Shown here: positions 1 through 64,000 of the stretch, in pieces
Numbering within the stretch: position 1 is the stretch's first letter
Layout of the letters: each line of letters starts with the position of its first letter
Virus record (IMG/VR): IMGVR_UViG_3300025115_000003
Span: 21,694 to 85,693 of that record
Strand: one strand, 5' to 3'
Source of the DNA: a virus
DNA: 64,000 bases
Notes under the pieces: model-generated
What the model was told of the DNA's origin: nothing
Databases searched by the model: none
What the model saw: only the letters and a program-made list of their open reading frames with translations
Made by a program: the position numbers and the translations under genes

Positions 1-1
1 A

Positions 2-229
2 AAATGTGAAAACATTATTTCAGTAAATGTATGTCATATGACGATGTTTGAAAAACATGAGATATGTTTGCATTTTAATGGTATGGGTAATATGATATCC
101 GAAGATCAAATAAAATTTTTGGAAGTATGTATCAAAAACCACATATTGGTTGAAGTTCAAGGTCATGAAGTTACAATAATTCCCGAACCTAAGAACTTTC
201 AAAGAGTTAGATTTCGTTTTGATTCTTAA
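2..229 (+). CDS. hypothetical protein, probably truncated at left edge
   Basis: This frame is open from the first bases of the window, so the gene may begin upstream; the first internal ATG is at 38 (63 residues from there). The visible part is a small soluble protein with no recognised domain, ending in a basic stretch (KNFQRVRFRF). It ends at TAA just before a gene-free stretch carrying a tRNA, which suggests it is the last gene of a short transcript. Confidence 0.5.
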   Translation, partial: KCENIISVNVCHMTMFEKHEICLHFNGMGNMISEDQIKFLEVCIKNHILVEVQGHEVTIIPEPKNFQRVRFRFDS

Positions 230-420
230 TAAAGAATGCTAACAAGTTTGGAGTGTGCGAAAACCTTTTCGACCTTTTATGGATTGGAAATAATAATGAA
301 TAATTATTGCACATAATTCTATTTCCAAATAAGTTAGAGTTAATCGTAAACATAGGGATATATACTTATGTGATAAGATTAACTTCCATTCAACATAGAT
401 AGAGTGGACATTCTTTTTAT
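230..420. other. gene-free stretch upstream of tRNA, two hairpins
   Basis: No open frame with gene-like features is visible here. Two inverted repeats are: CGAAAA (258-263) with TTTTCG (266-271), and TTGGAAATA (284-292) with TATTTCCAA (320-328), the latter enclosing a 27-nt AT-rich loop. Either could be a processing or termination structure between the upstream gene and the tRNA. No Bacteroidota -7 box was found. Confidence 0.4.
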
Positions 421-494
421 AATCTCATAGTTTAAACTGGTTATAATATTAGCTTTTATAGTTAAAGTTTCAGGTTCGATTCCTGATGAGATTG
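421..494 (+). tRNA. tRNA with predicted anticodon UUA (ochre suppressor type)
   Basis: The cloverleaf was drawn by hand. Acceptor AATCTCA (421-427) pairs perfectly with TGAGATT (487-493), with discriminator G494 and no full CCA encoded. The D arm has T8, A14, A15, G18, G19 and A21 in the expected places but only a three-pair stem including one G-U. Anticodon stem TTAGC (449-453) pairs with GTTAA (461-465) with one G-U. The T arm is canonical (TCAGG, loop TTCGATT, CCTGA). The seven-base anticodon loop is TTTTATA, so U33 is followed by UUA at 456-458, which would read the stop codon UAA and by wobble UAG. Position 37 is U instead of the usual purine, which is odd. The short variable loop excludes a normal Leu or Ser tRNA. 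Confidence 0.75.
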
Positions 495-529
495 CAATCT
501 ATTAAATTATTAATTTAATACTTAAAGTT

Positions 530-919
530 ATGCCATTTATTTCAAATCAAGATTTAAAACTTATTAATATTCACATAGATGAATTAAATAAGTTAATTGC
601 TGATAGAATACAGGATTTAATTAAAACCTTTACACAAAATGCAATTAAATCTATTAGCGCTAAAGCAAAAGAATATGCTGAAGTAGATATATCTAAAGCT
701 ATTGATTCCATCAGTATTGAAGAAGAAAGATTATCTCGACATACTTATTTTGCTTTAGGCGCTGGTAGTAAAGAAGCATTTAATTATAATTTTATTAAAT
801 CTGAATTGTTATTTGTTGAATTAATTACTATTGTTAGTAAACAAGAACAATTAGAAGAAAACATAAATGCATTTTATAGTTGGTTTATCCAAAAATTAAA
901 AGAAAATGAAAAAGATTAA
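530..919 (+). CDS. hypothetical protein
   Basis: The 129-residue product is mostly helical with heptad-like Leu/Ile spacing in its first half (residues 5-60) and a charged, Lys/Glu-rich C-terminus. No family was recognised. It is the first gene after the tRNA and overlaps the next gene by 14 bases, so the two are probably translationally coupled. ATG is the only plausible start; no strong Shine-Dalgarno is seen, as is usual for Bacteroidota-infecting phages. Confidence 0.65.
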   Translation: MPFISNQDLKLINIHIDELNKLIADRIQDLIKTFTQNAIKSISAKAKEYAEVDISKAIDSISIEEERLSRHTYFALGAGSKEAFNYNFIKSELLFVELITIVSKQEQLEENINAFYSWFIQKLKENEKD

Positions 920-1184
920 AGACGTACTTGAGGCAATTACAATAAGAGATGCCATAAATGGTAATCATATAACTGTTACAGATTTAGTAGGAGCAATTCT
1001 TCCAGATAATACCTTTAGAAAAGCCATTCCTGCTAAATTCATGTTTGTTATTTTTATAAAGGATAAGACTAAGTATTATTCTCAACATTATAATACAAAG
1101 GAAGATTTATTCTTTGCTATGTATGATGTTGTAAAAATTCACGGTAAAGAAAATGTTACACATATAAAAATCGAAGAAGTATGA
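906..1184 (+). CDS. hypothetical protein
   Basis: The 92-residue product appears to be a small alpha/beta protein. A central hydrophobic strand (MFVIFIKD, about residues 46-53) precedes a YYSQHYNTKEDLFFAMYDVV segment. No domain was recognised. Its stop codon overlaps the next start in an ATGA arrangement, indicating an operon with coupled translation. Confidence 0.6.
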   Translation: MKKIKDVLEAITIRDAINGNHITVTDLVGAILPDNTFRKAIPAKFMFVIFIKDKTKYYSQHYNTKEDLFFAMYDVVKIHGKENVTHIKIEEV

Positions 1185-1684
1185 TAGGAACAATAAAAGC
1201 ATTTCCTGTAACAGGAAAAATCAAAGAAGGAGTAACTGTACTAACTTCTGAAGGGGAAGTAGTAAAAGTCACTGAAGTAAAGGACAACATTGTAGTTTGT
1301 GCAAATGATAAAAGTTATTCCTTAAGTGTAGTTACATTAATAAAAAAATATGTAGTAAATCGCAATAAAATTGCAGAATTACATTTTAGCGATTACCAAT
1401 TATCTTTGGATAAAAAGGTTGAAGTAGCTACAAAGGAATCTTTAGTTAATGGTTTCATAGGAGACCACGTGAGAATCTTTAAAGTATCTGCTGATATGTT
1501 AAATTCAGATGAGTATTTAAAGATTGAACCTATTAACGGTGTTATTGTTGATATTGGTGATAATATGTATGAGGTTGAAACAATCTATGGTAAGAAGTTT
1601 AAAGTAAGGCGACATTACTTTGAAATTCTTACACGTAAGAATACTAAATTAGTTGGTAAATATATACGTGATGTTGACATTTAA
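1181..1684 (+). CDS. hypothetical beta-rich protein
   Basis: The 167-residue product has alternating Val/Ile/Lys strands in two similar halves: residues 8-45 (KIKEGVTVLTSEGEVVKVTEV) and 90-155 (GDHVRIFKV, GVIVDIGDNMYEVET). This suggests two small beta-barrel or SH3/KOW-like units. That is a reading of the pattern, not a family match. It starts by a 4-base overlap with the upstream gene and overlaps the downstream gene by 14 bases. Confidence 0.6.
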   Translation: MIGTIKAFPVTGKIKEGVTVLTSEGEVVKVTEVKDNIVVCANDKSYSLSVVTLIKKYVVNRNKIAELHFSDYQLSLDKKVEVATKESLVNGFIGDHVRIFKVSADMLNSDEYLKIEPINGVIVDIGDNMYEVETIYGKKFKVRRHYFEILTRKNTKLVGKYIRDVDI

Positions 1685-1997
1685 AGATAATGTAAAAGAA
1701 AACACTCCCAAAGAATATACTATTGGTATAGTTGTATATATTGAAAATGTATTTTATGCTAATGTCAAAGATACTTTGTATGAAATAGATTATCAAATAT
1801 GTAATTATACCACTGTATATAGCAAACCTAACAACGATAAATATTCTGCTTGGACAGAAAAGAAAAATAAAATTATTTCTAATTCCAAAGCAGAAGTTTA
1901 TTGGAGTCCATTTAAACCTGGTATGAGAATACAAGGTAATATAATTAAAAACAAATTTGTAGAAAAGAAAAGTAAAATTAAAAAGCCATGCAAATAA
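1671..1997 (+). CDS. hypothetical protein
   Basis: The 108-residue product has an N-terminal strand-rich half (YTIGIVVYIENVFYANV) and a strongly basic C-terminal tail (KNKFVEKKSKIKKPCK). The ATG at 1671 is preferred over an upstream TTG at 1653 because it limits overlap with the preceding gene. No family was recognised. It overlaps the next gene by 10 bases. Confidence 0.55.
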   Translation: MLTFKDNVKENTPKEYTIGIVVYIENVFYANVKDTLYEIDYQICNYTTVYSKPNNDKYSAWTEKKNKIISNSKAEVYWSPFKPGMRIQGNIIKNKFVEKKSKIKKPCK

Positions 1998-2236
1998 CAA
2001 AAATTGTAATCACTAAAAGGAAAGAAGCATTTCCGCTAATAGATGTAACTGTTAAATATTGGGGTTTTATCCCTGTTTCTTATCGCTCTATTAAAATACG
2101 TACTCGTAAAAATCGAGTATGGGAGAGTGTTTTTGGTCAAGTAGGCACAAACCGTGCCAAAAAGATTACTGCTTTATACGATGCCCGAATTGAGGATCAG
2201 TTTAAAGGAGTAATATTTATTGATAAAACAAAATAA
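1988..2236 (+). CDS. small basic hypothetical protein
   Basis: The 82-residue, Lys/Arg-rich product has predicted beta strands (FPLIDVTVKYWGFIPVSYRSIKI) followed by RTRKNRVWESVFGQ. The charge suggests nucleic-acid binding, but nothing more can be claimed. It is the last gene of the first small operon; a terminator hairpin follows within 40 bases. Confidence 0.6.
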   Translation: MQITKIVITKRKEAFPLIDVTVKYWGFIPVSYRSIKIRTRKNRVWESVFGQVGTNRAKKITALYDARIEDQFKGVIFIDKTK

Positions 2237-2269
2237 TCCTAAGTTGTTCTTTGTATAGGGAGTGGGGAT

Positions 2270-2303
2270 AAGGGAGGAGTAGGATTATCCTCCCTTACTT
2301 TTT
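2270..2303 (+). terminator. rho-independent terminator
   Basis: AAGGGAGGA (2270-2278) pairs with TCCTCCCTT (2288-2296) around a 9-nt loop and is followed by ACTTTTTAA. It closes the 530-2236 operon. Confidence 0.75.
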
Positions 2304-2324
2304 AATCTAATAATAATTAAAATC

Positions 2325-2570
2325 ATGAGAACCTATTTATTACTTATAACAATAATGTTAATTGTTATGTATCTTATAGTTAACTATAATAAAGATAAAA
2401 ATATAGAAAGAGAACATCAAAAGAAAATGAATGAGTTGAAGTATCTACAAAAGGCGCAAGATATAAAAACCAGTATTCAATTAAAATTGGATATAATGGA
2501 ATTAGACAGTATAATCAATGAGAGTAGGAAAAGAATGGAGTATACTGTTAGCGTTACGACAGCAAAATGA
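2325..2570 (+). CDS. small membrane-anchored coiled-coil protein
   Basis: The 81-residue product has one N-terminal transmembrane segment (about residues 3-20, YLLLITIMLIVMYLIVNY), then a charged helix with heptad spacing (residues 25-70) predicted to lie outside the inner membrane or in the cytoplasm. No lipobox was seen. The architecture resembles small phage spanin-like or membrane-modifying proteins, but there is no sequence basis for a specific role. It stands alone after a terminator, before a 92-base noncoding gap with the shared 16-bp motif. Confidence 0.55.
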   Translation: MRTYLLLITIMLIVMYLIVNYNKDKNIEREHQKKMNELKYLQKAQDIKTSIQLKLDIMELDSIINESRKRMEYTVSVTTAK

Positions 2571-2593
2571 GGTTGACCCCCCATGTGCATCAT

Positions 2594-2609
2594 CTTATCC
2601 TATGGGTTT
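2594..2609 (+). repeat. 16-bp motif, copy 1 of 3
   Basis: CTTATCCTATGGGTTT occurs here in a noncoding gap. The same 16-mer occurs at 24,540-24,555 and in reverse complement at 24,447-24,462, both in the noncoding convergence zone. Part of the flank is shared as well: a TGCATC-type sequence lies just upstream of this copy and of the inverted one. Its function is unknown. Confidence 0.7.
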
Positions 2610-2662
2610 TGGGAAGTAAGATAACTTATTAAATAACAAAATGATTTTAAATTGATACAAAA

Positions 2663-2767
2663 ATGAAAACTTTTCTTATAGTTTTTTTAGTAATATTTGC
2701 TATTGTAATGTTATTCAATTCTGATAAATTTAATAATGATGACAACGAAGGATTTTATAATAGCTAA
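2663..2767 (+). CDS. 34-residue membrane microprotein
   Basis: The ATG at 2663 opens a 34-residue frame: a single hydrophobic segment (FLIVFLVIFAIVMLF, residues 4-18) followed by an acidic, Asn-rich tail (NNDDNEGFYNS). It overlaps the next gene by 32 bases. The organised transmembrane-plus-acidic-tail layout and its fit to an otherwise empty gap favour a real gene, but the length makes this tentative. Confidence 0.4.
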   Translation: MKTFLIVFLVIFAIVMLFNSDKFNNDDNEGFYNS

Positions 2768-3095
2768 CAAAGATATAGTTAAAGATTTTTTAGAATGGTT
2801 AACTACTAATTCTAATTTAACTGTACTTTTACCCATGCCAATAGAAACAATTATTGGTTATGCTATTAAATACTTAGCTACTAAAAATTTATCTTATATA
2901 TGTGATCTTAATAGTATAATTGTATATTATCTTGATCCTAAATTAGTAGTTAATATATTATTAGCCAAACATGCTGAAACTGGAAAGTTTAATGATATAG
3001 CATATGAACTATTCAATATTAATTCTCCAGATATAGTAACATCTCATTTAAAAGCAATTGAATTTTTACTTAATAAACTTAATAATCCTTTTTAA
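2736..3095 (+). CDS. hypothetical helical protein
   Basis: The 119-residue product is Leu/Ile-rich and probably all-helical, with no clear transmembrane segment. No family was recognised. Two consecutive ATG codons (2736, 2739) could start it. One base separates its stop from the next start, so it belongs to the small-gene operon ending near 3,670. Confidence 0.55.
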   Translation: MMTTKDFIIANKDIVKDFLEWLTTNSNLTVLLPMPIETIIGYAIKYLATKNLSYICDLNSIIVYYLDPKLVVNILLAKHAETGKFNDIAYELFNINSPDIVTSHLKAIEFLLNKLNNPF

Positions 3096-3096
3096 T

Positions 3097-3279
3097 ATGG
3101 TAGGAAGAAATGAAGCATTTTACAAAGTATTAAATGCAATCAAAAGTTGTGAAATAATACAACAATTGGATTCAGCATATAAATTTATAATGAATTATTA
3201 TAAATTATATGATGATATATCCAGTTATGAGTTATTAGTTTTTGAATATAATAATAAAGCTAAGGAGTTAGAGACATGA
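3097..3279 (+). CDS. small hypothetical protein
   Basis: The 60-residue helical product is rich in Tyr and Asn. The ATG at 3097, immediately after the upstream stop, is chosen over an upstream non-ATG start at 3058 that would overlap the previous gene. Its stop overlaps the next ATG (ATGA), indicating coupling. No family was recognised. Confidence 0.5.
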   Translation: MVGRNEAFYKVLNAIKSCEIIQQLDSAYKFIMNYYKLYDDISSYELLVFEYNNKAKELET

Positions 3280-3673
3280 GACTAATTAACCTATCAGATA
3301 CTCACTACATAGTTGTAGATTATTCTAAGATAAAAGAAGGTGATTGGTTCTTTTTAGATATGTCTGAAAATAATCGCCCACATGAAATACATCAAATGGG
3401 TAACAATAAATGGTCGAAGACGGGGGGATTAATTTTACTCAACCCTCAGCTTGGACAAGGTGCTGTTTTAAAATCACTCATTCAACTCAACCATTAGAAA
3501 TAACTAAAATACCTTCCAAAAGTGCTAACATACAAAAAGTATCTTGGGGTAAAATTAAACCACTTTCTCTATCAGAAATAGAAAAAGCTATTAAAAACAA
3601 TCCTTCTGAAAATAATCAATGGAATATTTATTTTGATGAAAATAATAAAATAAATTTGGAAATGTTAAAATAA
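3276..3673 (+). CDS. phage protein read through a -1 frameshift (or frameshifted gene)
   Basis: Two overlapping frames make one sensible protein. The first frame starts at 3276 and would stop at TAG 3495-3497; the second runs to 3673. They join at 3422-3428, where in-frame G GGG GGA is a perfect X XXY YYZ slippery heptamer. A -1 shift gives 132 residues: an N-terminal part with KIKEGDWFFLDM, then CCFKITHSTQPLE, then a helical C-terminus (LSLSEIEKAIKNN). The layout recalls small phage proteins of Bacteroidota with an EGDW strand followed by a K(I/V)I..T.P motif; that is memory of a pattern, not a search. A lost G in the homopolymer would give the same picture. No downstream pseudoknot was evident. 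Confidence 0.6.
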
Positions 3674-3686
3674 TGTAGTATATTTG
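3655..3686 (+). promoter_or_regulatory. Bacteroidota-type promoter
   Basis: TTTG at 3655-3658, then exactly 20 bases, then TATATTTG at 3679-3686. This matches the Bacteroidota primary sigma consensus (-33 TTTG, -7 TAnnTTTG). It lies at the end of the frameshift gene and 54 bases before the next start, so it should start transcription of the 3,741 operon leading into the replication genes. Confidence 0.75.
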
Positions 3687-3740
3687 TAGTATAAAATACT
3701 ATAATTATGCTAGAAGTATTTACTCGTAAAAATAAATAAC

Positions 3741-4034
3741 ATGAATAAACCTACTATAACTTTGAATACTATTGCTTATTATCTCAATACTATAGATTCT
3801 TACAAAGTTGAGGCTTTTGAAGATGGATTTCTTCATTCTATTCGTAAAGATGATTTTTCGATTTATATATCTGAAATGACTTGGGAACTTAACGGACAAG
3901 TTGAACATGATTATGTAGTAATAATATTTAAAACAGTAAACAAACTACCTGGATATGCAGGAAAGTTAAAGTTTGTAATGGAAAAGTTAAAAGAATTGTG
4001 TAGTACAATAACGCCAAATGAAGTTTTAAAATAA
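3741..4034 (+). CDS. hypothetical protein
   Basis: The 97-residue alpha/beta product reads as an N-terminal helix (TIAYYLNTIDSYKVEAF), then beta strands (DDFSIYISEM, DYVVIIFKT), then a C-terminal helix. The family was not recognised. It is the first gene after the 3,655 promoter and is separated from the next gene by 5 bases. Confidence 0.6.
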   Translation: MNKPTITLNTIAYYLNTIDSYKVEAFEDGFLHSIRKDDFSIYISEMTWELNGQVEHDYVVIIFKTVNKLPGYAGKLKFVMEKLKELCSTITPNEVLK

Positions 4035-4039
4035 ATAAT

Positions 4040-4291
4040 ATGGAAACTATAAATTTTAGTAAAATAGAAAATAGAGTAGATTATACATCACTTGATAAAA
4101 CCAAAGCTATTTCGGCAGAAGGTGAATTATTTACCATTGGAGATGTAGTTCAACATGAAGTTGAAGAAGCTGGAACAGCTACGATAAAATCCTTTAGTTT
4201 TGATTATGAAACTAATGATGTAATTGCTAATACTGAAAAAGGTTCAGTCAGAATTTGTTTTATTACTAAAGTTAAACAAGAAGATATATAA
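4040..4291 (+). CDS. hypothetical protein
   Basis: The 83-residue product is probably a compact beta protein: FTIGDVVQHEVEEAGTATIKSF reads like a small SH3-type barrel in which the TIGD turn leads into strands. This is pattern reading only. It is the second gene of the operon. Confidence 0.6.
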   Translation: METINFSKIENRVDYTSLDKTKAISAEGELFTIGDVVQHEVEEAGTATIKSFSFDYETNDVIANTEKGSVRICFITKVKQEDI

Positions 4292-4296
4292 ATGAC

Positions 4297-4398
4297 ATGG
4301 AATACAAAGTAACACCAGTAGAAGATAAAAGACCTATTGATTATTCAACTAAAGACTTAATAGATAAATATGAGAATCATACGCACCTCTTTAAATAA
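4297..4398 (+). CDS. 33-residue microprotein
   Basis: The ATG at 4297 follows the upstream stop by 5 bases and opens a 33-residue charged frame (MEYKVTPVEDKRPIDYSTK start) ending at TAA 4396-4398. It overlaps the next gene by 29 bases. It fills an otherwise unexplained 78-base gap in a densely packed operon. No family was recognised. Confidence 0.4.
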   Translation: MEYKVTPVEDKRPIDYSTKDLIDKYENHTHLFK

Positions 4399-4609
4399 TG
4401 TACTTTCTTTAATTTCTTGTGCAGTAGATTATGGATTTGATGATATTATATTGTTTGAAGCACTTGCTGATATGTTAGATAATAATCTTAGTGATCAGGA
4501 GATAGAAGTATATGCCAAACATATAGAATCTTTAGAAGGATATAGTAAAAAAGACTATAAAGAGATTAAAGATAGATTGATTGATTTTAGAAATAATTAT
4601 TGTAAATAA
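4370..4609 (+). CDS. hypothetical protein
   Basis: The 79-residue acidic, helical product has hydrophobic spacing suggesting a three-helix bundle. No family was recognised. It directly precedes the SF1 helicase gene by 13 bases and is likely co-transcribed with it. Confidence 0.55.
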   Translation: MRIIRTSLNNVLSLISCAVDYGFDDIILFEALADMLDNNLSDQEIEVYAKHIESLEGYSKKDYKEIKDRLIDFRNNYCK

Positions 4610-4622
4610 TTTAATTTGATTT

Positions 4623-6056
4623 ATGAAATTAATACCTGTTAATAGTACTAATCTAAAAGAAGATCAGAGATTATTAGTTGAAGATATAACTAAATTCTTT
4701 GAATCCAAAAAGTTATCTTATACTATATCAGGATTTGCTGGAACAGGTAAATCTTTTGTAGTTAAATATATTATAGATAACTTATTATCTGGAAACAAAG
4801 TAGCTGTAACTGCACCTACTCACAAAGCTGTTAGAGTAATTGAAAAGTTTACTGGTAAATCTGGTCATACTCTACATAGTTTACATGGTCTTAGACCTAA
4901 TTTTAGTCTTGATGAATTTAGTATTGATTCTTTTACTTTTGAATCTATTGGTAATGTTAAATTTGATCAATATGAAGTAATATTCATAGACGAAGCCAGT
5001 ATGATAAATGAAGATTTAAAGAAATTAAATGATATTAGATCGAAAGATTATGATACTCGAATTGTATATATGGGTGATCCTTATCAATTACCTCCAGTTA
5101 AAGAACATGAACCTTCTAAAATATTTACTAAAGTAGATAATTATTATAATCTTACTGAAGTAATTAGACAAGATAAAAGCAATCCATTACTTGAACTGTT
5201 TGATATGCTTAGGGAAGATATTGGAAATGATACTGCTAATTTTATAAATCATATTAAAAAACATAGGCAAGCAGTAGTTACTGGGGGATATATAGTACTT
5301 AGTGGAAAAGATTTCTTTTTAAAAGCAGTAGATCATTTTTTAAGTGAAGAGTTTAAAAAGAATGTAAATTATTGTAGAATTGGTACATATACTAATGACA
5401 GTATAGCTGAATGGAATAAAGCTATAAGAAGTAGAATATTTCCAAATGCACCGTTGATTGTAAAAGATGATGTATTAACAGCTTATAAAACCATTGTTGA
5501 TGATAACAATGCTACAGTCATTACTAATTCTACTGATTACAGAGTAATGGATGTAATATGGAGATTAAATGATGATGGTTTTTATAGTTATCATTTAAAA
5601 GTATTAGATTTAGATGTTAATAAAATGATATTTATCTCTATTGCAGATCATACAAATCCAACTTTTAAAGTTTATTATGATAAATTAAATAAATTACATA
5701 GATTAGCTTATCATGCTGGTAAACATGAGAGGGCTGTAAAATATAAAGAATATTTTAAATATAAAGATAAATATCTTTGTATGGTAGATTTTACTTTAAA
5801 AGATGCAGGTTCTCATTATGATAGAGGTTGGGTTAAAAAGGAAATAGATTATGGCTATGCTATATCTATTCATAAATCACAAGGTAGTACTTTTGAAAAT
5901 ATATTTATTGATGCTCGTAATATATGTTATATGAAAAGTAATGCTAATTTACCAAGAATTAATTCACAAAATAATCCTTATGCTATTTCATTAAGAAATA
6001 GATTATTGTATACAGGATTAAGTAGAGCAAGTAATATTGTTTATATATTTATATAA
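4623..6056 (+). CDS. SF1 DNA helicase (Dda/Pif1/RecD2-like)
   Basis: This 477-residue ATP-driven helicase probably acts at the phage replication fork or in recombination. All SF1B motifs are visible: Walker A GFAGTGKS (residues 37-44), motif Ia (TAPTHKAVR), Walker B VIFIDEAS, motif III GDPYQLPPV, motif IV region (EVIRQDKSNPL), motif V SIHKSQGSTF and motif VI YTGLSRAS near the C-terminus. Length and motif order fit Dda/Pif1-type phage helicases. It opens a run of replication genes and is followed after one base by a small gene. No frameshift or missing motif was seen. Confidence 0.9.
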   Translation: MKLIPVNSTNLKEDQRLLVEDITKFFESKKLSYTISGFAGTGKSFVVKYIIDNLLSGNKVAVTAPTHKAVRVIEKFTGKSGHTLHSLHGLRPNFSLDEFSIDSFTFESIGNVKFDQYEVIFIDEASMINEDLKKLNDIRSKDYDTRIVYMGDPYQLPPVKEHEPSKIFTKVDNYYNLTEVIRQDKSNPLLELFDMLREDIGNDTANFINHIKKHRQAVVTGGYIVLSGKDFFLKAVDHFLSEEFKKNVNYCRIGTYTNDSIAEWNKAIRSRIFPNAPLIVKDDVLTAYKTIVDDNNATVITNSTDYRVMDVIWRLNDDGFYSYHLKVLDLDVNKMIFISIADHTNPTFKVYYDKLNKLHRLAYHAGKHERAVKYKEYFKYKDKYLCMVDFTLKDAGSHYDRGWVKKEIDYGYAISIHKSQGSTFENIFIDARNICYMKSNANLPRINSQNNPYAISLRNRLLYTGLSRASNIVYIFI

Positions 6057-6057
6057 T

Positions 6058-6285
6058 ATGGAATCAACATTAAAAGATAAAATTAAAAAGATTACAGAAG
6101 ATCATTTAACTGATGATGAAGTTAATGAGATTTGTAAATTAGCTAAAGATACAGCTATTAGATTTGATCATTTTGCTACTATGTCATATGTATCTATTAT
6201 TGATAAATATAGAGCTAATGGTAAAAAGTATACAATAGAAGAATTATTTGATGTTTTTGTAAATACTAAAAAAGATGAAGGATAG
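6058..6285 (+). CDS. small hypothetical protein
   Basis: The 75-residue, charged, helical product starts at the ATG at 6058 (an upstream non-ATG start would run into the helicase gene). No domain was recognised. It ends in one of the few TAG stop codons of the window and overlaps the glycosylase gene by 11 bases, so it is translated as part of the replication operon. Confidence 0.6.
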   Translation: MESTLKDKIKKITEDHLTDDEVNEICKLAKDTAIRFDHFATMSYVSIIDKYRANGKKYTIEELFDVFVNTKKDEG

Positions 6286-6832
6286 AGTAGTAATTCATAA
6301 TTGTTATAAATGTGACATATCTTTAACAAGAAGAAAGATTGTTAATGGAAGAGGTCCAAATACTTCTAAAGTTATGATAATAGGTGAAGCACCTGGAGCA
6401 GAAGAAGATAAAACTGGAATACCTTTTATAGGTAAATCTGGAGTTATGCTAAGAGCCTTACTAAGATCGTTAATGATAGAACCTAAAAATGTTTATATTA
6501 CTAATGTAATTAAATGTAGGACTTTGAACAATAGAATACCTTCTGAAATAGAATGTATGAATTGTCTTCCTTATTTATTAGCAGAAATAGTATTAGTTAA
6601 TCCTACAGTAATTGTATTGTTAGGTAATACAGCTTTACAAACTTTCTTTCCTGATCCTTATTCTACTATTACTAAACAAAGAGGTATTCTTAAGGTAATA
6701 GGTAATAGAATATTTCTTCCGACATATCATCCTTCTTATGTATTAAGAAATAGGAATGATATGGGTATTGCAACTGAATTTTGGAATGATTTAACTTTAT
6801 TACAAACTCTTATGCAATTAATATATAAATAA
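6275..6832 (+). CDS. uracil-DNA glycosylase, family 4 type (4Fe-4S)
   Basis: The predicted enzyme removes uracil from DNA. Motif 1 is GEAPGAEED (residues 37-45), followed by G-x-P-F-x-G-x-S-G, and the second active-site motif is HPSYVLR (152-158). Cys10, Cys13, Cys81 and Cys97 match the C-x2-C ... C-x15-C ligand pattern of the iron-sulfur cluster of family 4 enzymes. At 185 residues its length is typical. UDGs of this kind are known in crAss-like phages. With the dUTPase at 22,317 it would keep uracil out of phage DNA. Confidence 0.88.
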   Translation: MKDRVVIHNCYKCDISLTRRKIVNGRGPNTSKVMIIGEAPGAEEDKTGIPFIGKSGVMLRALLRSLMIEPKNVYITNVIKCRTLNNRIPSEIECMNCLPYLLAEIVLVNPTVIVLLGNTALQTFFPDPYSTITKQRGILKVIGNRIFLPTYHPSYVLRNRNDMGIATEFWNDLTLLQTLMQLIYK

Positions 6833-7143
6833 TGACTAAAGTAATAGATAAAGGATTAACCCCTGAAGCTATAGAAGTTTTAAAAAATTATAGAAGAGAA
6901 GATCATCCTTATGTAACATGGTATTTAATTACTGGTTATTCTATTGATTTATATAGATATGTCCATGAGGATAATTCTATGTTAATTGAAGTAATCGAAG
7001 GAATTATTCCTTTAGAAGATACAATAGAGGTTTATCGTTCTCTTGCTTATTCTTTGTTCTTTAGTTATAATTCAAATTATAATTGGAAAATAGATTTAGT
7101 ATATGATGATAATGTGAGCTTTGATGATTTAATACTTAATTAA
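6832..7143 (+). CDS. hypothetical protein
   Basis: The 103-residue product sits between the glycosylase and the DNA polymerase; its ATG overlaps the upstream stop by one base and one base separates it from the polymerase. It has a helix-rich N-terminus (LTPEAIEVLKNYRRED) and an acidic C-terminus. The family is unrecognised; a polymerase- or repair-associated role is suggested only by position. Confidence 0.6.
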   Translation: MTKVIDKGLTPEAIEVLKNYRREDHPYVTWYLITGYSIDLYRYVHEDNSMLIEVIEGIIPLEDTIEVYRSLAYSLFFSYNSNYNWKIDLVYDDNVSFDDLILN

Positions 7144-7144
7144 T

Positions 7145-9268
7145 ATGGCTAATTATATATTTGATGTTGAATGTATTCCTAATTTATTTTCTGTTATTTT
7201 TATTAAATCTGGTCAAACAGCTTTGATTAAAGATCACATCGAAGCCGATATAAAAGGATTAACTAATGAAATGAATACTATTTTAAATAAAATACGAAAA
7301 GAAGTATTTGTTATATTTTGGCAAGATGAGAATCACATGATAAACGATTTAGACAGATTATATAATTGGGTAACTAATAAAGGAACAGATAAAGAAAGAA
7401 TCTTTATAGGTTATAATAGTCAGAATTATGATAATATAATGATAGATTATATTATTACTCACTATAAGACTCTAAAGAAGATGCACTTAGCTGATATGCT
7501 CATTAAATTAAAAGAAATAAATGATTATATCATAGATTCCCAACAGATGTTTTTTGATATTAGGACAGAATTAGAATTAAATAAAAAGAGTTATTATTAT
7601 GCTGTAGATTTACAAAGTTTGAATAATTTACATAAGATTTCAAATAGAGTAAGTTTAAAGCAAGCAAGTATATCTTTAAAATGGTATAAACTTGAAGATT
7701 ATGAAATGCCCCCATATACAGATCAACAAGTAGAAGATTTATACGGATGGGATGTTACAGCAGAAGAAGTTAACTCTTTAAATAGTTTTAGTAGAAAAGT
7801 ACATTATTCTGAATTAAATCATTTAATATCTTATAACTATAATGATGTATTTATAACCAATGCTTTATTTGAAGCAAGCTTTGATGAATTATCCTCAAGA
7901 GTTGCAGCTTATAGTAAGTATGGTATGTATATGTATAGTTCTCCAAGAAGTGGTGTAGCTGAAAAAGTTATTAGGCATTTATATGCTCAATATACTGGTT
8001 TAGAATATAGAGATTTTGTTAATCAAAGAACTTGGAGAAAGATAATTAATTTTTCTGATATAGTAACTTCCAATGTATCTTTTAAAACTGTTAAGATGCA
8101 AGAGTTTTTAAAAGAAATAAAGAGGTTTTCTATTAATCCTTATGATCCTAAATCTAAAATGAAATTAAGTATCAACTTAAATGATAAACTGTATATCATG
8201 GGAGTTGGAGGATTACATTCTAAAGATTTAGGGGGAGTATTTAAATCAACAGAAAATTACATTATATTAGATGTTGATGCTGATTCATATTATCCTAAAA
8301 CAATAGTAAATAATAAATTTAAACCTGCTCATTTATCTGTAGTAATATTAACCATTATTAAAACTTTATTAGACGAGAGATTATATTACAAAAGGATTAA
8401 AGATAAAATAAATGCAAGTATACAGAAAATTGTAATAAATGCTATATTTGGTAAGATGGGAGATGCCGATAGTATTATGAAAGATGATCTTGCCATGTAT
8501 GCAGTTACAGTTAATAATCAATTATATTTGCTAATGTTGATTGAAGATTTTATATTAGCAGGAATTGAACCCATTAGTGCTAATACGGATGGTATTACTT
8601 GCAAAGTTAAAGTAGATCAGGTTGAAATTTATAATAAAACTATAAATAATTGGTGTAACAGATTAGGATTTACAGTAGAAGTGAATAGGTATGATCTTTA
8701 TGTTCGTACTTCAGTTAATGACTATTTAGCTAAAATTAATAATAACGGTAAGATAGAAATTAAAAGAAAAGGTGATTTTGATAAAGAGAAGTATAAAGAA
8801 TTAAGTTCGGGTTATTCTTATCCGATAGTACCAACTGCTATTGAAGAATATTACTTGAATGGTATTCCAATTAGACAAACTTTATATGAAGCAACAGATA
8901 TTTTAGATTTTTGTTTATCGGTTAAAACTGGTAAGAATTTTAAGAATGAATTTCACTATATAGATAAAACTACAGGTGAATTAGCTATTAAACCTCTAAC
9001 AAAACATTTAAGATATTATGCTTCTACATCAGGAGGAACTTTACTTAAAAGGAATTTAGAAACAAATGCTTTAACTAATATATTAAGTGGGCAAAATGTT
9101 ACTATTCTCAATAAGTTACTCCCTATTACTGATATTAGAGATTATAATATAAATTATAATTTTTATATTAGTAAATGTCAAGATATGATAGATAAAATAA
9201 ATAACAGTCAAACAAAAACTATGAAAAAACATAGTGGAACATTATTTGATAATTTAGACGATGAGTGA
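7145..9268 (+). CDS. family B DNA polymerase with 3'-5' exonuclease
   Basis: This 707-residue protein is the replicative polymerase. The exonuclease domain comes first: Exo I FDVECIP near the N-terminus, Exo II IGYNSQNYDNIM, Exo III SYNYNDV. The polymerase domain has motif A DVDADSYYP (376-384), motif B KIVINAIFGKMG (428-439) and motif C ANTDGIT, with Asp482 as the catalytic acid. Motif C carries Asn in place of the first Asp of the usual DTD. The length fits compact phage PolB enzymes, as in those crAss-like lineages that use PolB instead of PolA. It overlaps the next gene by 8 bases. Confidence 0.9.
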   Translation: MANYIFDVECIPNLFSVIFIKSGQTALIKDHIEADIKGLTNEMNTILNKIRKEVFVIFWQDENHMINDLDRLYNWVTNKGTDKERIFIGYNSQNYDNIMIDYIITHYKTLKKMHLADMLIKLKEINDYIIDSQQMFFDIRTELELNKKSYYYAVDLQSLNNLHKISNRVSLKQASISLKWYKLEDYEMPPYTDQQVEDLYGWDVTAEEVNSLNSFSRKVHYSELNHLISYNYNDVFITNALFEASFDELSSRVAAYSKYGMYMYSSPRSGVAEKVIRHLYAQYTGLEYRDFVNQRTWRKIINFSDIVTSNVSFKTVKMQEFLKEIKRFSINPYDPKSKMKLSINLNDKLYIMGVGGLHSKDLGGVFKSTENYIILDVDADSYYPKTIVNNKFKPAHLSVVILTIIKTLLDERLYYKRIKDKINASIQKIVINAIFGKMGDADSIMKDDLAMYAVTVNNQLYLLMLIEDFILAGIEPISANTDGITCKVKVDQVEIYNKTINNWCNRLGFTVEVNRYDLYVRTSVNDYLAKINNNGKIEIKRKGDFDKEKYKELSSGYSYPIVPTAIEEYYLNGIPIRQTLYEATDILDFCLSVKTGKNFKNEFHYIDKTTGELAIKPLTKHLRYYASTSGGTLLKRNLETNALTNILSGQNVTILNKLLPITDIRDYNINYNFYISKCQDMIDKINNSQTKTMKKHSGTLFDNLDDE

Positions 9269-9611
9269 AAGAGTATTTGATACAATATTATTTGAAGAAA
9301 ATGATGTTGTAGTACGAAAAAATAAAGCATTAGATGCTTATGGAAAAGAGCCTAAAGCTGAAAGAATATGTAAGACAATACAAGTTAATTCAGGTACAGG
9401 ATATGTCTATCAGATTATATATTTTTATAGTAATCCTAATTCTCCATTTGTAGCATATGAATTTGAACCATATGATGAAGTGCAGAAAAAAGAATATTAT
9501 GAGATACTTAAATCGGTAGAAAAGGAAAACAAACCTAAAGGTAAAGATAAGCATAAGAAAGTGGAATCTGAACCGTTGGTTATTAAAAACTTTGAACAAT
9601 TAAAACGATGA
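9261..9611 (+). CDS. hypothetical protein with basic C-terminal tail
   Basis: The 116-residue product has a compact N-terminal beta region (RICKTIQVNSGTGYVYQII, FYSNPNSPFVAYEFEPYDE) followed by a lysine-rich linker (KENKPKGKDKHKKVE). Its position directly behind the polymerase (8-base overlap) suggests a DNA-associated accessory protein, but the family was not recognised. Confidence 0.6.
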   Translation: MSERVFDTILFEENDVVVRKNKALDAYGKEPKAERICKTIQVNSGTGYVYQIIYFYSNPNSPFVAYEFEPYDEVQKKEYYEILKSVEKENKPKGKDKHKKVESEPLVIKNFEQLKR

Positions 9612-10351
9612 ATAAAATACAACTAACAATTAATTATGGAGTAAGTACAGTTTTAATCATTTTAACTATTATATTTTTAACAGGAATGTTAAAATATAAA
9701 TCTACAATTAATGATTTAACAGAGTTACAAACTTTAACTACTAATGAATTAACAATATATAAAGATGAAAATAGTAAACTTATTTATACCAATAGTGTAT
9801 TAGAATTAGATAACTTTAAGCATTTAGAAAATATTAAATCAAACGATAGCACAGTCCAAAGACTTAGACAATTAATAAAAAAAGAAAAAAACATTAACAG
9901 CCAATTACAAGGACTTATACTATTACAATCACAAACACAATTAGCATATAAAGACTCAATAGAAAATCTTATTGTTTCTTATGATAGTATTATCAAAGAT
10001 GGAGTAGTTCATCATTATCCTACTTATTCAAGAAAAGTAGATATGTTTAATAATTGGATAACTGGTAATATTGAATTGGGAAAAAGTAAGTTTGATATTA
10101 ATCTACAAGTAAAAAGTGATTATGATATAATATTGATAAAAGAAAGAAAAAATATATTTAAACCATATGAATATAAAATTAAAGTATCTAATCTTAATCC
10201 GTATGTTACCACTGGAGGAATAACTACAGTACAAAAGAAAGTTAAAAAAGATAGATATAATATATCTATTTCTGGAGGGTATGGTATGGGTAAAGATGGA
10301 TTTACAGGATTTGTAGGTATAACTGGAGGTTATTCAATAATTACTTTCTAA
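9608..10351 (+). CDS. membrane-anchored coiled-coil protein with beta-rich C-terminus
   Basis: The 247-residue product has one N-terminal transmembrane helix (about residues 12-29), a long coiled coil (30-135) and a beta-rich C-terminal third with glycine-alternating strands (ISISGGYGMGKDGF, FVGITGGYSIITF) that ends in Phe. The tail resembles terminal strands of outer-membrane beta-barrels, and the whole resembles Bacteroidota phage and conjugative-element proteins of unknown function (DUF6808-like, from memory). If the membrane helix is in the inner membrane, the protein could bridge the envelope. It is embedded in the replication operon, with 4-base and 1-base overlaps to its neighbours. 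Confidence 0.6.
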   Translation: MNKIQLTINYGVSTVLIILTIIFLTGMLKYKSTINDLTELQTLTTNELTIYKDENSKLIYTNSVLELDNFKHLENIKSNDSTVQRLRQLIKKEKNINSQLQGLILLQSQTQLAYKDSIENLIVSYDSIIKDGVVHHYPTYSRKVDMFNNWITGNIELGKSKFDINLQVKSDYDIILIKERKNIFKPYEYKIKVSNLNPYVTTGGITTVQKKVKKDRYNISISGGYGMGKDGFTGFVGITGGYSIITF

Positions 10352-11751
10352 TGAATAGAATTGAAAGACAAGAAGTATCTATTAAAAAAGCAATAGATTC
10401 TAATTTACATGGTTTATTGCATCTATGTGTTAGATTTGGTAAAACTCGAATAGGTTTAAAATTATATCAATATGCTATAAGTATAGGATTAAAACCTCTT
10501 ATATTAGTACCAAGTCTTACTATTAAAAATGGTTGGATACTGGAAGATCAAAAGTCAACTAATATCCAACCTATTATTGTAACTATTTCTCAATTACTTT
10601 CAGTAAGTAAATCCTTCAATGTGGATTTACTTATAGTAGACGAGATACATAAATTTACTTCTGATGAAAGATATAATTTAATAAACAAAGGTTTAATTAA
10701 ATATAATAGATTAATAGGATTAACTGCTACATTACCTTTAGGTAATAATTTAACTAAACTTAAAACTATTGTTCCTGTTATAGATCATATATCTGAATCC
10801 GAAGCTATCACTAATAATTGGGTTAGTCAATTTGTCGAATATAATATTAGTTTAGAATTAAGTGATAATGACAAATATACTTATGTAAAATTAACTGAAA
10901 GTATTAGTGAATACTTACAAACTTTTGCTAATCTTGAGAATTATATAACTCATGGAGGAATTAAATTATTTAATTCTACTATGGATTTACTATATGGTTG
11001 TTTTAGAGGAGCAAATGTAAGAGGTTTTCCTCATATAAGTTCTGAAATTATAGCCAAAACTTTAATTGAGGTAATGCGACAAGGAAAAGAAGATGAATTT
11101 TGGAATCTATCTAATATTAAAGAACAAGGAAGTGCATTTGCAAGAAAGGTAGATTTAAGAAACGATATTCTTATTGCTAATCGCATTAAATTACAAGCTG
11201 TATTAGATATATATGATACTCTAAAAGTTCCTACTTTATGTTTTAATGATTCGATTGTTTTTTCAGATATAATTGCAGAAAAGGTAAATGAAAAATACCC
11301 TAATCAAGCTATGAGTTATCATAGTAAATTAGAAAGTAAACCTTTAATTGATAACTTAACAGGAGAATATTATAGATATGTAGGGGGAACTAAAGCAGGA
11401 CAGCCTAAATTATTTAGTAAAGCTAAGCAATTAGAATATGCTATTCTTGCAATAGAACATGGAGTAATGAGTTTTATATCTACCGTTAAGGCTTTAGATG
11501 AAGGAATTACTATTCCTAATATTGAATGTTTAATTACAACTGCTGGAACTTTTAATCCTATTCAATATGAACAAAGAACTGGTAGAGCTAAAACTTATGT
11601 AAGTAGTGATAAAATTGCTAAAATATACAATTTGTTTTTTAATGATTTTGAATATGAAGGTAAAGTATATAAATCCAGAGATAAAACTAAATTGTTAAGT
11701 AGGCAAACAAACAGTAGTAATGTAAAAAATATATCTTTATCGGATGTATAA
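10351..11751 (+). CDS. SF2 helicase (SNF2/DEAD-like)
   Basis: This 466-residue DNA helicase or translocase has motif I in variant form (LCVRFGKTRIG, Lys31), motif II VDEIH (about residues 96-100), motif III LTATLP, and the C-terminal RecA lobe with motif V (STVKALDEGITIPN) and motif VI QRTGRAKTY. SF2 enzymes of this kind are conserved in crAss-like phages. It is the last gene before an 89-base gap carrying a host-type promoter. The P-loop lacks the usual first glycines, as in some phage SF2 helicases, and is not a sign of decay. Confidence 0.85.
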   Translation: MNRIERQEVSIKKAIDSNLHGLLHLCVRFGKTRIGLKLYQYAISIGLKPLILVPSLTIKNGWILEDQKSTNIQPIIVTISQLLSVSKSFNVDLLIVDEIHKFTSDERYNLINKGLIKYNRLIGLTATLPLGNNLTKLKTIVPVIDHISESEAITNNWVSQFVEYNISLELSDNDKYTYVKLTESISEYLQTFANLENYITHGGIKLFNSTMDLLYGCFRGANVRGFPHISSEIIAKTLIEVMRQGKEDEFWNLSNIKEQGSAFARKVDLRNDILIANRIKLQAVLDIYDTLKVPTLCFNDSIVFSDIIAEKVNEKYPNQAMSYHSKLESKPLIDNLTGEYYRYVGGTKAGQPKLFSKAKQLEYAILAIEHGVMSFISTVKALDEGITIPNIECLITTAGTFNPIQYEQRTGRAKTYVSSDKIAKIYNLFFNDFEYEGKVYKSRDKTKLLSRQTNSSNVKNISLSDV

Positions 11752-11786
11752 TTTTTGCAAAAATATCAAAAATATTTGCCAAAAGT

Positions 11787-11818
11787 ATTGACAAGTATTG
11801 AAATTTATATTATCTTTG
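11787..11818 (+). promoter_or_regulatory. Bacteroidota-type promoter
   Basis: ATTG at 11,787-11,790, exactly 20 bases, then TATCTTTG at 11,811-11,818, ending 22 bases before the next ATG. It matches the TTTG / TAnnTTTG consensus with the same spacing as the sites at 3,655 and 47,878. It should drive the RecT-like gene and possibly the pair after it. Confidence 0.8.
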
Positions 11819-11840
11819 TAATCTATCTAATAAACATTAT

Positions 11841-12821
11841 ATGGAGAATGAAAAAACCGATTTATCGCCCTTTACAGAGGGGCAAGATGTAGTCCATACC
11901 TCACAACAAGCTGAAGAAAAATCTATCAGCCAGAGCCTTCCTGTAAAGTCTATTGGGCAAAATTCGCTTGTTAAGTCTTTACAAGAATTTGACCAATTTG
12001 CAGAAGTAATTATTAAATCTGATTATGCTAAAGGTTTCAAAAGAGTAATAAAAAACAAAGAAACAGGAAAAGATGAAGAAGTTGTATTAAAAGAAGATAT
12101 TATAGCATGTCTGATGGTAGGACAAGAATTAGGTATTAAACCAATGGGTTGTTTAGCACTTGGTAATAAACTTAATGTTAAGTCCTATTTTTCTGTATTG
12201 AAAGGTAGAGAATTAGGACTTGATCCTATAACTTCAATTAGTAAAATATACAATATAGAAACTTCACAAGGTACAGTTTTAAGTTTAGCAGTAGATATCA
12301 TTAATAAAGTTATTTTAGAGAATAGTAAAAAAGTAGAACTAATTAGAGATTTTGAACTTGTACCTTTATATTATACTGTAGTAGGAAATGTATATGTAGG
12401 ACATAAATATAACATATTAGATATAAATGGAATACTAAAAGAAAATTATTTTATATATTTAAATAGTACTCCTGTAGAAGAGGTTGAGGCAAATAAACAT
12501 AAAATTGTAATTAGACCTATTGGATTTACTCACATAAGTTCTTTAAGAATTACAACTGATACGAAAGATGTAATCTATCATTATAGTTTACAAGAAGCTA
12601 TAGATGCTGGATTATATAGAGGATTTCATTCATCATTAAAAGATGATAAAGGAAATCCTATTTATGTACCAGGTAGAGATAATTGGAATAAACACAATTC
12701 TACTATGTTAAGAAATAGAGTAACTTCTATAGCAGGTAGAGATTCTTTTCCACATAAACTACATGGTAGTTATACTCCTGAAGAAGTATCTGAATTTGCA
12801 GATGCTATTGTTATTGAATAA
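11841..12821 (+). CDS. RecT-like single-strand annealing protein
   Basis: The 326-residue product is predicted to anneal ssDNA during phage recombination. It shows RecT-type hallmarks: GQELGIKPMGCLALG and GRELGLDPITSISKIY in the core, and the C-terminal signature ML.NRV..IAGRDSFP followed by G.YTPEEV. The first 55 residues are a low-complexity Ser/Gln-rich extension. A dedicated host-type promoter lies directly upstream. The 165-base noncoding gap after it (12,822-12,986) is extremely AT-rich with no convincing -7 box. Assignment rests on motif resemblance and has not been tested by profile search. Confidence 0.65.
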   Translation: MENEKTDLSPFTEGQDVVHTSQQAEEKSISQSLPVKSIGQNSLVKSLQEFDQFAEVIIKSDYAKGFKRVIKNKETGKDEEVVLKEDIIACLMVGQELGIKPMGCLALGNKLNVKSYFSVLKGRELGLDPITSISKIYNIETSQGTVLSLAVDIINKVILENSKKVELIRDFELVPLYYTVVGNVYVGHKYNILDINGILKENYFIYLNSTPVEEVEANKHKIVIRPIGFTHISSLRITTDTKDVIYHYSLQEAIDAGLYRGFHSSLKDDKGNPIYVPGRDNWNKHNSTMLRNRVTSIAGRDSFPHKLHGSYTPEEVSEFADAIVIE

Positions 12822-12986
12822 TTTTAATTAATATATTGTAATATTAATTTCCTCTTATATTATAAATCCAAAGTAATATATACTAATACATTTAAGATAA
12901 TAGTAAGACTGAAAGGAAATAGAATAATATATTAATTCAGTTATAATTAATTAATTAATTTTTTAACTTTTAAAATCATAAAATTT

Positions 12987-13598
12987 ATGTTTCAATTTAA
13001 AAATGCGTTAGTAATAAGTGGTAGTAAATCAGTTAATGAAGCTGAACCGGTAATTGAACTTAATTCAACCTTAAATACCTTTACCTTGAATAAGAAAGCG
13101 ATGCTTTTGTTGGATATTACTCCTGGTGAAGATAGAGTTGCTATGTTTGATATGGCTGGACAAGGTGCTACAGATCATAATGACAGATTTTACATTTGTA
13201 AATCATTTGATATTCAAAAAGGAAACAGTTCAGTACCAGCAGGAGCATTGGTTTCTACAACTGGTAAGTTTTCTTACAATCGTATCTATGGGGCAATGAT
13301 CTGTGAAGATATGGATGTAATTGATATTACTCCTGAAGCAATGGTTGAACGTGGAGTTGTTTATCCTAAAGTTAAGGGAGCAAACACTCAATATATTTCC
13401 AAAAAAGTTGGAAATGGAAAGTTGGAGCTTTACAAGAATGGTGAAGAAATAGAAGTTCGTGATGGAATCATGCGTAAGCTGGCTCTTATTACTAATCTTC
13501 AATTTACCGAACACGTTAGCACAAGAGCTAATTCTATTGAAGATGAAGCAACTGTTGATCAAACACAGGGCGATTTGTTTTCAGATGATCGTGAATAA
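12987..13598 (+). CDS. hypothetical protein with acidic C-terminal tail (SSB-like tail)
   Basis: The 203-residue product has a beta-rich body and an acidic tail ending DLFSDDRE, the kind of tip used by single-stranded DNA-binding proteins to recruit partners. No OB-fold signature could be confirmed. Its codons are visibly less AT-biased than its neighbours (more C/G-ending codons), which usually marks strong expression. It forms a two-gene unit with the next gene, 30 bases away, ending in a strong terminator. ssDNA binding is an inference from tail and context. Confidence 0.7.
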   Translation: MFQFKNALVISGSKSVNEAEPVIELNSTLNTFTLNKKAMLLLDITPGEDRVAMFDMAGQGATDHNDRFYICKSFDIQKGNSSVPAGALVSTTGKFSYNRIYGAMICEDMDVIDITPEAMVERGVVYPKVKGANTQYISKKVGNGKLELYKNGEEIEVRDGIMRKLALITNLQFTEHVSTRANSIEDEATVDQTQGDLFSDDRE

Positions 13599-13628
13599 TT
13601 AAGTAATTAACTAACTAAATAATAATAG

Positions 13629-14396
13629 ATGTTACAAATAGATATTAATCAAAATGTAACCAGTAGGCTACAATTTGAACCAATTGAAGCACACAATGGA
13701 TTTTGTTTAGGTTTTCTAAACAATGTAAGTATTGAAACCTCTCCTGTAAATGAAGATGCTAAATGGGAATTTAAAGGATATGAAACTCCTCGTTTGGTCT
13801 TTGAATTTATTCAAAAGAAAGACCAATATAATACTAAAGAAAGGTTTCATATTCATTCAGAACTTCCAATTAGCAGACTTAAATCCAATGGAGAAAGTCG
13901 TGAAGAAGCTACTATCGTAAAAGATTATTTAGCTTTATGGGGTAGAGTTAAACATATCCATGATATGTTTAGTACTTCTGCTAATTTTAAGGCAATTACC
14001 GAAGCCCCTAAGTTTACTCCTGAAGCAGATATTGCTACAAGACTTGCAGAATTTAAAAAATTCTTTGAGAATATGGTTAATCTGTTTAATATGGGTACAG
14101 ACGGTAATCCTATCTATAAACCTTTTACTGTTGAAGGTACTGAAAAGTGTTTGACTCTTAAACTTATTGTTAATACTCTTAACGATAAGAGTTATTTAGG
14201 TTTTCCTAAATATGTTGGGCAAGGATTTGCTGAAAGAACTACTATTAATAATGGTAAGATTGATACAGCATTGAAGTTTCAACCCAAAGAAACTTATAGA
14301 ATAACTTCAGCGGTTATTCCTCCTGTACCAAATCAAATGAGCAATAAAGCAAGTAATTTGCCCGCAGATGTTTTGAGTATTATTCAACAACAGTAA
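13629..14396 (+). CDS. conserved-looking phage protein, possible DNA-binding partner
   Basis: The 255-residue product has an N-terminal beta region (FEPIEAHNGFCLGFLNNV, AKWEFKGYETPRLVFEF), a helical middle (residues 90-160) and a C-terminal strand region ending in a Gln-rich tip. It shares the less AT-biased composition of the upstream gene. Placed between the RecT-like and primase genes, it is probably an abundant replication protein; an ssDNA-binding role is possible but no motif was recognised. Confidence 0.65.
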   Translation: MLQIDINQNVTSRLQFEPIEAHNGFCLGFLNNVSIETSPVNEDAKWEFKGYETPRLVFEFIQKKDQYNTKERFHIHSELPISRLKSNGESREEATIVKDYLALWGRVKHIHDMFSTSANFKAITEAPKFTPEADIATRLAEFKKFFENMVNLFNMGTDGNPIYKPFTVEGTEKCLTLKLIVNTLNDKSYLGFPKYVGQGFAERTTINNGKIDTALKFQPKETYRITSAVIPPVPNQMSNKASNLPADVLSIIQQQ

Positions 14397-14416
14397 TTAT
14401 TAACTTAATTAAAGAT

Positions 14417-14450
14417 AAAAGAGGGTTAGTGATAACCCTCTTTTATTTTT
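14417..14450 (+). terminator. strong rho-independent terminator
   Basis: AAAAGAGGGTTA (14,417-14,428) pairs perfectly with TAACCCTCTTTT (14,433-14,444) around GTGA, then ATTTTT. It closes the 11,841-14,396 unit. Confidence 0.9.
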
Positions 14451-14466
14451 GTTTATTTTTGCAATA

Positions 14467-15681
14467 ATGATTGATGATAATATAAAATATTATATTTTAA
14501 ATAACTACGATCAAGTAGAAATGTTTAGTTTTTATTTACAGATACCAATAGAAGATATACAAGAATCAATTAAACTTAAAAGAAATATACTAAATTTACA
14601 TAGAGGAGATACTGCTCCTTCTTTAAAATTTTATTACGATGGAGGTAAATTAAAAGTCTTTGATTATGGAAATGTATTTTACAGAGGAGATATATTCGAT
14701 ATTGTATCACTAGTAACAGGAGATAAAGGCTTTATTAATTCTTGTACTCATATATTACAAAAATTTAAACCAGGAATAAATAATCCTATATTAACATCAA
14801 GAAAAAATAAATATTTATATACATATACATTTAGAAATTATAGTTCTAAAGAAATTACATATTGGTATAATGCAGGTATAACATATGAACATTTAAAAAA
14901 TAGAGGAATATTATTAGCAAATGAAGTACATAGAGATGGAGTTAGAATACATTATTATAATCAAAACAATCCTGGATTTATTTATATATTAGGATTTCAA
15001 GAAGAAGAATTGTTTACTTTATATAAACCTTTTGAGAAAAAAGAATTTAAGTTTACTAAAAATTATAATTATCCAATCGAAGGAATAAATGAACTATATG
15101 AATCTGAAAACTTAATTATTACTAAGAGTAGAAAAGATAAGTTGACCATAGAAAGTTTAATTGATAACGGTAATATAGTTAAACAAGTAAGTAAATTAGT
15201 TAAAAGATTAGATTTACCCCCCTTTCAATATTATTCTTTTTATGTAGGGTTTTATGACAATACGTATCATATTAATTCAGATTATTGTATAACTAATTTA
15301 TCCAGTGAATCTATATTACTATCAAATAAATTAATAGATTTTCTAAAATCTAAACATAAAAGAATATTTATATTCTATGATTATGATTTAACAGGAATAA
15401 TCAATAGTTATTTTTATGCTAAATTACATTCATTTATTCCTATATTTATAGGAAGACCAAAAGATAAAATTATAGAAAAACTAACACCAGAAATAGTAAA
15501 ATTAATAACTAATAAATTTTTAGAATATGAAATAATATTTGAAATTAACGAGTTTATACAATTCGTAGATTTTCATTCAGGTAATGAAGAATCAAAAGAT
15601 ATGTTTGAATTAGCAAATTATAATATTAATAAAGCTAAAACTTTTTTAAATGGACTTGAAACATATAAGAAGAAAACATAA
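14467..15681 (+). CDS. DNA primase (TOPRIM, DnaG-like)
   Basis: This 404-residue enzyme should make RNA primers for lagging-strand synthesis. The N-terminal region HRGDTAPSLKFYYDGGKL ... DYGNVFYRGDIFDIVS matches the DnaG-type zinc-binding-domain fold but lacks its Cys/His ligands, as in many phages. The TOPRIM DxD (FIFYDYDLTG, about residue 305) supplies metal binding. The ATG at 14,467 is preferred; an upstream TTG lies inside the terminator tract. It begins a new operon and overlaps the next gene by 32 bases. Confidence 0.75.
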   Translation: MIDDNIKYYILNNYDQVEMFSFYLQIPIEDIQESIKLKRNILNLHRGDTAPSLKFYYDGGKLKVFDYGNVFYRGDIFDIVSLVTGDKGFINSCTHILQKFKPGINNPILTSRKNKYLYTYTFRNYSSKEITYWYNAGITYEHLKNRGILLANEVHRDGVRIHYYNQNNPGFIYILGFQEEELFTLYKPFEKKEFKFTKNYNYPIEGINELYESENLIITKSRKDKLTIESLIDNGNIVKQVSKLVKRLDLPPFQYYSFYVGFYDNTYHINSDYCITNLSSESILLSNKLIDFLKSKHKRIFIFYDYDLTGIINSYFYAKLHSFIPIFIGRPKDKIIEKLTPEIVKLITNKFLEYEIIFEINEFIQFVDFHSGNEESKDMFELANYNINKAKTFLNGLETYKKKT

Positions 15682-16072
15682 GTTCTTAGGTATAAAAGAA
15701 GAGGAATTTCTATTCGGAGTACCTGTAACAGAACAACAATGTAATGAATTTTTAGATGAAATGACAAACTTATCAGATAATGATTTCTTTAATAAATATT
15801 TATTCTACAAGGAAAAAGTATTAATGTTAGGAAATGTAAATGATAAATCAAGAAAGTTAATGGAACTTGTAATAGATTCTATAGATTTACCAAATGGTAA
15901 GAAGTCTTTTACTTGTTTTACTGGAGATTGGAAAAGATGTATTGATAAATCTCCAACTATTATACATGAGGACATAAGTTCTTCATGGAATTGTTTAGTT
16001 GAATATTTAGGTCATCCTGAATATGCTATAATATTAAAATTTAAACCAGATGAACATGAATTTCTTATATAA
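15650..16072 (+). CDS. hypothetical protein
   Basis: The 140-residue product overlaps the end of the primase gene by 32 bases and the start of the ligase gene by 23. It contains a Lys/Arg-rich N-terminus (IRRKHKFLG), and a WKRCIDKSPTIIHE stretch. No domain was recognised; tight coupling on both sides argues for a replication-associated role. Confidence 0.6.
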   Translation: MDLKHIRRKHKFLGIKEEEFLFGVPVTEQQCNEFLDEMTNLSDNDFFNKYLFYKEKVLMLGNVNDKSRKLMELVIDSIDLPNGKKSFTCFTGDWKRCIDKSPTIIHEDISSSWNCLVEYLGHPEYAIILKFKPDEHEFLI

Positions 16073-17279
16073 ATTGGATATTAATAAAAATGTACTGGAA
16101 TGGGGAATTGATTATGATTATGATTCTGGTATAAATTATATATTAATACAACAAGGTAGAATTAATGGTAAAAAAGTACATAGTTCTACACCTTGTGCAA
16201 TGACTTCTCCAGATATAGAAATTGCATCTAAAATAAGAGATAAAAGGAAATCTGGATGGAAGACTTTAGATGAATTAGGGGTAGTAGCTTCAAATAATAT
16301 GGAAGAACAATTATTAAAGCTTCTACCATATGAGCATAAAGATTTGAATAATAGACATAAGCCTCAAAAAGCTGTATTATTTCAAGAAGGTAAGTTTAAA
16401 TATCCTGCTCTTATTCAACCAAAACTTAATGGAATTAGAGCTACTTTGAGTTGGACTAAAATAATTACTGGAAAAGGATTATTTGCCGAAACTATAGAAA
16501 AAGCAGTATTAACTTCAAAAGAAGGTATTGTTTATCATATGCCTCATATTACAGATATTTTAACAGAAGATTTCTTTAAAGCCTTTGTAAATAACGAGTG
16601 GATAGATATAACTTACGATGGTGAGTTATATAAACATGGAATGAAACTTAATGAGATAAGAAAGAGAGTACCTTATTATAATGCTCATGGGACTTTAAGT
16701 AAGGCCTCTGGTAATCCTCAAGAAATATCTTTTTGGTGTTTTGATTTAGCTATTCCTAATATAATACAACAAGATAGAACTATTATACATGGAAATTTAT
16801 TAACTGATTATCCTTCAGTTATTGAACCCGCTTATTCATTAAGTCCTATAGTAGCTTTAGATGCCATTCTTGTATATGATGATAAACACAGCAGAGAAGT
16901 AGCAGATGAATTTATTAAAATGGGATATGAAGGAGGAATATTAAGAGATTTAGATAGCTACTATGGTTTTGGAACTAAAGATAAAAGAATGATGAAACTA
17001 AAGAAATGGTACTTTACTAAATGTACTATTGTTGATGTAGTTTATAAAAATTCTTCTATTGTAAATGATAAAGAACGTACCTATATAGCTATAGTATTAA
17101 AAAACGATATAAATAATGAAATCTTTGAATGTACTCCAGAAGGAGATGAAGAAGATAGATTGTTATTACTAACCAATAGAGATAATTATATAGGTAAATT
17201 AGCTAAAGTTAAATTTAGAGAAAGAAGTGGTATTGCAGAAGTACCCTTTCAAGCAATTGTAACAGAAATTGAAAACTAA
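16050..17279 (+). CDS. ATP-dependent DNA ligase
   Basis: This 409-residue nick-sealing enzyme has an N-terminal WGR-like domain of about 60 residues (VLEWGIDYDYDSGINYILIQ...G), then the adenylation domain: motif I IQPKLNGIRA with the lysine nucleophile at 125, motif III FWCFDLA, motif IV EGGILRD (about 294-300) and motif V MMKLKKW (about 315-321), followed by a short OB-fold. Motif I reads K-L-N-G where DNA ligases normally have K-x-D-G. DNA ligases are common in crAss-like replication modules. A second ATG lies at 16,056. Confidence 0.82.
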   Translation: MNMNFLYKLDINKNVLEWGIDYDYDSGINYILIQQGRINGKKVHSSTPCAMTSPDIEIASKIRDKRKSGWKTLDELGVVASNNMEEQLLKLLPYEHKDLNNRHKPQKAVLFQEGKFKYPALIQPKLNGIRATLSWTKIITGKGLFAETIEKAVLTSKEGIVYHMPHITDILTEDFFKAFVNNEWIDITYDGELYKHGMKLNEIRKRVPYYNAHGTLSKASGNPQEISFWCFDLAIPNIIQQDRTIIHGNLLTDYPSVIEPAYSLSPIVALDAILVYDDKHSREVADEFIKMGYEGGILRDLDSYYGFGTKDKRMMKLKKWYFTKCTIVDVVYKNSSIVNDKERTYIAIVLKNDINNEIFECTPEGDEEDRLLLLTNRDNYIGKLAKVKFRERSGIAEVPFQAIVTEIEN

Positions 17280-17285
17280 ATAACT

Positions 17286-17498
17286 ATGGAAAATAAATAT
17301 TTTAAATCAAAAGTTAGAGAAGATTATTTTAAATTTGATGATGGAGTGGATTGTTATTTCTTACAGTTAACCGATGGGGGATTTGCTATTCTTGAAAAAG
17401 AAGTAGATATTCCATTAATTCCTATTACTGAGGAAGAATTTAAAGCTGCTCTTATTAATACAGGTTTAATACCAATAATTGCAAATCTTATAGCATGA
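17286..17498 (+). CDS. small acidic hypothetical protein
   Basis: The 70-residue product has a beta-hairpin-like middle (VDCYFLQLTDGGFAILEKEVD) and a helical, hydrophobic C-terminus. Six bases separate it from the ligase gene, and its stop overlaps the next start (ATGA). The family was not recognised. Confidence 0.6.
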   Translation: MENKYFKSKVREDYFKFDDGVDCYFLQLTDGGFAILEKEVDIPLIPITEEEFKAALINTGLIPIIANLIA

Positions 17499-18037
17499 GA
17501 AGAATATTTGTAATAAATGCTGCAAATGAAAAAGTAGCTAAGGAATTAACTGATTATGTATTATTAAATAAACAAGATGATATATTAGTTCCTAATGTTG
17601 TATTCATGAGTATCTATTATGATATGCATTCTTATCTTACTAATCTATTAATAACTAAGTTTGAGGATCAAGTTCCTATTACTCAATCTTTACTTAAAAT
17701 CCTATTTAAAAATTATAAACAAAATTTTATAGATTATGTATTAGAAAAAATAGATAGTAGGGATACACCTCGTACAACTTTGTTTATATTTTGTCAAAAT
17801 AGAATATTATTTCATTATATCAGAAAAGTTTATGGATATAAAATCGTTAAGTCTGTAGAAATAGTAACTGATGTAAAAAAGATAGAATATGAATTACCTG
17901 CAAATAGATTTAGTAAGCATGATATTAAATTATCTTTTCCTGAATGGAATAACAAAACATTTAGAAGAAGAATTATATCACAATTTGTAAATAATCATAT
18001 ACCAGTAAAAATATTAAAACTTGAATCACATGAGTAA
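17495..18037 (+). CDS. hypothetical protein
   Basis: The 180-residue alpha/beta product has an N-terminal strand-helix (RRIFVINAANEKVAKEL), a helical middle and a basic C-terminus (NNKTFRRRIISQF). No Walker or nuclease motif was found. It overlaps the next gene by 8 bases in the same operon as ligase and Gp157. Confidence 0.55.
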   Translation: MRRIFVINAANEKVAKELTDYVLLNKQDDILVPNVVFMSIYYDMHSYLTNLLITKFEDQVPITQSLLKILFKNYKQNFIDYVLEKIDSRDTPRTTLFIFCQNRILFHYIRKVYGYKIVKSVEIVTDVKKIEYELPANRFSKHDIKLSFPEWNNKTFRRRIISQFVNNHIPVKILKLESHE

Positions 18038-18611
18038 TATATTTAATTTAGAACAAGAATATCTTCAACTTATATCAGAAATTGAAGAATTAGATGGAGA
18101 AATTACTCCTGAAATAGAAGAAAGATTGGCTATTAATTCTCAAAATGTTCACAACAAACTAAGAAGTTATAGATACATAACCTTAATGATTGATGGAGAT
18201 ATTAGGGTAATAGATGATGAAATAGAAAGATTGAAAAACTTAAAGGAATCTAAGTCTAAAGCTATTGAAAGAGTAAGAAAAGTAATGCTGGATGCAGTAT
18301 TACTTTTTGGAACAGATGGTAAGTCTGGCAATAAGAAAATGGATTTTGCTGAATTTAAGATGTGGACTACTAATAGAAAATCTGTATTTATATCTAATGA
18401 AGATACATTTAATAATACAGATTATTTAAATTACAAACTTGGAAATAATCTAAATAAAGAAACTTTTGATAAAATCTCTAAATTAATTGAAGGAGAGGAA
18501 GTAAAAGTTTCTACTGCTATTAATAAAACTGCTATAAAAGAAGCTTTAGAAGCAGGAGGAGAAGTAAATGGAGCAATATTAATTAATAAACCTTCTTTAA
18601 CTATTAAATAA
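18030..18611 (+). CDS. Gp157-family protein
   Basis: The 193-residue product is an N-terminal coiled coil (residues 5-85; ISEIEELDGEITPEIEERL then DDEIERLKNLKESKSKAIERV) followed by a strand region (MDFAEFKMWTTNRKSVFI) and a C-terminal helix. This is the architecture and local pattern of the siphovirus Gp157 family (linked in streptococcal phages to resistance and recombination, function unclear). The ATG at 18,030 is used; a TTG 9 bases upstream is less likely. It sits with ligase and kinase genes. Confidence 0.7.
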   Translation: MSNIFNLEQEYLQLISEIEELDGEITPEIEERLAINSQNVHNKLRSYRYITLMIDGDIRVIDDEIERLKNLKESKSKAIERVRKVMLDAVLLFGTDGKSGNKKMDFAEFKMWTTNRKSVFISNEDTFNNTDYLNYKLGNNLNKETFDKISKLIEGEEVKVSTAINKTAIKEALEAGGEVNGAILINKPSLTIK

Positions 18612-18862
18612 TGGCATACGAAACTATATTTGAAAATGGTACTAATATAACTTCTTATATGGCTACTGGAATTGCAGAAGGATTTGAAGATTCAGATAAT
18701 GAAAAGGATATAGTTAGAGCATGGAGTTATTTAATTGGTACAAGATTAGCATATAGTTTACAAGGAAGTTTTGGAAGACAAGCCTCTATCTTTATAGATA
18801 GAGGTTTAATTTCCGAAGATGGAACTGTAAATTGGGAAAGAGTTGAACAATTAATAGAATAA
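18611..18862 (+). CDS. small hypothetical protein
   Basis: The 83-residue product is helical (AEGFEDSDNEKDIVRAWSYLIGTRLAYSL), then GSFGRQASIFIDRGLI. It may be a partner of the upstream Gp157-like protein, with which it overlaps by one base. No family was recognised. Confidence 0.6.
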   Translation: MAYETIFENGTNITSYMATGIAEGFEDSDNEKDIVRAWSYLIGTRLAYSLQGSFGRQASIFIDRGLISEDGTVNWERVEQLIE

Positions 18863-18873
18863 AAGTGGAAATT

Positions 18874-19704
18874 ATGATTATAGGAATAAGCGGTAAGATG
18901 CAATCTGGTAAAAACACAGTTGCATCCCTAATACAATATTTGAGTACCAGACCTGATATGACTTATAGTTCTTTTTTATTATTATCTAAACAAGAACAAA
19001 GATATAATTGGAAACAAGTAGCTTTTGCAACTAAAATTAAACAAATTGTATCTATACTTACAGGAATATCTGTTGAAGATTTAGAAAGACAAGAAATTAA
19101 GGATAGTAAACTTTCTGATGAATGGATTAGATATGGTTATGCTAATGGGTTCTATAAATATTATAAAGATGGAAAAGAAGAAACTGTAATGAATAATACT
19201 CAATGTGATAAAAAACGGTATGAGTTAGAGTTTCGTACTAATTATCAAACTGCATATAAAGTTCATCCTACATATCGTGAAATGCTACAATATATAGGTA
19301 CAAATTTATTACGTGATAAATTTCATAATGATACTTGGGTTAATGCTTTATTTGCTGATTATAAAAAAGAGGGTGGTTTTGAAGGTGGTGAAAGAACAGC
19401 TTCGGATGGTGGCTATTATTCTACTCCAAGTTACAAAGGAGAATTTCCTAATTGGATTATCACAGATGTTAGATTTCCTAATGAATTAGAAGCTGTTAAA
19501 CAAAGAGAAGGTATTACCATTAGAGTTAATAGATATGTAGGAGAAGTTGTTATGTACACCCCAAGATATTCTCCACCAAAAGAACACTCTTCTGAAACAG
19601 CTTTAGATGATGCTACATTTGATTATACTATTGACAATAATGGTACAATTGAAGAATTAATTAAAAAAGTAAAAGAAGTATTAATAAAGGAGAAAATAAT
19701 ATGA
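18874..19704 (+). CDS. deoxynucleotide monophosphate kinase
   Basis: This 276-residue P-loop enzyme phosphorylates dNMPs for phage DNA synthesis. The P-loop is ISGKMQSGKNTVA (residues 5-17); the middle has EMLQYIGTNLLRDKFHNDTWV and the Walker-B-like strand WIITDVRFPNELEAV, both typical of phage dNMP kinases (T5/Bacteroidota type). ATG at 18,874 is preferred over GTG at 18,865 because it places the P-loop strand at the extreme N-terminus. The stop overlaps the next ATG. Confidence 0.85.
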   Translation: MIIGISGKMQSGKNTVASLIQYLSTRPDMTYSSFLLLSKQEQRYNWKQVAFATKIKQIVSILTGISVEDLERQEIKDSKLSDEWIRYGYANGFYKYYKDGKEETVMNNTQCDKKRYELEFRTNYQTAYKVHPTYREMLQYIGTNLLRDKFHNDTWVNALFADYKKEGGFEGGERTASDGGYYSTPSYKGEFPNWIITDVRFPNELEAVKQREGITIRVNRYVGEVVMYTPRYSPPKEHSSETALDDATFDYTIDNNGTIEELIKKVKEVLIKEKII

Positions 19705-19925
19705 CTGAGAAACAATTATTAAAAAAGTTAGTTAAATTATTTCCAGATAGGCATATAGTTATTAGAAGAGAATATGCATATTATCAAACAATAGGGTTTA
19801 AAACTACATATCCTTTGTATATAGCAAATGGGGATAATACCGATTTAGGTACGTGTTGGACTCCAGATTTCGACACTTTCCAAGAATTATTAGATTTTGT
19901 TAAATCTAAATTACCTTATTTATGA
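19701..19925 (+). CDS. small hypothetical protein
   Basis: The 74-residue product carries YPLYIANGDNTDLGTCWTPDF, a segment rich in turns and aromatics, between two helices. The family was not recognised. Four-base overlaps (ATGA) link it to the kinase upstream and the next gene downstream. Confidence 0.6.
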   Translation: MTEKQLLKKLVKLFPDRHIVIRREYAYYQTIGFKTTYPLYIANGDNTDLGTCWTPDFDTFQELLDFVKSKLPYL

Positions 19926-20194
19926 GTAAAAAAATAACTTATCATAAATCACATAGTTTCAAAGATACAGAAGGAGTTAGTCATTCTTTTTTAACAGAAC
20001 TCTATAAAATAGGAGTATATGGAATATTAGATGGTGATCCATCAATGCAGGGAGGATATAGTCCAACTCAAATAGTTAAAATAGAAAAAGGACTATCTAA
20101 ATTGGCAAAAAAAGGAAAAATAACAGACTTACAGTTTGGAAACCCTATAACAGTTCAAAAGATAGATGGGTTATGGAAAGAGATAAAGGTATAA
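19922..20194 (+). CDS. small hypothetical protein
   Basis: The 90-residue basic product has FLTELYKIGVYGILDGDPSMQGGYSPTQI in its centre and a Lys-rich helix after it. No family was recognised. It ends the coupled run; a 54-base gap without a recognisable promoter follows. Confidence 0.55.
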   Translation: MSKKITYHKSHSFKDTEGVSHSFLTELYKIGVYGILDGDPSMQGGYSPTQIVKIEKGLSKLAKKGKITDLQFGNPITVQKIDGLWKEIKV

Positions 20195-20248
20195 AACATA
20201 GCACTTTTTCATTTTCCTATAACACGATTAAAAATAATAATAAATAAT

Positions 20249-20566
20249 ATGAAACCTAAAATTGAATTAGAACCAAATGAAGTTTTTGATTTTTTAGAAA
20301 AAGAATTAAAAATAAGAATAATAAGTAGAAAAACTACAGGGGGATATTTTAGAGGAGCATTAAGTAGAAAGAGTGCTATTAAAAAATTAGAAAGATATTT
20401 ACAAGAAGATAAGATTTTAGCTAAATATTCTAATAAGGATGTTAATTTTATGATAATTGATACTAAACTTGAAAAACCTCATAGGTGGATAGATTTTTGG
20501 GTAAAAGAAAGTTTATTTACAATAACTTACACACAAACCAATGAAAATCGTCTCCCCAAGCAATGA
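20249..20566 (+). CDS. small hypothetical protein
   Basis: The 105-residue basic product has a helical N-terminus (NEVFDFLEKELKIRIISRKT) and strands toward the C-terminus (VNFMIIDTKLE, ESLFTITYT). No family was recognised. It overlaps the next gene by 26 bases. Confidence 0.55.
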   Translation: MKPKIELEPNEVFDFLEKELKIRIISRKTTGGYFRGALSRKSAIKKLERYLQEDKILAKYSNKDVNFMIIDTKLEKPHRWIDFWVKESLFTITYTQTNENRLPKQ

Positions 20567-20762
20567 ATTATTAGCTTCTATTTCTGAAAATAATAGAATA
20601 TCTTTTCATACAGATTTTGATATAAATTTAAAATTATTTATTAAAGAATGTATGAAAGTTAAAAATGAATCAGAAACAGAAGCTGTTTTTATTTATAAAT
20701 TTAATAATATATCTAATGGAAGAAGTAAAAGACAAACATCAAAAAACAGGAGCAATTCTTAG
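20541..20762 (+). CDS. small hypothetical protein
   Basis: The 73-residue product overlaps both neighbours (26 and 47 bases) and ends in TAG. Its first 55 residues look like a folded alpha/beta unit (SISENNRISFHTDFDINLKLF); the basic C-terminal end is encoded inside the next gene's start. No family was recognised. Confidence 0.45.
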   Translation: MKIVSPSNELLASISENNRISFHTDFDINLKLFIKECMKVKNESETEAVFIYKFNNISNGRSKRQTSKNRSNS

Positions 20763-20985
20763 AGAAGATACTTATGATTTAAAATCTGAATCGAGAAGAG
20801 CATTAGCTAAAATTAAAACAGCTATGTCTAAACGAAAAGATATTAAAATATATAAAGTAGGTGAAATAAGAATTGAAACTACTTTTAGTATAGATGAATC
20901 CCCAGTATTAAAATTTTTAAAAGATACTTATGGACAAGAGCCAATCGAAATCACTGAAAGCAGAGTTGAAGAGGCTGAGGAATGA
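20716..20985 (+). CDS. small hypothetical protein
   Basis: The 89-residue product starts at ATG 20,716, chosen to limit overlap with the upstream gene (an earlier ATG at 20,665 would add a hydrophobic stretch). It is highly charged: a basic middle (RRALAKIKTAMSKRKDIKI) and an acidic C-terminus (RVEEAEE). No family was recognised. It overlaps the next gene by 56 bases. Confidence 0.45.
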   Translation: MEEVKDKHQKTGAILREDTYDLKSESRRALAKIKTAMSKRKDIKIYKVGEIRIETTFSIDESPVLKFLKDTYGQEPIEITESRVEEAEE

Positions 20986-21292
20986 ATTAGAATTAGCCAA
21001 AGAACTTCAAAAGAAATATAATAAACTAATTAACGAAACAAAAGATAAAATAAAAGAAATAGAAATATTATTGAATCCACCTGAAATAGAATTTACAGAT
21101 CATGGTTTAGTCAGGTATGTGAGTAGAATCTGTAAAATTAATCTTAAAATTTATGAAATAAAATTCATAGAAAAATATAAGGATACTATATATAGTCAAG
21201 GAGGAACTTGTACTATACTACATGATAACCTTAAAGTAGTAATAAGAGATTTTAAAATAATAACCGTAATTGATGTAAAAAATGAGTCATAA
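20930..21292 (+). CDS. phage protein with coiled coil and H-x-L-x-R-Y motif domain
   Basis: The 120-residue product has an N-terminal coiled coil (residues 5-48), then a compact domain starting EIEFTDHGLVRYVSRI and ending KVVIRDFKIITVID. This matches a small domain seen widely in phage genomes (pattern F(T/S)xHALxRYxxR...), of unproven function and reminiscent of RelE/BrnT-like folds. It overlaps the DUF932 gene by 11 bases. Confidence 0.55.
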   Translation: MDKSQSKSLKAELKRLRNELELAKELQKKYNKLINETKDKIKEIEILLNPPEIEFTDHGLVRYVSRICKINLKIYEIKFIEKYKDTIYSQGGTCTILHDNLKVVIRDFKIITVIDVKNES

Positions 21293-22313
21293 TCTTAATT
21301 ATAATTCAAAAGCTGGTCGTCATGCTTTTGCATCAGCAAAAGAAATAGCATGGCATAAACTGGGTAAAGTAGTATCTGATAGAATGACTTCTACTGAATG
21401 TATAGAAGAAGCATTATTAGATTACGAAGTTGGAAAAGGTAAACTTTATGTTAAATATGAAGAACCTATTCAAAAGAATGATAAAACCATAGTAGGAGGA
21501 CAATTAGAAGATAAATTTGCTACATATAGAAAAGATACTGGAGATACATTTAGTATTGTAGGTAGTCAATATGAAGTAATACAAAACATTGAAGCATTTG
21601 ATTTCTTTGATGAAATAGTTGGAGAAAGAAGAGCAATTTATGAAACTGCTGGAGCATTAGGTAAAGGAGAAACAGTATTTATTACTGCTAAGTTACCTGA
21701 TCATATACTTATTGCAGGTAAAGATACCATAGATAAATATTTATTGTTTACAATGAGTCATGATGGAACAGGTAGTATTATAGCTAAATTTACTCCAATT
21801 AGAGTAGTATGTAATAATACTCTAAGTACGGCTATAGAAGGAGGAAATAATATATTTAGAGTTAAACATACAAAAAATGCAAGAAATAAATTAGAAGAAG
21901 CTCAAAAGCTATTAGCGATTACTTATAAATCATCTAAAGAAACTCAAGAGTTATATGAATATTTAACTAAAATTAAAATTACAGATGAAGTAAAAGCAGA
22001 AATATTTTTAAATATATTTCTTACTAAAGAAGAATTGACTAATTTAGGAAAAAGTAATTGGGTTACAAGTCCTGACTTATCAACAAGAAAGAAAAACCAA
22101 CTACAATCTTTATTTAAATATTCTGAAATAGGAGTAGGACAAGATATGGATATTTGTAAAGGTACAGCTTATGGAGTATTTAATTCTATAACTGGATATA
22201 TTCAAAATGTTAAATCTTTTACTTCAGAAGAAAAGAAGTTTAGTAGTATCTTTTTAGGAACAGATGGTACTTTATTAGATAAAAGTTTAAACTTAATTTT
22301 AAATTATCAGTAA
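21282..22313 (+). CDS. DUF932 phage/plasmid-type protein
   Basis: The 343-residue product belongs to the DUF932 (phage/plasmid-like TIGR03299) family by pattern: AWHKLGKVV near the N-terminus, FSIVGSQYEVIQNIEAFDFFDEI, the central GAGALGKGETVFITAKLP-like segment, FTPIRVVCNNTLSTAI and the C-terminal AYGVFNSITGYIQNV. Family length is usually 300-360 residues, so this is complete. Members occur in phage replication regions but their activity is unknown. Three bases separate it from dut. Confidence 0.85.
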   Translation: MSHNLNYNSKAGRHAFASAKEIAWHKLGKVVSDRMTSTECIEEALLDYEVGKGKLYVKYEEPIQKNDKTIVGGQLEDKFATYRKDTGDTFSIVGSQYEVIQNIEAFDFFDEIVGERRAIYETAGALGKGETVFITAKLPDHILIAGKDTIDKYLLFTMSHDGTGSIIAKFTPIRVVCNNTLSTAIEGGNNIFRVKHTKNARNKLEEAQKLLAITYKSSKETQELYEYLTKIKITDEVKAEIFLNIFLTKEELTNLGKSNWVTSPDLSTRKKNQLQSLFKYSEIGVGQDMDICKGTAYGVFNSITGYIQNVKSFTSEEKKFSSIFLGTDGTLLDKSLNLILNYQ

Positions 22314-22316
22314 TTT

Positions 22317-22760
22317 ATGGAAAAAGTATTAGTAGAAATTATTAATCAAAGTGCAAATGCAAATCCAAGTTATGAATCTGAATTTGCATCTGGAATGGAT
22401 GTTAGAGCAAAGTTAGTAGAACCTATTCGATTACAACCAAGTGAAAGGATTATGCTTAAAACTGGAATATATGTAGCTATTCCCGAAGGTTATGAAATTC
22501 AAGTTAGACCAAGAAGTGGTTTAGCTCATAAACATGGTATTATGGTAGTTAACAGTCCGGGTACTATAGATGCAGATTATAGAGGAGAATGTAATGTTCT
22601 GTTAATTAATACATCTAATATTCCATTTGTTATTAATCCTGGTGATAGGATAGCACAATTTGTATTATGTCCTGTAGCTAAAGTTCAATGGGTAAATGTA
22701 GAAACTCTATCAGAAACTAAAAGGGGAGATGGAGGATTTGGAAGTAGTGGAACTAAATAA
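22317..22760 (+). CDS. dut: dUTPase
   Basis: This 147-residue trimeric-type dUTP pyrophosphatase lowers dUTP and supplies dUMP. All five motifs are present: ASGMDVRA (1), PRSGLAHKHG (2), NSPGTIDADYRGE (3, with the catalytic Asp), NPGDRIAQFVL (4) and the C-terminal arm RGDGGFGSSG (5). The length is normal. Together with the UDG at 6,275 it guards against uracil in DNA. A hairpin follows the gene. Confidence 0.96.
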   Translation: MEKVLVEIINQSANANPSYESEFASGMDVRAKLVEPIRLQPSERIMLKTGIYVAIPEGYEIQVRPRSGLAHKHGIMVVNSPGTIDADYRGECNVLLINTSNIPFVINPGDRIAQFVLCPVAKVQWVNVETLSETKRGDGGFGSSGTK

Positions 22761-22767
22761 AAATAAC

Positions 22768-22795
22768 AGGGTGAGTAGCAATACTCACCCTATTT
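22768..22795 (+). terminator. hairpin, probable weak terminator
   Basis: AGGGTGAGTA (22,768-22,777) pairs perfectly with TACTCACCCT (22,782-22,791) around GCAA. Only a short T run follows (ATTT), so termination may be partial. Confidence 0.65.
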
Positions 22796-22807
22796 AAAAC
22801 TTTTAAT

Positions 22808-22990
22808 ATGGCAAAATTAATTGATAGTTTAAATAATATTATAGCTTCTGGAACTGAAGAATATGTATCTGAACTACATAGAGTTCTATTAGCTGATCCT
22901 GAAGATATATCTGAAGAAGATGAAGTAAGATTTGAAACAGAACTTAGGACTTTAAGTTGGGCTGGAAATTTAATTGTAATAGCAGATTAA
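22808..22990 (+). CDS. small acidic hypothetical protein
   Basis: The 60-residue, strongly acidic product (PEDISEEDEVRFETE) is probably helical. It lies between a hairpin and the DHH gene (3-base gap). No family was recognised. Confidence 0.55.
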   Translation: MAKLIDSLNNIIASGTEEYVSELHRVLLADPEDISEEDEVRFETELRTLSWAGNLIVIAD

Positions 22991-22993
22991 GTT

Positions 22994-24100
22994 ATGAAAA
23001 CAGTATGTATATATCATTCGATAGACCTTGATGGTTGGATGTCAGCAGCAATAGTTAAACATTGGTGGAAAACCAATAATAATGATAAAATAGAACCTTT
23101 AAAATTTAAAGATGAAGAAAAAGATACTTTAATATCTGTTAATAATACTCTTGATTTCATTGGTTATAATTATGGACAACCTATTCCTGATTTATCAGAA
23201 TATGATAAAGTTATAATGTGTGATATTTCTTTTCCTAAAGAAGAAATGCTTAATTTATTTAATAGATTAGATGATAACTTTATTTGGAATGATCATCATA
23301 TTTCTGCTATAAAAGATTGTAAAGGTTATGTTTGTCCTTTGGGAAGACAACTTACTAATTATGCAGCTTGTGAACTTACTTGGCAATATTTCTTTCCTAA
23401 TGAGCCAATGCCTGAAATAGTAAGATTACTTGGTAGATATGATTGTTTTGGTCATAAGACAAAAAGATTTGATTTTGATATTAATGGTTATAATAAAGCC
23501 AAAGAGTACCTTATAGAAATTAATAAGTTGCAAGAATTTGAGAATAATAATACTTCTACCGATGGATTTAGTTTAGTTCATTATGCTAATGATGTTGCTT
23601 TAAAATTAAGTGAAGAACAAAAAGTATTAGAGTTTCAATATGGTGCAAGACAACTTATTGATAACTATGAAAAAGCCTATAAATGGTTAGTCGAATCACT
23701 AAAACCTACATCAGGTATTGTAGAAGATATTCAATACAACGGAGCTTCTATTTATCAATATCTTTATACAGACGCTAAACAAACTTATAAGAATGGATTT
23801 GAAATTAACTTTACATACGTACCTGTTATAAATGCGGGAGCAGTTGTTAAAAATTTTATTTGCATTAATAGAGAACGTTTTAACCCTATTAACTTTGGTA
23901 TTAATTATCATGCTGATGGTTATGATGGTTGTGCTTGTTTTCATTATGATGGGGTAGCTAAACTTTGGAGATTTAGTTTGTATAACGATAATGGTACTGT
24001 TGATTGTAGTATTATAGCTAAACAATTTGGTGGAGGTGGTCACAAAGGTGCGACAGGATTTACAGTAAATATGTATAATTTTTTAGAAATAATAAAATGA
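22994..24100 (+). CDS. DHH-family phosphoesterase
   Basis: This 368-residue predicted metal-dependent phosphoesterase has N-terminal motif YHSIDLDGWMSAA (about residues 7-19), DHH motif in WNDHHISAI (about 97-105), and a C-terminal DHHA1 signature GGGGHKGATGF (about 347-357). The family includes RecJ, oligoribonucleases and c-di-nucleotide/pAp phosphodiesterases; the compact size favours a nanoRNase or cyclic-dinucleotide-type enzyme rather than RecJ. Degrading a signalling nucleotide would fit an anti-defence role, but that is inference. Its stop overlaps the next start. Confidence 0.85.
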   Translation: MKTVCIYHSIDLDGWMSAAIVKHWWKTNNNDKIEPLKFKDEEKDTLISVNNTLDFIGYNYGQPIPDLSEYDKVIMCDISFPKEEMLNLFNRLDDNFIWNDHHISAIKDCKGYVCPLGRQLTNYAACELTWQYFFPNEPMPEIVRLLGRYDCFGHKTKRFDFDINGYNKAKEYLIEINKLQEFENNNTSTDGFSLVHYANDVALKLSEEQKVLEFQYGARQLIDNYEKAYKWLVESLKPTSGIVEDIQYNGASIYQYLYTDAKQTYKNGFEINFTYVPVINAGAVVKNFICINRERFNPINFGINYHADGYDGCACFHYDGVAKLWRFSLYNDNGTVDCSIIAKQFGGGGHKGATGFTVNMYNFLEIIK

Positions 24101-24390
24101 ATGAAGTAAAAGAATTAGGTAGTAAATATTCAGCTTGGGGAATATGTGTTGGTAATTTATGGGGAGGAGGACAAGGTTCTTTTCTGACAAGACATTACCA
24201 CAATGATGATTTAGAAACAATGAAAAAAGAAATACAAAAAGATTTAAGGTCTGGAACAATAGATTCTGGAATGGGATTTGAGAGTATGATTAGAGCAACA
24301 ATGGTAATACAAAAAGTAACTTCTATAAAATATAAAGAGGAAATATTTAAAAGTTTTGTTGAAGTAGAAGAACTATTTGAAAATAATTAA
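24097..24390 (+). CDS. hypothetical protein
   Basis: The 97-residue product has a Gly-rich N-terminal segment (WGICVGNLWGGGQGSFLTRH), then helices. It is the last rightward gene; a strong terminator follows 4 bases after its stop. No family was recognised. Confidence 0.6.
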   Translation: MNEVKELGSKYSAWGICVGNLWGGGQGSFLTRHYHNDDLETMKKEIQKDLRSGTIDSGMGFESMIRATMVIQKVTSIKYKEEIFKSFVEVEELFENN

Positions 24391-24394
24391 AATA

Positions 24395-24434
24395 AAGGGA
24401 ATTAGACTGATAAAACAGTTTAGTTCCCTTTTTA
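24395..24434 (+). terminator. terminator of the rightward block
   Basis: AAGGGAATTAGACTG (24,395-24,409) pairs with CAGTTTAGTTCCCTT (24,416-24,430) with two G-U pairs around a 6-nt loop, followed by TTTAATTT. Confidence 0.9.
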
Positions 24435-24690
24435 ATTTACGGTAACAAACCCATAGGATAAGGATGCATGATCGGGAATGGAGTTATTGTAACAGATTGT
24501 AATTAGATACCAGATGAGGATTCCCATTTGATATATCTTCTTATCCTATGGGTTTAGCTTCATTCTAACAATAGCAAATTATCAAATATATCCCAATATT
24601 AAATATTTTTAATATGCTCCCAGATTCAAGCTAATAAGCCATACAGCTAAAATTTAAGCCTTTTATAATATACCGACAAGTGTAAATAAA
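24435..24690. other. gene-free convergence zone
   Basis: No gene-like frame is visible on either strand between the two blocks. The left part holds the nested inverted repeat described separately; the rest (24,560-24,690) is AT-rich with no tRNA-like T arm and no host-type promoter. It could encode a structured noncoding RNA or hold an origin or packaging signal; nothing in the sequence decides. Confidence 0.5.
24447..24555. repeat. large inverted repeat with 16-bp arms (motif copies 2 and 3)
   Basis: The left arm is AAACCCATAGGATAAG (24,447-24,462); the right arm is its perfect complement (24,540-24,555). Inside, GGGAAT (24,474-24,479) can pair with ATTCCC (24,520-24,525), so a two-tier stem with a loop of about 40 nt is possible. 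The arm sequence equals the motif at 2,594-2,609. The large loop argues against a simple terminator. Confidence 0.7.
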
Positions 24691-24722
24691 AAAAGAGTAG
24701 GATTAAATCTTCCTACTCTTTT
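24691..24722. terminator. bidirectional terminator, ends the leftward block
   Basis: AAAAGAGTAGGA (24,691-24,702) pairs perfectly with TCCTACTCTTTT (24,711-24,722) around 8 nt, with A and T tracts on both sides. It would stop leftward late transcripts 22 bases after the last late gene and could also stop rightward read-through. Confidence 0.9.
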
Positions 24723-24744
24723 TATTTAATTTAAGTATTAATAT

Positions 24745-27700
24745 CTATTCATCATCTTCATCCAGGACATTTTCAATTACATTTGTAATTATAGTATTTT
24801 GTCTAACAGAGGTTGTTCCTAAGTAATTTAATTTAGGTAATTGATTAGTAAAAGGAAATACTTTAGCCCATTTTACATAAGGGGGTTGTCCTCTATATTC
24901 ATCATCTGTTATGTATCTTATAGTTCCATGCATAGCAAATAATAAGTCAGATATAGATTTAGTTATAGGTACAGGGTCTTTTAATACATTGTAGGCAGTC
25001 ATAGGACTCATATAAAAATATATATCTTGTTCAGCCCTATATATTTGATTAGCTAATAACATAGCTGTATAATCATATAAGTTCTTTTTATCATCGTCTT
25101 CTTCAATTGAAGATTTAAGTAATGTTGTTAATAATAATAGATTAGCAGCCATTGTTATTTCAGCTAAATTTTTACGCATATTTTCTTTATCTACATCAGA
25201 TAATCCATCAAACGCATTCTTTTTGTAACTTAATTGTTTAAGTAGTGTAACAATTGATTTACTAAAACCTAAGTCTGAATAAGTAACCCATCTACCTTTA
25301 ATTCTTCTGTCTAATTGAGGATCGTATCTTTCTGCATAAAATCTACTTACTACACCCATAGGAATCCAACTTCTAAATTGGAATAACATTCTGCCTATTA
25401 GTACTTTCTTTGCTTGTAAAGGACTGGATGGATCATAATTACCATGTAAATATTTATTCATTTGAATAATCTTAGCCCTTAATTTAGTAAACTCATTCTT
25501 TTCATCTGCCTTTATGTTTTCATCATTCCATTTTATTGCATCTTCTTCTGTAAATTTAGATTTATCTATTTTTCCTTGATCGTTAAATAAATCCCATACA
25601 CTCATTTCACCTTGTTTAGTATATACTTTTTGTTTTAATGCTGTAGCAATAGCACTTACTCCTTGTACAAAATATTCAGTTTTATTTTGAATTATATATG
25701 GGTCAAGATTACGTAAAGGTCTTGTTCGAGATTCAGAACTTTCTGCATCATATCTAATATCTACTGTTTCAAATAGTACATCTAAATTAGATAAATAATT
25801 AAATACTTTGTTATTAGTAGGATTTTGACCTAAACTTTTAAGCATTATTCCAAGTGCTTGAAGTAGTTGTTTATTTCCATATTCTTTATCTCCGTTAGCA
25901 TGAACAATGTTAGATACCATACCAAAGGATATGTTAGCAATACCAGCAGCTAAGTTAAGACCCATACCTTTTAATTGGGTAAGTTTCATTAACATTTCAC
26001 CTAAATTTTGATATACTAAACTTTTACCTCCTAATTCTTTATATCGTTCGGATAAGTATTTCATTTTCTGTTCATATACAGCCTTTGATCGAGTTTTAAT
26101 ATGAGATTCAGCCATAGAAATGTTAAGTTCAGAGTTATCATCTGTATATTCCATAGCTACTTCTCCTTCATAATCATATACAGTTACACTACCATCTTCA
26201 TTAGCTTCATATCTAAACAACTCATTATCTTCAAGTCGTCTCTCTAATTCATCTCGCATCATTTCAATTTCTCTGGCTAATTGATATTTTTTAAGTCTAT
26301 CTTTATGAGTAGAACCCATGAACTTTTCTATTTCTGCAACTACTTCATCGTAATTTTCATAGTTTTTTAAACTACTATCAAAACCAAATATTTTTTTATC
26401 GCTTGGTTTACCTTTATTAACTCTTTCTCCGTACATTATAGCGTCTATTGTAAATCGAGCCCACTGTTTAGTTTTAAGTCCTTCTTTCTCTAATCTAATT
26501 TCTTTACCGTCTATGTTTAATTGAGGTTTACCTGACTTTCTATTTTCTTCTATTTCGGCAGCTTTTTCTAATACAGAATATAATACCTCAACTTTATCTC
26601 TTACTTGGTTCTTATAGTCATAATTAATAGCTACATCCATGAACAAAATAAGCATCTTCTCTAAGTCCATAGTACGATCTTCTATTGGTACAGGACTAAT
26701 ATATTTAAGTGGAATATTCTTTTCTAATTCTCCTGTTAATTTACGAGAAGAATATTTTCTTTCTTGAGTTGCATTTAATTCAGCTATTTCTTTTGTAGTA
26801 AAACTATCTAACATTTTATTGCCAATTAACTCTACTTTTTGTCCAATTGTAGCACCTGTTAACTCTTCAATTAAAGATTTATGTACATTTGCCAAAAAGT
26901 TATAAGGTAGGTCTGCTCTTACTTGATCGGGAAGCATCTTCATACCTGATGCCATCATAGATTTATATAAGGTAAAAAATGTATGTAAAGTTTTATCTTT
27001 AATTACTGTTTCAAACTTAGAGTCAAAATATCCAGTATCTTTATTAGTCCCTTGTTCTATTTTACGAGGAAATCTTTTAATCCATCTATTATTAGGATAA
27101 TTACCTATTTCTCTAAAGTTTGAATCTTTAAATGCTACATTGATAGCTACAATTGGATCATTTTCACCATACCAATCGGCTTTAGCAGAATCTTTATTTG
27201 TAATAGTAGTATCTAAATCTATTTGTTCATATACATTAGCTTTTTCTTCCACATATCTTTGGTATCTTTCTTTAGCTTCTTCGATAAATTCATCTGCTAA
27301 TTCCTCACCCCATTCTTTAGCTAAGTATGCTCTGTATTCTCTTTCATTCCTATATTTATATTTATCAGGATTATCTGGTTTTTTAATATTAGATACATTT
27401 AAAAATCTTAAATCAATTACAATTGTTTTTGCATGATGGGCATCTACAATTTTAGCAATTTTATCTTTTTTCTGTTCAGCACTTAATCCTATATCGTTTC
27501 TTATTTTATTTAGTTGCATTTTATATTGATTCTCTTCTGTTACCCATTTATCAGAAAACCTATCAATAAATCCTCCTGTATATTTAACTTTCATTTGGGC
27601 TTTAAGTATATCTATTTGGGTAAGAGTAGTTTCTTTATTTTCTCCATATGGATATTTATCCCTTTTAATCTGTGATTCTAACTTTTCAATTCTTTCTTTT

Positions 27701-30700
27701 AATGAAACTAAGTCATAAGTTTGCCAAAATAAATCATAATCTTTACCCACTTTAGCAAAAGCGGCTTTATCTTCTCTAAGTGCTTTGAAGAATTTGGTAA
27801 TAGTATCTAATATGTTTCTCTTTGTAGTTATTTGATTATTTTGAGAAAGTTTAACTGCATCATCAATAGCCATTACTATCTTATTATTAGACATGGAAGT
27901 ATCTAAAGTTAAAGTAGTTATTTGACCTTGATCTTTTATATCGGTTAAATCTTTTCGAGTAACTTCTAATTTAGGTAATTGTTCGTTTATAACATCTTTT
28001 GCATAATCTAAAGATATATTATAATGTTTATTACTTAATAAATCTGCTTTATTTCCTAATTGTTGATATATAGTTACAGATACAGAATTAGGATTATCTA
28101 ATTCTTCTTGTGGTATTAAAGCACGAGTGAATTTAAATTGCCACATTTCAATTAAGTTACCTGCTAATCTTAACTCAGCAGGATTAATAGTAGGAGAATC
28201 CAAAAGATTTGCTACATATGTTAATTGTCTATTAGCAATTTCTTTAATAGATTCTATACTTCTATTTTCAACTAATGCTTGTCTGTCTTTGTACAATTCG
28301 TTAATTCTGTTCCAAATATTAATTTTATGTGCCGTAGGAGTATTTTTAGTTAATCCTGCTCTTAAGGTAGATATTCTATTATTTATAGCTAATCTTAATT
28401 TAGTAATAACAGGGTCTTCTTCAGTTGGAGTATCTTCTAAACTGTATGAGTCATTGTATAAATCATCATTGCTTTCTAAATGATTTATATATTCAGCTAC
28501 AACTTTTTCATCTACTGTAACTTGATTATTTTCAGTTTTAAATACAGGAAAATTAGTATAATATTGATGATTAAATTTTGCTGTATTTTCAGGAGTTATA
28601 TTATTTGTATTTAATATAATATTAGCTTTAGAAATTTCTGTAGATATAGGATCAATTATTTTTGATTCTGAATTAGCAAATTCTGTTACTTGATTATGAA
28701 TGTCTGAATCATCAAGAGGTAAATTAAAATTAGAAGGTAATTTTTGAAAAATTAAATCATCTGCTCCAAAGTTATCATACGCTTGTGTAGAATAAGAATT
28801 ACTTATACGTTTAACCTCACTTCTAATTAAACTTCTTGGGTACTTCTTAGCTACTTCTTTAAGTTTAGCTATTTTAATGTTTGTAATAGCTTGGTGTGTA
28901 TATTCTTTATTTAACCTATGTTCATTCTTTTGAGATATAATTTCTTCAATTATATAAGGTTCATTTATATCAAAAAAGTCATCGCTTTTAGCTATTTCTA
29001 AAGCTTCTTCCATAGTATCCCCAAAAGAATAAGAAGCATTACCTTGTTTTACAAAATATTCTTTTTGGTTTTCATCAAATAATGTTCTAAGTGCTACTTT
29101 ATGAATACTTTCTTTTAAAGTTTTATCAGTTTGAGTTGGTTGAATGCCATCATATCCTTCTAAAAAATATGAATCTTGGATAGTATAAGAATTTTCATCT
29201 CTATTCCACTTAGAAGCATGAAGTTTTACAAATGCTTTGGCTTTTTCTAACGTATCCTTGCGCATTTGTTCTACACCATTATATATAACAGAATAAGCCT
29301 TCCTTCTTTTTTCTTTAGATTCTTTAACTTCAGGTTTATTTAACTTACCATATTTTTGATCAAGTATAGAATTAATACTATCAATAATCTTTTTAGTAGA
29401 GGAAGGTATATCATTATCATATTCTAATCTAAAATTACTACCTGTAAGAGATATACCTAATTCATTATGATGACCTTCTAAATTATCTATAATAGATGCA
29501 AGGTTAGGTTGTACACTATGTATATTATGCATTCCTGGATATTTGGTATAACTAACTCCAAGTAATTCAGATTTTTTATCTTTACTTACTTTTTTAGAAG
29601 CATCCCATACACTACCACTAAATACATCAGTATCAGCCGCCCATTTAATATCTTCAGATTTAGGATAAATTTTAAATTTAATTTTACCTCCGCCACCTTC
29701 CATGTGTGGAATAATTCTATCAATAGGTTTAGTAAATGCAGATATAGTAAATTCCCCACCAGCTTTTTGATTATCTTCTATGTGTTGCAATAGATTTTGC
29801 ATCATGAGATTTACATCAAAATCACTATAAGCTCCTACAACAGATATAAATTCTTGACCTCTACTATAAACTTCTTCTGGATTATATTGAATGTTATTTA
29901 CTTTTTTCCATTCTTCTATAATTTCTTTAGATTGTTCATATTCTTTATTTTTTTCTATAAACTCCTTAATAAATACAGTAGTGTTTTTAAAATACCCAGC
30001 ATAAGAATCAACGTATTCTATATTACCTATATTTTTTTTGTGGATATAGTTATCTCCATCCCGTACTACAATTATTGGAGCATTGATGCTATCATATTCG
30101 TCTTTAGATGAAGGTTCTCTTAATCTATTATCATTTTGATCAACTTGTTTTAAGATATCTAAATTCATATTACTCAAATCAACATCTTCAACACTTTTAG
30201 CTAAATTACTAATATGTTTACTTGCTTCTGCATAAGTTTTAAATTGTTGATTATCTGGTGTAGTATATACTACTTCATTTCCTGGTAATATAAGTTTAGA
30301 ATTACTATAAGCTAATAAATCAGCAATATCACCTAATGTCATATTATCAGGTAAGTTATCTATCTCTACTTCTTTTTGACCTAAAAGCTGTTTTACAAAA
30401 GCTTTCATTTCTTTAAGAAGTCTTTTAAGTAAAGATATTAATTTACCATCCTTAACTTTATCTAATCTATTAGCAGTATATAATCCAAGTAATTCTACAA
30501 TAGCTTCTTCTTTATTATTTTCTTTATGTTGCTCTAAATAACTATCATATTCTTCTTGTGAATAAAAATCAGGAAATGAAACATTTTCATCTTTACTGTA
30601 TGTAGAACTATTTATATCTTTTGGTAAATATGTTTTATTAATCCTATCTAATACCTCTTTACCTTTACCATATTCAAGTTCTTTGAGTAAGTTTTGGTAT

Positions 30701-32301
30701 AGTTGTATATTTTTACCAATAGATTTTAAATTGTTTATATATTGCTCTGCTTCTTCTTTTGTTTCAAAAAAATTAATATCTCCTAAATTTACATCGCTAT
30801 AAGATTCTACATAATATTTAGGATAACCTTGTTTAGTATAGTCTTCTGAATTTTCTTTAATTTCATATTTAAGATTAGTAAAAGGTACTCCATTTTTAAT
30901 AGTTCTAATAATAGGATGCCCTAGTATTTCATGTATAGGAGTATCTAATGTAGCATAAGTTAAATTAATTACAGCAGTATTATTTTCTAATTTACCTTTA
31001 TATTGTTTAGTTCTATCAGATTCAAATCTTACAGGAATCCCTATTCTATCAGACATTCTTGCTGCTAAATCTCTGATAGTTTTTTCAGAGGCTACATACT
31101 CTTCTTGTTCTCTACCTTGTGGTAATTGATATTGTGTATTATTTGATTTATTAACAAACTCTTTAAATCCTTGTATATCTTGTTTACTCTCTAATATGTG
31201 GATTTGTTCTGGTTCAAATACACTATATGATTTAGAACCTTTATCCTCTACAAAATTTATATATATATAAGAATCATGATTTTTCCATAAAGCTACTCTT
31301 TCAGGAATAGATTTATCAGGTAATCCAAACATATCACTTTCTTCTTTTGGTAAATATCCATTTTCATATAACCAATTATCTAAATAGCCAACTGTCTTTA
31401 TAAGTTCATAGGGGTCAGGTTGCTCACCTGCCGAATCTAATTCCCAATCAAAATCTGCATCTGTAATTATAGGTTTTTCTATATTTAAGAGTACAGGGTA
31501 AATATTTTCAGTAGTAGATTTTCTTATTTCTTTAATTGTTTTTAATCTTTCTTTAGCTGCTTTTAATGTACCAAAGTGTATGTTATTATACATTTTCATA
31601 AACTTTTCAAAAGTAGCGTTAGTACCATGATAAACAATATCCTTTACTTTACTATTAGGAAATATAGTATCAAGATATTGAGAATAAAGAATTTGTGCTT
31701 GTTGTTTTTGTTGAGGGGTTATTTGATTAGGTTGAAATGAAGTTCTATTTTTCCATATATATCCACCACTTTCGGATTGATTATATCCCTTTAATTTAGA
31801 ATTTACAATAGGAAGTTCCAATTTATCTGCAACTGCTTGATAAATATATTTAGTCAATCCTTTACCTTGATGCTCTTGAGGAAGTCTTATCATTCCAACA
31901 ACAACTTCTCCATTTTTAATAACAACATTCATTTCTCCTAAACCAGCAACTCCATCTTGAGATGTTATAGATTTACCATTATAGGATATTATTATGTTTT
32001 GCACTTTTCCAAAATCCCTATCAGCACTTCTACCCAATTCAATAGAAATTCCGTTATAATCAGATTTAAATCCAACAGCTTCATATACAGCATTAGCTAA
32101 TTCAGGATTAGATTCAAATAGTTCTGTTACTCCTGGTTTAATAAAAGGTTTAATATCTAATTCCTCTAAAGTAGGAAATTTATCAACCCCATTCTCTTTT
32201 TGCCAAACTCCTATCTTAGCAGCTAATACATAAGGATTAATTCCACTTTCTTCTACCAGTTTAATAAAATCTGGACTATTTTTATTTATACAATTTACCA
32301 T
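24745..32301 (-). CDS. giant polyvalent virion protein with GNAT-, ART- and zincin-like domains
   Basis: The 2518-residue product starts with a leader common in phage polyvalent proteins (NSPDFIKLVEESGINP). Next come a GNAT-like acetyltransferase region (about 100-200; HQGKGLTKYIYQAV near 142), an ADP-ribosyltransferase-like region (VYHGTNATFEKF, YHGTN at 224-228, then a phenylalanine-glycine-rich loop), and a metallopeptidase-like HEILGH (457-462), an HExxxH motif like that of dipeptidyl peptidase III. The remaining 2000 residues are long, mostly helical and lack known motifs; they resemble cargo proteins ejected by crAss-like virions. It ends in TAG and directly follows the RNA polymerase gene. 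Catalytic activity of the N-terminal domains is inferred from motifs only. Confidence 0.75.
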   Translation of the reverse strand: MVNCINKNSPDFIKLVEESGINPYVLAAKIGVWQKENGVDKFPTLEELDIKPFIKPGVTELFESNPELANAVYEAVGFKSDYNGISIELGRSADRDFGKVQNIIISYNGKSITSQDGVAGLGEMNVVIKNGEVVVGMIRLPQEHQGKGLTKYIYQAVADKLELPIVNSKLKGYNQSESGGYIWKNRTSFQPNQITPQQKQQAQILYSQYLDTIFPNSKVKDIVYHGTNATFEKFMKMYNNIHFGTLKAAKERLKTIKEIRKSTTENIYPVLLNIEKPIITDADFDWELDSAGEQPDPYELIKTVGYLDNWLYENGYLPKEESDMFGLPDKSIPERVALWKNHDSYIYINFVEDKGSKSYSVFEPEQIHILESKQDIQGFKEFVNKSNNTQYQLPQGREQEEYVASEKTIRDLAARMSDRIGIPVRFESDRTKQYKGKLENNTAVINLTYATLDTPIHEILGHPIIRTIKNGVPFTNLKYEIKENSEDYTKQGYPKYYVESYSDVNLGDINFFETKEEAEQYINNLKSIGKNIQLYQNLLKELEYGKGKEVLDRINKTYLPKDINSSTYSKDENVSFPDFYSQEEYDSYLEQHKENNKEEAIVELLGLYTANRLDKVKDGKLISLLKRLLKEMKAFVKQLLGQKEVEIDNLPDNMTLGDIADLLAYSNSKLILPGNEVVYTTPDNQQFKTYAEASKHISNLAKSVEDVDLSNMNLDILKQVDQNDNRLREPSSKDEYDSINAPIIVVRDGDNYIHKKNIGNIEYVDSYAGYFKNTTVFIKEFIEKNKEYEQSKEIIEEWKKVNNIQYNPEEVYSRGQEFISVVGAYSDFDVNLMMQNLLQHIEDNQKAGGEFTISAFTKPIDRIIPHMEGGGGKIKFKIYPKSEDIKWAADTDVFSGSVWDASKKVSKDKKSELLGVSYTKYPGMHNIHSVQPNLASIIDNLEGHHNELGISLTGSNFRLEYDNDIPSSTKKIIDSINSILDQKYGKLNKPEVKESKEKRRKAYSVIYNGVEQMRKDTLEKAKAFVKLHASKWNRDENSYTIQDSYFLEGYDGIQPTQTDKTLKESIHKVALRTLFDENQKEYFVKQGNASYSFGDTMEEALEIAKSDDFFDINEPYIIEEIISQKNEHRLNKEYTHQAITNIKIAKLKEVAKKYPRSLIRSEVKRISNSYSTQAYDNFGADDLIFQKLPSNFNLPLDDSDIHNQVTEFANSESKIIDPISTEISKANIILNTNNITPENTAKFNHQYYTNFPVFKTENNQVTVDEKVVAEYINHLESNDDLYNDSYSLEDTPTEEDPVITKLRLAINNRISTLRAGLTKNTPTAHKINIWNRINELYKDRQALVENRSIESIKEIANRQLTYVANLLDSPTINPAELRLAGNLIEMWQFKFTRALIPQEELDNPNSVSVTIYQQLGNKADLLSNKHYNISLDYAKDVINEQLPKLEVTRKDLTDIKDQGQITTLTLDTSMSNNKIVMAIDDAVKLSQNNQITTKRNILDTITKFFKALREDKAAFAKVGKDYDLFWQTYDLVSLKERIEKLESQIKRDKYPYGENKETTLTQIDILKAQMKVKYTGGFIDRFSDKWVTEENQYKMQLNKIRNDIGLSAEQKKDKIAKIVDAHHAKTIVIDLRFLNVSNIKKPDNPDKYKYRNEREYRAYLAKEWGEELADEFIEEAKERYQRYVEEKANVYEQIDLDTTITNKDSAKADWYGENDPIVAINVAFKDSNFREIGNYPNNRWIKRFPRKIEQGTNKDTGYFDSKFETVIKDKTLHTFFTLYKSMMASGMKMLPDQVRADLPYNFLANVHKSLIEELTGATIGQKVELIGNKMLDSFTTKEIAELNATQERKYSSRKLTGELEKNIPLKYISPVPIEDRTMDLEKMLILFMDVAINYDYKNQVRDKVEVLYSVLEKAAEIEENRKSGKPQLNIDGKEIRLEKEGLKTKQWARFTIDAIMYGERVNKGKPSDKKIFGFDSSLKNYENYDEVVAEIEKFMGSTHKDRLKKYQLAREIEMMRDELERRLEDNELFRYEANEDGSVTVYDYEGEVAMEYTDDNSELNISMAESHIKTRSKAVYEQKMKYLSERYKELGGKSLVYQNLGEMLMKLTQLKGMGLNLAAGIANISFGMVSNIVHANGDKEYGNKQLLQALGIMLKSLGQNPTNNKVFNYLSNLDVLFETVDIRYDAESSESRTRPLRNLDPYIIQNKTEYFVQGVSAIATALKQKVYTKQGEMSVWDLFNDQGKIDKSKFTEEDAIKWNDENIKADEKNEFTKLRAKIIQMNKYLHGNYDPSSPLQAKKVLIGRMLFQFRSWIPMGVVSRFYAERYDPQLDRRIKGRWVTYSDLGFSKSIVTLLKQLSYKKNAFDGLSDVDKENMRKNLAEITMAANLLLLTTLLKSSIEEDDDKKNLYDYTAMLLANQIYRAEQDIYFYMSPMTAYNVLKDPVPITKSISDLLFAMHGTIRYITDDEYRGQPPYVKWAKVFPFTNQLPKLNYLGTTSVRQNTIITNVIENVLDEDDE

Positions 32302-35300
32302 TTAATTACATTTTAAAAAGGTTTCTTTTTCTGCGGTTGACATTTCATTCCACATAGATTGAGTTATACCAAAATCTGATACAATATTACCATCATCTGT
32401 ATAAAGATTATCTACTGAATTAGGATCAGTATTTAAAAGTACAACATTAAATAATCCATTTTGTACAGGTCTAACTCCAAATTTAAACTTATATTTATTT
32501 CCTTGATTTAGAATACTTGCCCAATTTACTGCATTTTTATAAGGTATCTTTTTTAACTTACCCTCATTGTTTAAAAGTTTGTATTCTTGATAATAACGAT
32601 AAGCTATTAAAAAAGGAACTGGTCTATATTTATGATTACGTGGTATATTATTTGAAAATAAATTTAATTGATTAGAGTCATCTATATTAAATTCAGAAAA
32701 TAAATCTAATTGAGAAGATTGAGTAGAAGAAGATTGAGATTTTGTTACAAATCTATCTTTAAATTGTTGCTCATTGGATATATCTTTTCCTTCAATATTT
32801 CTAAAAGTCCAACCTTTTGGTGCTAAAATAGTTGTAGGAATACCTAATCTCATACCAGCCTTAGCTCCAGCTTCATCAAATCCAGTTTGTCCTCCAGTTC
32901 TAATATTTTCTATTTTATTTTTTAAATCAGGTGATTCTATAACTTCTTTTAATATTTTATAGGTCATTAAATCAATTTCTTCTTGATTCCAGCCTGCATC
33001 TTTCATTGTATAAATTCCATTTCCTGCAATATTTAAAGTTTTAGCATTAACTGAATTTAAAGCATCTACTATTGTTTTAACTTGAGTTTTAAAATTAGCA
33101 GTTTCGATATTAGAGGTTTCTGTTTTCTTTGGAACATTTAAAGCTATATATTTTTTATTTTGTTCTAATACAGATTTTTTAGTTAATTTTTCTCCTGCGC
33201 TATTGAAATTATAAGCAAAAGCAATAGTAGCATCTGCAGAAGCATTTTTAACAGTTCTTTCCTTGTATCCTGTACTTTGATCTTCTTGAAAGTCTATATC
33301 TTTTGTATCTTGTTGATTATTCCAATCATATTTATTAATTAAATAATCTAAAGCTGTAGCGTGAGAAGGTTCTCCTAATTCTTTGTAATATAGAATAGAT
33401 TTATCTTTTAATTCTCCTGATTTTAATTTTTCTCTAATCCATTCTGCTCTCGTATCTTGTGAATTAATAACCCAATCAATATATTTTTCAACAGCTTCTT
33501 TTATATTTTCTGTTTTAATTAAACCTTGTGTTTTACCAGCAGGGTCATGTGAGAATGGATTACCAAAATGTTTATTAGAATTTTTAATTCTTGTAGATAT
33601 AATATGAACTATAATACCATAAGCATTTGTAAAGGGGGAAGTTTGATCTTTAAGAGAACTCCAATTTTCAATTCTTACGTTTTTAGATACTGTTTTATTA
33701 CCTAATTTAGAATATATTTCTTCAGCTTCTGATTTAGGAGTATTACCTTCTTGTGTATTTTCAAACTTACTTTCTGTATTAACCTTTGGTTCAAGATTAA
33801 CTAATATTAAATCAAAAGCTGCACTAATAGTAGCTTCTAATGCACTATTAGGATTAACTTTAATATTAAATACTGCTAATACTCTTCTTACAATCTCCTT
33901 AGCAATTTCTTTAATTTCATCTAATATGCTACCTTCTTTTCTTATGATATTATTAAGTATTTCACTAAATGTCCCACCTTCTAATGCTTTTGCTACAAAT
34001 TCAGTATTAGATAATAAATTAATATATTGAAATTGAGTAGCTGTAAGTTTAGGTAATATTACATCTTCTCCTTTTTCTATTTTATGAATAGTAGATAAAT
34101 AATTTTCAGCAGCTTTTAGATTTCTATCGAAATATCTATCTGATGCTTTTAGCTCACTGATAATCCATTTACGAATATTATCTATTCTTGTGACTAATAC
34201 ATTTTCTTCAGCAGAATTTAATTTTCTATCTATATCCCAATTAACTAAAGTCTTTCTTAAAATTGCATGGTTAGTTTCATGAAGCAAAGTCATTATTTTA
34301 TCATCAATAGACATTTTACCAGTAGAATGTTTTGCTAAATTTATTTGTATGCCCTTACTATTAAATCTACCTTTAACATTCATATCATTATCAATAGTTA
34401 TAGGAACATCAATATCTCTTCTTTCGAGAACTCTACTATAGATTGTAGCAAGTTGTCTGTTATGAGCATTAACTCTATTATTAGATTTTACTTTATCCAA
34501 TGCTGCTTTCAAAGTAGGTTTTTCTAAAAATAAATTAACAAAAGATTGTTGCTTATTAGGTTTTTCTTCTGTTTCTGTTTTAATAACTTGAGGTTGATTA
34601 GCTTTAACTCCCATGTTATTTAATCCAATTATAGATAAACTATCTGGACTAATAGCATTAGCTTCAACAAAATTTAAACCATCTATGTTAAAACCACCTA
34701 ATACAGGAATCTTTTTGTATTTATAAAAATTACTATCTTTTCCATTTATTACTCCTGCTTGTAATTGATATAAGTGAGTAACAGTGTATTCCTTACTTAT
34801 ATTATTAGAAGTTATAGTTTCAGTTGAAGTAGTATGAAAAAATAAAGGGGGAATATTAGTTGTACTATAAGTAAAATCAGTAACAGTTCCAAAGCTATCT
34901 ACAATTTTAAGCTTAGGATCAATCTTATTTAATTTTATATCAGGAGTTTGATCAGGATTATGTTGAATATAAGCCTTAAATATATGATTTGGGTCTAACT
35001 CTGTTGTTCTTAATACATCAAAAAATCCAATGCTTTCTAAATACTCAAAAGAAATATCATTTCTATAATTAGCATTTACAGGTTGTCCTAAAACAAAAGT
35101 ATATTTAACTATATCTTGAGCAACCTTTCTAACATTAGCATCTTCATCTAACAATAAGTTATTTAAAGAGTTAACTATAGTCCTTCTGTCTAATCCTAAT
35201 TTAGAACCAAAGTTATGATTAATAGTATCAAAAAATGGATATTGTACAGATTTATTTAATCGTAGCGTATTAAGGAATGCATTATTCTTATACTTTGGGT

Positions 35301-38300
35301 TTTGTAGCAGTTCAGTTATCCTATCAACTAAAGACTTATTATTTTTATTATACATAAGTCTTACTCTAAGTCTATTTACAGGTTCATCATATAAATTAGA
35401 ATTACCTGAATAAGCATATTGTCTAATAAAAGTAAGAACTTTATTAAACTTATCTTGACTTAAAATATCTGATTCATAGAAAGATTTAAGATTAGCCATA
35501 ACGCTCTCTACTACATAAGAATCAAATCCTAATACAGAAGAAGTAGCTCTACCTAATCTAATACTATTAAATATATAGTGACCATATTCAGTATATAAAC
35601 CATAATCTTTACCATCTTTTCCTTCTCTTTTTGTATTAAAGAATATAGAATTAATGTTTTTGAAATTAGGATTAATATAATTGTAATCTTGCATAGAAGA
35701 AGAAAGCATATCTTGATAAATGATACCTGAATAATTCTTTCCTAATCCTTCTTTAGATAAAGTTAATGTTACCTTACGAATTTTATCTAATTCTTCAAAG
35801 TAGTTTTCAATTTTAGCAAAACTATCTAATATAACTAACTGTTGAGTAATATAATTATAATCATCTTTCCATTCTCTATTAGCTTTTAGTTCATCAACGG
35901 TAAATGTAGTTTTCTTTTGTATATCTTCTGGGATAGGAATCTGTTTAAGTAAGTCTACATATCTATCTTTTACAGCAGCTATAGCTAATTGTTTAGCTTT
36001 ATGATTAGTCAAACGAGGGCTATCGTTCTTTAACGAAAATGCTTGCCCTACAATATGTTTAATAACTGGTTGATTAATATATGCTAATATTTGAGTAATA
36101 TTTAATGCATTATTATCTGAATCTTTTAAAATAGACAATAGAATAGAAGCACCTGCTGTCATTTCATTAATATTAATATACCCCGCAATTGGATTATTTG
36201 CATTATCAATTACAGCATTCATCAACATTACTAAATTATTAGAAGTAGTTCTTTCTTGACCATCATATTCAGATATACCAATATCACTAAGTTTGGATAA
36301 TTTAAGACCCTCAAAGATACGAATATCATCATTTACTATATCGCCATTAGCATTTTCTTTAGTTAATCTAATATCTTCTTTTCCTTCAAATATTGCATAT
36401 AAGGTATTATAATTAGCATATACTGAAATAAGATCTGCTCCAGATTGTTGGCTAATATATGAATCTCTCTGATATATCCAACTATTTATATCTCTATATT
36501 TAACAGGAATATAATCTTTTGCTTCTTCATAAATATCTGCAAAATCAATAGATGTAGTCATTTTATCATATACCTCTGGATTTAATAATACAGATTTATG
36601 TATATCTATATAATTATTTATAAGTTTATTTCTTTCTGTAAATTTACGATCTCTTATACTAACTAATTCCCATTTTTTAGAAGCTAAACTTTTAATTTGT
36701 TCAGTTAATCTTTCCGTAAGTTGTGAAAATCTAACTATTTTTCCATCTTTAAGATTACTAATCTGTAATTGTATATTATCTAACTTAATAAATAGTTGAT
36801 CTAATTCAGCTTCAATTTGAACTAATTCTTCTTCTGTATTAGGCTTACGATTAGATATGTAATCTATTTCACCTTTTATCTTATTGTATTTAGATAAGAT
36901 TTTATAAGTATTAGAATCTTTATTTATTTCAGTAGCAACTAAATCATTTAGTTCTTGAGATGCTTTATCTCTTTGTTCAACGTTTAATTTAATAGAAAGT
37001 TCTATCTTTTCCCATGTATCATTTAATTCTGTTTCATCTTCTTTGACAATGGCTAAACTTCTATCTAAAGGATTATAATAATATTCTTTTAGATATGAAT
37101 AAAGTTTATCAATATCAAAGTCAGAACCCATTTGATATACAATCTCAGAAGGTACTATTACAGTATCCTTAATAGATTTAGGTAAGAAACCTACAATTTC
37201 AAAAGGTAACATATTACCATGATCTTGATTAGGAATCCTAAATCCAATACCTTCTAATAACTCTTTAGGTAATTTATTTATATCAATTGTAACTTTACCA
37301 TTTTCATCAGTAGTCATAAACATACCAATATCTAAATCTTTTCCGTAATTATCTTTGAAATTCCAAGTTACAATTATTTGAGCAGGCTTAACTACTTTAC
37401 CATCCTTTTTAACAAAAGACAAACCTTTACTTAAATCTACTCCAGCTACAGGAATAATAGATTCTGTATAATTATTAATATCTGTTTGAATATCTACAGG
37501 TTGAAAATCTATTCCAGGTATTTGTACCCAAGAATTACCTGGTATCTTATGTTTAACTAATTGCTTATTAATTATACTATAAAGAAGGGATTCTATTCTA
37601 TGTAATTCAGAGTTATATATAAAAGGTAATACAAAAGTTTTACTTTCTTGATCTAATTTAAGAGCCTTAATAGATTCAGTTTCCCATTGTCTACTATTAG
37701 CCTCTTCTAATAATATATTTTTTATTTTATTTAAATCTGTAAAGATAAACTCATCAGTAAACTTATCTATAGTTATGCCTAATTTTTCTTGTAAACTTTC
37801 GATACCTAAATCAAATAATCTTTTACGTATCCATTCTTTTTCTAATTCTAATTCTTCTCCAGTATAGGTATTTCCATTGTATTCAAATCCTTCTACTCTT
37901 CTTAAACCAGAAAATAAACCTCTGTTAACTTGAGTAACAGTTAATATTTTAGTTTTACTATGTGGACTAATTGTGTTTAATCCATCAAATTGTCTATCGT
38001 GAATAGATATATAATCTGATGCATCAAGGTTATTTAAATTTTCATTAATATTACCTCTTTCATATAAAGGAAATACTGCATTATCTTTTACTTTAACTGC
38101 TGAACTATAAGACAATCTTTGAATATTATTATCTTTCATAAATTGTCTAATGGCTACTAACTTAGGACTACCTTTTACTACTTGTGGCAATAGTCCAAAA
38201 TATGAAGATTTAGTTAAATCGGGATAAATAGTATCTTCCGTAGAAGAATATACATTAGTAAAACTAATAGGTTTAAGTACTTGAATGGGTATATCTAAAT

Positions 38301-41300
38301 CACTAATTTTGTAATTATCTGGGTCTTTTGCAATACGCTCCATTACTTTATCATATTGCGACTTAGTAATTACATCATAAGATAATAATATTTTAAAATA
38401 TTCAGTGTCTTCTAACCATTCAAATCCATCAGTAGATGTAATATTTTTATATCCTCTTTTTTTAAGTTCTTCAATAGTAGAATTATAATCAGGATCATTA
38501 ACTACAATCCTATTATATTGACCACTTAAATTACCTACTGCATAAGGAGTTAATGCACTTTTTAATCTCTTTTGCATAGCTTCAGCAGTAGCACTATAAT
38601 CAATAATTTCTCCTTGAGCTTTAGTAAAATGAGCAGGATCATTAACTGTAAGTAAATGTTGATCTATATTAAAGAAATAATTATTTAAAGCAAAATCTGC
38701 AATGGCATATTTATACAATCTATTACCAAAATAAGATGTAGCTTTAGTAACTTTTGCTAAATATCTATTGTCCATATACTTAGACCGCAAATAACCATTT
38801 TGTACAGTTATTGTACCAGAGTTAATAAAATCTAATTCGGTAGAAGTTACTAGTTGAGTTAAATGTCTCCTTAATAATTTTTTAATTACATTAATTGTAT
38901 CTCTATTAATATTTAATACATCATTAGTATAAAGAATATCATACTCTTGTTGTGAAATAAATGAAGTACCAATACGAGGTTTAAGGTTTTGATAATCTAA
39001 CCAACCATGTAAAATAAATCTTTCTGCTCCTTTATTGTAAGTTTGAGATTTAGTAGATTGTATTTTAGACCTAAATCTTATTATCCTTTTATACTCTCCT
39101 TTTACATAGTTAAAAGCATAATCTATCAATTCAGGACTTAATTCTAACTCACCTGATTCATTAATCTTTATTCCAGTAACAAGGTTATTAATAGCTTTAG
39201 GTCTGGTTATTTCAAATACAGGGGTTTGTGAACTATCGCCATATGTAATACCTATCATATAAGCATTTCTATAGCCTTGATTTTGAAATAGATTTAAAGC
39301 CATAGTATTCTGAGAAGTATTAACTGCTCCACCACGTTCTAATACAGTTGCATCAATACCTGCCATTTTAGACAAAGTGAGTGCATCAAAGTAATGTAAA
39401 TTAAAGGTCAAATTTTGCCCCCTGTCGCTTTGTAGGGAACGTAAGAAAGGACTAAATTTTGAAATAGATGTTTGGAGTAGTTGATTTAATAAAGTGCTGT
39501 CAGATTGCTTAATTTGGGCTATAATAGAGGACAAACGGTTATACTTTCGTACAGTCCATATATTATCATTATTACTATTCCTTGTACTTAAAGAATATAC
39601 TACAGAATTATTTCTATAGAATTGTTTGCTTAATGGTACAATATATTGATCATATAAAGTACCTGAGAAATTAAATTTATTATCAATAAATGGCTCATTG
39701 ATAACAGTAGCATCTTCTAAAGTTCTAAGTAATTCTCCAAGAAAACTTGCTATAGTATTATTTTTGTAATAGGGATATAATATATTAGCATTCCAAACAC
39801 TATTACTTGATTTATTTTGAATCTGTGCTTTTTTAGAATCAATAAAAGTTTTAAAACTATCTAAATCTATATTAAGTCCAAGTTTAGACAAAGAACCTAA
39901 TATTTTATTTAAGTATTCATCTGAAGTAAAAGCTGTTTTAGGTCGTTTAGCCTTATCTTGTAAATCATACAACTCCTTTTGCTCTTTATAGTAAGTTCTA
40001 AATTCAGTAGCTACTTCTTCTACTAAGGCAGAATTAATAGAAGGAATATCAATTCCATCTACAGTAGTATAATTAATTAAGTTAGAACTTTTGATTCCTT
40101 CAACCCATTGAGCAATTACTCCTTTGTATCCATTAGTAGCTGATAATTCAGAATTAACATATCTATAACCTACAAGTTCTTCATCGTAATATACTGGATA
40201 TCTTAAAGTTTTAATTGAATCATTTCTTGACTGAATAATATTATTTACAAATAAAGTTTTAAATGATGTAGCTGAATCAGTAGATTTAAGAGATTTTAAT
40301 TTATTTATAACATTTAAATATACAGGTTTAACTTTTGCTCTATCTTCTAATATAGCTATGGCTTCATCTAAATTAGTAGCTTGACCTGCTATATCTATAA
40401 GTAAATGATCATATAAATAATCTATATCAGCAGGAACTTTAAATCCTAAACTATTTCTTTTACTTACTACTTTACCATCTTCATTAAAATCTAATTGATT
40501 AACTGTAGATAACATTAATCTAAATTTACCACTATGTAAACGAGGATCAATAGTTGCTTCTAAGTGAGGAGAATATTTAATTCTTTCATACATATTATCT
40601 TCTTCACCAGCAATTAAATCTTCTTCATTTACCATACCTCTATCTTTAGCTAAATCATAAAGATATTTAACTACTCTATCGTAGTTAGGTAATATTCTAT
40701 TAAATGCATCTATTGAAGAATCTAATCTTTCTTGAGTATTAATACCCAATAAGGCTAAATAAGGCTCTTGTTTTTCAGTTAGATTATTAATATCTGCTTC
40801 TTTAATAATATCAAATACTTCTTCTAATAAAGTTCTTATTGATTCAATAGATTTAGATAAATTGTTATTATCTACGTTTGCATCTTTATTTAATATATTA
40901 TCTATAACTCTACCGAATAAATAATTAACTACATCTTCTTGTTCAGATAAACTATTAAATACATCAGTAAGATAATTTTGCTGAATAATTCCAAATTCAG
41001 TTGAGTCATAATTAACTTCTCCTGGAGTAAATGCTATAGAATAACTTGAATCATCTTCATCAAATAAAGGTTTATGAGTATCTTCTACCTCTTTTGTATC
41101 TATAACTTCAACTACGGTATCAGAAACTTCATATTCTCCAAAATAATCTTCAAGGACACCTGGTGTTTCTAATCCATCTATTCTAAATTGAGTTTCAAAT
41201 TGAGCCAAAGGAATACGAGAAGATTCATATTTAAGTGTACCATTAATAGTAGTAGTCAATACATCTTTAATAAAATCATTGTATCTTGGATAACTATAGG

Positions 41301-44300
41301 CTTTAGTTAATCTTTTTCCAGCTGAATCATAAACAGGTAAATTAAATTCACCTGATGTATTAATCTTATCTAATTTAACAGAAAGTGGAGTAAAAGATAA
41401 AGTTTTAGTTAATGCCTCTATATACTCATCCAAAGATATTTCAACTGGAGCATTAGAACCAGATACAGTTTTAGTAAATTTAACTTTAGTTTTTGAAGGA
41501 TAGTAGTTATAATAAGTTTCATCAGCTGCTACTCCAAATACTAAATTACCGTATTTATCTTTACCAAAGAAACCTTTCTTTCCATCTTTTTTATCTAAGT
41601 ATATTCTTTCTCTTACATTTACAAATTGGTCAAAAAATTCAACTAAATTATTATCTATATCTCTAAGAAAACTTTGATTTTCTAAAGTAGGATTAAGAAA
41701 CGCTCTTGTAACATTAATAATAGATTTAGCTATTTGAGCAGCCTTTAGATTTGTTTTACTATTTATATCTAAGGATGAACTATAAATAGGAACAAATTTA
41801 TCTTCTCCTCTAAATTTAAATAAAGCTAATAGTAAACCATTTGGTATTTCAGGCATAGTTTCTCTTTCAAGAAATGTATTAACACCTGTCATAATAGAAC
41901 CTGACTTAACAATACCAAAAGTATTAATATCAGGCATAGCATCTTTTACATGTTTACGTTCAATAACAGGTCTATTTCTGCTATCTAATACTACTTTTCC
42001 TTTTTCATATCTTACATTCGATTGAGTCCAACCACCTTCAACTCCAGTTAATTTACCATATACTTCTTTACCTTCTGTTAACATATTATAAATATGTTTA
42101 CGTATAGCTTTAGTATTTTTTATTTGATGGGGTAAATTAGGTATAGTCACACCTCCACCTATTGAAACATCTGGAGCAACATTGTTTATTATCCAATCTA
42201 AATTATGAATCCATGTATCTGTATCAATCCACTTTCCATCTTTTTTTAATTGAATTTTAATATGCATTTTATTATTGATATAATTTTCATCTGCATCCTT
42301 TTTAATAGAATCTTCTTCTCTTGGATCAAATACATATCTTAACTCTGAGCCTATTGGAGCAAGTTGTAAATCATATTTTCTATCTATAAGATCATTATCT
42401 ATAGTATGTTTGATTCCTCCTACATCTTCAATATATTTAATACCTACGTATGCAGCAGCAGTTGCTCCATCTATTATTTTATATGGAAAGTCTTTATTAG
42501 TTGGAACTCTTTTACCTTTTATTACTTTAGCTCTTATATAATCATAATGTATATTTTCAGAAACTACTACTGTATCTATACGGTAATCTTCAAATTCTTC
42601 TTCTGGAAAGGATAAGTTTTCTATATCCTGTTTCTTTTTATACGCTTCTTGTAATTTTATTGCTTTTTCGTTATATTTTTTTCTAACTATTTCTTGAGGA
42701 GAAGGTATAAATCTCATCTTTCCATTAACAACTTCTCCCGTTCCTTCTCTTGATTGGTAATAGTGATGGATTAATTCAGCAAGGGATATAGCCTCTTGAA
42801 CATCCTCTGGTGCTATCCATGCTTTTGGATTCCTTAAAATCTCACCTACATGCGATTTTTTAATAGGATTTAATTCAGCTGGACTTATTTGATATTTAGT
42901 AGCTACTTTATTTATTAAAGAAAGTAATCGTGTAATAGCATCCTCCTCTGAAATTAATTCATCCAATTCCTTTTGCATTTCCATCCGCAATTCCACAAGA
43001 CTTTCTTCTAATTCTTCTTTAGGGGATAAACTTGTATCATCAGCTTCAATTGGAGTTTCATCAGTAATAATATCTTCTACGTGTTGAACATTCTTTAGTG
43101 CTCTATCCATAACAAAAGCAGAGCCATCTAAAAAATCATAATATGAAGTAAATATACCTAACACTTGTTGTTTTTGAGCATCAGATAATTTGCTATTTTT
43201 AATAGCATCCATATCATTCTTAACTTTAGCTAATTCTTCTTGGAGCATAGCTAAGTTTTCAGGAGAATTAATATTAGCAGTTTCTTTAATTTTGTTTGCA
43301 AAAATAGTATTAAATTTATTATCTTTAAATAAAGTATATAGAGTATTGCCTTCTACAAGACCACTAGTTAATTTATAATTATAAATATCAATTGGTTCTT
43401 GTGTAGGAGTTTGTTTAGTATTTGATTGCTGAGGATTGGGAGTAGACCCTTTAGGAAAAGATGATGATGAAGGGGGAGAATCCTTATCTGCCTTCGTATC
43501 TGGTTTCACTGCATCATCAATTTCTGGAACTTCTTCTACCACTTCATCCGATTGGGCATCTTCTTTTCCTGTGGGTTTTTTACCCTTTTTAGCATTTTCT
43601 ATTTCTTCTTTATTCCTTTTTTCTTCTGCTAATTTATTCTTACGTAATTCTGCTGCTATTTTTACATTAGGGTCACTTGAAGTTGCAGCAATTTTATCTA
43701 TTTCTTGAGGAGTAGTTGTAATTCCAATTTCCTTAATTATATCAGATACCTTATCTTTATAATCATTTAATACTCTATCTTTGTAACTTTTTAGTTTATC
43801 CTTATCAGAAATAAATTGTTTGTATAAAGCATCTGTAGTATTTAACATACTTGTTGATAAACTTTTATCCCTATTTAAAGCAATAAGAGTAGATTCAACA
43901 GAAGATTGATTATTTAAATAATCCATTAGTGGATTAACTATAGTAGATTCTTGTTGTCCAGAGAAACTTACGTTTAATTCTCCTTTGTCATTAACATTTG
44001 TAGTTATATTTGGTCCCTTATCTTCTGTAGAACTTGGTACATATTTACTTTTAGTGTATTGTTCTATGTCCCTTTTAATTTCATGTGTAAGTAATTCGCT
44101 TTCTTGATTTATTCTTTCTATCCTCTTTGATATTTCTTCTTTGGTTTCATTTGTAGTTTCGCTTCTACTATTAATATTAGGCAAAGATAAATAGTCATTC
44201 ATTGCTTCTCTGACTAATTCTCTATTAATTTTAATTTGCCTATGTTTATCTTTTAAACTTTTTAAAGGGTGATTTGCTTCATCTTTAGTATATTTTTCTT

Positions 44301-45942
44301 CTGCAATACTTATTGCTTCATCAAGTTCTTTTATGTTTTGACGAGATAGTATATTATTAGCTTTTAATCCTAATAGTAATTCTTTAGCTAAAGGGTCATT
44401 TTGATAGCCTATAGATAAATCATTATATGCTGATTCATAATCTAGAGCTAAAGTTTTATACAATTCAGCTTTTTCTTTATAATCATTTCCAAATCCTAAT
44501 TTGGCAGCATCTTCTTTAGACGCTTTGCTTATACCATCTAATATATTAATAACATTTTCAGTAGTACCTGTCTCAAAGGCAGGTCTAACAATAGTATTTA
44601 AAAAGTCTAATTTATTAGCTTGTTCAAATTTTTCAGGATTAAGTAATGTTTCTGCTTGTGTTCTTAATTGTTCATAAGACTTTTTTCTTGCCCCAGTTGA
44701 TAATATGTGAGATATAGTTTGCATACCTGCTCCACCTATAAAACCAGACAGACCTTCTGTTAATCCTTCGTATGAACCTACATGTTCTAAATATCTAATT
44801 ACTCCTGGTCTATAATCTTGATTAGTTCCAGTAGCTATATCTGTATTTCTTCTTGCTTCATTTTCGATAAAGCCTGTATTTACTTCTTGTAAATATTCTG
44901 ATATACCAGATTTAAGAAAATCTTGTCCTGCAACTTTAGCTTTAAATAAAGGGCTCATTCGAGCAGCTTTAGCCATATCTTCAGTTAATGCTCCAACTGC
45001 CTTAGGAGAAAATGCTCTACTTCCCCCCATATATTTAAATAAAGTAATATATTCTACTAATTCAAGAGGAATATTAAATTTACCTCTCTTTACTACTTGT
45101 TCTGCTAAATCAGCAGCTTCTTTCATAGATTGAGTATATGCTGAATTATTTAATTCAGAAGTTAATCTATTATACTCATTTGTATCTATTAAACCTGCGT
45201 CTAATTTCGCATTTAATGTTTCTAAACCTTTGGTTACTTTATCCGCAAATAATTTTTCTTTACTTTCTGCAAAAGTTTCTACAGCACTTCTCATATGCTC
45301 ATTATAATTCATGGCAGTAACAGACAGTAAGGGAGCAGCTATATTACGAGCTTTAGTTGCAGCTAATGTTTCTCCTAATATTGCTTCAAATAATCTACTA
45401 CCTTTTAACATAGAATGTGCTACTTTAGTTCCTACCATACCAGGAACAAAATAACCTAAGCTCTTTAGTATTTGATCTCCATTCTTTAAAAACCAATCAG
45501 AAGAACCTATTGTTGGTTTATCATCTTTTGTATAAATAGGTAAAGCTCTATCTAATGATTCTTCTTGTTTAATTAACCAATTATTAAAAGCATTACCGTA
45601 TTCTGTTTCTACTTCATTTACAGAAGTAAACATTTGCTCAAAGTCTAATAGGTAACCAAACGGTTCAACTACAGAAATACCAGCTTTAGCTATACCTCTT
45701 GTGAGCATATTACCTAATTTATCTACATTAGGTTGTTGTTCTGCTCTATTTTCTAACAACATTCTATATTCTTCTGATTCAGTAAATCCAACAGAGGGTA
45801 TATATCCTCTATCATATCTACTAAAATCATCAACCCTGATAGACCTTGCCAGTCTATCAGGATCACCCAATTTAAAATTCTTATCTTTTAATTCATCGGC
45901 TTGTTCTTTTAACTTACCGATATTTAATTTTAAATCTGACAT
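32302..45942 (-). CDS. virion RNA polymerase polyprotein (YonO-like, DFDID) with C-terminal effector-like domains
   Basis: This 4546-residue protein is among the largest expected in such a phage. The catalytic metal-binding motif of the single-chain, two-barrel RNA polymerase is QMGSDFDIDKLYSYL, with Asp 2941, 2943 and 2945. In crAss-like phages this enzyme is packaged and ejected to transcribe early genes. The first 900 or so residues are helical; a Pro/Ser-rich linker follows (about 800-850). After the polymerase come a zincin (LLHETNHAI, HETNH at 3888-3892), a DUF4326-like domain (KHFGNPFSHDP at about 4124-4134) and a YpsA/SLOG-like nucleotide-binding domain (RTGGQTGFDEAG, GGQTG at 4350-4354; LAPKGWTFR). 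Whether it is cleaved into subunits, perhaps by its own zincin, is unknown. The adjacent downstream gene starts right after its stop. Confidence 0.88.
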   Translation of the reverse strand: MSDLKLNIGKLKEQADELKDKNFKLGDPDRLARSIRVDDFSRYDRGYIPSVGFTESEEYRMLLENRAEQQPNVDKLGNMLTRGIAKAGISVVEPFGYLLDFEQMFTSVNEVETEYGNAFNNWLIKQEESLDRALPIYTKDDKPTIGSSDWFLKNGDQILKSLGYFVPGMVGTKVAHSMLKGSRLFEAILGETLAATKARNIAAPLLSVTAMNYNEHMRSAVETFAESKEKLFADKVTKGLETLNAKLDAGLIDTNEYNRLTSELNNSAYTQSMKEAADLAEQVVKRGKFNIPLELVEYITLFKYMGGSRAFSPKAVGALTEDMAKAARMSPLFKAKVAGQDFLKSGISEYLQEVNTGFIENEARRNTDIATGTNQDYRPGVIRYLEHVGSYEGLTEGLSGFIGGAGMQTISHILSTGARKKSYEQLRTQAETLLNPEKFEQANKLDFLNTIVRPAFETGTTENVINILDGISKASKEDAAKLGFGNDYKEKAELYKTLALDYESAYNDLSIGYQNDPLAKELLLGLKANNILSRQNIKELDEAISIAEEKYTKDEANHPLKSLKDKHRQIKINRELVREAMNDYLSLPNINSRSETTNETKEEISKRIERINQESELLTHEIKRDIEQYTKSKYVPSSTEDKGPNITTNVNDKGELNVSFSGQQESTIVNPLMDYLNNQSSVESTLIALNRDKSLSTSMLNTTDALYKQFISDKDKLKSYKDRVLNDYKDKVSDIIKEIGITTTPQEIDKIAATSSDPNVKIAAELRKNKLAEEKRNKEEIENAKKGKKPTGKEDAQSDEVVEEVPEIDDAVKPDTKADKDSPPSSSSFPKGSTPNPQQSNTKQTPTQEPIDIYNYKLTSGLVEGNTLYTLFKDNKFNTIFANKIKETANINSPENLAMLQEELAKVKNDMDAIKNSKLSDAQKQQVLGIFTSYYDFLDGSAFVMDRALKNVQHVEDIITDETPIEADDTSLSPKEELEESLVELRMEMQKELDELISEEDAITRLLSLINKVATKYQISPAELNPIKKSHVGEILRNPKAWIAPEDVQEAISLAELIHHYYQSREGTGEVVNGKMRFIPSPQEIVRKKYNEKAIKLQEAYKKKQDIENLSFPEEEFEDYRIDTVVVSENIHYDYIRAKVIKGKRVPTNKDFPYKIIDGATAAAYVGIKYIEDVGGIKHTIDNDLIDRKYDLQLAPIGSELRYVFDPREEDSIKKDADENYINNKMHIKIQLKKDGKWIDTDTWIHNLDWIINNVAPDVSIGGGVTIPNLPHQIKNTKAIRKHIYNMLTEGKEVYGKLTGVEGGWTQSNVRYEKGKVVLDSRNRPVIERKHVKDAMPDINTFGIVKSGSIMTGVNTFLERETMPEIPNGLLLALFKFRGEDKFVPIYSSSLDINSKTNLKAAQIAKSIINVTRAFLNPTLENQSFLRDIDNNLVEFFDQFVNVRERIYLDKKDGKKGFFGKDKYGNLVFGVAADETYYNYYPSKTKVKFTKTVSGSNAPVEISLDEYIEALTKTLSFTPLSVKLDKINTSGEFNLPVYDSAGKRLTKAYSYPRYNDFIKDVLTTTINGTLKYESSRIPLAQFETQFRIDGLETPGVLEDYFGEYEVSDTVVEVIDTKEVEDTHKPLFDEDDSSYSIAFTPGEVNYDSTEFGIIQQNYLTDVFNSLSEQEDVVNYLFGRVIDNILNKDANVDNNNLSKSIESIRTLLEEVFDIIKEADINNLTEKQEPYLALLGINTQERLDSSIDAFNRILPNYDRVVKYLYDLAKDRGMVNEEDLIAGEEDNMYERIKYSPHLEATIDPRLHSGKFRLMLSTVNQLDFNEDGKVVSKRNSLGFKVPADIDYLYDHLLIDIAGQATNLDEAIAILEDRAKVKPVYLNVINKLKSLKSTDSATSFKTLFVNNIIQSRNDSIKTLRYPVYYDEELVGYRYVNSELSATNGYKGVIAQWVEGIKSSNLINYTTVDGIDIPSINSALVEEVATEFRTYYKEQKELYDLQDKAKRPKTAFTSDEYLNKILGSLSKLGLNIDLDSFKTFIDSKKAQIQNKSSNSVWNANILYPYYKNNTIASFLGELLRTLEDATVINEPFIDNKFNFSGTLYDQYIVPLSKQFYRNNSVVYSLSTRNSNNDNIWTVRKYNRLSSIIAQIKQSDSTLLNQLLQTSISKFSPFLRSLQSDRGQNLTFNLHYFDALTLSKMAGIDATVLERGGAVNTSQNTMALNLFQNQGYRNAYMIGITYGDSSQTPVFEITRPKAINNLVTGIKINESGELELSPELIDYAFNYVKGEYKRIIRFRSKIQSTKSQTYNKGAERFILHGWLDYQNLKPRIGTSFISQQEYDILYTNDVLNINRDTINVIKKLLRRHLTQLVTSTELDFINSGTITVQNGYLRSKYMDNRYLAKVTKATSYFGNRLYKYAIADFALNNYFFNIDQHLLTVNDPAHFTKAQGEIIDYSATAEAMQKRLKSALTPYAVGNLSGQYNRIVVNDPDYNSTIEELKKRGYKNITSTDGFEWLEDTEYFKILLSYDVITKSQYDKVMERIAKDPDNYKISDLDIPIQVLKPISFTNVYSSTEDTIYPDLTKSSYFGLLPQVVKGSPKLVAIRQFMKDNNIQRLSYSSAVKVKDNAVFPLYERGNINENLNNLDASDYISIHDRQFDGLNTISPHSKTKILTVTQVNRGLFSGLRRVEGFEYNGNTYTGEELELEKEWIRKRLFDLGIESLQEKLGITIDKFTDEFIFTDLNKIKNILLEEANSRQWETESIKALKLDQESKTFVLPFIYNSELHRIESLLYSIINKQLVKHKIPGNSWVQIPGIDFQPVDIQTDINNYTESIIPVAGVDLSKGLSFVKKDGKVVKPAQIIVTWNFKDNYGKDLDIGMFMTTDENGKVTIDINKLPKELLEGIGFRIPNQDHGNMLPFEIVGFLPKSIKDTVIVPSEIVYQMGSDFDIDKLYSYLKEYYYNPLDRSLAIVKEDETELNDTWEKIELSIKLNVEQRDKASQELNDLVATEINKDSNTYKILSKYNKIKGEIDYISNRKPNTEEELVQIEAELDQLFIKLDNIQLQISNLKDGKIVRFSQLTERLTEQIKSLASKKWELVSIRDRKFTERNKLINNYIDIHKSVLLNPEVYDKMTTSIDFADIYEEAKDYIPVKYRDINSWIYQRDSYISQQSGADLISVYANYNTLYAIFEGKEDIRLTKENANGDIVNDDIRIFEGLKLSKLSDIGISEYDGQERTTSNNLVMLMNAVIDNANNPIAGYININEMTAGASILLSILKDSDNNALNITQILAYINQPVIKHIVGQAFSLKNDSPRLTNHKAKQLAIAAVKDRYVDLLKQIPIPEDIQKKTTFTVDELKANREWKDDYNYITQQLVILDSFAKIENYFEELDKIRKVTLTLSKEGLGKNYSGIIYQDMLSSSMQDYNYINPNFKNINSIFFNTKREGKDGKDYGLYTEYGHYIFNSIRLGRATSSVLGFDSYVVESVMANLKSFYESDILSQDKFNKVLTFIRQYAYSGNSNLYDEPVNRLRVRLMYNKNNKSLVDRITELLQNPKYKNNAFLNTLRLNKSVQYPFFDTINHNFGSKLGLDRRTIVNSLNNLLLDEDANVRKVAQDIVKYTFVLGQPVNANYRNDISFEYLESIGFFDVLRTTELDPNHIFKAYIQHNPDQTPDIKLNKIDPKLKIVDSFGTVTDFTYSTTNIPPLFFHTTSTETITSNNISKEYTVTHLYQLQAGVINGKDSNFYKYKKIPVLGGFNIDGLNFVEANAISPDSLSIIGLNNMGVKANQPQVIKTETEEKPNKQQSFVNLFLEKPTLKAALDKVKSNNRVNAHNRQLATIYSRVLERRDIDVPITIDNDMNVKGRFNSKGIQINLAKHSTGKMSIDDKIMTLLHETNHAILRKTLVNWDIDRKLNSAEENVLVTRIDNIRKWIISELKASDRYFDRNLKAAENYLSTIHKIEKGEDVILPKLTATQFQYINLLSNTEFVAKALEGGTFSEILNNIIRKEGSILDEIKEIAKEIVRRVLAVFNIKVNPNSALEATISAAFDLILVNLEPKVNTESKFENTQEGNTPKSEAEEIYSKLGNKTVSKNVRIENWSSLKDQTSPFTNAYGIIVHIISTRIKNSNKHFGNPFSHDPAGKTQGLIKTENIKEAVEKYIDWVINSQDTRAEWIREKLKSGELKDKSILYYKELGEPSHATALDYLINKYDWNNQQDTKDIDFQEDQSTGYKERTVKNASADATIAFAYNFNSAGEKLTKKSVLEQNKKYIALNVPKKTETSNIETANFKTQVKTIVDALNSVNAKTLNIAGNGIYTMKDAGWNQEEIDLMTYKILKEVIESPDLKNKIENIRTGGQTGFDEAGAKAGMRLGIPTTILAPKGWTFRNIEGKDISNEQQFKDRFVTKSQSSSTQSSQLDLFSEFNIDDSNQLNLFSNNIPRNHKYRPVPFLIAYRYYQEYKLLNNEGKLKKIPYKNAVNWASILNQGNKYKFKFGVRPVQNGLFNVVLLNTDPNSVDNLYTDDGNIVSDFGITQSMWNEMSTAEKETFLKCN

Positions 45943-45945
45943 ATG

Positions 45946-47832
45946 TTATTGTTCTTCTGCTAATTTATTAAATGCGTCATGTACCGAACTCATTGTTTTC
46001 CTCCTTGCATCTTCTTCACCTAACCCTTGATATAAAATATCACTTACAGCAATAAGTAAATCATCTTTTGGAACATCGTTTAAGGCAATAGATTTATTTT
46101 GTCTATAAGCTAAATCATAATTTCCATTATCGTTAACTGTAAAGTCTATCATATATTCAGGAATGTTCTTAAATATAGTACCAGGATTTCCTCTTGATGT
46201 TCTTAAAGCATTTAAAATTTCTCCCGTTACATCTTCGATATTATGCTCATCAAATGAATCTGATACACCAATAGTTCTTGTTCCAAAGTTAAATAATTTA
46301 GTACGGTTAAATTCTAATTTACCTGTCATTGGAGCAATAGGACTGTACATAGATTCTCCTAAGTAATTGGGAATAATAGCACCTGTATTAGAACTACCGT
46401 CTGCTTTACCAATCTCTTTGATATATTCTACCATTTCCTCTTTATCAAGTACTCTTCCATTGGTAAAATCAAAGAAATTAGCATTTGGCATAGAAGTCAA
46501 TATGTTATCATATCTAATTCCACTTGTAGAAGCACCTGCACCAAAAGTATTATCTATTATCGCTTTTGATGCTTTATCATCCTCAACTTTATTATAACTA
46601 ACTGCTGATATGGTTCTTCCATATATATTCTTGTATGCATCTAATATTTTTTCTCTACTGCTCCTTTGCTCTTTAGCAGATAATTCATTGAATAATTTAC
46701 CTGTAACAACTTGAGAAGCATAATCAATCATATGTTTATTAGGATTGCTATCTTCTAATGTAACTTTATCATCTACAACTCTACCCATTCTCATACTTCT
46801 TGATACTGTATTTACAGCACGAGTTAGTTTACTTGGTGTAATATCTTTACTTATATCAACACCTTCGTCTAATACTGGAGCAACCCCTTCTGAAGTACCT
46901 TTTTGTTTAGCTGCTTGTTTTCTATATTCTGCACCAAACATTCTTGCTTGTTGTTGTCCTGAACCTGCTTGATAACGAGTATTATCGTGATAGAAAGAAC
47001 CTGCTTGTTTATAAGGAGCAACTAAATCTTGAATTAACTGACTTGGAGATATACCTGTAATCTTAGCACGATCGTTAATATAATCCATTGCTTCTTTATC
47101 AGTACCTAACATACCAAGTAAAGCACTACCTATTTTTTCAGGAGTTCTGTACTCTACTCCGCCCTGTCTTATATATTTAACATAGGGTGTTTCTTCTAAT
47201 GCTTCTTCTTCTGTAAGATTAGGATATACTTCTACACCCGCTGCTTCATTAAATTCTTTTTTAGTTAAATATTCTATATTTGGTATTCCATCAGCAGTCT
47301 TAGTAGATTGAATTTGCGACATCATTTTCATAAGTCTATCAGGAATATTTACCATTTTTGCAGGCATTTCAAATTCATCATAAGTGTTTACATATGCTCC
47401 AGTTTCATGGTCAGCTTGAGTAGGTTTAAATGCTTGATTATAATAATGAGTATATTGATCTCTATCAAATTGTCCTGATAAGAAACCTTCATGTACCTGT
47501 TGCTTTTTAGCTTTATATTCTGCATTCCTTTGAATAGCTGCCCTTAAAGCAGGATTACTTGTAAAATCTCTGACCATTCGATTTAATTTACCTTCCATAT
47601 ATCCATCATTTGATTTAGATATATCTTCAATGCCAGATAATAATTGTTGACGAGTTTCATTAACAATACCATTATCTTGAACATTAATATCAAAAGTTGA
47701 TAGAGCCTGGTCTAAACCTTGATAGGTACTAACAATTCTTCTATTGTTATTATCTAAAGTTTCAAGCATTTTACCAATTCGCTCAATAGGTCTTGGTATA
47801 TGCGTTGGCTTATAAACCCCAAAATTTAACAT
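45946..47832 (-). CDS. probable virion cargo/ejection protein
   Basis: The 628-residue, mostly helical product has no transmembrane segment and is Gln/Asn-rich (IVSTYQGLDQALSTFDINVQ; NPALRAAIQRNAEYKAKKQQ). It lies directly before the RNA polymerase gene (3-base gap), the place of cargo proteins in crAss-like phages whose products are stored in the tail and ejected. A host-type promoter stands just upstream. Assignment is by position and composition. Confidence 0.65.
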   Translation of the reverse strand: MLNFGVYKPTHIPRPIERIGKMLETLDNNNRRIVSTYQGLDQALSTFDINVQDNGIVNETRQQLLSGIEDISKSNDGYMEGKLNRMVRDFTSNPALRAAIQRNAEYKAKKQQVHEGFLSGQFDRDQYTHYYNQAFKPTQADHETGAYVNTYDEFEMPAKMVNIPDRLMKMMSQIQSTKTADGIPNIEYLTKKEFNEAAGVEVYPNLTEEEALEETPYVKYIRQGGVEYRTPEKIGSALLGMLGTDKEAMDYINDRAKITGISPSQLIQDLVAPYKQAGSFYHDNTRYQAGSGQQQARMFGAEYRKQAAKQKGTSEGVAPVLDEGVDISKDITPSKLTRAVNTVSRSMRMGRVVDDKVTLEDSNPNKHMIDYASQVVTGKLFNELSAKEQRSSREKILDAYKNIYGRTISAVSYNKVEDDKASKAIIDNTFGAGASTSGIRYDNILTSMPNANFFDFTNGRVLDKEEMVEYIKEIGKADGSSNTGAIIPNYLGESMYSPIAPMTGKLEFNRTKLFNFGTRTIGVSDSFDEHNIEDVTGEILNALRTSRGNPGTIFKNIPEYMIDFTVNDNGNYDLAYRQNKSIALNDVPKDDLLIAVSDILYQGLGEEDARRKTMSSVHDAFNKLAEEQ

Positions 47833-47877
47833 ATATAATCATTATTAAATTGTACAAAAAAGCAAGCAGATAAGACA

Positions 47878-47909
47878 CAAATGTAAAAAAATTAAATTTA
47901 ATAAACAAG
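47878..47909 (-). promoter_or_regulatory. Bacteroidota-type promoter before the RNA polymerase segment
   Basis: On the minus strand CTTG (47,909-47,906), exactly 20 bases, then TACATTTG (47,885-47,878), 45 bases before the 628-residue gene start. It matches TTTG / TAnnTTTG. It would let host RNA polymerase transcribe the cargo, virion RNA polymerase and polyvalent genes separately from the upstream late genes. Confidence 0.78.
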
Positions 47910-47936
47910 TATTTTGATAAAAAAGTTTTCATATTT

Positions 47937-50150
47937 TTAATCTTTTATTAATTCATTTAAAGTTCTCTTCATTACCAGATTACTTAACCTTTGTAACTCT
48001 TCAACAGATTCATTACCAGTTATTTTAATTCCATAAGAAGCACCTAATGCTTTTAAGGACTCAATATCCATTGATCGAGCAGTATTTCTATCAATAAAAC
48101 CTTGTGCAGTCTTAACGCTTGAATCAGTTAACCTATTTATCATATCTAATTTAGTAAGTTTATCTGTATACCCTTCTGAATTATTTATGTTTCTATATTG
48201 TGTAGCTAATTGATTGTTTTGATTCAAGATGGCAATATTTTCCATTTCTTTTTTCCTTTGCCTTTCAATTTCTTGAGCATAACTTTTACCCATAATTTGT
48301 GAACCTCTTGCTACTGCTTCTCCTAATCTATTCAATGCTGAATTAGCATCTGAACTATTTCTTAATATACCTCTGTTTAAAGTACCCATTGCTCCTCTAA
48401 TATCACTTCTTTGTTCTTCAAATAAAGGAGAATTAATTTTAGTATCTTGTAGTATTACATCGGGAGTTTCTAACATAGGTCTTTTAGTTCCATAGGCATC
48501 TGTTGCAGTAATAACATTACTTAATATTTGAGCACCTGCTAAACCTTTTTCTATATTATCTTGTGTAAACATATTATCTTGTACAAACTTATTGGATTCA
48601 AAAACATTGTTAGCTTTAGTTACCATCTCTTGAGAAGAAAGGTTATTTTTCCTAAGGTTAAATTCAGTAGGTTTATCTCTATTTATCTTAGACATTTTAG
48701 GCATTAAAGGAAGTGCTGTGCCTCGATTAATATCTCTTTTTATTATAGGTTTGTTAGTAGTAGTAGACTTTACAGAAGTAGTTTTGGTGAGAGGGCTTGT
48801 AGTATAATTACCATTATTAGGAATATATATATTAGGATTAGATATTATATTAGGATTAGATATTACATTAGGTATAGGTTCTACAGGAATAGCACTACCA
48901 TATCCAAATCTATTAAGTTGTTCAGGAGTATAATATCCAACTGGTAAACCTTCTACTCTCAAGTCCACCATTCTTTTTCTTTTATCATCCCCTACCCAAC
49001 CTGTATTAGCATTTGTTCTACTCTGTTGAGTTTCAATTGCTCTCATTCCAAATACATCATTAAGTTTTTGAGGATTAAAGCCTTTAGCTAATAGATTTTT
49101 ATATTTATCAACTTCTCCTAAATCATCACTAATAACTACAGGTGTTCCATCAGACATTCTGACAACTAATTCATTGTGATCTATATTGACAGGTTGACCA
49201 TCTATGTTAGCATCTATGGTATCTGTTCCCTTTTTATTAGTTTTAACCTGCATAGTATTTGGAGCAATTGGTATTTCTTTAGCAGAAGTTGCTATACCTG
49301 GAATACCACCTTTCGATAAATTAATATTTGAAGGCATGAAATCAAAATTACGATTATCTAATCGTCTAATTTTTTCTTTGTTAATTAACTCCTTTGTTGA
49401 CCTTGTTAAAGTAGGATTATCTGATTTTCTTGTATCTATTTCATCAACTATAATATCTACTAAGCCTAATCCTAAATCAACTAAAGGTATATTACCAGGA
49501 GCTTTAGTTTTCATACCTAATGCTTCCTTCATATCTGGAGATAATTTAGTTACAGATTTAATAGCTTTGTATGGATTTAACTGCGAAACAACTTTACCTG
49601 TAGTATTAATACTTGGCCCAGCAGCTTGCATTGCTTTAGAAGTTCCTATGCGAGCAGCTTTTATAAATTTAGGTACTGTTCCCGCCTTGTCAGATAAATT
49701 AATATAAGGAGTAGATTTATTTGTCATAGCAGTTCCAACTTTTTGTAAACCTTTTCCTACTGCATAGGGTACTCCTGTCACAGTAGCACCAATTCCAGCA
49801 GCACCTAACCATTGCTCTAAAGTAGTTAAAGGTTCATCTTCTTCAATTATAGGACTACCACCTTTTGAAAAATAAGTAAATAATTTATTACCATCTTCAT
49901 TATATGTCCTACCTCTATTGATCATATTTAATCTTTTAACTTTAGCATTTTCTTCCTCTAATCTTTTTTGTTCTTCTTGTTCAGCTTGATGTTGCATAAC
50001 ACCTGTTACTAAACCTATTCCAGCACCAGCAGCTGTTCCCCAAGGCCCAAGTGTACTACCTGTAGCAGCCATAGAAACAGTATTGTTTACAATACCACCT
50101 ACTGATAACTTAGGAATAGATTTACCAATTCTTCTTACATTACATTTCAT
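47937..50150 (-). CDS. probable virion cargo/ejection protein with glycine-rich N-terminus
   Basis: The 737-residue product's N-terminus has glycine-alanine hydrophobic helices (STLGPWGTAAGAGIGLVTGV, about 30-50; WLGAAGIGATVTGVPYAVG, about 115-135) suited to membrane insertion during genome ejection. The middle has a strand-rich segment (DANIDGQPVNIDHNELVVR) of a kind seen in large-tail phage structural proteins; the C-terminus is Asn/Gln-rich coiled coil. It overlaps the muzzle gene by 4 bases. A pore-forming ejection role is inferred. Confidence 0.6.
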   Translation of the reverse strand: MKCNVRRIGKSIPKLSVGGIVNNTVSMAATGSTLGPWGTAAGAGIGLVTGVMQHQAEQEEQKRLEEENAKVKRLNMINRGRTYNEDGNKLFTYFSKGGSPIIEEDEPLTTLEQWLGAAGIGATVTGVPYAVGKGLQKVGTAMTNKSTPYINLSDKAGTVPKFIKAARIGTSKAMQAAGPSINTTGKVVSQLNPYKAIKSVTKLSPDMKEALGMKTKAPGNIPLVDLGLGLVDIIVDEIDTRKSDNPTLTRSTKELINKEKIRRLDNRNFDFMPSNINLSKGGIPGIATSAKEIPIAPNTMQVKTNKKGTDTIDANIDGQPVNIDHNELVVRMSDGTPVVISDDLGEVDKYKNLLAKGFNPQKLNDVFGMRAIETQQSRTNANTGWVGDDKRKRMVDLRVEGLPVGYYTPEQLNRFGYGSAIPVEPIPNVISNPNIISNPNIYIPNNGNYTTSPLTKTTSVKSTTTNKPIIKRDINRGTALPLMPKMSKINRDKPTEFNLRKNNLSSQEMVTKANNVFESNKFVQDNMFTQDNIEKGLAGAQILSNVITATDAYGTKRPMLETPDVILQDTKINSPLFEEQRSDIRGAMGTLNRGILRNSSDANSALNRLGEAVARGSQIMGKSYAQEIERQRKKEMENIAILNQNNQLATQYRNINNSEGYTDKLTKLDMINRLTDSSVKTAQGFIDRNTARSMDIESLKALGASYGIKITGNESVEELQRLSNLVMKRTLNELIKD

Positions 50151-53100
50151 CGTGTAACTATATTTGAGTGAGCACTAACTGTTAATATTTTAAAAATAAC
50201 AGATGTATTATTTAAACCTGCGGGTTCTTCTCCACGAGGTTTAACATAAGTTAATCTGACTATTATATAAGGGTCAATAAATAAATTATTATCATACCAA
50301 TTAGTAGTTAAAGGACTACCACTTAAAGACTGTATAATATTTATTTTAGATAAGTCTACTAATTGTTGAGTTTTATCTAAAAGTTTATCTCTAAAATCAC
50401 TAAGTTTCCATGTACCACCAGTTAATCTAATATTATCTGAGGTTAATCCTATCTTATCGCTATATCTCAATTCATTTAAGATAGTAGCTTCATTGAATGT
50501 ACCATCTTTTTGTTCTACTCCATCCCAATAAACTTTAGTTACCCAAGAAATAGCTTGAAATAATTTATCTACATCTAAAGGTAAATTAAATACTAAGTCT
50601 ATAGATATATCTCTACTATCGCCTCCATTTAAATATATATTTCTAAATACTGATTCAGATTGTTGATAAACTATTGAGTTAGAACTATGAAATAAACCTG
50701 TTCTATTACTAAAGCTATAATTAGGTACATATTCATGAAACCATCCCCAAGCCTCTATTTCAGGATAATAACATAAAGTAAAGTAATCCTCATTCATTTC
50801 TCCTGAATGATCAGCATATGTTTTAACTAATAATAACCTTGTAAGTTTTTCATCCCATACTAAATATATACCAAATTGAGTAAAAGGATTATCTATATGT
50901 AATTTTTCATCTGTAGTAGCTTCTCTGTATTCTACTGGTTCTTCATCATCAAATTCTATTACTTCTCCATCATCAAAGTAATAAATATAATCTTCAAGTA
51001 ATAATTTAGAATATTGAAGATTTGTACTAAAGAATTTCTCTAATCCTAAATTAGATATTTCTTTTATTTGACCTTTAACGTAATGGAATATTTTACCTTG
51101 TTCTCTATCAACTATAAATATACCATATATACAACTTACTACACCAAATCTTGACTGACAGCCAACATAACCAGACTTATCATATCCTATTTCTATGGGT
51201 TTAGTATCGAATAAATTGGAAGAACCTAAAGCAGATACTATATCATTTGTTACTTGTAATTGCTGAATATTTCTAACTACATATAAACCTCTATGATGTA
51301 ATATTAATAAATCATTACCATCGGTAGCTAATTGTATAATCTTACCTCTATTGGAAACTGATTCATAATATTCATTTGCTAATAAAGTTCTCCAACTTTG
51401 AACTTTACCTTCTGCAAATTGCTTTAAACTTTTATGTAATCTATATGGAAATTTATTAGTAAAATCATTTTTAATATCAAATATAATATGAGGTTCAATA
51501 TTATTTAATGAAGTATTATCTGAAATAGGACTATAATATTCTTGCCATTCAAATGGATAATCTATTTCTAATAAATCTTTAACTTTTTGCCATTCAGTAT
51601 AACCTTTACTAACAAGGTTAGAATCTGTTTCTTCTTCAGGTCTATTTCTTATTTCTCTTCCTACAGTAGTAATCTCTGATTTATTTGTAATAAAGTTAAC
51701 TTTAGGAAAATATATTTCATAAGGTTCTTTTCCAGAATATCTTAATCCACTATTTAATATGCTATATGAAGGATATAAGAAATAACTAAAGTTAAACCAT
51801 TTCCAGGGATCATCTGTTATATTATGTATAAATGTCCAATATCTTGAAAACCCTATTAAATTAAAATGTACATCTCCACCATATATTTTATTTGATTCAA
51901 ATGTACCTTCTCCGAAAATAGGTATTAATTGACCAGTTCTTACTAATTTTAAATTAGTATAATTAATATAAACATTAGGTTTAAAATTATATAAAGTAAC
52001 AAGTAAATAATTTTGATCTCCATAGGAAGGAACTAATGGGTCAAAAGGATTTATGTTACCATCGGGATAAGTAGCTAATTCTGTTGTATCGTATTCTAAT
52101 TTAATATTTTCTTCTCTTTCTGTATTATTATCAGTTGTATTAAAGGAATGCCTATTAACATATTTATTTTCGGTAATTTTAATAAAATCTTCTTTTCCGT
52201 AAGGTTCAATTATAGAATCTACGTCATATATTTTACTTGTTAAATATCCATCAGGTTTAAAATGAGTTGCTGTAAATTGTTTTTTAGTAGATAGTAAATC
52301 ATAACAATTAAACATAATATGATCTGTTTCTTTATCTCCATCATACCATCTTTCTTCAGTTTTATATAACATTCCCTGTCCTAAAACTGTTGAGTTATCA
52401 TTATTTCTTTCAGCATATAATACTTCATAATATTCACATTTATCTGCAATTTCTTGTGGTATATAAACATTCTTTAATTTAATACCTAATATTGTACCAA
52501 ATAAAGTTCCATCTTGAGCTAATATGTTAGTTTGATCTAAAATTGTTACATATCCAACAAAAGAACCTATTGTGGCATATCCTGTTCCAGTAGTAGAAGT
52601 AATAGATGAACCAACTATATCTACATATTCACCATTATTTAAAGTTACAGATATTCCTGGAGTAGTTAAAGTAGTTAAAGATGTAACAGAAGCAGCTAAT
52701 GTACTAACACTATATAACTCACTACTTCCATTTTTAACTATCTTTAGAGAAGTTACTCCATTTGTAGCTACTTCATTTAATGTATGATAGAAAGTGCCAG
52801 TTATTCTTGGAGTAATAAATAAAGTAACAGGAAAAACATTATTATTAGTATATCTCCTATTATTAAAACTCATTGCTCCAACAGGAATATCTGAATTATC
52901 AAACCATAAAGCCTTTTGATATGTATAAGGAGTTGCTGTATAAGGATTAGATAAGGTATATAAAGTATCAAGATTTTGTGTATTTCTTAATACTGTTAGA
53001 TTTTCATTTAAAAATTGAGTACCTGGAAATTTATGATGTCTTATCTTTTGACCTACTAAATTAATTCCTCCTGATATAACATTTCCTTCATAATCTACTG

Positions 53101-54460
53101 CTCCATTAAATTCTTGATCTTCTGCATTCTTATCTAATTCATTGGGATAAATTTCATCTTCGTTTTCCCAATAACTCATTGTACCATCATCTTCACAGGT
53201 ATCTAATAATTGAAACGTTTTAGCATTAGGGTGAATACCTTTGTTATTATCTAAAATTGTTATATCTCCTGCTACTGGTGGTCTACCTGGAATATGAAAT
53301 GCTTGAGTTACTTTATGTCCGCCTTTTAAATGAAATCTTATAAATAATGCCATTATTTCTCCTGGCATAAAACTTTTCTTATCAAATAGAAATACAGGGT
53401 CTTTATGACTACCTTTATAACCATTCATGCTTACAGTATCTTCATATACATACTCAACTTGTATATTATTAGCATACTTTTGGTATCTTATTTCTTTTTC
53501 TGTTTCTAATCCTGCTAACCATAAAGTATTATCTATATTTATCATAGCTTCTACTTTATCATAGTATGCAGATTTAGTAATAATCGTACTTAAATCTACT
53601 GCTTCAAAACCCTCAGTATTGGAAAGTATATATGAACCATAGTAATCTGATATAGTTCTAATATCTGATATATAACAGTTATATATATTATTAGCCTTAT
53701 GTATAATACCAAATTTAAATCTTTTATATTTTGTATCTATATTGGATATAGATAATTTAAAGGATTTATTAGTGTCAATATTAGATTCACAGCCTTCTAT
53801 TTCTATAAAAGATTTTTTAGTTGAATCTTTATATATAAATATAGGATTAGATAAATGACTAAAATTACCAAAACTTCCATCTGGTAATTCATATTGAATA
53901 CAAGTATAATATACACCTGACTTTAAACTTCCTCCAGATTCAATAATTTCAGTAAGTTTGAATATAGGTACTTTAAATTCAGAAAATAATTCTAAATATA
54001 ATAAGTTTTCATCTATTACTTGTTTGTTTGAATCAAGACTAACTGTAAATGGTAAATCATCTATATTGCATATCTTAGGAGTATTATGATTATCTGACCA
54101 TACTACTATTAATTCTTGTTTGTAATTATAATAGTATTCTCCAAATACTGGATAATTAGTATTAAGATTTAAATTACCAGAAAATATAATGCTGTATTCT
54201 CCATTTCTATATACACCTATATGAGAATTTTTAGGTTGATTTTCATTACTTATGACAAAAGTAACAAATTCAGTAGGAGTAGTAATAACTCCTATTAAAG
54301 TACCTAAATCTGCAATGGCAGATATTATTTCCTCATGTCCATATTCATTTTCAAGAGCATCATATTTAGAAGAAAACATTAGATTTTTACCACCAACCCA
54401 AGTATTATTAGGTTGATTTTCTAAAGTATTATCTCTATATAAACCTTTATTTAATTTCAT
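50147..54460 (-). CDS. tail muzzle / P22 gp10-like tail stabilisation protein
   Basis: The 1437-residue, almost entirely beta product has many Tyr/Asn-rich strands and repeated D/N-G turns, fitting the beta-propeller-containing tail muzzle (tail stabilisation) protein of crAss-like phages. Markers are the N-terminal NTWVGGKNLMFSSKYDALENE, which resembles the conserved start of these proteins, and the GYVGCQSRFGVVSCIYGIF / WGWFHEYVPNYSFSNRTGLF blades near the C-terminus. Its length and position before the cargo genes agree. It would close the tail and contact the tailspike. Called from pattern and gene order. Confidence 0.72.
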   Translation of the reverse strand: MKLNKGLYRDNTLENQPNNTWVGGKNLMFSSKYDALENEYGHEEIISAIADLGTLIGVITTPTEFVTFVISNENQPKNSHIGVYRNGEYSIIFSGNLNLNTNYPVFGEYYYNYKQELIVVWSDNHNTPKICNIDDLPFTVSLDSNKQVIDENLLYLELFSEFKVPIFKLTEIIESGGSLKSGVYYTCIQYELPDGSFGNFSHLSNPIFIYKDSTKKSFIEIEGCESNIDTNKSFKLSISNIDTKYKRFKFGIIHKANNIYNCYISDIRTISDYYGSYILSNTEGFEAVDLSTIITKSAYYDKVEAMINIDNTLWLAGLETEKEIRYQKYANNIQVEYVYEDTVSMNGYKGSHKDPVFLFDKKSFMPGEIMALFIRFHLKGGHKVTQAFHIPGRPPVAGDITILDNNKGIHPNAKTFQLLDTCEDDGTMSYWENEDEIYPNELDKNAEDQEFNGAVDYEGNVISGGINLVGQKIRHHKFPGTQFLNENLTVLRNTQNLDTLYTLSNPYTATPYTYQKALWFDNSDIPVGAMSFNNRRYTNNNVFPVTLFITPRITGTFYHTLNEVATNGVTSLKIVKNGSSELYSVSTLAASVTSLTTLTTPGISVTLNNGEYVDIVGSSITSTTGTGYATIGSFVGYVTILDQTNILAQDGTLFGTILGIKLKNVYIPQEIADKCEYYEVLYAERNNDNSTVLGQGMLYKTEERWYDGDKETDHIMFNCYDLLSTKKQFTATHFKPDGYLTSKIYDVDSIIEPYGKEDFIKITENKYVNRHSFNTTDNNTEREENIKLEYDTTELATYPDGNINPFDPLVPSYGDQNYLLVTLYNFKPNVYINYTNLKLVRTGQLIPIFGEGTFESNKIYGGDVHFNLIGFSRYWTFIHNITDDPWKWFNFSYFLYPSYSILNSGLRYSGKEPYEIYFPKVNFITNKSEITTVGREIRNRPEEETDSNLVSKGYTEWQKVKDLLEIDYPFEWQEYYSPISDNTSLNNIEPHIIFDIKNDFTNKFPYRLHKSLKQFAEGKVQSWRTLLANEYYESVSNRGKIIQLATDGNDLLILHHRGLYVVRNIQQLQVTNDIVSALGSSNLFDTKPIEIGYDKSGYVGCQSRFGVVSCIYGIFIVDREQGKIFHYVKGQIKEISNLGLEKFFSTNLQYSKLLLEDYIYYFDDGEVIEFDDEEPVEYREATTDEKLHIDNPFTQFGIYLVWDEKLTRLLLVKTYADHSGEMNEDYFTLCYYPEIEAWGWFHEYVPNYSFSNRTGLFHSSNSIVYQQSESVFRNIYLNGGDSRDISIDLVFNLPLDVDKLFQAISWVTKVYWDGVEQKDGTFNEATILNELRYSDKIGLTSDNIRLTGGTWKLSDFRDKLLDKTQQLVDLSKINIIQSLSGSPLTTNWYDNNLFIDPYIIVRLTYVKPRGEEPAGLNNTSVIFKILTVSAHSNIVTR

Positions 54461-54466
54461 TATATA

Positions 54467-54931
54467 TTAATTAAAATGTAGTGAAGCCAAAGTCAAAACA
54501 TTTGTTCCTGCTGATTTAGTTTCAAATATATGCCCACATTCTTTGAAGTGAGTATCCACTGCCGGCAAACCTGAACCTGAATTATTTATACCTATTGCTC
54601 TACCATCATCATCTGCTGCTATAAGTATCTGCCCCGTTGCACAAGCAGTAGAATCTTTCAGTAATACTTGACAAATAGAACCAGTTACCCACATCCACAT
54701 TTCAGCATCATCAGCAACTCCCGATTCAGCACAAATTCCAATAGTATCGTACTCATTATCCTGTGGGATAACTTTATTATCTTCTGTCTGTGATATTGCT
54801 AAAAGCATTCCTTTTACACTCGTTGCTTTTGTTCCATTAACAACTTTAACAAGAAAGCCTCTTTCGTTTGTTACTGGATCGCTGCCTATTGCAGACATTC
54901 CATCACCTGTTGTTATTACTTGCAATGCCAT
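54467..54931 (-). CDS. small structural protein, decoration-like (DUF2190-like)
   Basis: The 154-residue beta-rich product is Gly/Ala/Asp-rich (GICAESGVADDAEMWMWVTGSICQ; ACATGQILIAADDDGRAIGI), resembling small trimeric capsid- or tail-decoration proteins of the DUF2190 type. The match is weak. Codons here are less AT-biased than around it, suggesting strong expression or a different origin. It begins within the stop of the tailspike gene (one-base overlap, TAATG) and precedes the muzzle gene. Confidence 0.6.
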   Translation of the reverse strand: MALQVITTGDGMSAIGSDPVTNERGFLVKVVNGTKATSVKGMLLAISQTEDNKVIPQDNEYDTIGICAESGVADDAEMWMWVTGSICQVLLKDSTACATGQILIAADDDGRAIGINNSGSGLPAVDTHFKECGHIFETKSAGTNVLTLASLHFN

Positions 54932-57492
54932 TAGGGAGTTATTATTTGTTTAGTTACCCAACTACTTGATTCTCTTCTTTGAACTATTAGATTATTTCCG
55001 TTTCTACCTTGCCTATATGTTCCATCTATATTAGGCAATCCCCAATATATCCAACCATCATCAGATAATACTTTATTATATTCACCTCCTGCAAGATAGT
55101 GCATATACGTAGGAATTAAAGGAGAAGCTGCACCAAAAGTTAAACTTACATCGTATAGATGAAATTCAGCAGCACCATTTGTATATAACTGAAGCCTTGT
55201 TTGTTGACCAGCTTCTAAATATACAGTTACTCCATCCCAAGTCAATTCGCTATCACTCTCCATGCGAACTACTCCATATTGACCTTCTATCCAAGATGAA
55301 CCATTATAAATATCTATTCTTGAACCAACCTCTGCTCCACCTGTAGTATTTCTACCGATTACAGCTAAAGAATAATATCCATCAAAAGGAACTTCTATTG
55401 ATTCAAAAAATAGATAATTAAGCCCAGAAGCAGCAGAAAATACTGCTATATGACCATGTAATCCTCCTGAACCTAAAGCTAAACTATATCCAAAATTTAA
55501 AGATGTATCTATTTCATCCCTAAGATTACCATTTTTCATAAAATTTAAACTACTTATAAATCCATGAGAACCAGCTTTAGGATGGGAAGTAGTTATCATT
55601 GGTGTACTCGATGCTAAACTCAAAGGCATATATGTAATAAAACTATCATCTGCTTGAATATTCATAAATACACCAAGATTGTATATTCTAATATTCTTTA
55701 ATGTAGAATCAAAACCTATGCCTTTATCTATATAAGTACCACCTTCAAAAATAAAACTAACATCTTTTACATTAGCATCTGATATTATAATAGGTAAAGT
55801 TGCATCTGGAAAGAAATCACAACCTACAAATGTAACCGATTGTGCTACACCTGTACCATATACTAAAATAGGAGTTATTTCAGGTACTATATTATATCCA
55901 AATTTACAACCTATAAATATATTTTGGTTAAATTCACTTAATCTTCTAAGATTAGGATCATCATTCCAAGTACCTAATTTAAGAATCCATTGACCTATTG
56001 TACAATTAGACCATTTATTATTATATTGGGTATCAAATGTACCAAGTGGTTCTAAATCAGGAGTAGTTAATCCAGTAGTTAAAGTTTTAAAGAAACAATC
56101 ATTGAAACTGGATTCCATTAATCCTACTATAAGAAAATCACCCTCTGTTTGGATTTGCTTAAAATGTAATCTTTTACAAGCATTAACTTCAATTAAAATA
56201 GGAGTAGAGTTAGTAGTAATAAATCTTGCACCATTACCATCTACAATTAAAGAACTTGCTGTAAAGGTAGTATCTGATGGATTTCCAGATAATACATTTT
56301 TATTACTTATTGTAACTTTACTATTTAAAACATAATTAACTCCCCTTAGAGTTAATACTCCTCTGGTTATATAAGCAAAGAAACTATTAAAAGCAGATGA
56401 ATCATCTGTTACTCCATCACCTCTTGCTCCAAAAAATTCAGGAAATATTCTTTTATCTACTCTTTTGTACCTATCTCCAGATGCAGATACTATAGTCATT
56501 ATTCCATCATCAGCAGTAGAAGTATCTCCTGGATCAAATTCAAAATCTCCTTCTAATCCATTGTTTGAAATAAATATAGCAGGATTTTGCAAAGATATAT
56601 CTGTATTAGCTATTGCTCTAACTTCCGAAATAGTCTTAGATATAACTACTTTATTAGTAGCTTTAGCATAATAATAAGGATCGAGTTCTTCAATTAAATC
56701 ACTAAATAATTGTTTATATAATTTACCATTTACTTCTCTTACAATTCCTCCTATATCTACTTTATGATCAAAACCTAATAGATTAAGTACTCGTAGATCA
56801 CCAAGTATAATAATACCTGTATCATCTGTTACAGGATTAGTTTCAGTAAAAATTTCATATATGTTAAATAGATGATCTATATCATATATGTCTGCACCTA
56901 ATTCTATAGTATAATCATAAGCTAAACTAAATCCATCCGAAGATACTAATGCTGGAGCAACAGTTATACTATCTTCATCTTTCCAAGAAGTAACTCTTTT
57001 GGCAATACCTTGTCCTAATAATTTATCTAATTCATTTCTCCATTTAGGTATATTGGAATCAATAGTTAATATTTGATTCTCATCTCCTTTCGGAAGTCTT
57101 GTTAAATTTCCGCTTGCATTTCTATAGTATATATCTCCAACTGCATCACTACCTAACTCAATACCGCCTGCTATGTGTAAATCTTTTATTTTCTTTGCTA
57201 TTGTACCTAAATCATAAGCATTGTTTGAAGCAGGTTCTAAAGCACTCTCTCTAAGAGTTAATCTTAATACATTATTGACTTCATATTCTGCATAACCATT
57301 AACGCCTGCAAATACTTCAAGTTTGGTATTACCACTTATTATATAAGAACGATCTCCAATTACTTTTGCTAATTCATACAAGTTAATTCTAATGGATTTA
57401 TCAGAACCAATTCTACCAATAGCAACAAAATCATTCTGATCTTGAATATCAGAATGAGTTAAGGTAATTTCAGCATCTATAATTTTTGTCAT
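54931..57492 (-). CDS. tailspike/tail fibre with pectate-lyase-type beta-helix
   Basis: The 853-residue receptor-binding candidate has an N-terminal particle-binding part (1-150) with AYDLGTIAKKIKDLHIAG, a fibre-type repeat; a middle beta-rich domain; then FFGARGDGVTDDSSAFNSF (about 351-369), the signature that opens pectate-lyase/tailspike beta-helices; about 300 residues of beta-helix; and a C-terminal jelly-roll-like domain (GRNTTGGAEVGSRIDIYNGS). Such proteins bind or cut host capsule polysaccharide. The catalytic residues were not identified. It overlaps its neighbours by 4 bases and 1 base. Confidence 0.82.
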   Translation of the reverse strand: MTKIIDAEITLTHSDIQDQNDFVAIGRIGSDKSIRINLYELAKVIGDRSYIISGNTKLEVFAGVNGYAEYEVNNVLRLTLRESALEPASNNAYDLGTIAKKIKDLHIAGGIELGSDAVGDIYYRNASGNLTRLPKGDENQILTIDSNIPKWRNELDKLLGQGIAKRVTSWKDEDSITVAPALVSSDGFSLAYDYTIELGADIYDIDHLFNIYEIFTETNPVTDDTGIIILGDLRVLNLLGFDHKVDIGGIVREVNGKLYKQLFSDLIEELDPYYYAKATNKVVISKTISEVRAIANTDISLQNPAIFISNNGLEGDFEFDPGDTSTADDGIMTIVSASGDRYKRVDKRIFPEFFGARGDGVTDDSSAFNSFFAYITRGVLTLRGVNYVLNSKVTISNKNVLSGNPSDTTFTASSLIVDGNGARFITTNSTPILIEVNACKRLHFKQIQTEGDFLIVGLMESSFNDCFFKTLTTGLTTPDLEPLGTFDTQYNNKWSNCTIGQWILKLGTWNDDPNLRRLSEFNQNIFIGCKFGYNIVPEITPILVYGTGVAQSVTFVGCDFFPDATLPIIISDANVKDVSFIFEGGTYIDKGIGFDSTLKNIRIYNLGVFMNIQADDSFITYMPLSLASSTPMITTSHPKAGSHGFISSLNFMKNGNLRDEIDTSLNFGYSLALGSGGLHGHIAVFSAASGLNYLFFESIEVPFDGYYSLAVIGRNTTGGAEVGSRIDIYNGSSWIEGQYGVVRMESDSELTWDGVTVYLEAGQQTRLQLYTNGAAEFHLYDVSLTFGAASPLIPTYMHYLAGGEYNKVLSDDGWIYWGLPNIDGTYRQGRNGNNLIVQRRESSSWVTKQIITP

Positions 57493-58181
57493 TCTGTATA
57501 ATAAGGATTAAATTCTACAGTTTTATGATAATTATAATCTACAATAAAAGTTCTTAGTATTTTACTTATTTCACTTCTTGTATCCGAATCTATATTTATT
57601 ACAGAATTTCTTGCTATTTTTTTGTATTTTTCCCAAGCTAAAGCTGGATTAGTAAATTCATTATTATCCTTTAAAGAGAAATTAGGAACTAAGTGTCCTC
57701 TTTCTAATAACCTTTTAAGTATATACCAATCTAAAGCAGTTAATACATCTTCATTATCAGGTATTAAAGGAAAATATAATTTTAAATTAGCATCTAATTC
57801 AATAGGTAAAACTTTAATATAAATTCTAACATCTCCTGTTTCAAATGTAGTAATAATATAACCATTAGATAATTCATATTTTGCATAAGGATGGTATATT
57901 TCAGCATTAATAGCAGGAATAGCAGTATTTATACCTTCAATTCTATCTAATCTCCAACCTTCATATTCAACTGCCATTAACTCTTTAGTTTGAGGTGGAA
58001 TAATACATTTATAATCTACTACTGAATCCTCAACTACAGCATCTTGTAGAGCTACAAATAAATCTAATTCCCCCATTCCTTGATGAATCCAATTAGGAAC
58101 TCTTGATATAAAACCAGAGTAATCAATATTAAATCTATCAAATACTCTGGCTATACAAACTTTAGAAGATATAGTCAACAT
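57489..58181 (-). CDS. tail ring/adaptor protein (P22 gp4-like candidate)
   Basis: The 230-residue product carries a helical C-terminus with ALDWYILKRLLERGH, NPALAWEKYKKIARNSVI and DSDTRSEISKILRTF, the pattern of crAss-like tail ring proteins that connect portal and tail (P22 gp4-type adaptors). The N-terminus has beta strands (VVDYKCIIPPQTKELMAVEY). It is overlapped by the tailspike start. Naming is by resemblance and gene order; it might equally be the tail hub. Confidence 0.65.
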   Translation of the reverse strand: MLTISSKVCIARVFDRFNIDYSGFISRVPNWIHQGMGELDLFVALQDAVVEDSVVDYKCIIPPQTKELMAVEYEGWRLDRIEGINTAIPAINAEIYHPYAKYELSNGYIITTFETGDVRIYIKVLPIELDANLKLYFPLIPDNEDVLTALDWYILKRLLERGHLVPNFSLKDNNEFTNPALAWEKYKKIARNSVINIDSDTRSEISKILRTFIVDYNYHKTVEFNPYYTE

Positions 58182-58198
58182 ATCTTTATTGTTTTAGG

Positions 58199-59059
58199 TT
58201 ATTGCAGCACTGTAATTGTTAATGTTCCTTCTGAAATAACTTCCACAAATAAATTTGTTTCTGCTATTTTGAAAGTAAGGACTTGTTGACCTGGATTCGA
58301 TAAAAGAATATTTCCAATGGTAGATGATGTTCCCTCCACAATTTCTATTTCCATTTTTGCTACTTCCCCAGCGTCTCCTTCAGTTACATCATCTGAAAGA
58401 ATCTGTAAATAATAATTTCCATTAATCAAATTTCCATCTTCAGCAAATGCTCTGTCAATGTATAAGCCTGGAATTTCAGTATCCCTTTCAACACTCGAAG
58501 CACTTGAATAGACATTAAGTTGTCCTGTCTGTATAACATCTACATCAATAGTGCCTTCACAAAGTTCACCAAGATCTCCAATACTTACAGCAAGAGTTTG
58601 TTCACTTGAGTGCTCAAGAGTGATTGTTACTTCTGCTGTTCCATCAACAAATGTTATAGCCGATATGTTAACCACTCCACCGTTTCCTTCGTTTTGATTA
58701 GAGGAAACAACATTTACTGTTTGTTCACCTGTAATTCTTTCTCCAGTTTGGTCAAGTGCCTGACTAATTTTTATAACAAATGGACTACCTTTTTCAATAA
58801 TCAATGGATCAGTTGTTAATAACATAGTACCAGGACTGGCATTAATTGCAGTCATAGTTCCTTCATCATCTACTTCTACTTTCCAAATCTTATTTTCAGA
58901 AGATAAAAGTAAATACGGCTTAGGAGCTACTATTTCATTACTTAAGTATACTAATACTTCATTTAGTGATTTTATTTCTTTGTTAAGTAAGTCTACTAAT
59001 CTAATTAAATCAGATTCTATATTACCCTCGTTCCCAAATACAAATTCTATTTTATTCAT
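58199..59059 (-). CDS. virion surface protein with Ig-like domains
   Basis: The 286-residue product starts at ATG 59,059, one base after the upstream stop; an earlier TTG at 59,107 is less likely. A short N-terminal coiled coil (IESDLIRLVDLLNKEIKSLNE) is followed by two or three bacterial-Ig-like beta sandwiches (ASPGTMLLTTDPLIIEKGSP; VVNISAITFVDGTAEVTITL; YLQILSDDVTEGDAGEVAKM). Ig-like and BACON-type domains on crAss-like virions are thought to bind mucus or host glycans. Codon use is less AT-biased than its neighbours, hinting at later acquisition. Confidence 0.68.
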   Translation of the reverse strand: MNKIEFVFGNEGNIESDLIRLVDLLNKEIKSLNEVLVYLSNEIVAPKPYLLLSSENKIWKVEVDDEGTMTAINASPGTMLLTTDPLIIEKGSPFVIKISQALDQTGERITGEQTVNVVSSNQNEGNGGVVNISAITFVDGTAEVTITLEHSSEQTLAVSIGDLGELCEGTIDVDVIQTGQLNVYSSASSVERDTEIPGLYIDRAFAEDGNLINGNYYLQILSDDVTEGDAGEVAKMEIEIVEGTSSTIGNILLSNPGQQVLTFKIAETNLFVEVISEGTLTITVLQ

Positions 59060-59060
59060 T

Positions 59061-60005
59061 TTAATATGGATATAATTCAAAAGTTCGTGTACAATAATAT
59101 TCATCAACTCTTTCCAAAGCTAATATCTTATCTCTTAACCCTAATTCATCTGTTTCAATTATTTGCTCTACTGTTCCATTTTGATTAGTAAAATCTATCT
59201 GACTACGAGTAGAATTTCTAACAAGATTAGTAGGTACAATATTATATAAATGACTATTTGGATTATTACAATATCTATGGTGTAAATCTACCCAATAACT
59301 ATATTCTTTATCTAAATAAATATGCCATTTAATATTATACTTACTCATAGAATTAATAAATGAATCCCTTGATATAAGTTTAGCTTCATATTTTTTAAGT
59401 AAACTTGGGTCTAATTCAGCAGCCTTTTCTTTTAAATATTTTAAGGATGCTCCCCAATCTACTTTCTTAATTCCTAAGTTAGGTTTATTCTTTTTAATAG
59501 TAGGCTTTCTTACAATTTTAATAGTAAATTGAGGAATAAGTCTACCATAATTTTCACCAGCTAATATACTCTTTTGTACATTATTAAAATAACACTTAAG
59601 TACAAATTTAATGCTATCTTCATCTATGTTTTCAAATTGAGTATAATATTCTAATCTTTCTTTAGCTACTTGTAGTTGTTTATACAAATTAACAACCTCT
59701 AATACATAAGTTACTACTAAAGAACTTTTGATTTTAACAAAATCGTATGATTTATTAGCATTATTCTTATCTATATCTTTAAGTATAGATTCAGGAATTT
59801 GCATTTTAGAAGCATCTTGTTTTAGAATTATATGTATTAATTCAGTAATATACAAATCACTTGAATAATCTAATACTTTAATTCTTAACGCATTAATGTT
59901 ATTCGATAAGCTATCAATTACTGACTTATTAGTATCTATTTCAGACCTAACATTCTGTATAAAACTTGATACTACTGCATCTACAAATTCTTTATTAGCT
60001 GGCAT
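59061..60005 (-). CDS. tail-associated structural protein
   Basis: The 314-residue product has a helical N-terminal half (SIDSLSNNINALRIKV-type coiled coil) and a C-terminal half with WGASLKYLKEKAAELDPSLL, then FINSMSKYNIKWHIYLDKEY and YWVDLHHRYCNN. These short motifs look like those of a conserved crAss-like tail protein encoded between the ring proteins. No function can be given. It is 6 bases downstream of the 239-residue gene. Confidence 0.6.
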   Translation of the reverse strand: MPANKEFVDAVVSSFIQNVRSEIDTNKSVIDSLSNNINALRIKVLDYSSDLYITELIHIILKQDASKMQIPESILKDIDKNNANKSYDFVKIKSSLVVTYVLEVVNLYKQLQVAKERLEYYTQFENIDEDSIKFVLKCYFNNVQKSILAGENYGRLIPQFTIKIVRKPTIKKNKPNLGIKKVDWGASLKYLKEKAAELDPSLLKKYEAKLISRDSFINSMSKYNIKWHIYLDKEYSYWVDLHHRYCNNPNSHLYNIVPTNLVRNSTRSQIDFTNQNGTVEQIIETDELGLRDKILALERVDEYYCTRTFELYPY

Positions 60006-60011
60006 ATGTTT

Positions 60012-60731
60012 TTAATTATTGTCTAAATGAGGACTTATAATTTTATCTTTATCGTCAGTTAATGATAATTCAGTAGCTAATAACTTTTCTTTAACTAATT
60101 GAATTATATCGTCTGGCATAGGAAAATCTACTGTATCTAAATAAGTAATACCTGCTTGTTTAGCATCCAATGATTCATCTTGAATAAAATCATAAGACGA
60201 ATGAACTCCTTCTACCATTATATCAATAGAAGTTAGAGGTTCATCTTCATCTATTTCATTAGGTACATAATATACATAAATATAACCATTTAGATAATCA
60301 TATGTAGGAGGAGTAACTAATGATTCCTCTTCATCTACTTGGTATGCTTTTTGTACTGCCGGTAAAAGTTTATAATACTCTAAAGCAGCAGTATTTATAA
60401 AAGTAAATGGTATTTGACCATTAATAGACCCTACATAAGTAAAAGGATCATCAGTTATATATCGAACTGGTTTAGCTACTTTATTTATAGTTCTAAAACA
60501 GTTACCTACTATTTCATCATTTAAACTTGAATCAGCTATATTAACTCTCTTACAAGTAATAGAATATCTTGTCTTAAATTGAGAGTCTATCCCATGCTTA
60601 TTTATTTGTTGTCTTATATATACAGCTAATTCTTGTTTATATATTGCTTTAACTCTCTCTTTTAACATATCGTCAAAAGGTCTATTGAGAGATAAGGCAA
60701 TTTGATCTGCTATTTGTTTTAATGTAGCCAT
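60012..60731 (-). CDS. tail ring/adaptor structural protein
   Basis: The 239-residue product has an N-terminal helix pair (IADQIALSLNRPFDDMLKERVK), a middle with strands (RYITDDPFTYVGSINGQIPF), a YIYVYYVPNEIDEDEP segment and an acidic C-terminus (PMPDDIIQLVKEKLLATEL). Gene order and pattern match one of the ring proteins of crAss-like tails. Called with moderate confidence. Confidence 0.62.
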   Translation of the reverse strand: MATLKQIADQIALSLNRPFDDMLKERVKAIYKQELAVYIRQQINKHGIDSQFKTRYSITCKRVNIADSSLNDEIVGNCFRTINKVAKPVRYITDDPFTYVGSINGQIPFTFINTAALEYYKLLPAVQKAYQVDEEESLVTPPTYDYLNGYIYVYYVPNEIDEDEPLTSIDIMVEGVHSSYDFIQDESLDAKQAGITYLDTVDFPMPDDIIQLVKEKLLATELSLTDDKDKIISPHLDNN

Positions 60732-60734
60732 ATA

Positions 60735-61064
60735 TTAATTGTTTACATCGTATATATTACTGAGTCTATCTTCTACATTATTGGGTTTAGCTACTGTTTT
60801 AAAATTATGATCTATCTGCTTTAAAACTTTATTAAAATTATCTTTTTTAACAACTTGCTCGTAATTATTTTTTAATTCAGTACATTTAGTATTTAAACTA
60901 TTTATATCTTCTTTCACTTTAGTTGAAAATACAATAATCCAAAAAACAGAACTTATAATAATAGGCAATAAAGTAGAAATGGCAGTATTAATAGTAAATT
61001 TATTATCCTGCTTTTGCATAGATAATACCAATTTTTCTAAATTTTCATATTGTTCTTTTGTCAT
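60735..61064 (-). CDS. single-pass membrane coiled-coil protein (holin/spanin-like candidate)
   Basis: The 109-residue product has a short charged N-terminus, one transmembrane helix (about residues 25-46, AISTLLPIIISSVFWIIVF) and a charged coiled coil to the end (VKEDINSLNTKCTELKNNYE). It overlaps the PAS gene by 20 bases, so the two are co-translated. Size and topology would suit a holin, a spanin component or a membrane sensor partner. No lysis enzyme was found nearby. Confidence 0.6.
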   Translation of the reverse strand: MTKEQYENLEKLVLSMQKQDNKFTINTAISTLLPIIISSVFWIIVFSTKVKEDINSLNTKCTELKNNYEQVVKKDNFNKVLKQIDHNFKTVAKPNNVEDRLSNIYDVNN

Positions 61065-61500
61065 TTCTCATTTCATTTATTATTTCTTCTATTCTATATA
61101 ACTGATCTGTAATATCAGTAGCTTTCTCAAATTTCAATGTTTTTCCATTTATTTCTTTAAGTACATATATTATATAAAATACTTTATTTAGCTTATTATT
61201 ATAATGTACCCAAGTATAAGGTTTGTTTAAAGTTAAATCCTTATTTACACAAAAATCACATTTATCAAATATTCCTTGTAAGGCTATGTAACATTTCTGT
61301 CCAATTACACTTCCGACTTGTTTTTCCAAAACATCATTTATGTATAAGATTTCATCATTGGATATATCTACAACATAAACAAAGTTTCTGTTATTATTTA
61401 AACTTATTTTAAGTATTTCATTTTCATCTGATATATTAGAAGTAGATATATAAATATCTTTAATTAATTCTCTTAAGTCAAGATATAATCGTTTGCTCAT
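61045..61500 (-). CDS. PAS-domain sensor protein
   Basis: The 151-residue product has an N-terminal helix (1-35), then one PAS domain (about 36-133): FVYVVDISNDEILYIND, GQKCYIALQG, a Cys pair in FDKCDFCVNKDL, PYTWVHYNNKLNKVF and the end signature FEKATDIT followed by a helix. These match the PAS type common in gut-bacterial diguanylate cyclases and kinases. There is no output domain; the C-terminal helix could dimerise or touch the membrane protein encoded next (20-base overlap). Ligand unknown; the Cys pair might bind metal. PAS proteins are not an expected part of a phage tail operon. Confidence 0.82.
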   Translation of the reverse strand: MSKRLYLDLRELIKDIYISTSNISDENEILKISLNNNRNFVYVVDISNDEILYINDVLEKQVGSVIGQKCYIALQGIFDKCDFCVNKDLTLNKPYTWVHYNNKLNKVFYIIYVLKEINGKTLKFEKATDITDQLYRIEEIINEMRNDKRTI

Positions 61501-61508
61501 ATTGTATT

Positions 61509-61619
61509 CTATGGGTTTATCACTATTATTTCATCTTTTAGTACAAAAGCATAAGGCTGTGCAACTCCGTTAATTTCATTTATAGCCCAACCCTGCCCAT
61601 GAACAGGGTTATCAGACAC
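61509..61619 (-). CDS. 36-residue protein with GTG start
   Basis: GTG at 61,619-61,617 is 4 bases after the upstream stop and opens 36 codons ending in TAG, 8 bases before the PAS start. The peptide (SDNPVHGQGWAINEINGVAQ, then PYAFVLKDEIIVI) looks like a small beta unit. It exactly fills an otherwise empty 123-base gap in a packed operon. Confidence 0.5.
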   Translation of the reverse strand: MSDNPVHGQGWAINEINGVAQPYAFVLKDEIIVINP

Positions 61620-61623
61620 TTTA

Positions 61624-61809
61624 TCAAGCTTCTTGTTCAAACTCAACCAAATCATGTTCAATCATGTAAGACCTAAGTGTTTCAATGCTATCAAAGCCTA
61701 TTAGTTCACACGGTGTACCGTGTTCACTTTCGTAGATCACATTTTGAAGTATCTCAACTTCATTACCTTGCACTACTTTCAGTGCGAATGGATATATTTC
61801 TCTTATCAT
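61624..61809 (-). CDS. small acidic hypothetical protein
   Basis: The 61-residue product reads VVQGNEVEILQNVIYESEHG then a helix SIETLRSYMIEHDLVEFEQ. It starts in an ATGA overlap with the LRR gene, so its translation depends on that gene; it could be a chaperone or a small tail component for it. No family was recognised. Base composition is closer to that of the LRR gene than to the rest. Confidence 0.6.
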   Translation of the reverse strand: MIREIYPFALKVVQGNEVEILQNVIYESEHGTPCELIGFDSIETLRSYMIEHDLVEFEQEA

Positions 61810-63947
61810 ATGTTTGTCGTGTTAAGGGTGAATGTTGTAACACCCTTTGTTGATTTGATACTGTTAATTAGGTACTTAGCTTGTTCAGCATCAGTTCCGA
61901 ATTCGTCTGCTGTTGCTGCTGCTATTGCTGTAACATTAGCTGCTATCTGTTCTCTGATTATTACCGTTGCTGGCAGCGATGTACCTGTGTTGTTTAGTAC
62001 GCTGTTTAATAAGGGTATCAAGTCAACGTAGTCCATAGTGTTACTTCCAGCGCGGTAATCTAATAATTGTAAAGTCGTCATGTTTGGCTTTGGGCTTCCT
62101 GTATTTCCTAATATATTACCTGTCCAGTTGATGCTATTGCTTTCTAACCACAAGACAGTCAATCCCGTTGGCAATGCCCCTGTATATGTCCAGTTGATAT
62201 TACCATACAAAAGCAAGTAAGTTAATCCAGTAGGCATCGCACCAGTATATGTCCAGTTGATATTGCTACCTTCCAAATACAATAAAGTCAATCCCGTTGG
62301 CAATGCACCAGTGTGAGTCCAGTTGATGTTACTACCTACCAAACGCAAGAAGGTCAACCCCGTTGGCAATGCCCCTGTATATGTCCAGTGAATGTTACTA
62401 CCTTCCAAACGCAAGAAGGTCAATCCCGTTGGCAATGCTTTATTACCAGTTGTCGGTAGTGCTGTTGCTAACGCCGTTACTTGTCTGATTTTCTGCGTCA
62501 AAGCAGGCAAGTTGTTCAGATTCCAGCTAACAATAGGCATAGTTGCATCCGTGCCAGTGTAAAAAACAATAGTAGGATAGTTTATGCCATTATGATTTCC
62601 AAAACTCCTAATCCTATCAGCCCTCTTTATCACAAGTGTTCCTGATTGGTTATTGGGGCAGGATATTACAACAGTATGTTGTCTAAGCTGTACACCATCA
62701 AACAAAGCATCATTAATCACTGTTGTGCTTACAATCACAGCGCTTCCAGTAGCTTCAACTGTTAAATCAGCCGTAGCTGAAAATGTAATTGTACCCTCTG
62801 TGGGTGTTCCACTTGTTCTTCCTGATACAGGTAACACTAAATCCCATATAGGAATATTAGTAGTATTAAGTTGGAAAGTTGTTACTCCTTTACCTCCATC
62901 TATCACAGGTAATTGTATTCTATTAATTAAAAATCTACATTGTTCAGCTTGTGAACCAAATTCATCTGGGATTGCATTAAGAATGGCTGTTACATTCCCT
63001 ACTATCTGTTCTCTGATTGTTACTGTTGTTGGCAAAGTACCAACATTGTTAATCAGACTATTAAGTATTGAAATAAGGTCAGCGTAGTCCATTGTGTCGG
63101 AAGGAGTGCGGTAGTTAAACAGTGATATATTACTCATATTAGCCTTAGGTGTGCCTGTATTTCCTAAAATGTTACCTGTCCAGTTGATATTGCCGCCTGA
63201 CAAATACAAGTAAGTCAATTCTGTAGGTATCGCACCAGTGTAAGTCCAATTGATGTTGTGGCCTGACAAAATCAAGAAAGTCAATCCCGTAGGCAATGCT
63301 CCAGTGTAAGTCCAATTGATGTTATTACCCCACAAAAGCAAGAAAGTCAATCCCGTAGGCAATGCCCCTGTATATGTCCAGTTGATGTTGCTGCTTTCCA
63401 TGTACAAGTAAGTCAATCCTGTAGGTATCGCACCAGTGTATGTCCAATTTATGTTATTACCTGACAAACGTAAATAAGTCAATCCAGTAGGCATCGCTCT
63501 ATTACCAGTTGTCGGTAGTGCTGTTGCTAACTCCACTGTTTGTCTGATTTTCTGCGTCAAAACAGGTAAGTCATTCCAATTCCAACTAACAATCGGCATA
63601 GTTGCATCCGTGCCAGCGTAAAAGTTAACCGACGGGGTACTCGCTCCATTATGATTACCAAACGCTCTTATTCGATCTGAACGCCTGATAATTAACGTGC
63701 CTGATTGGTTGTTTGGGCAACTGATTACAACGGTATGCACCCGAAGCTGAACGCCGTCAAATAAAGCATCATTAGCCCTTGTTGTGCTTACAATTACAAC
63801 ACTTCCAGTCTTTTCAACGGTTAAATCTGCTGTTGATGTAAATGTAATTGTGCCATTTGTCGGAGTGCCTGATGTGCGACCTGATACGGGTAACACTAAA
63901 TCAGCACGACCAATTGTAAATTTGCTATTGCTTATATATCTGTTCAT
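61806..63947 (-). CDS. tandemly duplicated leucine-rich-repeat protein, probable virion surface protein
   Basis: The 713-residue protein consists of two copies of a module of about 350 residues, starting DLVLPVSGRTSGTPT and ending KGVTTF(T/Q)LNTTNI. Each module has a beta-rich head (TVVISCPNNQSGTL, DRIR(A/S)FGNHNG), five 22-residue LRRs of consensus TGLTxLxLxGxNINWTYTGA-(L/I/M)P, and a helical cap (DYVDLIPLLNSVLNNTGT). Framework residues are almost invariant, while the residues around the xLxLxG strand vary (RLE, RLV, YLE, LLY, WLE, LLW, ILS). No signal peptide. It overlaps the next gene by 4 bases and the upstream one likewise. The region is less AT-rich than the rest. Location in the late operon suggests a receptor-binding or decoration role; that is inferred. 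Confidence 0.75.
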   Translation of the reverse strand: MNRYISNSKFTIGRADLVLPVSGRTSGTPTNGTITFTSTADLTVEKTGSVVIVSTTRANDALFDGVQLRVHTVVISCPNNQSGTLIIRRSDRIRAFGNHNGASTPSVNFYAGTDATMPIVSWNWNDLPVLTQKIRQTVELATALPTTGNRAMPTGLTYLRLSGNNINWTYTGAIPTGLTYLYMESSNINWTYTGALPTGLTFLLLWGNNINWTYTGALPTGLTFLILSGHNINWTYTGAIPTELTYLYLSGGNINWTGNILGNTGTPKANMSNISLFNYRTPSDTMDYADLISILNSLINNVGTLPTTVTIREQIVGNVTAILNAIPDEFGSQAEQCRFLINRIQLPVIDGGKGVTTFQLNTTNIPIWDLVLPVSGRTSGTPTEGTITFSATADLTVEATGSAVIVSTTVINDALFDGVQLRQHTVVISCPNNQSGTLVIKRADRIRSFGNHNGINYPTIVFYTGTDATMPIVSWNLNNLPALTQKIRQVTALATALPTTGNKALPTGLTFLRLEGSNIHWTYTGALPTGLTFLRLVGSNINWTHTGALPTGLTLLYLEGSNINWTYTGAMPTGLTYLLLYGNINWTYTGALPTGLTVLWLESNSINWTGNILGNTGSPKPNMTTLQLLDYRAGSNTMDYVDLIPLLNSVLNNTGTSLPATVIIREQIAANVTAIAAATADEFGTDAEQAKYLINSIKSTKGVTTFTLNTTNI
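62108..62435 (-). repeat. LRR array of module 2 (five repeats of 66 bp, one of 63)
   Basis: Five tandem units encoding the TGLTxLxLxGxNINWTYTGA pattern. The fourth unit lacks one codon (YLLLYGNINW). Units differ at many silent positions, so the protein framework is more conserved than the DNA. Confidence 0.8.
63160..63495 (-). repeat. LRR array of module 1 (five repeats of 66 bp)
   Basis: Five tandem units equivalent to the array at 62,108. Variable strand residues read LRLSGN, LYMESS, LLLWGN, LILSGH and LYLSGG. The last unit diverges into NINWTGNILGNTG in both arrays. Confidence 0.8.
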
Positions 63948-64000
63948 TGTATGCTGAAATTAGTAAATGGAAACTCATTGCCATTTTCCGCCTGAAATGT
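63944..64000 (-). CDS. C-terminal end of an upstream late gene
   Basis: The minus-strand frame is open from the right edge and ends in TGA that overlaps the LRR start codon (ATGA). The last 18 residues (QAENGNEFPFTNFSIQ end) are visible. The coupling shows the LRR gene is an internal gene of a longer late operon. Confidence 0.65.
   Translation of the reverse strand, partial: TFQAENGNEFPFTNFSIQ

Follow-up and report, generated by a model that had tools for sequence, protein, structure and literature searches.

A stand-alone PAS protein of the bacterial Cys-triad type, encoded beside a membrane-protein gene in the late block of a crAss-like phage

The late virion block of a crAss-like phage encodes a stand-alone protein of 151 amino acids that is, with near certainty, a PAS domain carrying N- and C-terminal helices. 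The gene was found in a window of 64,000 nucleotides (the whole stretch of DNA analyzed), which covers positions 21694-85693 of a linear source record of 85,693 bp. On sequence grounds the phage is a member of the Crassvirales, as its major capsid protein matches Crass_capsid (L006 6750-8243; E-value 1.4e-38) and tail ring proteins 1 and 2 are both present. The features of the locus are as follows.

61045-61500, minus strand: stand-alone PAS protein, 151 aa, with an ATG start and a TGA stop
61114-61386, minus strand: PAS core, about residues 39-129, placed by AlphaFold2 secondary structure and PDB fold matches
61249-61293, minus strand: Cys triad C70, C81 and C84 (C-x10-C-x2-C), invariant in 59 bacterial/archaeal relatives
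60735-61064, minus strand: 109-aa protein with one transmembrane (TM) segment and a charged coil-like tail, candidate partner of the PAS protein
60012-60731, minus strand: tail ring protein 2 (CrAss_Ring_2; Pfam E-value 5.3e-12), the synteny anchor, from 31 crAss-type records
57489-58181, minus strand: tail ring protein 1 (CrAss_Ring_1; Pfam E-value 1e-12)
61509-61809, minus strand: two small ORFs of 50 and 61 aa, no family, separating the PAS gene from the FNIP-repeat gene
61806-63947, minus strand: 713-aa FNIP/leucine-rich-repeat protein, in the same late block just upstream of the PAS gene

The four motifs from which a PAS domain was originally predicted (GQKCYIALQG, DKCDFCVN, YTWVHYNNKL, and ATDIT) all occur in the 151-aa ORF, and structure prediction bears out the fold. 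An AlphaFold2 model based on an alignment of 60 relatives has a mean pLDDT of 82.9 and a pTM of 0.72, with 10-residue blocks across residues 41-150 at 86-96; a single-sequence run gave a pLDDT of 33, and the alignment-based model alone was used. It predicts helices at residues 3-17 and 26-36, a PAS core at ~39-129, and a C-terminal helix at 131-148. PAS domains, namely LOV proteins, FixL, and DosP, head the list of Foldseek matches to PDB (best E-value 7.5e-07, probability 1.00), and the 60-row profile matched the LOV-PAS protein YtvA in PDB (E-value 1.5e-4). Neither a non-PAS fold nor a known tail protein family, the two outcomes that would have counted against a PAS domain, emerged: Pfam and PHROGs gave no tail-family match to the protein. 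Its description as free-standing and lacking an output domain also holds, as the ORF ends after the C-terminal helix and the next gene, encoding a TM protein, is in another frame. No TM segment is predicted in the PAS protein, which has no room for a DNA-binding domain, no Pfam match to one, and no helix-turn-helix of the VqmA type.

Pfam, PHROGs, and NCBIfam do not call PAS directly for the phage protein. This can be ascribed to divergence of the class itself, since the first four relatives likewise fall below the curated PAS profile cut-offs; PAS_9 is matched by 36 of 60 aligned class members (E-value ≤0.01). The relatives are bacterial or archaeal: tblastn against phage records identified N-terminal PAS regions of bacterial GGDEF/EAL proteins (four records, E-values 4e-3 to 4e-7), and a scan of one genome per species with an alignment built from these sequences collected 134 bacterial/archaeal relatives with a best E-value of 1e-18, such values being relative to the candidate stretches. 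In most of the 134 the domain heads a GGDEF/EAL or histidine-kinase protein. The best 80 of the 134 belong to Bacillota, Desulfovibrionaceae, Planctomycetota, Bacteroidales, and Methanolobus, among others. In 30 full-length relatives the accompanying domains include GGDEF (16), GAF (15), EAL (10), and HATPase_c (10). Conserved columns and relatives support the predicted membership in a PAS class that bears cysteines and belongs to GGDEF/EAL and kinase proteins, recognizable in bacteria as an N-terminal GxKCYExLQGxxxPCxFCTN domain (Eisenbergiella, Holdemania, Hungatella, and others). The phage copy shares the fold, the invariant residues, the Cys triad, and the Bacillota/Desulfovibrio loop lengths with the PAS of bacterial PAS-GAF-GGDEF/EAL proteins and histidine kinases, at 25%–39% identity, but differs in being phage-encoded, in lacking an output domain, and in its very long branch.

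LOV domains provide the closest fold matches in PDB (Bacillus subtilis YtvA, 2pr5; short LOV proteins PpSB1/PpSB2), and the arrangement of N-cap, core, and C-terminal helix is common to both; short LOV proteins, like the phage PAS, are also without an output domain. The profile alignment with YtvA places C70 at the position of the photoreactive LOV cysteine. The LOV motif NCRFLQG, however, is not kept, the phage having GQKCYIALQG (N to K, R to Y) and an additional C81/C84 pair, so that the alignment to YtvA preserves the position of the Cys and not the motif of a LOV photoreceptor.

The phage protein keeps 14 of the 15 columns that are ≥95% conserved in bacterial/archaeal relatives (the exception is R123, replaced by K), five of the nine columns at 80%–95% conservation, and six of the 36 most variable columns. 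All three triad cysteines are retained, as are G67, K69, Y71, Q75, W97, and E125. A retained core combined with lost variable columns is, judging by the alignment, what would be expected of a protein under constraint at the end of a long branch. In a tree the phage PAS groups with Holdemania (92/86) at a branch length of 3.79, and given such a branch the placement is not proof of the donor. Loop lengths favor a Bacillota-type source: Cys84-to-Trp97 is 13 and Trp97-to-Glu125 is 28, values shared by almost every Bacillota row and by Desulfovibrionaceae and Oxalobacter. The loops of Planctomycetota, Desulfobacterales, archaeal, and Bacteroidota copies are longer, apart from a single Bacteroidota copy whose first loop is shorter. 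None of ten sampled Bacteroidota copies is of the 13/28 subtype, and the class as a whole is present in 8 of 297 Bacteroidota species genomes (E-value ≤1e-12). The domain had been called gut-bacterial in type. The loop-length subtype of Bacillota, Desulfovibrionaceae, and Oxalobacter agrees with this, but the class extends to sediment bacteria and archaea, and its occurrence in Methanolobus, Planctomycetota, and Desulfobacterales led us to reject a gut-only origin.

The suggested capture from a bacterial signaling gene is supported, the protein being nested in a bacterial family with no other phage copy found. The base composition of the gene (GC 0.226, GC3 0.145) is phage-like, the window having a GC of 0.281 and most of its genes a GC3 of 0.09-0.16, and this together with the very long branch indicates that the capture is old. 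The sequence evidence therefore supports an old acquisition from a Cys-triad bacterial signaling protein, with a core that appears to be still under constraint.

Pattern scans of IMG/VR contigs for the Cys-triad PAS class found no relative, and tblastn in phage records yielded no true phage copy, only four unannotated "Bacteriophage sp." records (MT838049.1, MT835688.1, MT837964.1, and MT836567.1; L001-L004). We rejected these as phage carriers of the domain. Their PAS begins long GGDEF/EAL enzymes, and the neighboring genes are of housekeeping type (RNase R-, SmpB-, and dihydroorotate dehydrogenase-like, named by eye), so that these short records, which resemble fragments of bacterial chromosomes, are best regarded as bacterial contamination. 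The class was not found among 29 crAss records, related or classical, of which many are fragments, and PAS_9 matched none of 13 crAss-type records, with control genomes positive in 12 of 14. Further copies at the same locus of other crAss-like genomes, where the original prediction would have looked for them, did not materialize: the gene is missing in all five of the sampled relatives that reach the locus. One 17.8-kb contig (L095, IMGVR_UViG_3300010293_000062) encodes a capsid protein with 100% identity to the one in the window phage; the PAS search was negative there, but the contig seems not to extend to the PAS locus.

Several other features of the window deserve mention. The FNIP/leucine-rich-repeat gene (61806-63947, minus strand) has a GC of 0.407 in a 28% GC genome and is made up of two similar halves; its product is possibly an adhesin of recent acquisition. 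At 421-495 (plus strand), ARAGORN detects a tRNA whose anticodon, TTA, would read the ochre stop TAA. Among the stops of the main ORFs, TAA is nonetheless the commonest (28 of 41), and it also ends Ring 2 where relatives end. At 24745-47832 (minus strand), ORFs of 628, 4546, and 2518 aa lie in one frame with only TAA separating them (TAA CAT ATG; TAA ATG), and it is conceivable that read-through by this tRNA joins the three into a giant fusion.

The gene that follows PAS lies directly before Ring 2, its start overlapping the PAS gene by 20 nt, and encodes the 109-aa protein, in which a single TM segment (best window residues 23-41) precedes a charged coil-like tail. In relatives gathered via capsid and Ring 2, the gene directly upstream of Ring 2 also encodes a TM+coil protein in G018 (131 aa), L132 (139 aa), and L133 (129 aa). 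The 109-aa protein and these proteins are alike by position and layout; homology between them is unsupported, the score being below that of shuffled sequences. The same slot in G011 is filled by small ORFs, among them a 122-aa ORF and TM-type proteins of 88 and 108 aa. In G004 it contains a 73-aa TM protein, a 151-aa TM+coil protein, a DUF5675 protein (E-value 1.4e-14), and a 170-aa protein with a lipobox and a C-terminal TM segment, which is spanin-like, having the predicted layout of a unimolecular spanin. In L098 (IMGVR_UViG_3300026518_000009), genes for small TM, TM+coil, DUF5675, and unimolecular-spanin-like proteins at 15135-16706 stand directly before Ring 2 and form a candidate compact lysis cassette of a crAss-like relative. 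A conserved TM holin-like protein of 104-119 aa is located in or near the region in crAss002, cr107_1, jaberico, ctcc615, and Carjivirus. Because holin-like, spanin-like, DUF5675, and TM+coil genes are found there, the slot is of lysis type in relatives. A review of the Crassvirales lists spanins and lysins among the late genes (PMC10136315).

In relatives, the other end of the slot is bounded by a homologue of a 395-aa gene of the window phage (L006 3353-4540; E-values 7e-55 to 5e-36). In the window phage, this gene is followed by a 79-aa, 2-TM holin-like ORF (L006 3114-3353), a 99-aa ORF, a Fib_succ_major-domain protein, and a 529-aa ORF; after these come an assembly gap between record position 1 and window position 64000, the FNIP-repeat protein, and then the PAS gene. 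The separate 2-TM holin-like ORF is kilobases away from the PAS gene, across the gap, and the DUF5675 gene of this phage is located elsewhere (L006 14583-15053). A possible sensor fold in the slot appears in cr127_1, where gp41 (L088 6386-6982, 198 aa) lies directly before Ring 2, has an N-terminal TM segment, and adjoins a 2-TM protein. Its soluble part scores 32.6 against GAF, compared with at most 20.6 in 60 shuffles, at an hhalign probability of only 38%. Homologues of gp41 occur in Microcystis phages (PHROG 30125).

Foldseek comparison of the PAS model with predicted viral structures returned two proteins of Cellulophaga phages, R9ZZL0 (E-value 1.3e-4) and S0A2B2 (E-value 7.8e-4), and a few other short phage PAS proteins. 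Identification of the best BFVD match, A0A345MNJ9 (182 aa), as ctbg_1 AXH74483 was withdrawn, since AXH74483 looks all-helical and is without the PAS motif. R9ZZL0 and S0A2B2 were assigned by length, as the only annotated CDS of those lengths found, to phi19:1 gp108 (240 aa) and phi18:3 gp090 (172 aa), which share 26% identity. The TM-anchored PAS-fold proteins of this group, annotated as hypothetical, are located at the following positions.

NC_021794 (L148), 39102-39620
L153, 3911-4546
L154, 3935-4537
L152, 5703-6425
L155, 4094-4723

These small proteins (phi18:3 gp090, phiSM gp11, Ingeline gp36, phi19:1 gp108, and Nekkels_1) come from several families of Bacteroidota-infecting phages and have a PAS fold according to Foldseek. 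They reside in lysis cassettes, where the accompanying genes are holin-like, spanin-like, and endolysin or DUF5675-like. For instance, phi18:3 gp090 is found between 2-TM and 5-TM proteins, followed by endolysin and spanin-like genes, and the phiSM homologue adjoins an L-alanoyl-D-glutamate peptidase and two overlapping spanin-like genes; the Ingeline and Nekkels homologues have similar lysis-gene surroundings. They share the TM and coil layout of the window locus, here within one protein, and have neither sequence similarity to the window class nor the Cys triad. Profile comparison of the Cellulophaga family with the window PAS class found no sequence relationship, and the link hence rests on fold matches. 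Recognized by fold match and by length, the Cellulophaga proteins are at most an analogue of the window PAS protein.

The original prediction held that the protein could time lysis or adjust virion assembly. As our preferred explanation we suggest, tentatively, that a cytosolic PAS sensor may act on the adjacent 109-aa membrane protein and thereby affect the timing of lysis. The PAS protein would be a soluble sensor with a helix at each end; as it has no output domain, it would most likely act by binding a partner. The most economical candidate for that partner is the product of the overlapping gene, a coil-like membrane protein with a single span. A ligand in the PAS pocket, or its thiol/redox state, would alter the grip on the 109-aa protein, and the altered grip would modulate membrane permeabilization and with it the time of lysis. 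Supporting such a role are the PAS identity with its retained core, the 20-nt overlap, and the lysis-type slot in relatives, and, as analogies, the Cellulophaga cassettes, cr127_1 gp41, and the precedent of T4 RIII. RIII is a cytoplasmic lysis regulator that acts on the cytoplasmic region of the holin (PMC12162936), and the T4 antiholins RIII and RI are described as small proteins that tune a single-span holin (PMC12162936; PMC8385771); the likeness to the phage PAS is one of role only. Counting against a part in lysis are the below-shuffle score of the 109-aa protein against the TM+coil proteins of relatives, the location of the DUF5675 and 2-TM holin-like genes elsewhere, the absence of sequence relationship to the Cellulophaga family, and the five relatives without a PAS gene at the locus.

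Several other roles have to be weighed against this one. PAS domains commonly dimerize, and a free copy could pair with, or take ligand from, the PAS kinases and c-di-GMP enzymes of the host and so blunt their signaling late in infection. A near-complete sensor module cut from its output is what a dominant-negative would look like, and the class does occur in GGDEF, EAL, and histidine-kinase proteins. We nonetheless think this unlikely, given the rarity of the class in Bacteroidota, the absence of the 13/28 subtype from the copies sampled there, and the position of the gene among the late genes rather than in the plus-strand (presumed early) block. That the protein is packaged in the virion or is an accessory of tail assembly, its fold serving as a scaffold, would fit a gene inside the tail block between the FNIP-repeat protein and Ring 2. 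We regard this as quite unlikely: no structural family in Pfam or PHROGs matches, conservation of the pocket and cysteines is not what a scaffold requires, and the gene is absent from the same position in relatives, so that the protein is not needed for the tail.

Control of late transcription or translation in place of lysis, for example through the phage RNA polymerase, has a parallel in PAS receptors of other phages that act on transcription. VqmA-Phage of vibriophage VP882 is likewise a phage-encoded PAS receptor of bacterial origin tied to the lytic decision, but it carries a DNA-binding domain and acts in the lysogen through transcription (PMC8284805). With no DNA-binding domain fused or adjacent, a late position, and a membrane protein as neighbor, such control is improbable for the protein described here. 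Occurrence in one genome only, with no close relatives for a test of selection, is what might be expected of a captured passenger without selected function. This seems very unlikely in view of the intact ORF, the phage-like base composition, and the near-complete set of strongly conserved columns kept despite the very long branch.

Beyond the proposed action of the PAS sensor on its membrane neighbor, a broader idea is more speculative and, in our estimate, rather unlikely: sensor folds (PAS/GAF) may be a recurring, unrecognized arm of the lysis cassettes of Bacteroidota phages, one that reads the metabolite, redox, or membrane state of the host and sets the time of lysis. It draws on fold-level and positional evidence from the TM-coil-PAS proteins of Cellulophaga phages, the TM-GAF-like protein of cr127_1, and the window PAS, which is split from its TM-coil neighbor. 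Since cultured Cellulophaga phages carry PAS-fold proteins in their lysis cassettes, the idea can be put to the test in laboratory systems. If it is true, lytic phages would have an environmental lysis clock. Known PAS receptors of phages belong to transcription factors or kinases, and Foldseek lists a few other short phage PAS proteins; the free Cys-triad PAS domain in a late membrane-gene slot is a variation on these. Phages of the crAss-like group are abundant and coexist persistently with their hosts. For the timing of their lysis, a sensor module that the phage carries next to a membrane gene offers a concrete, testable candidate.
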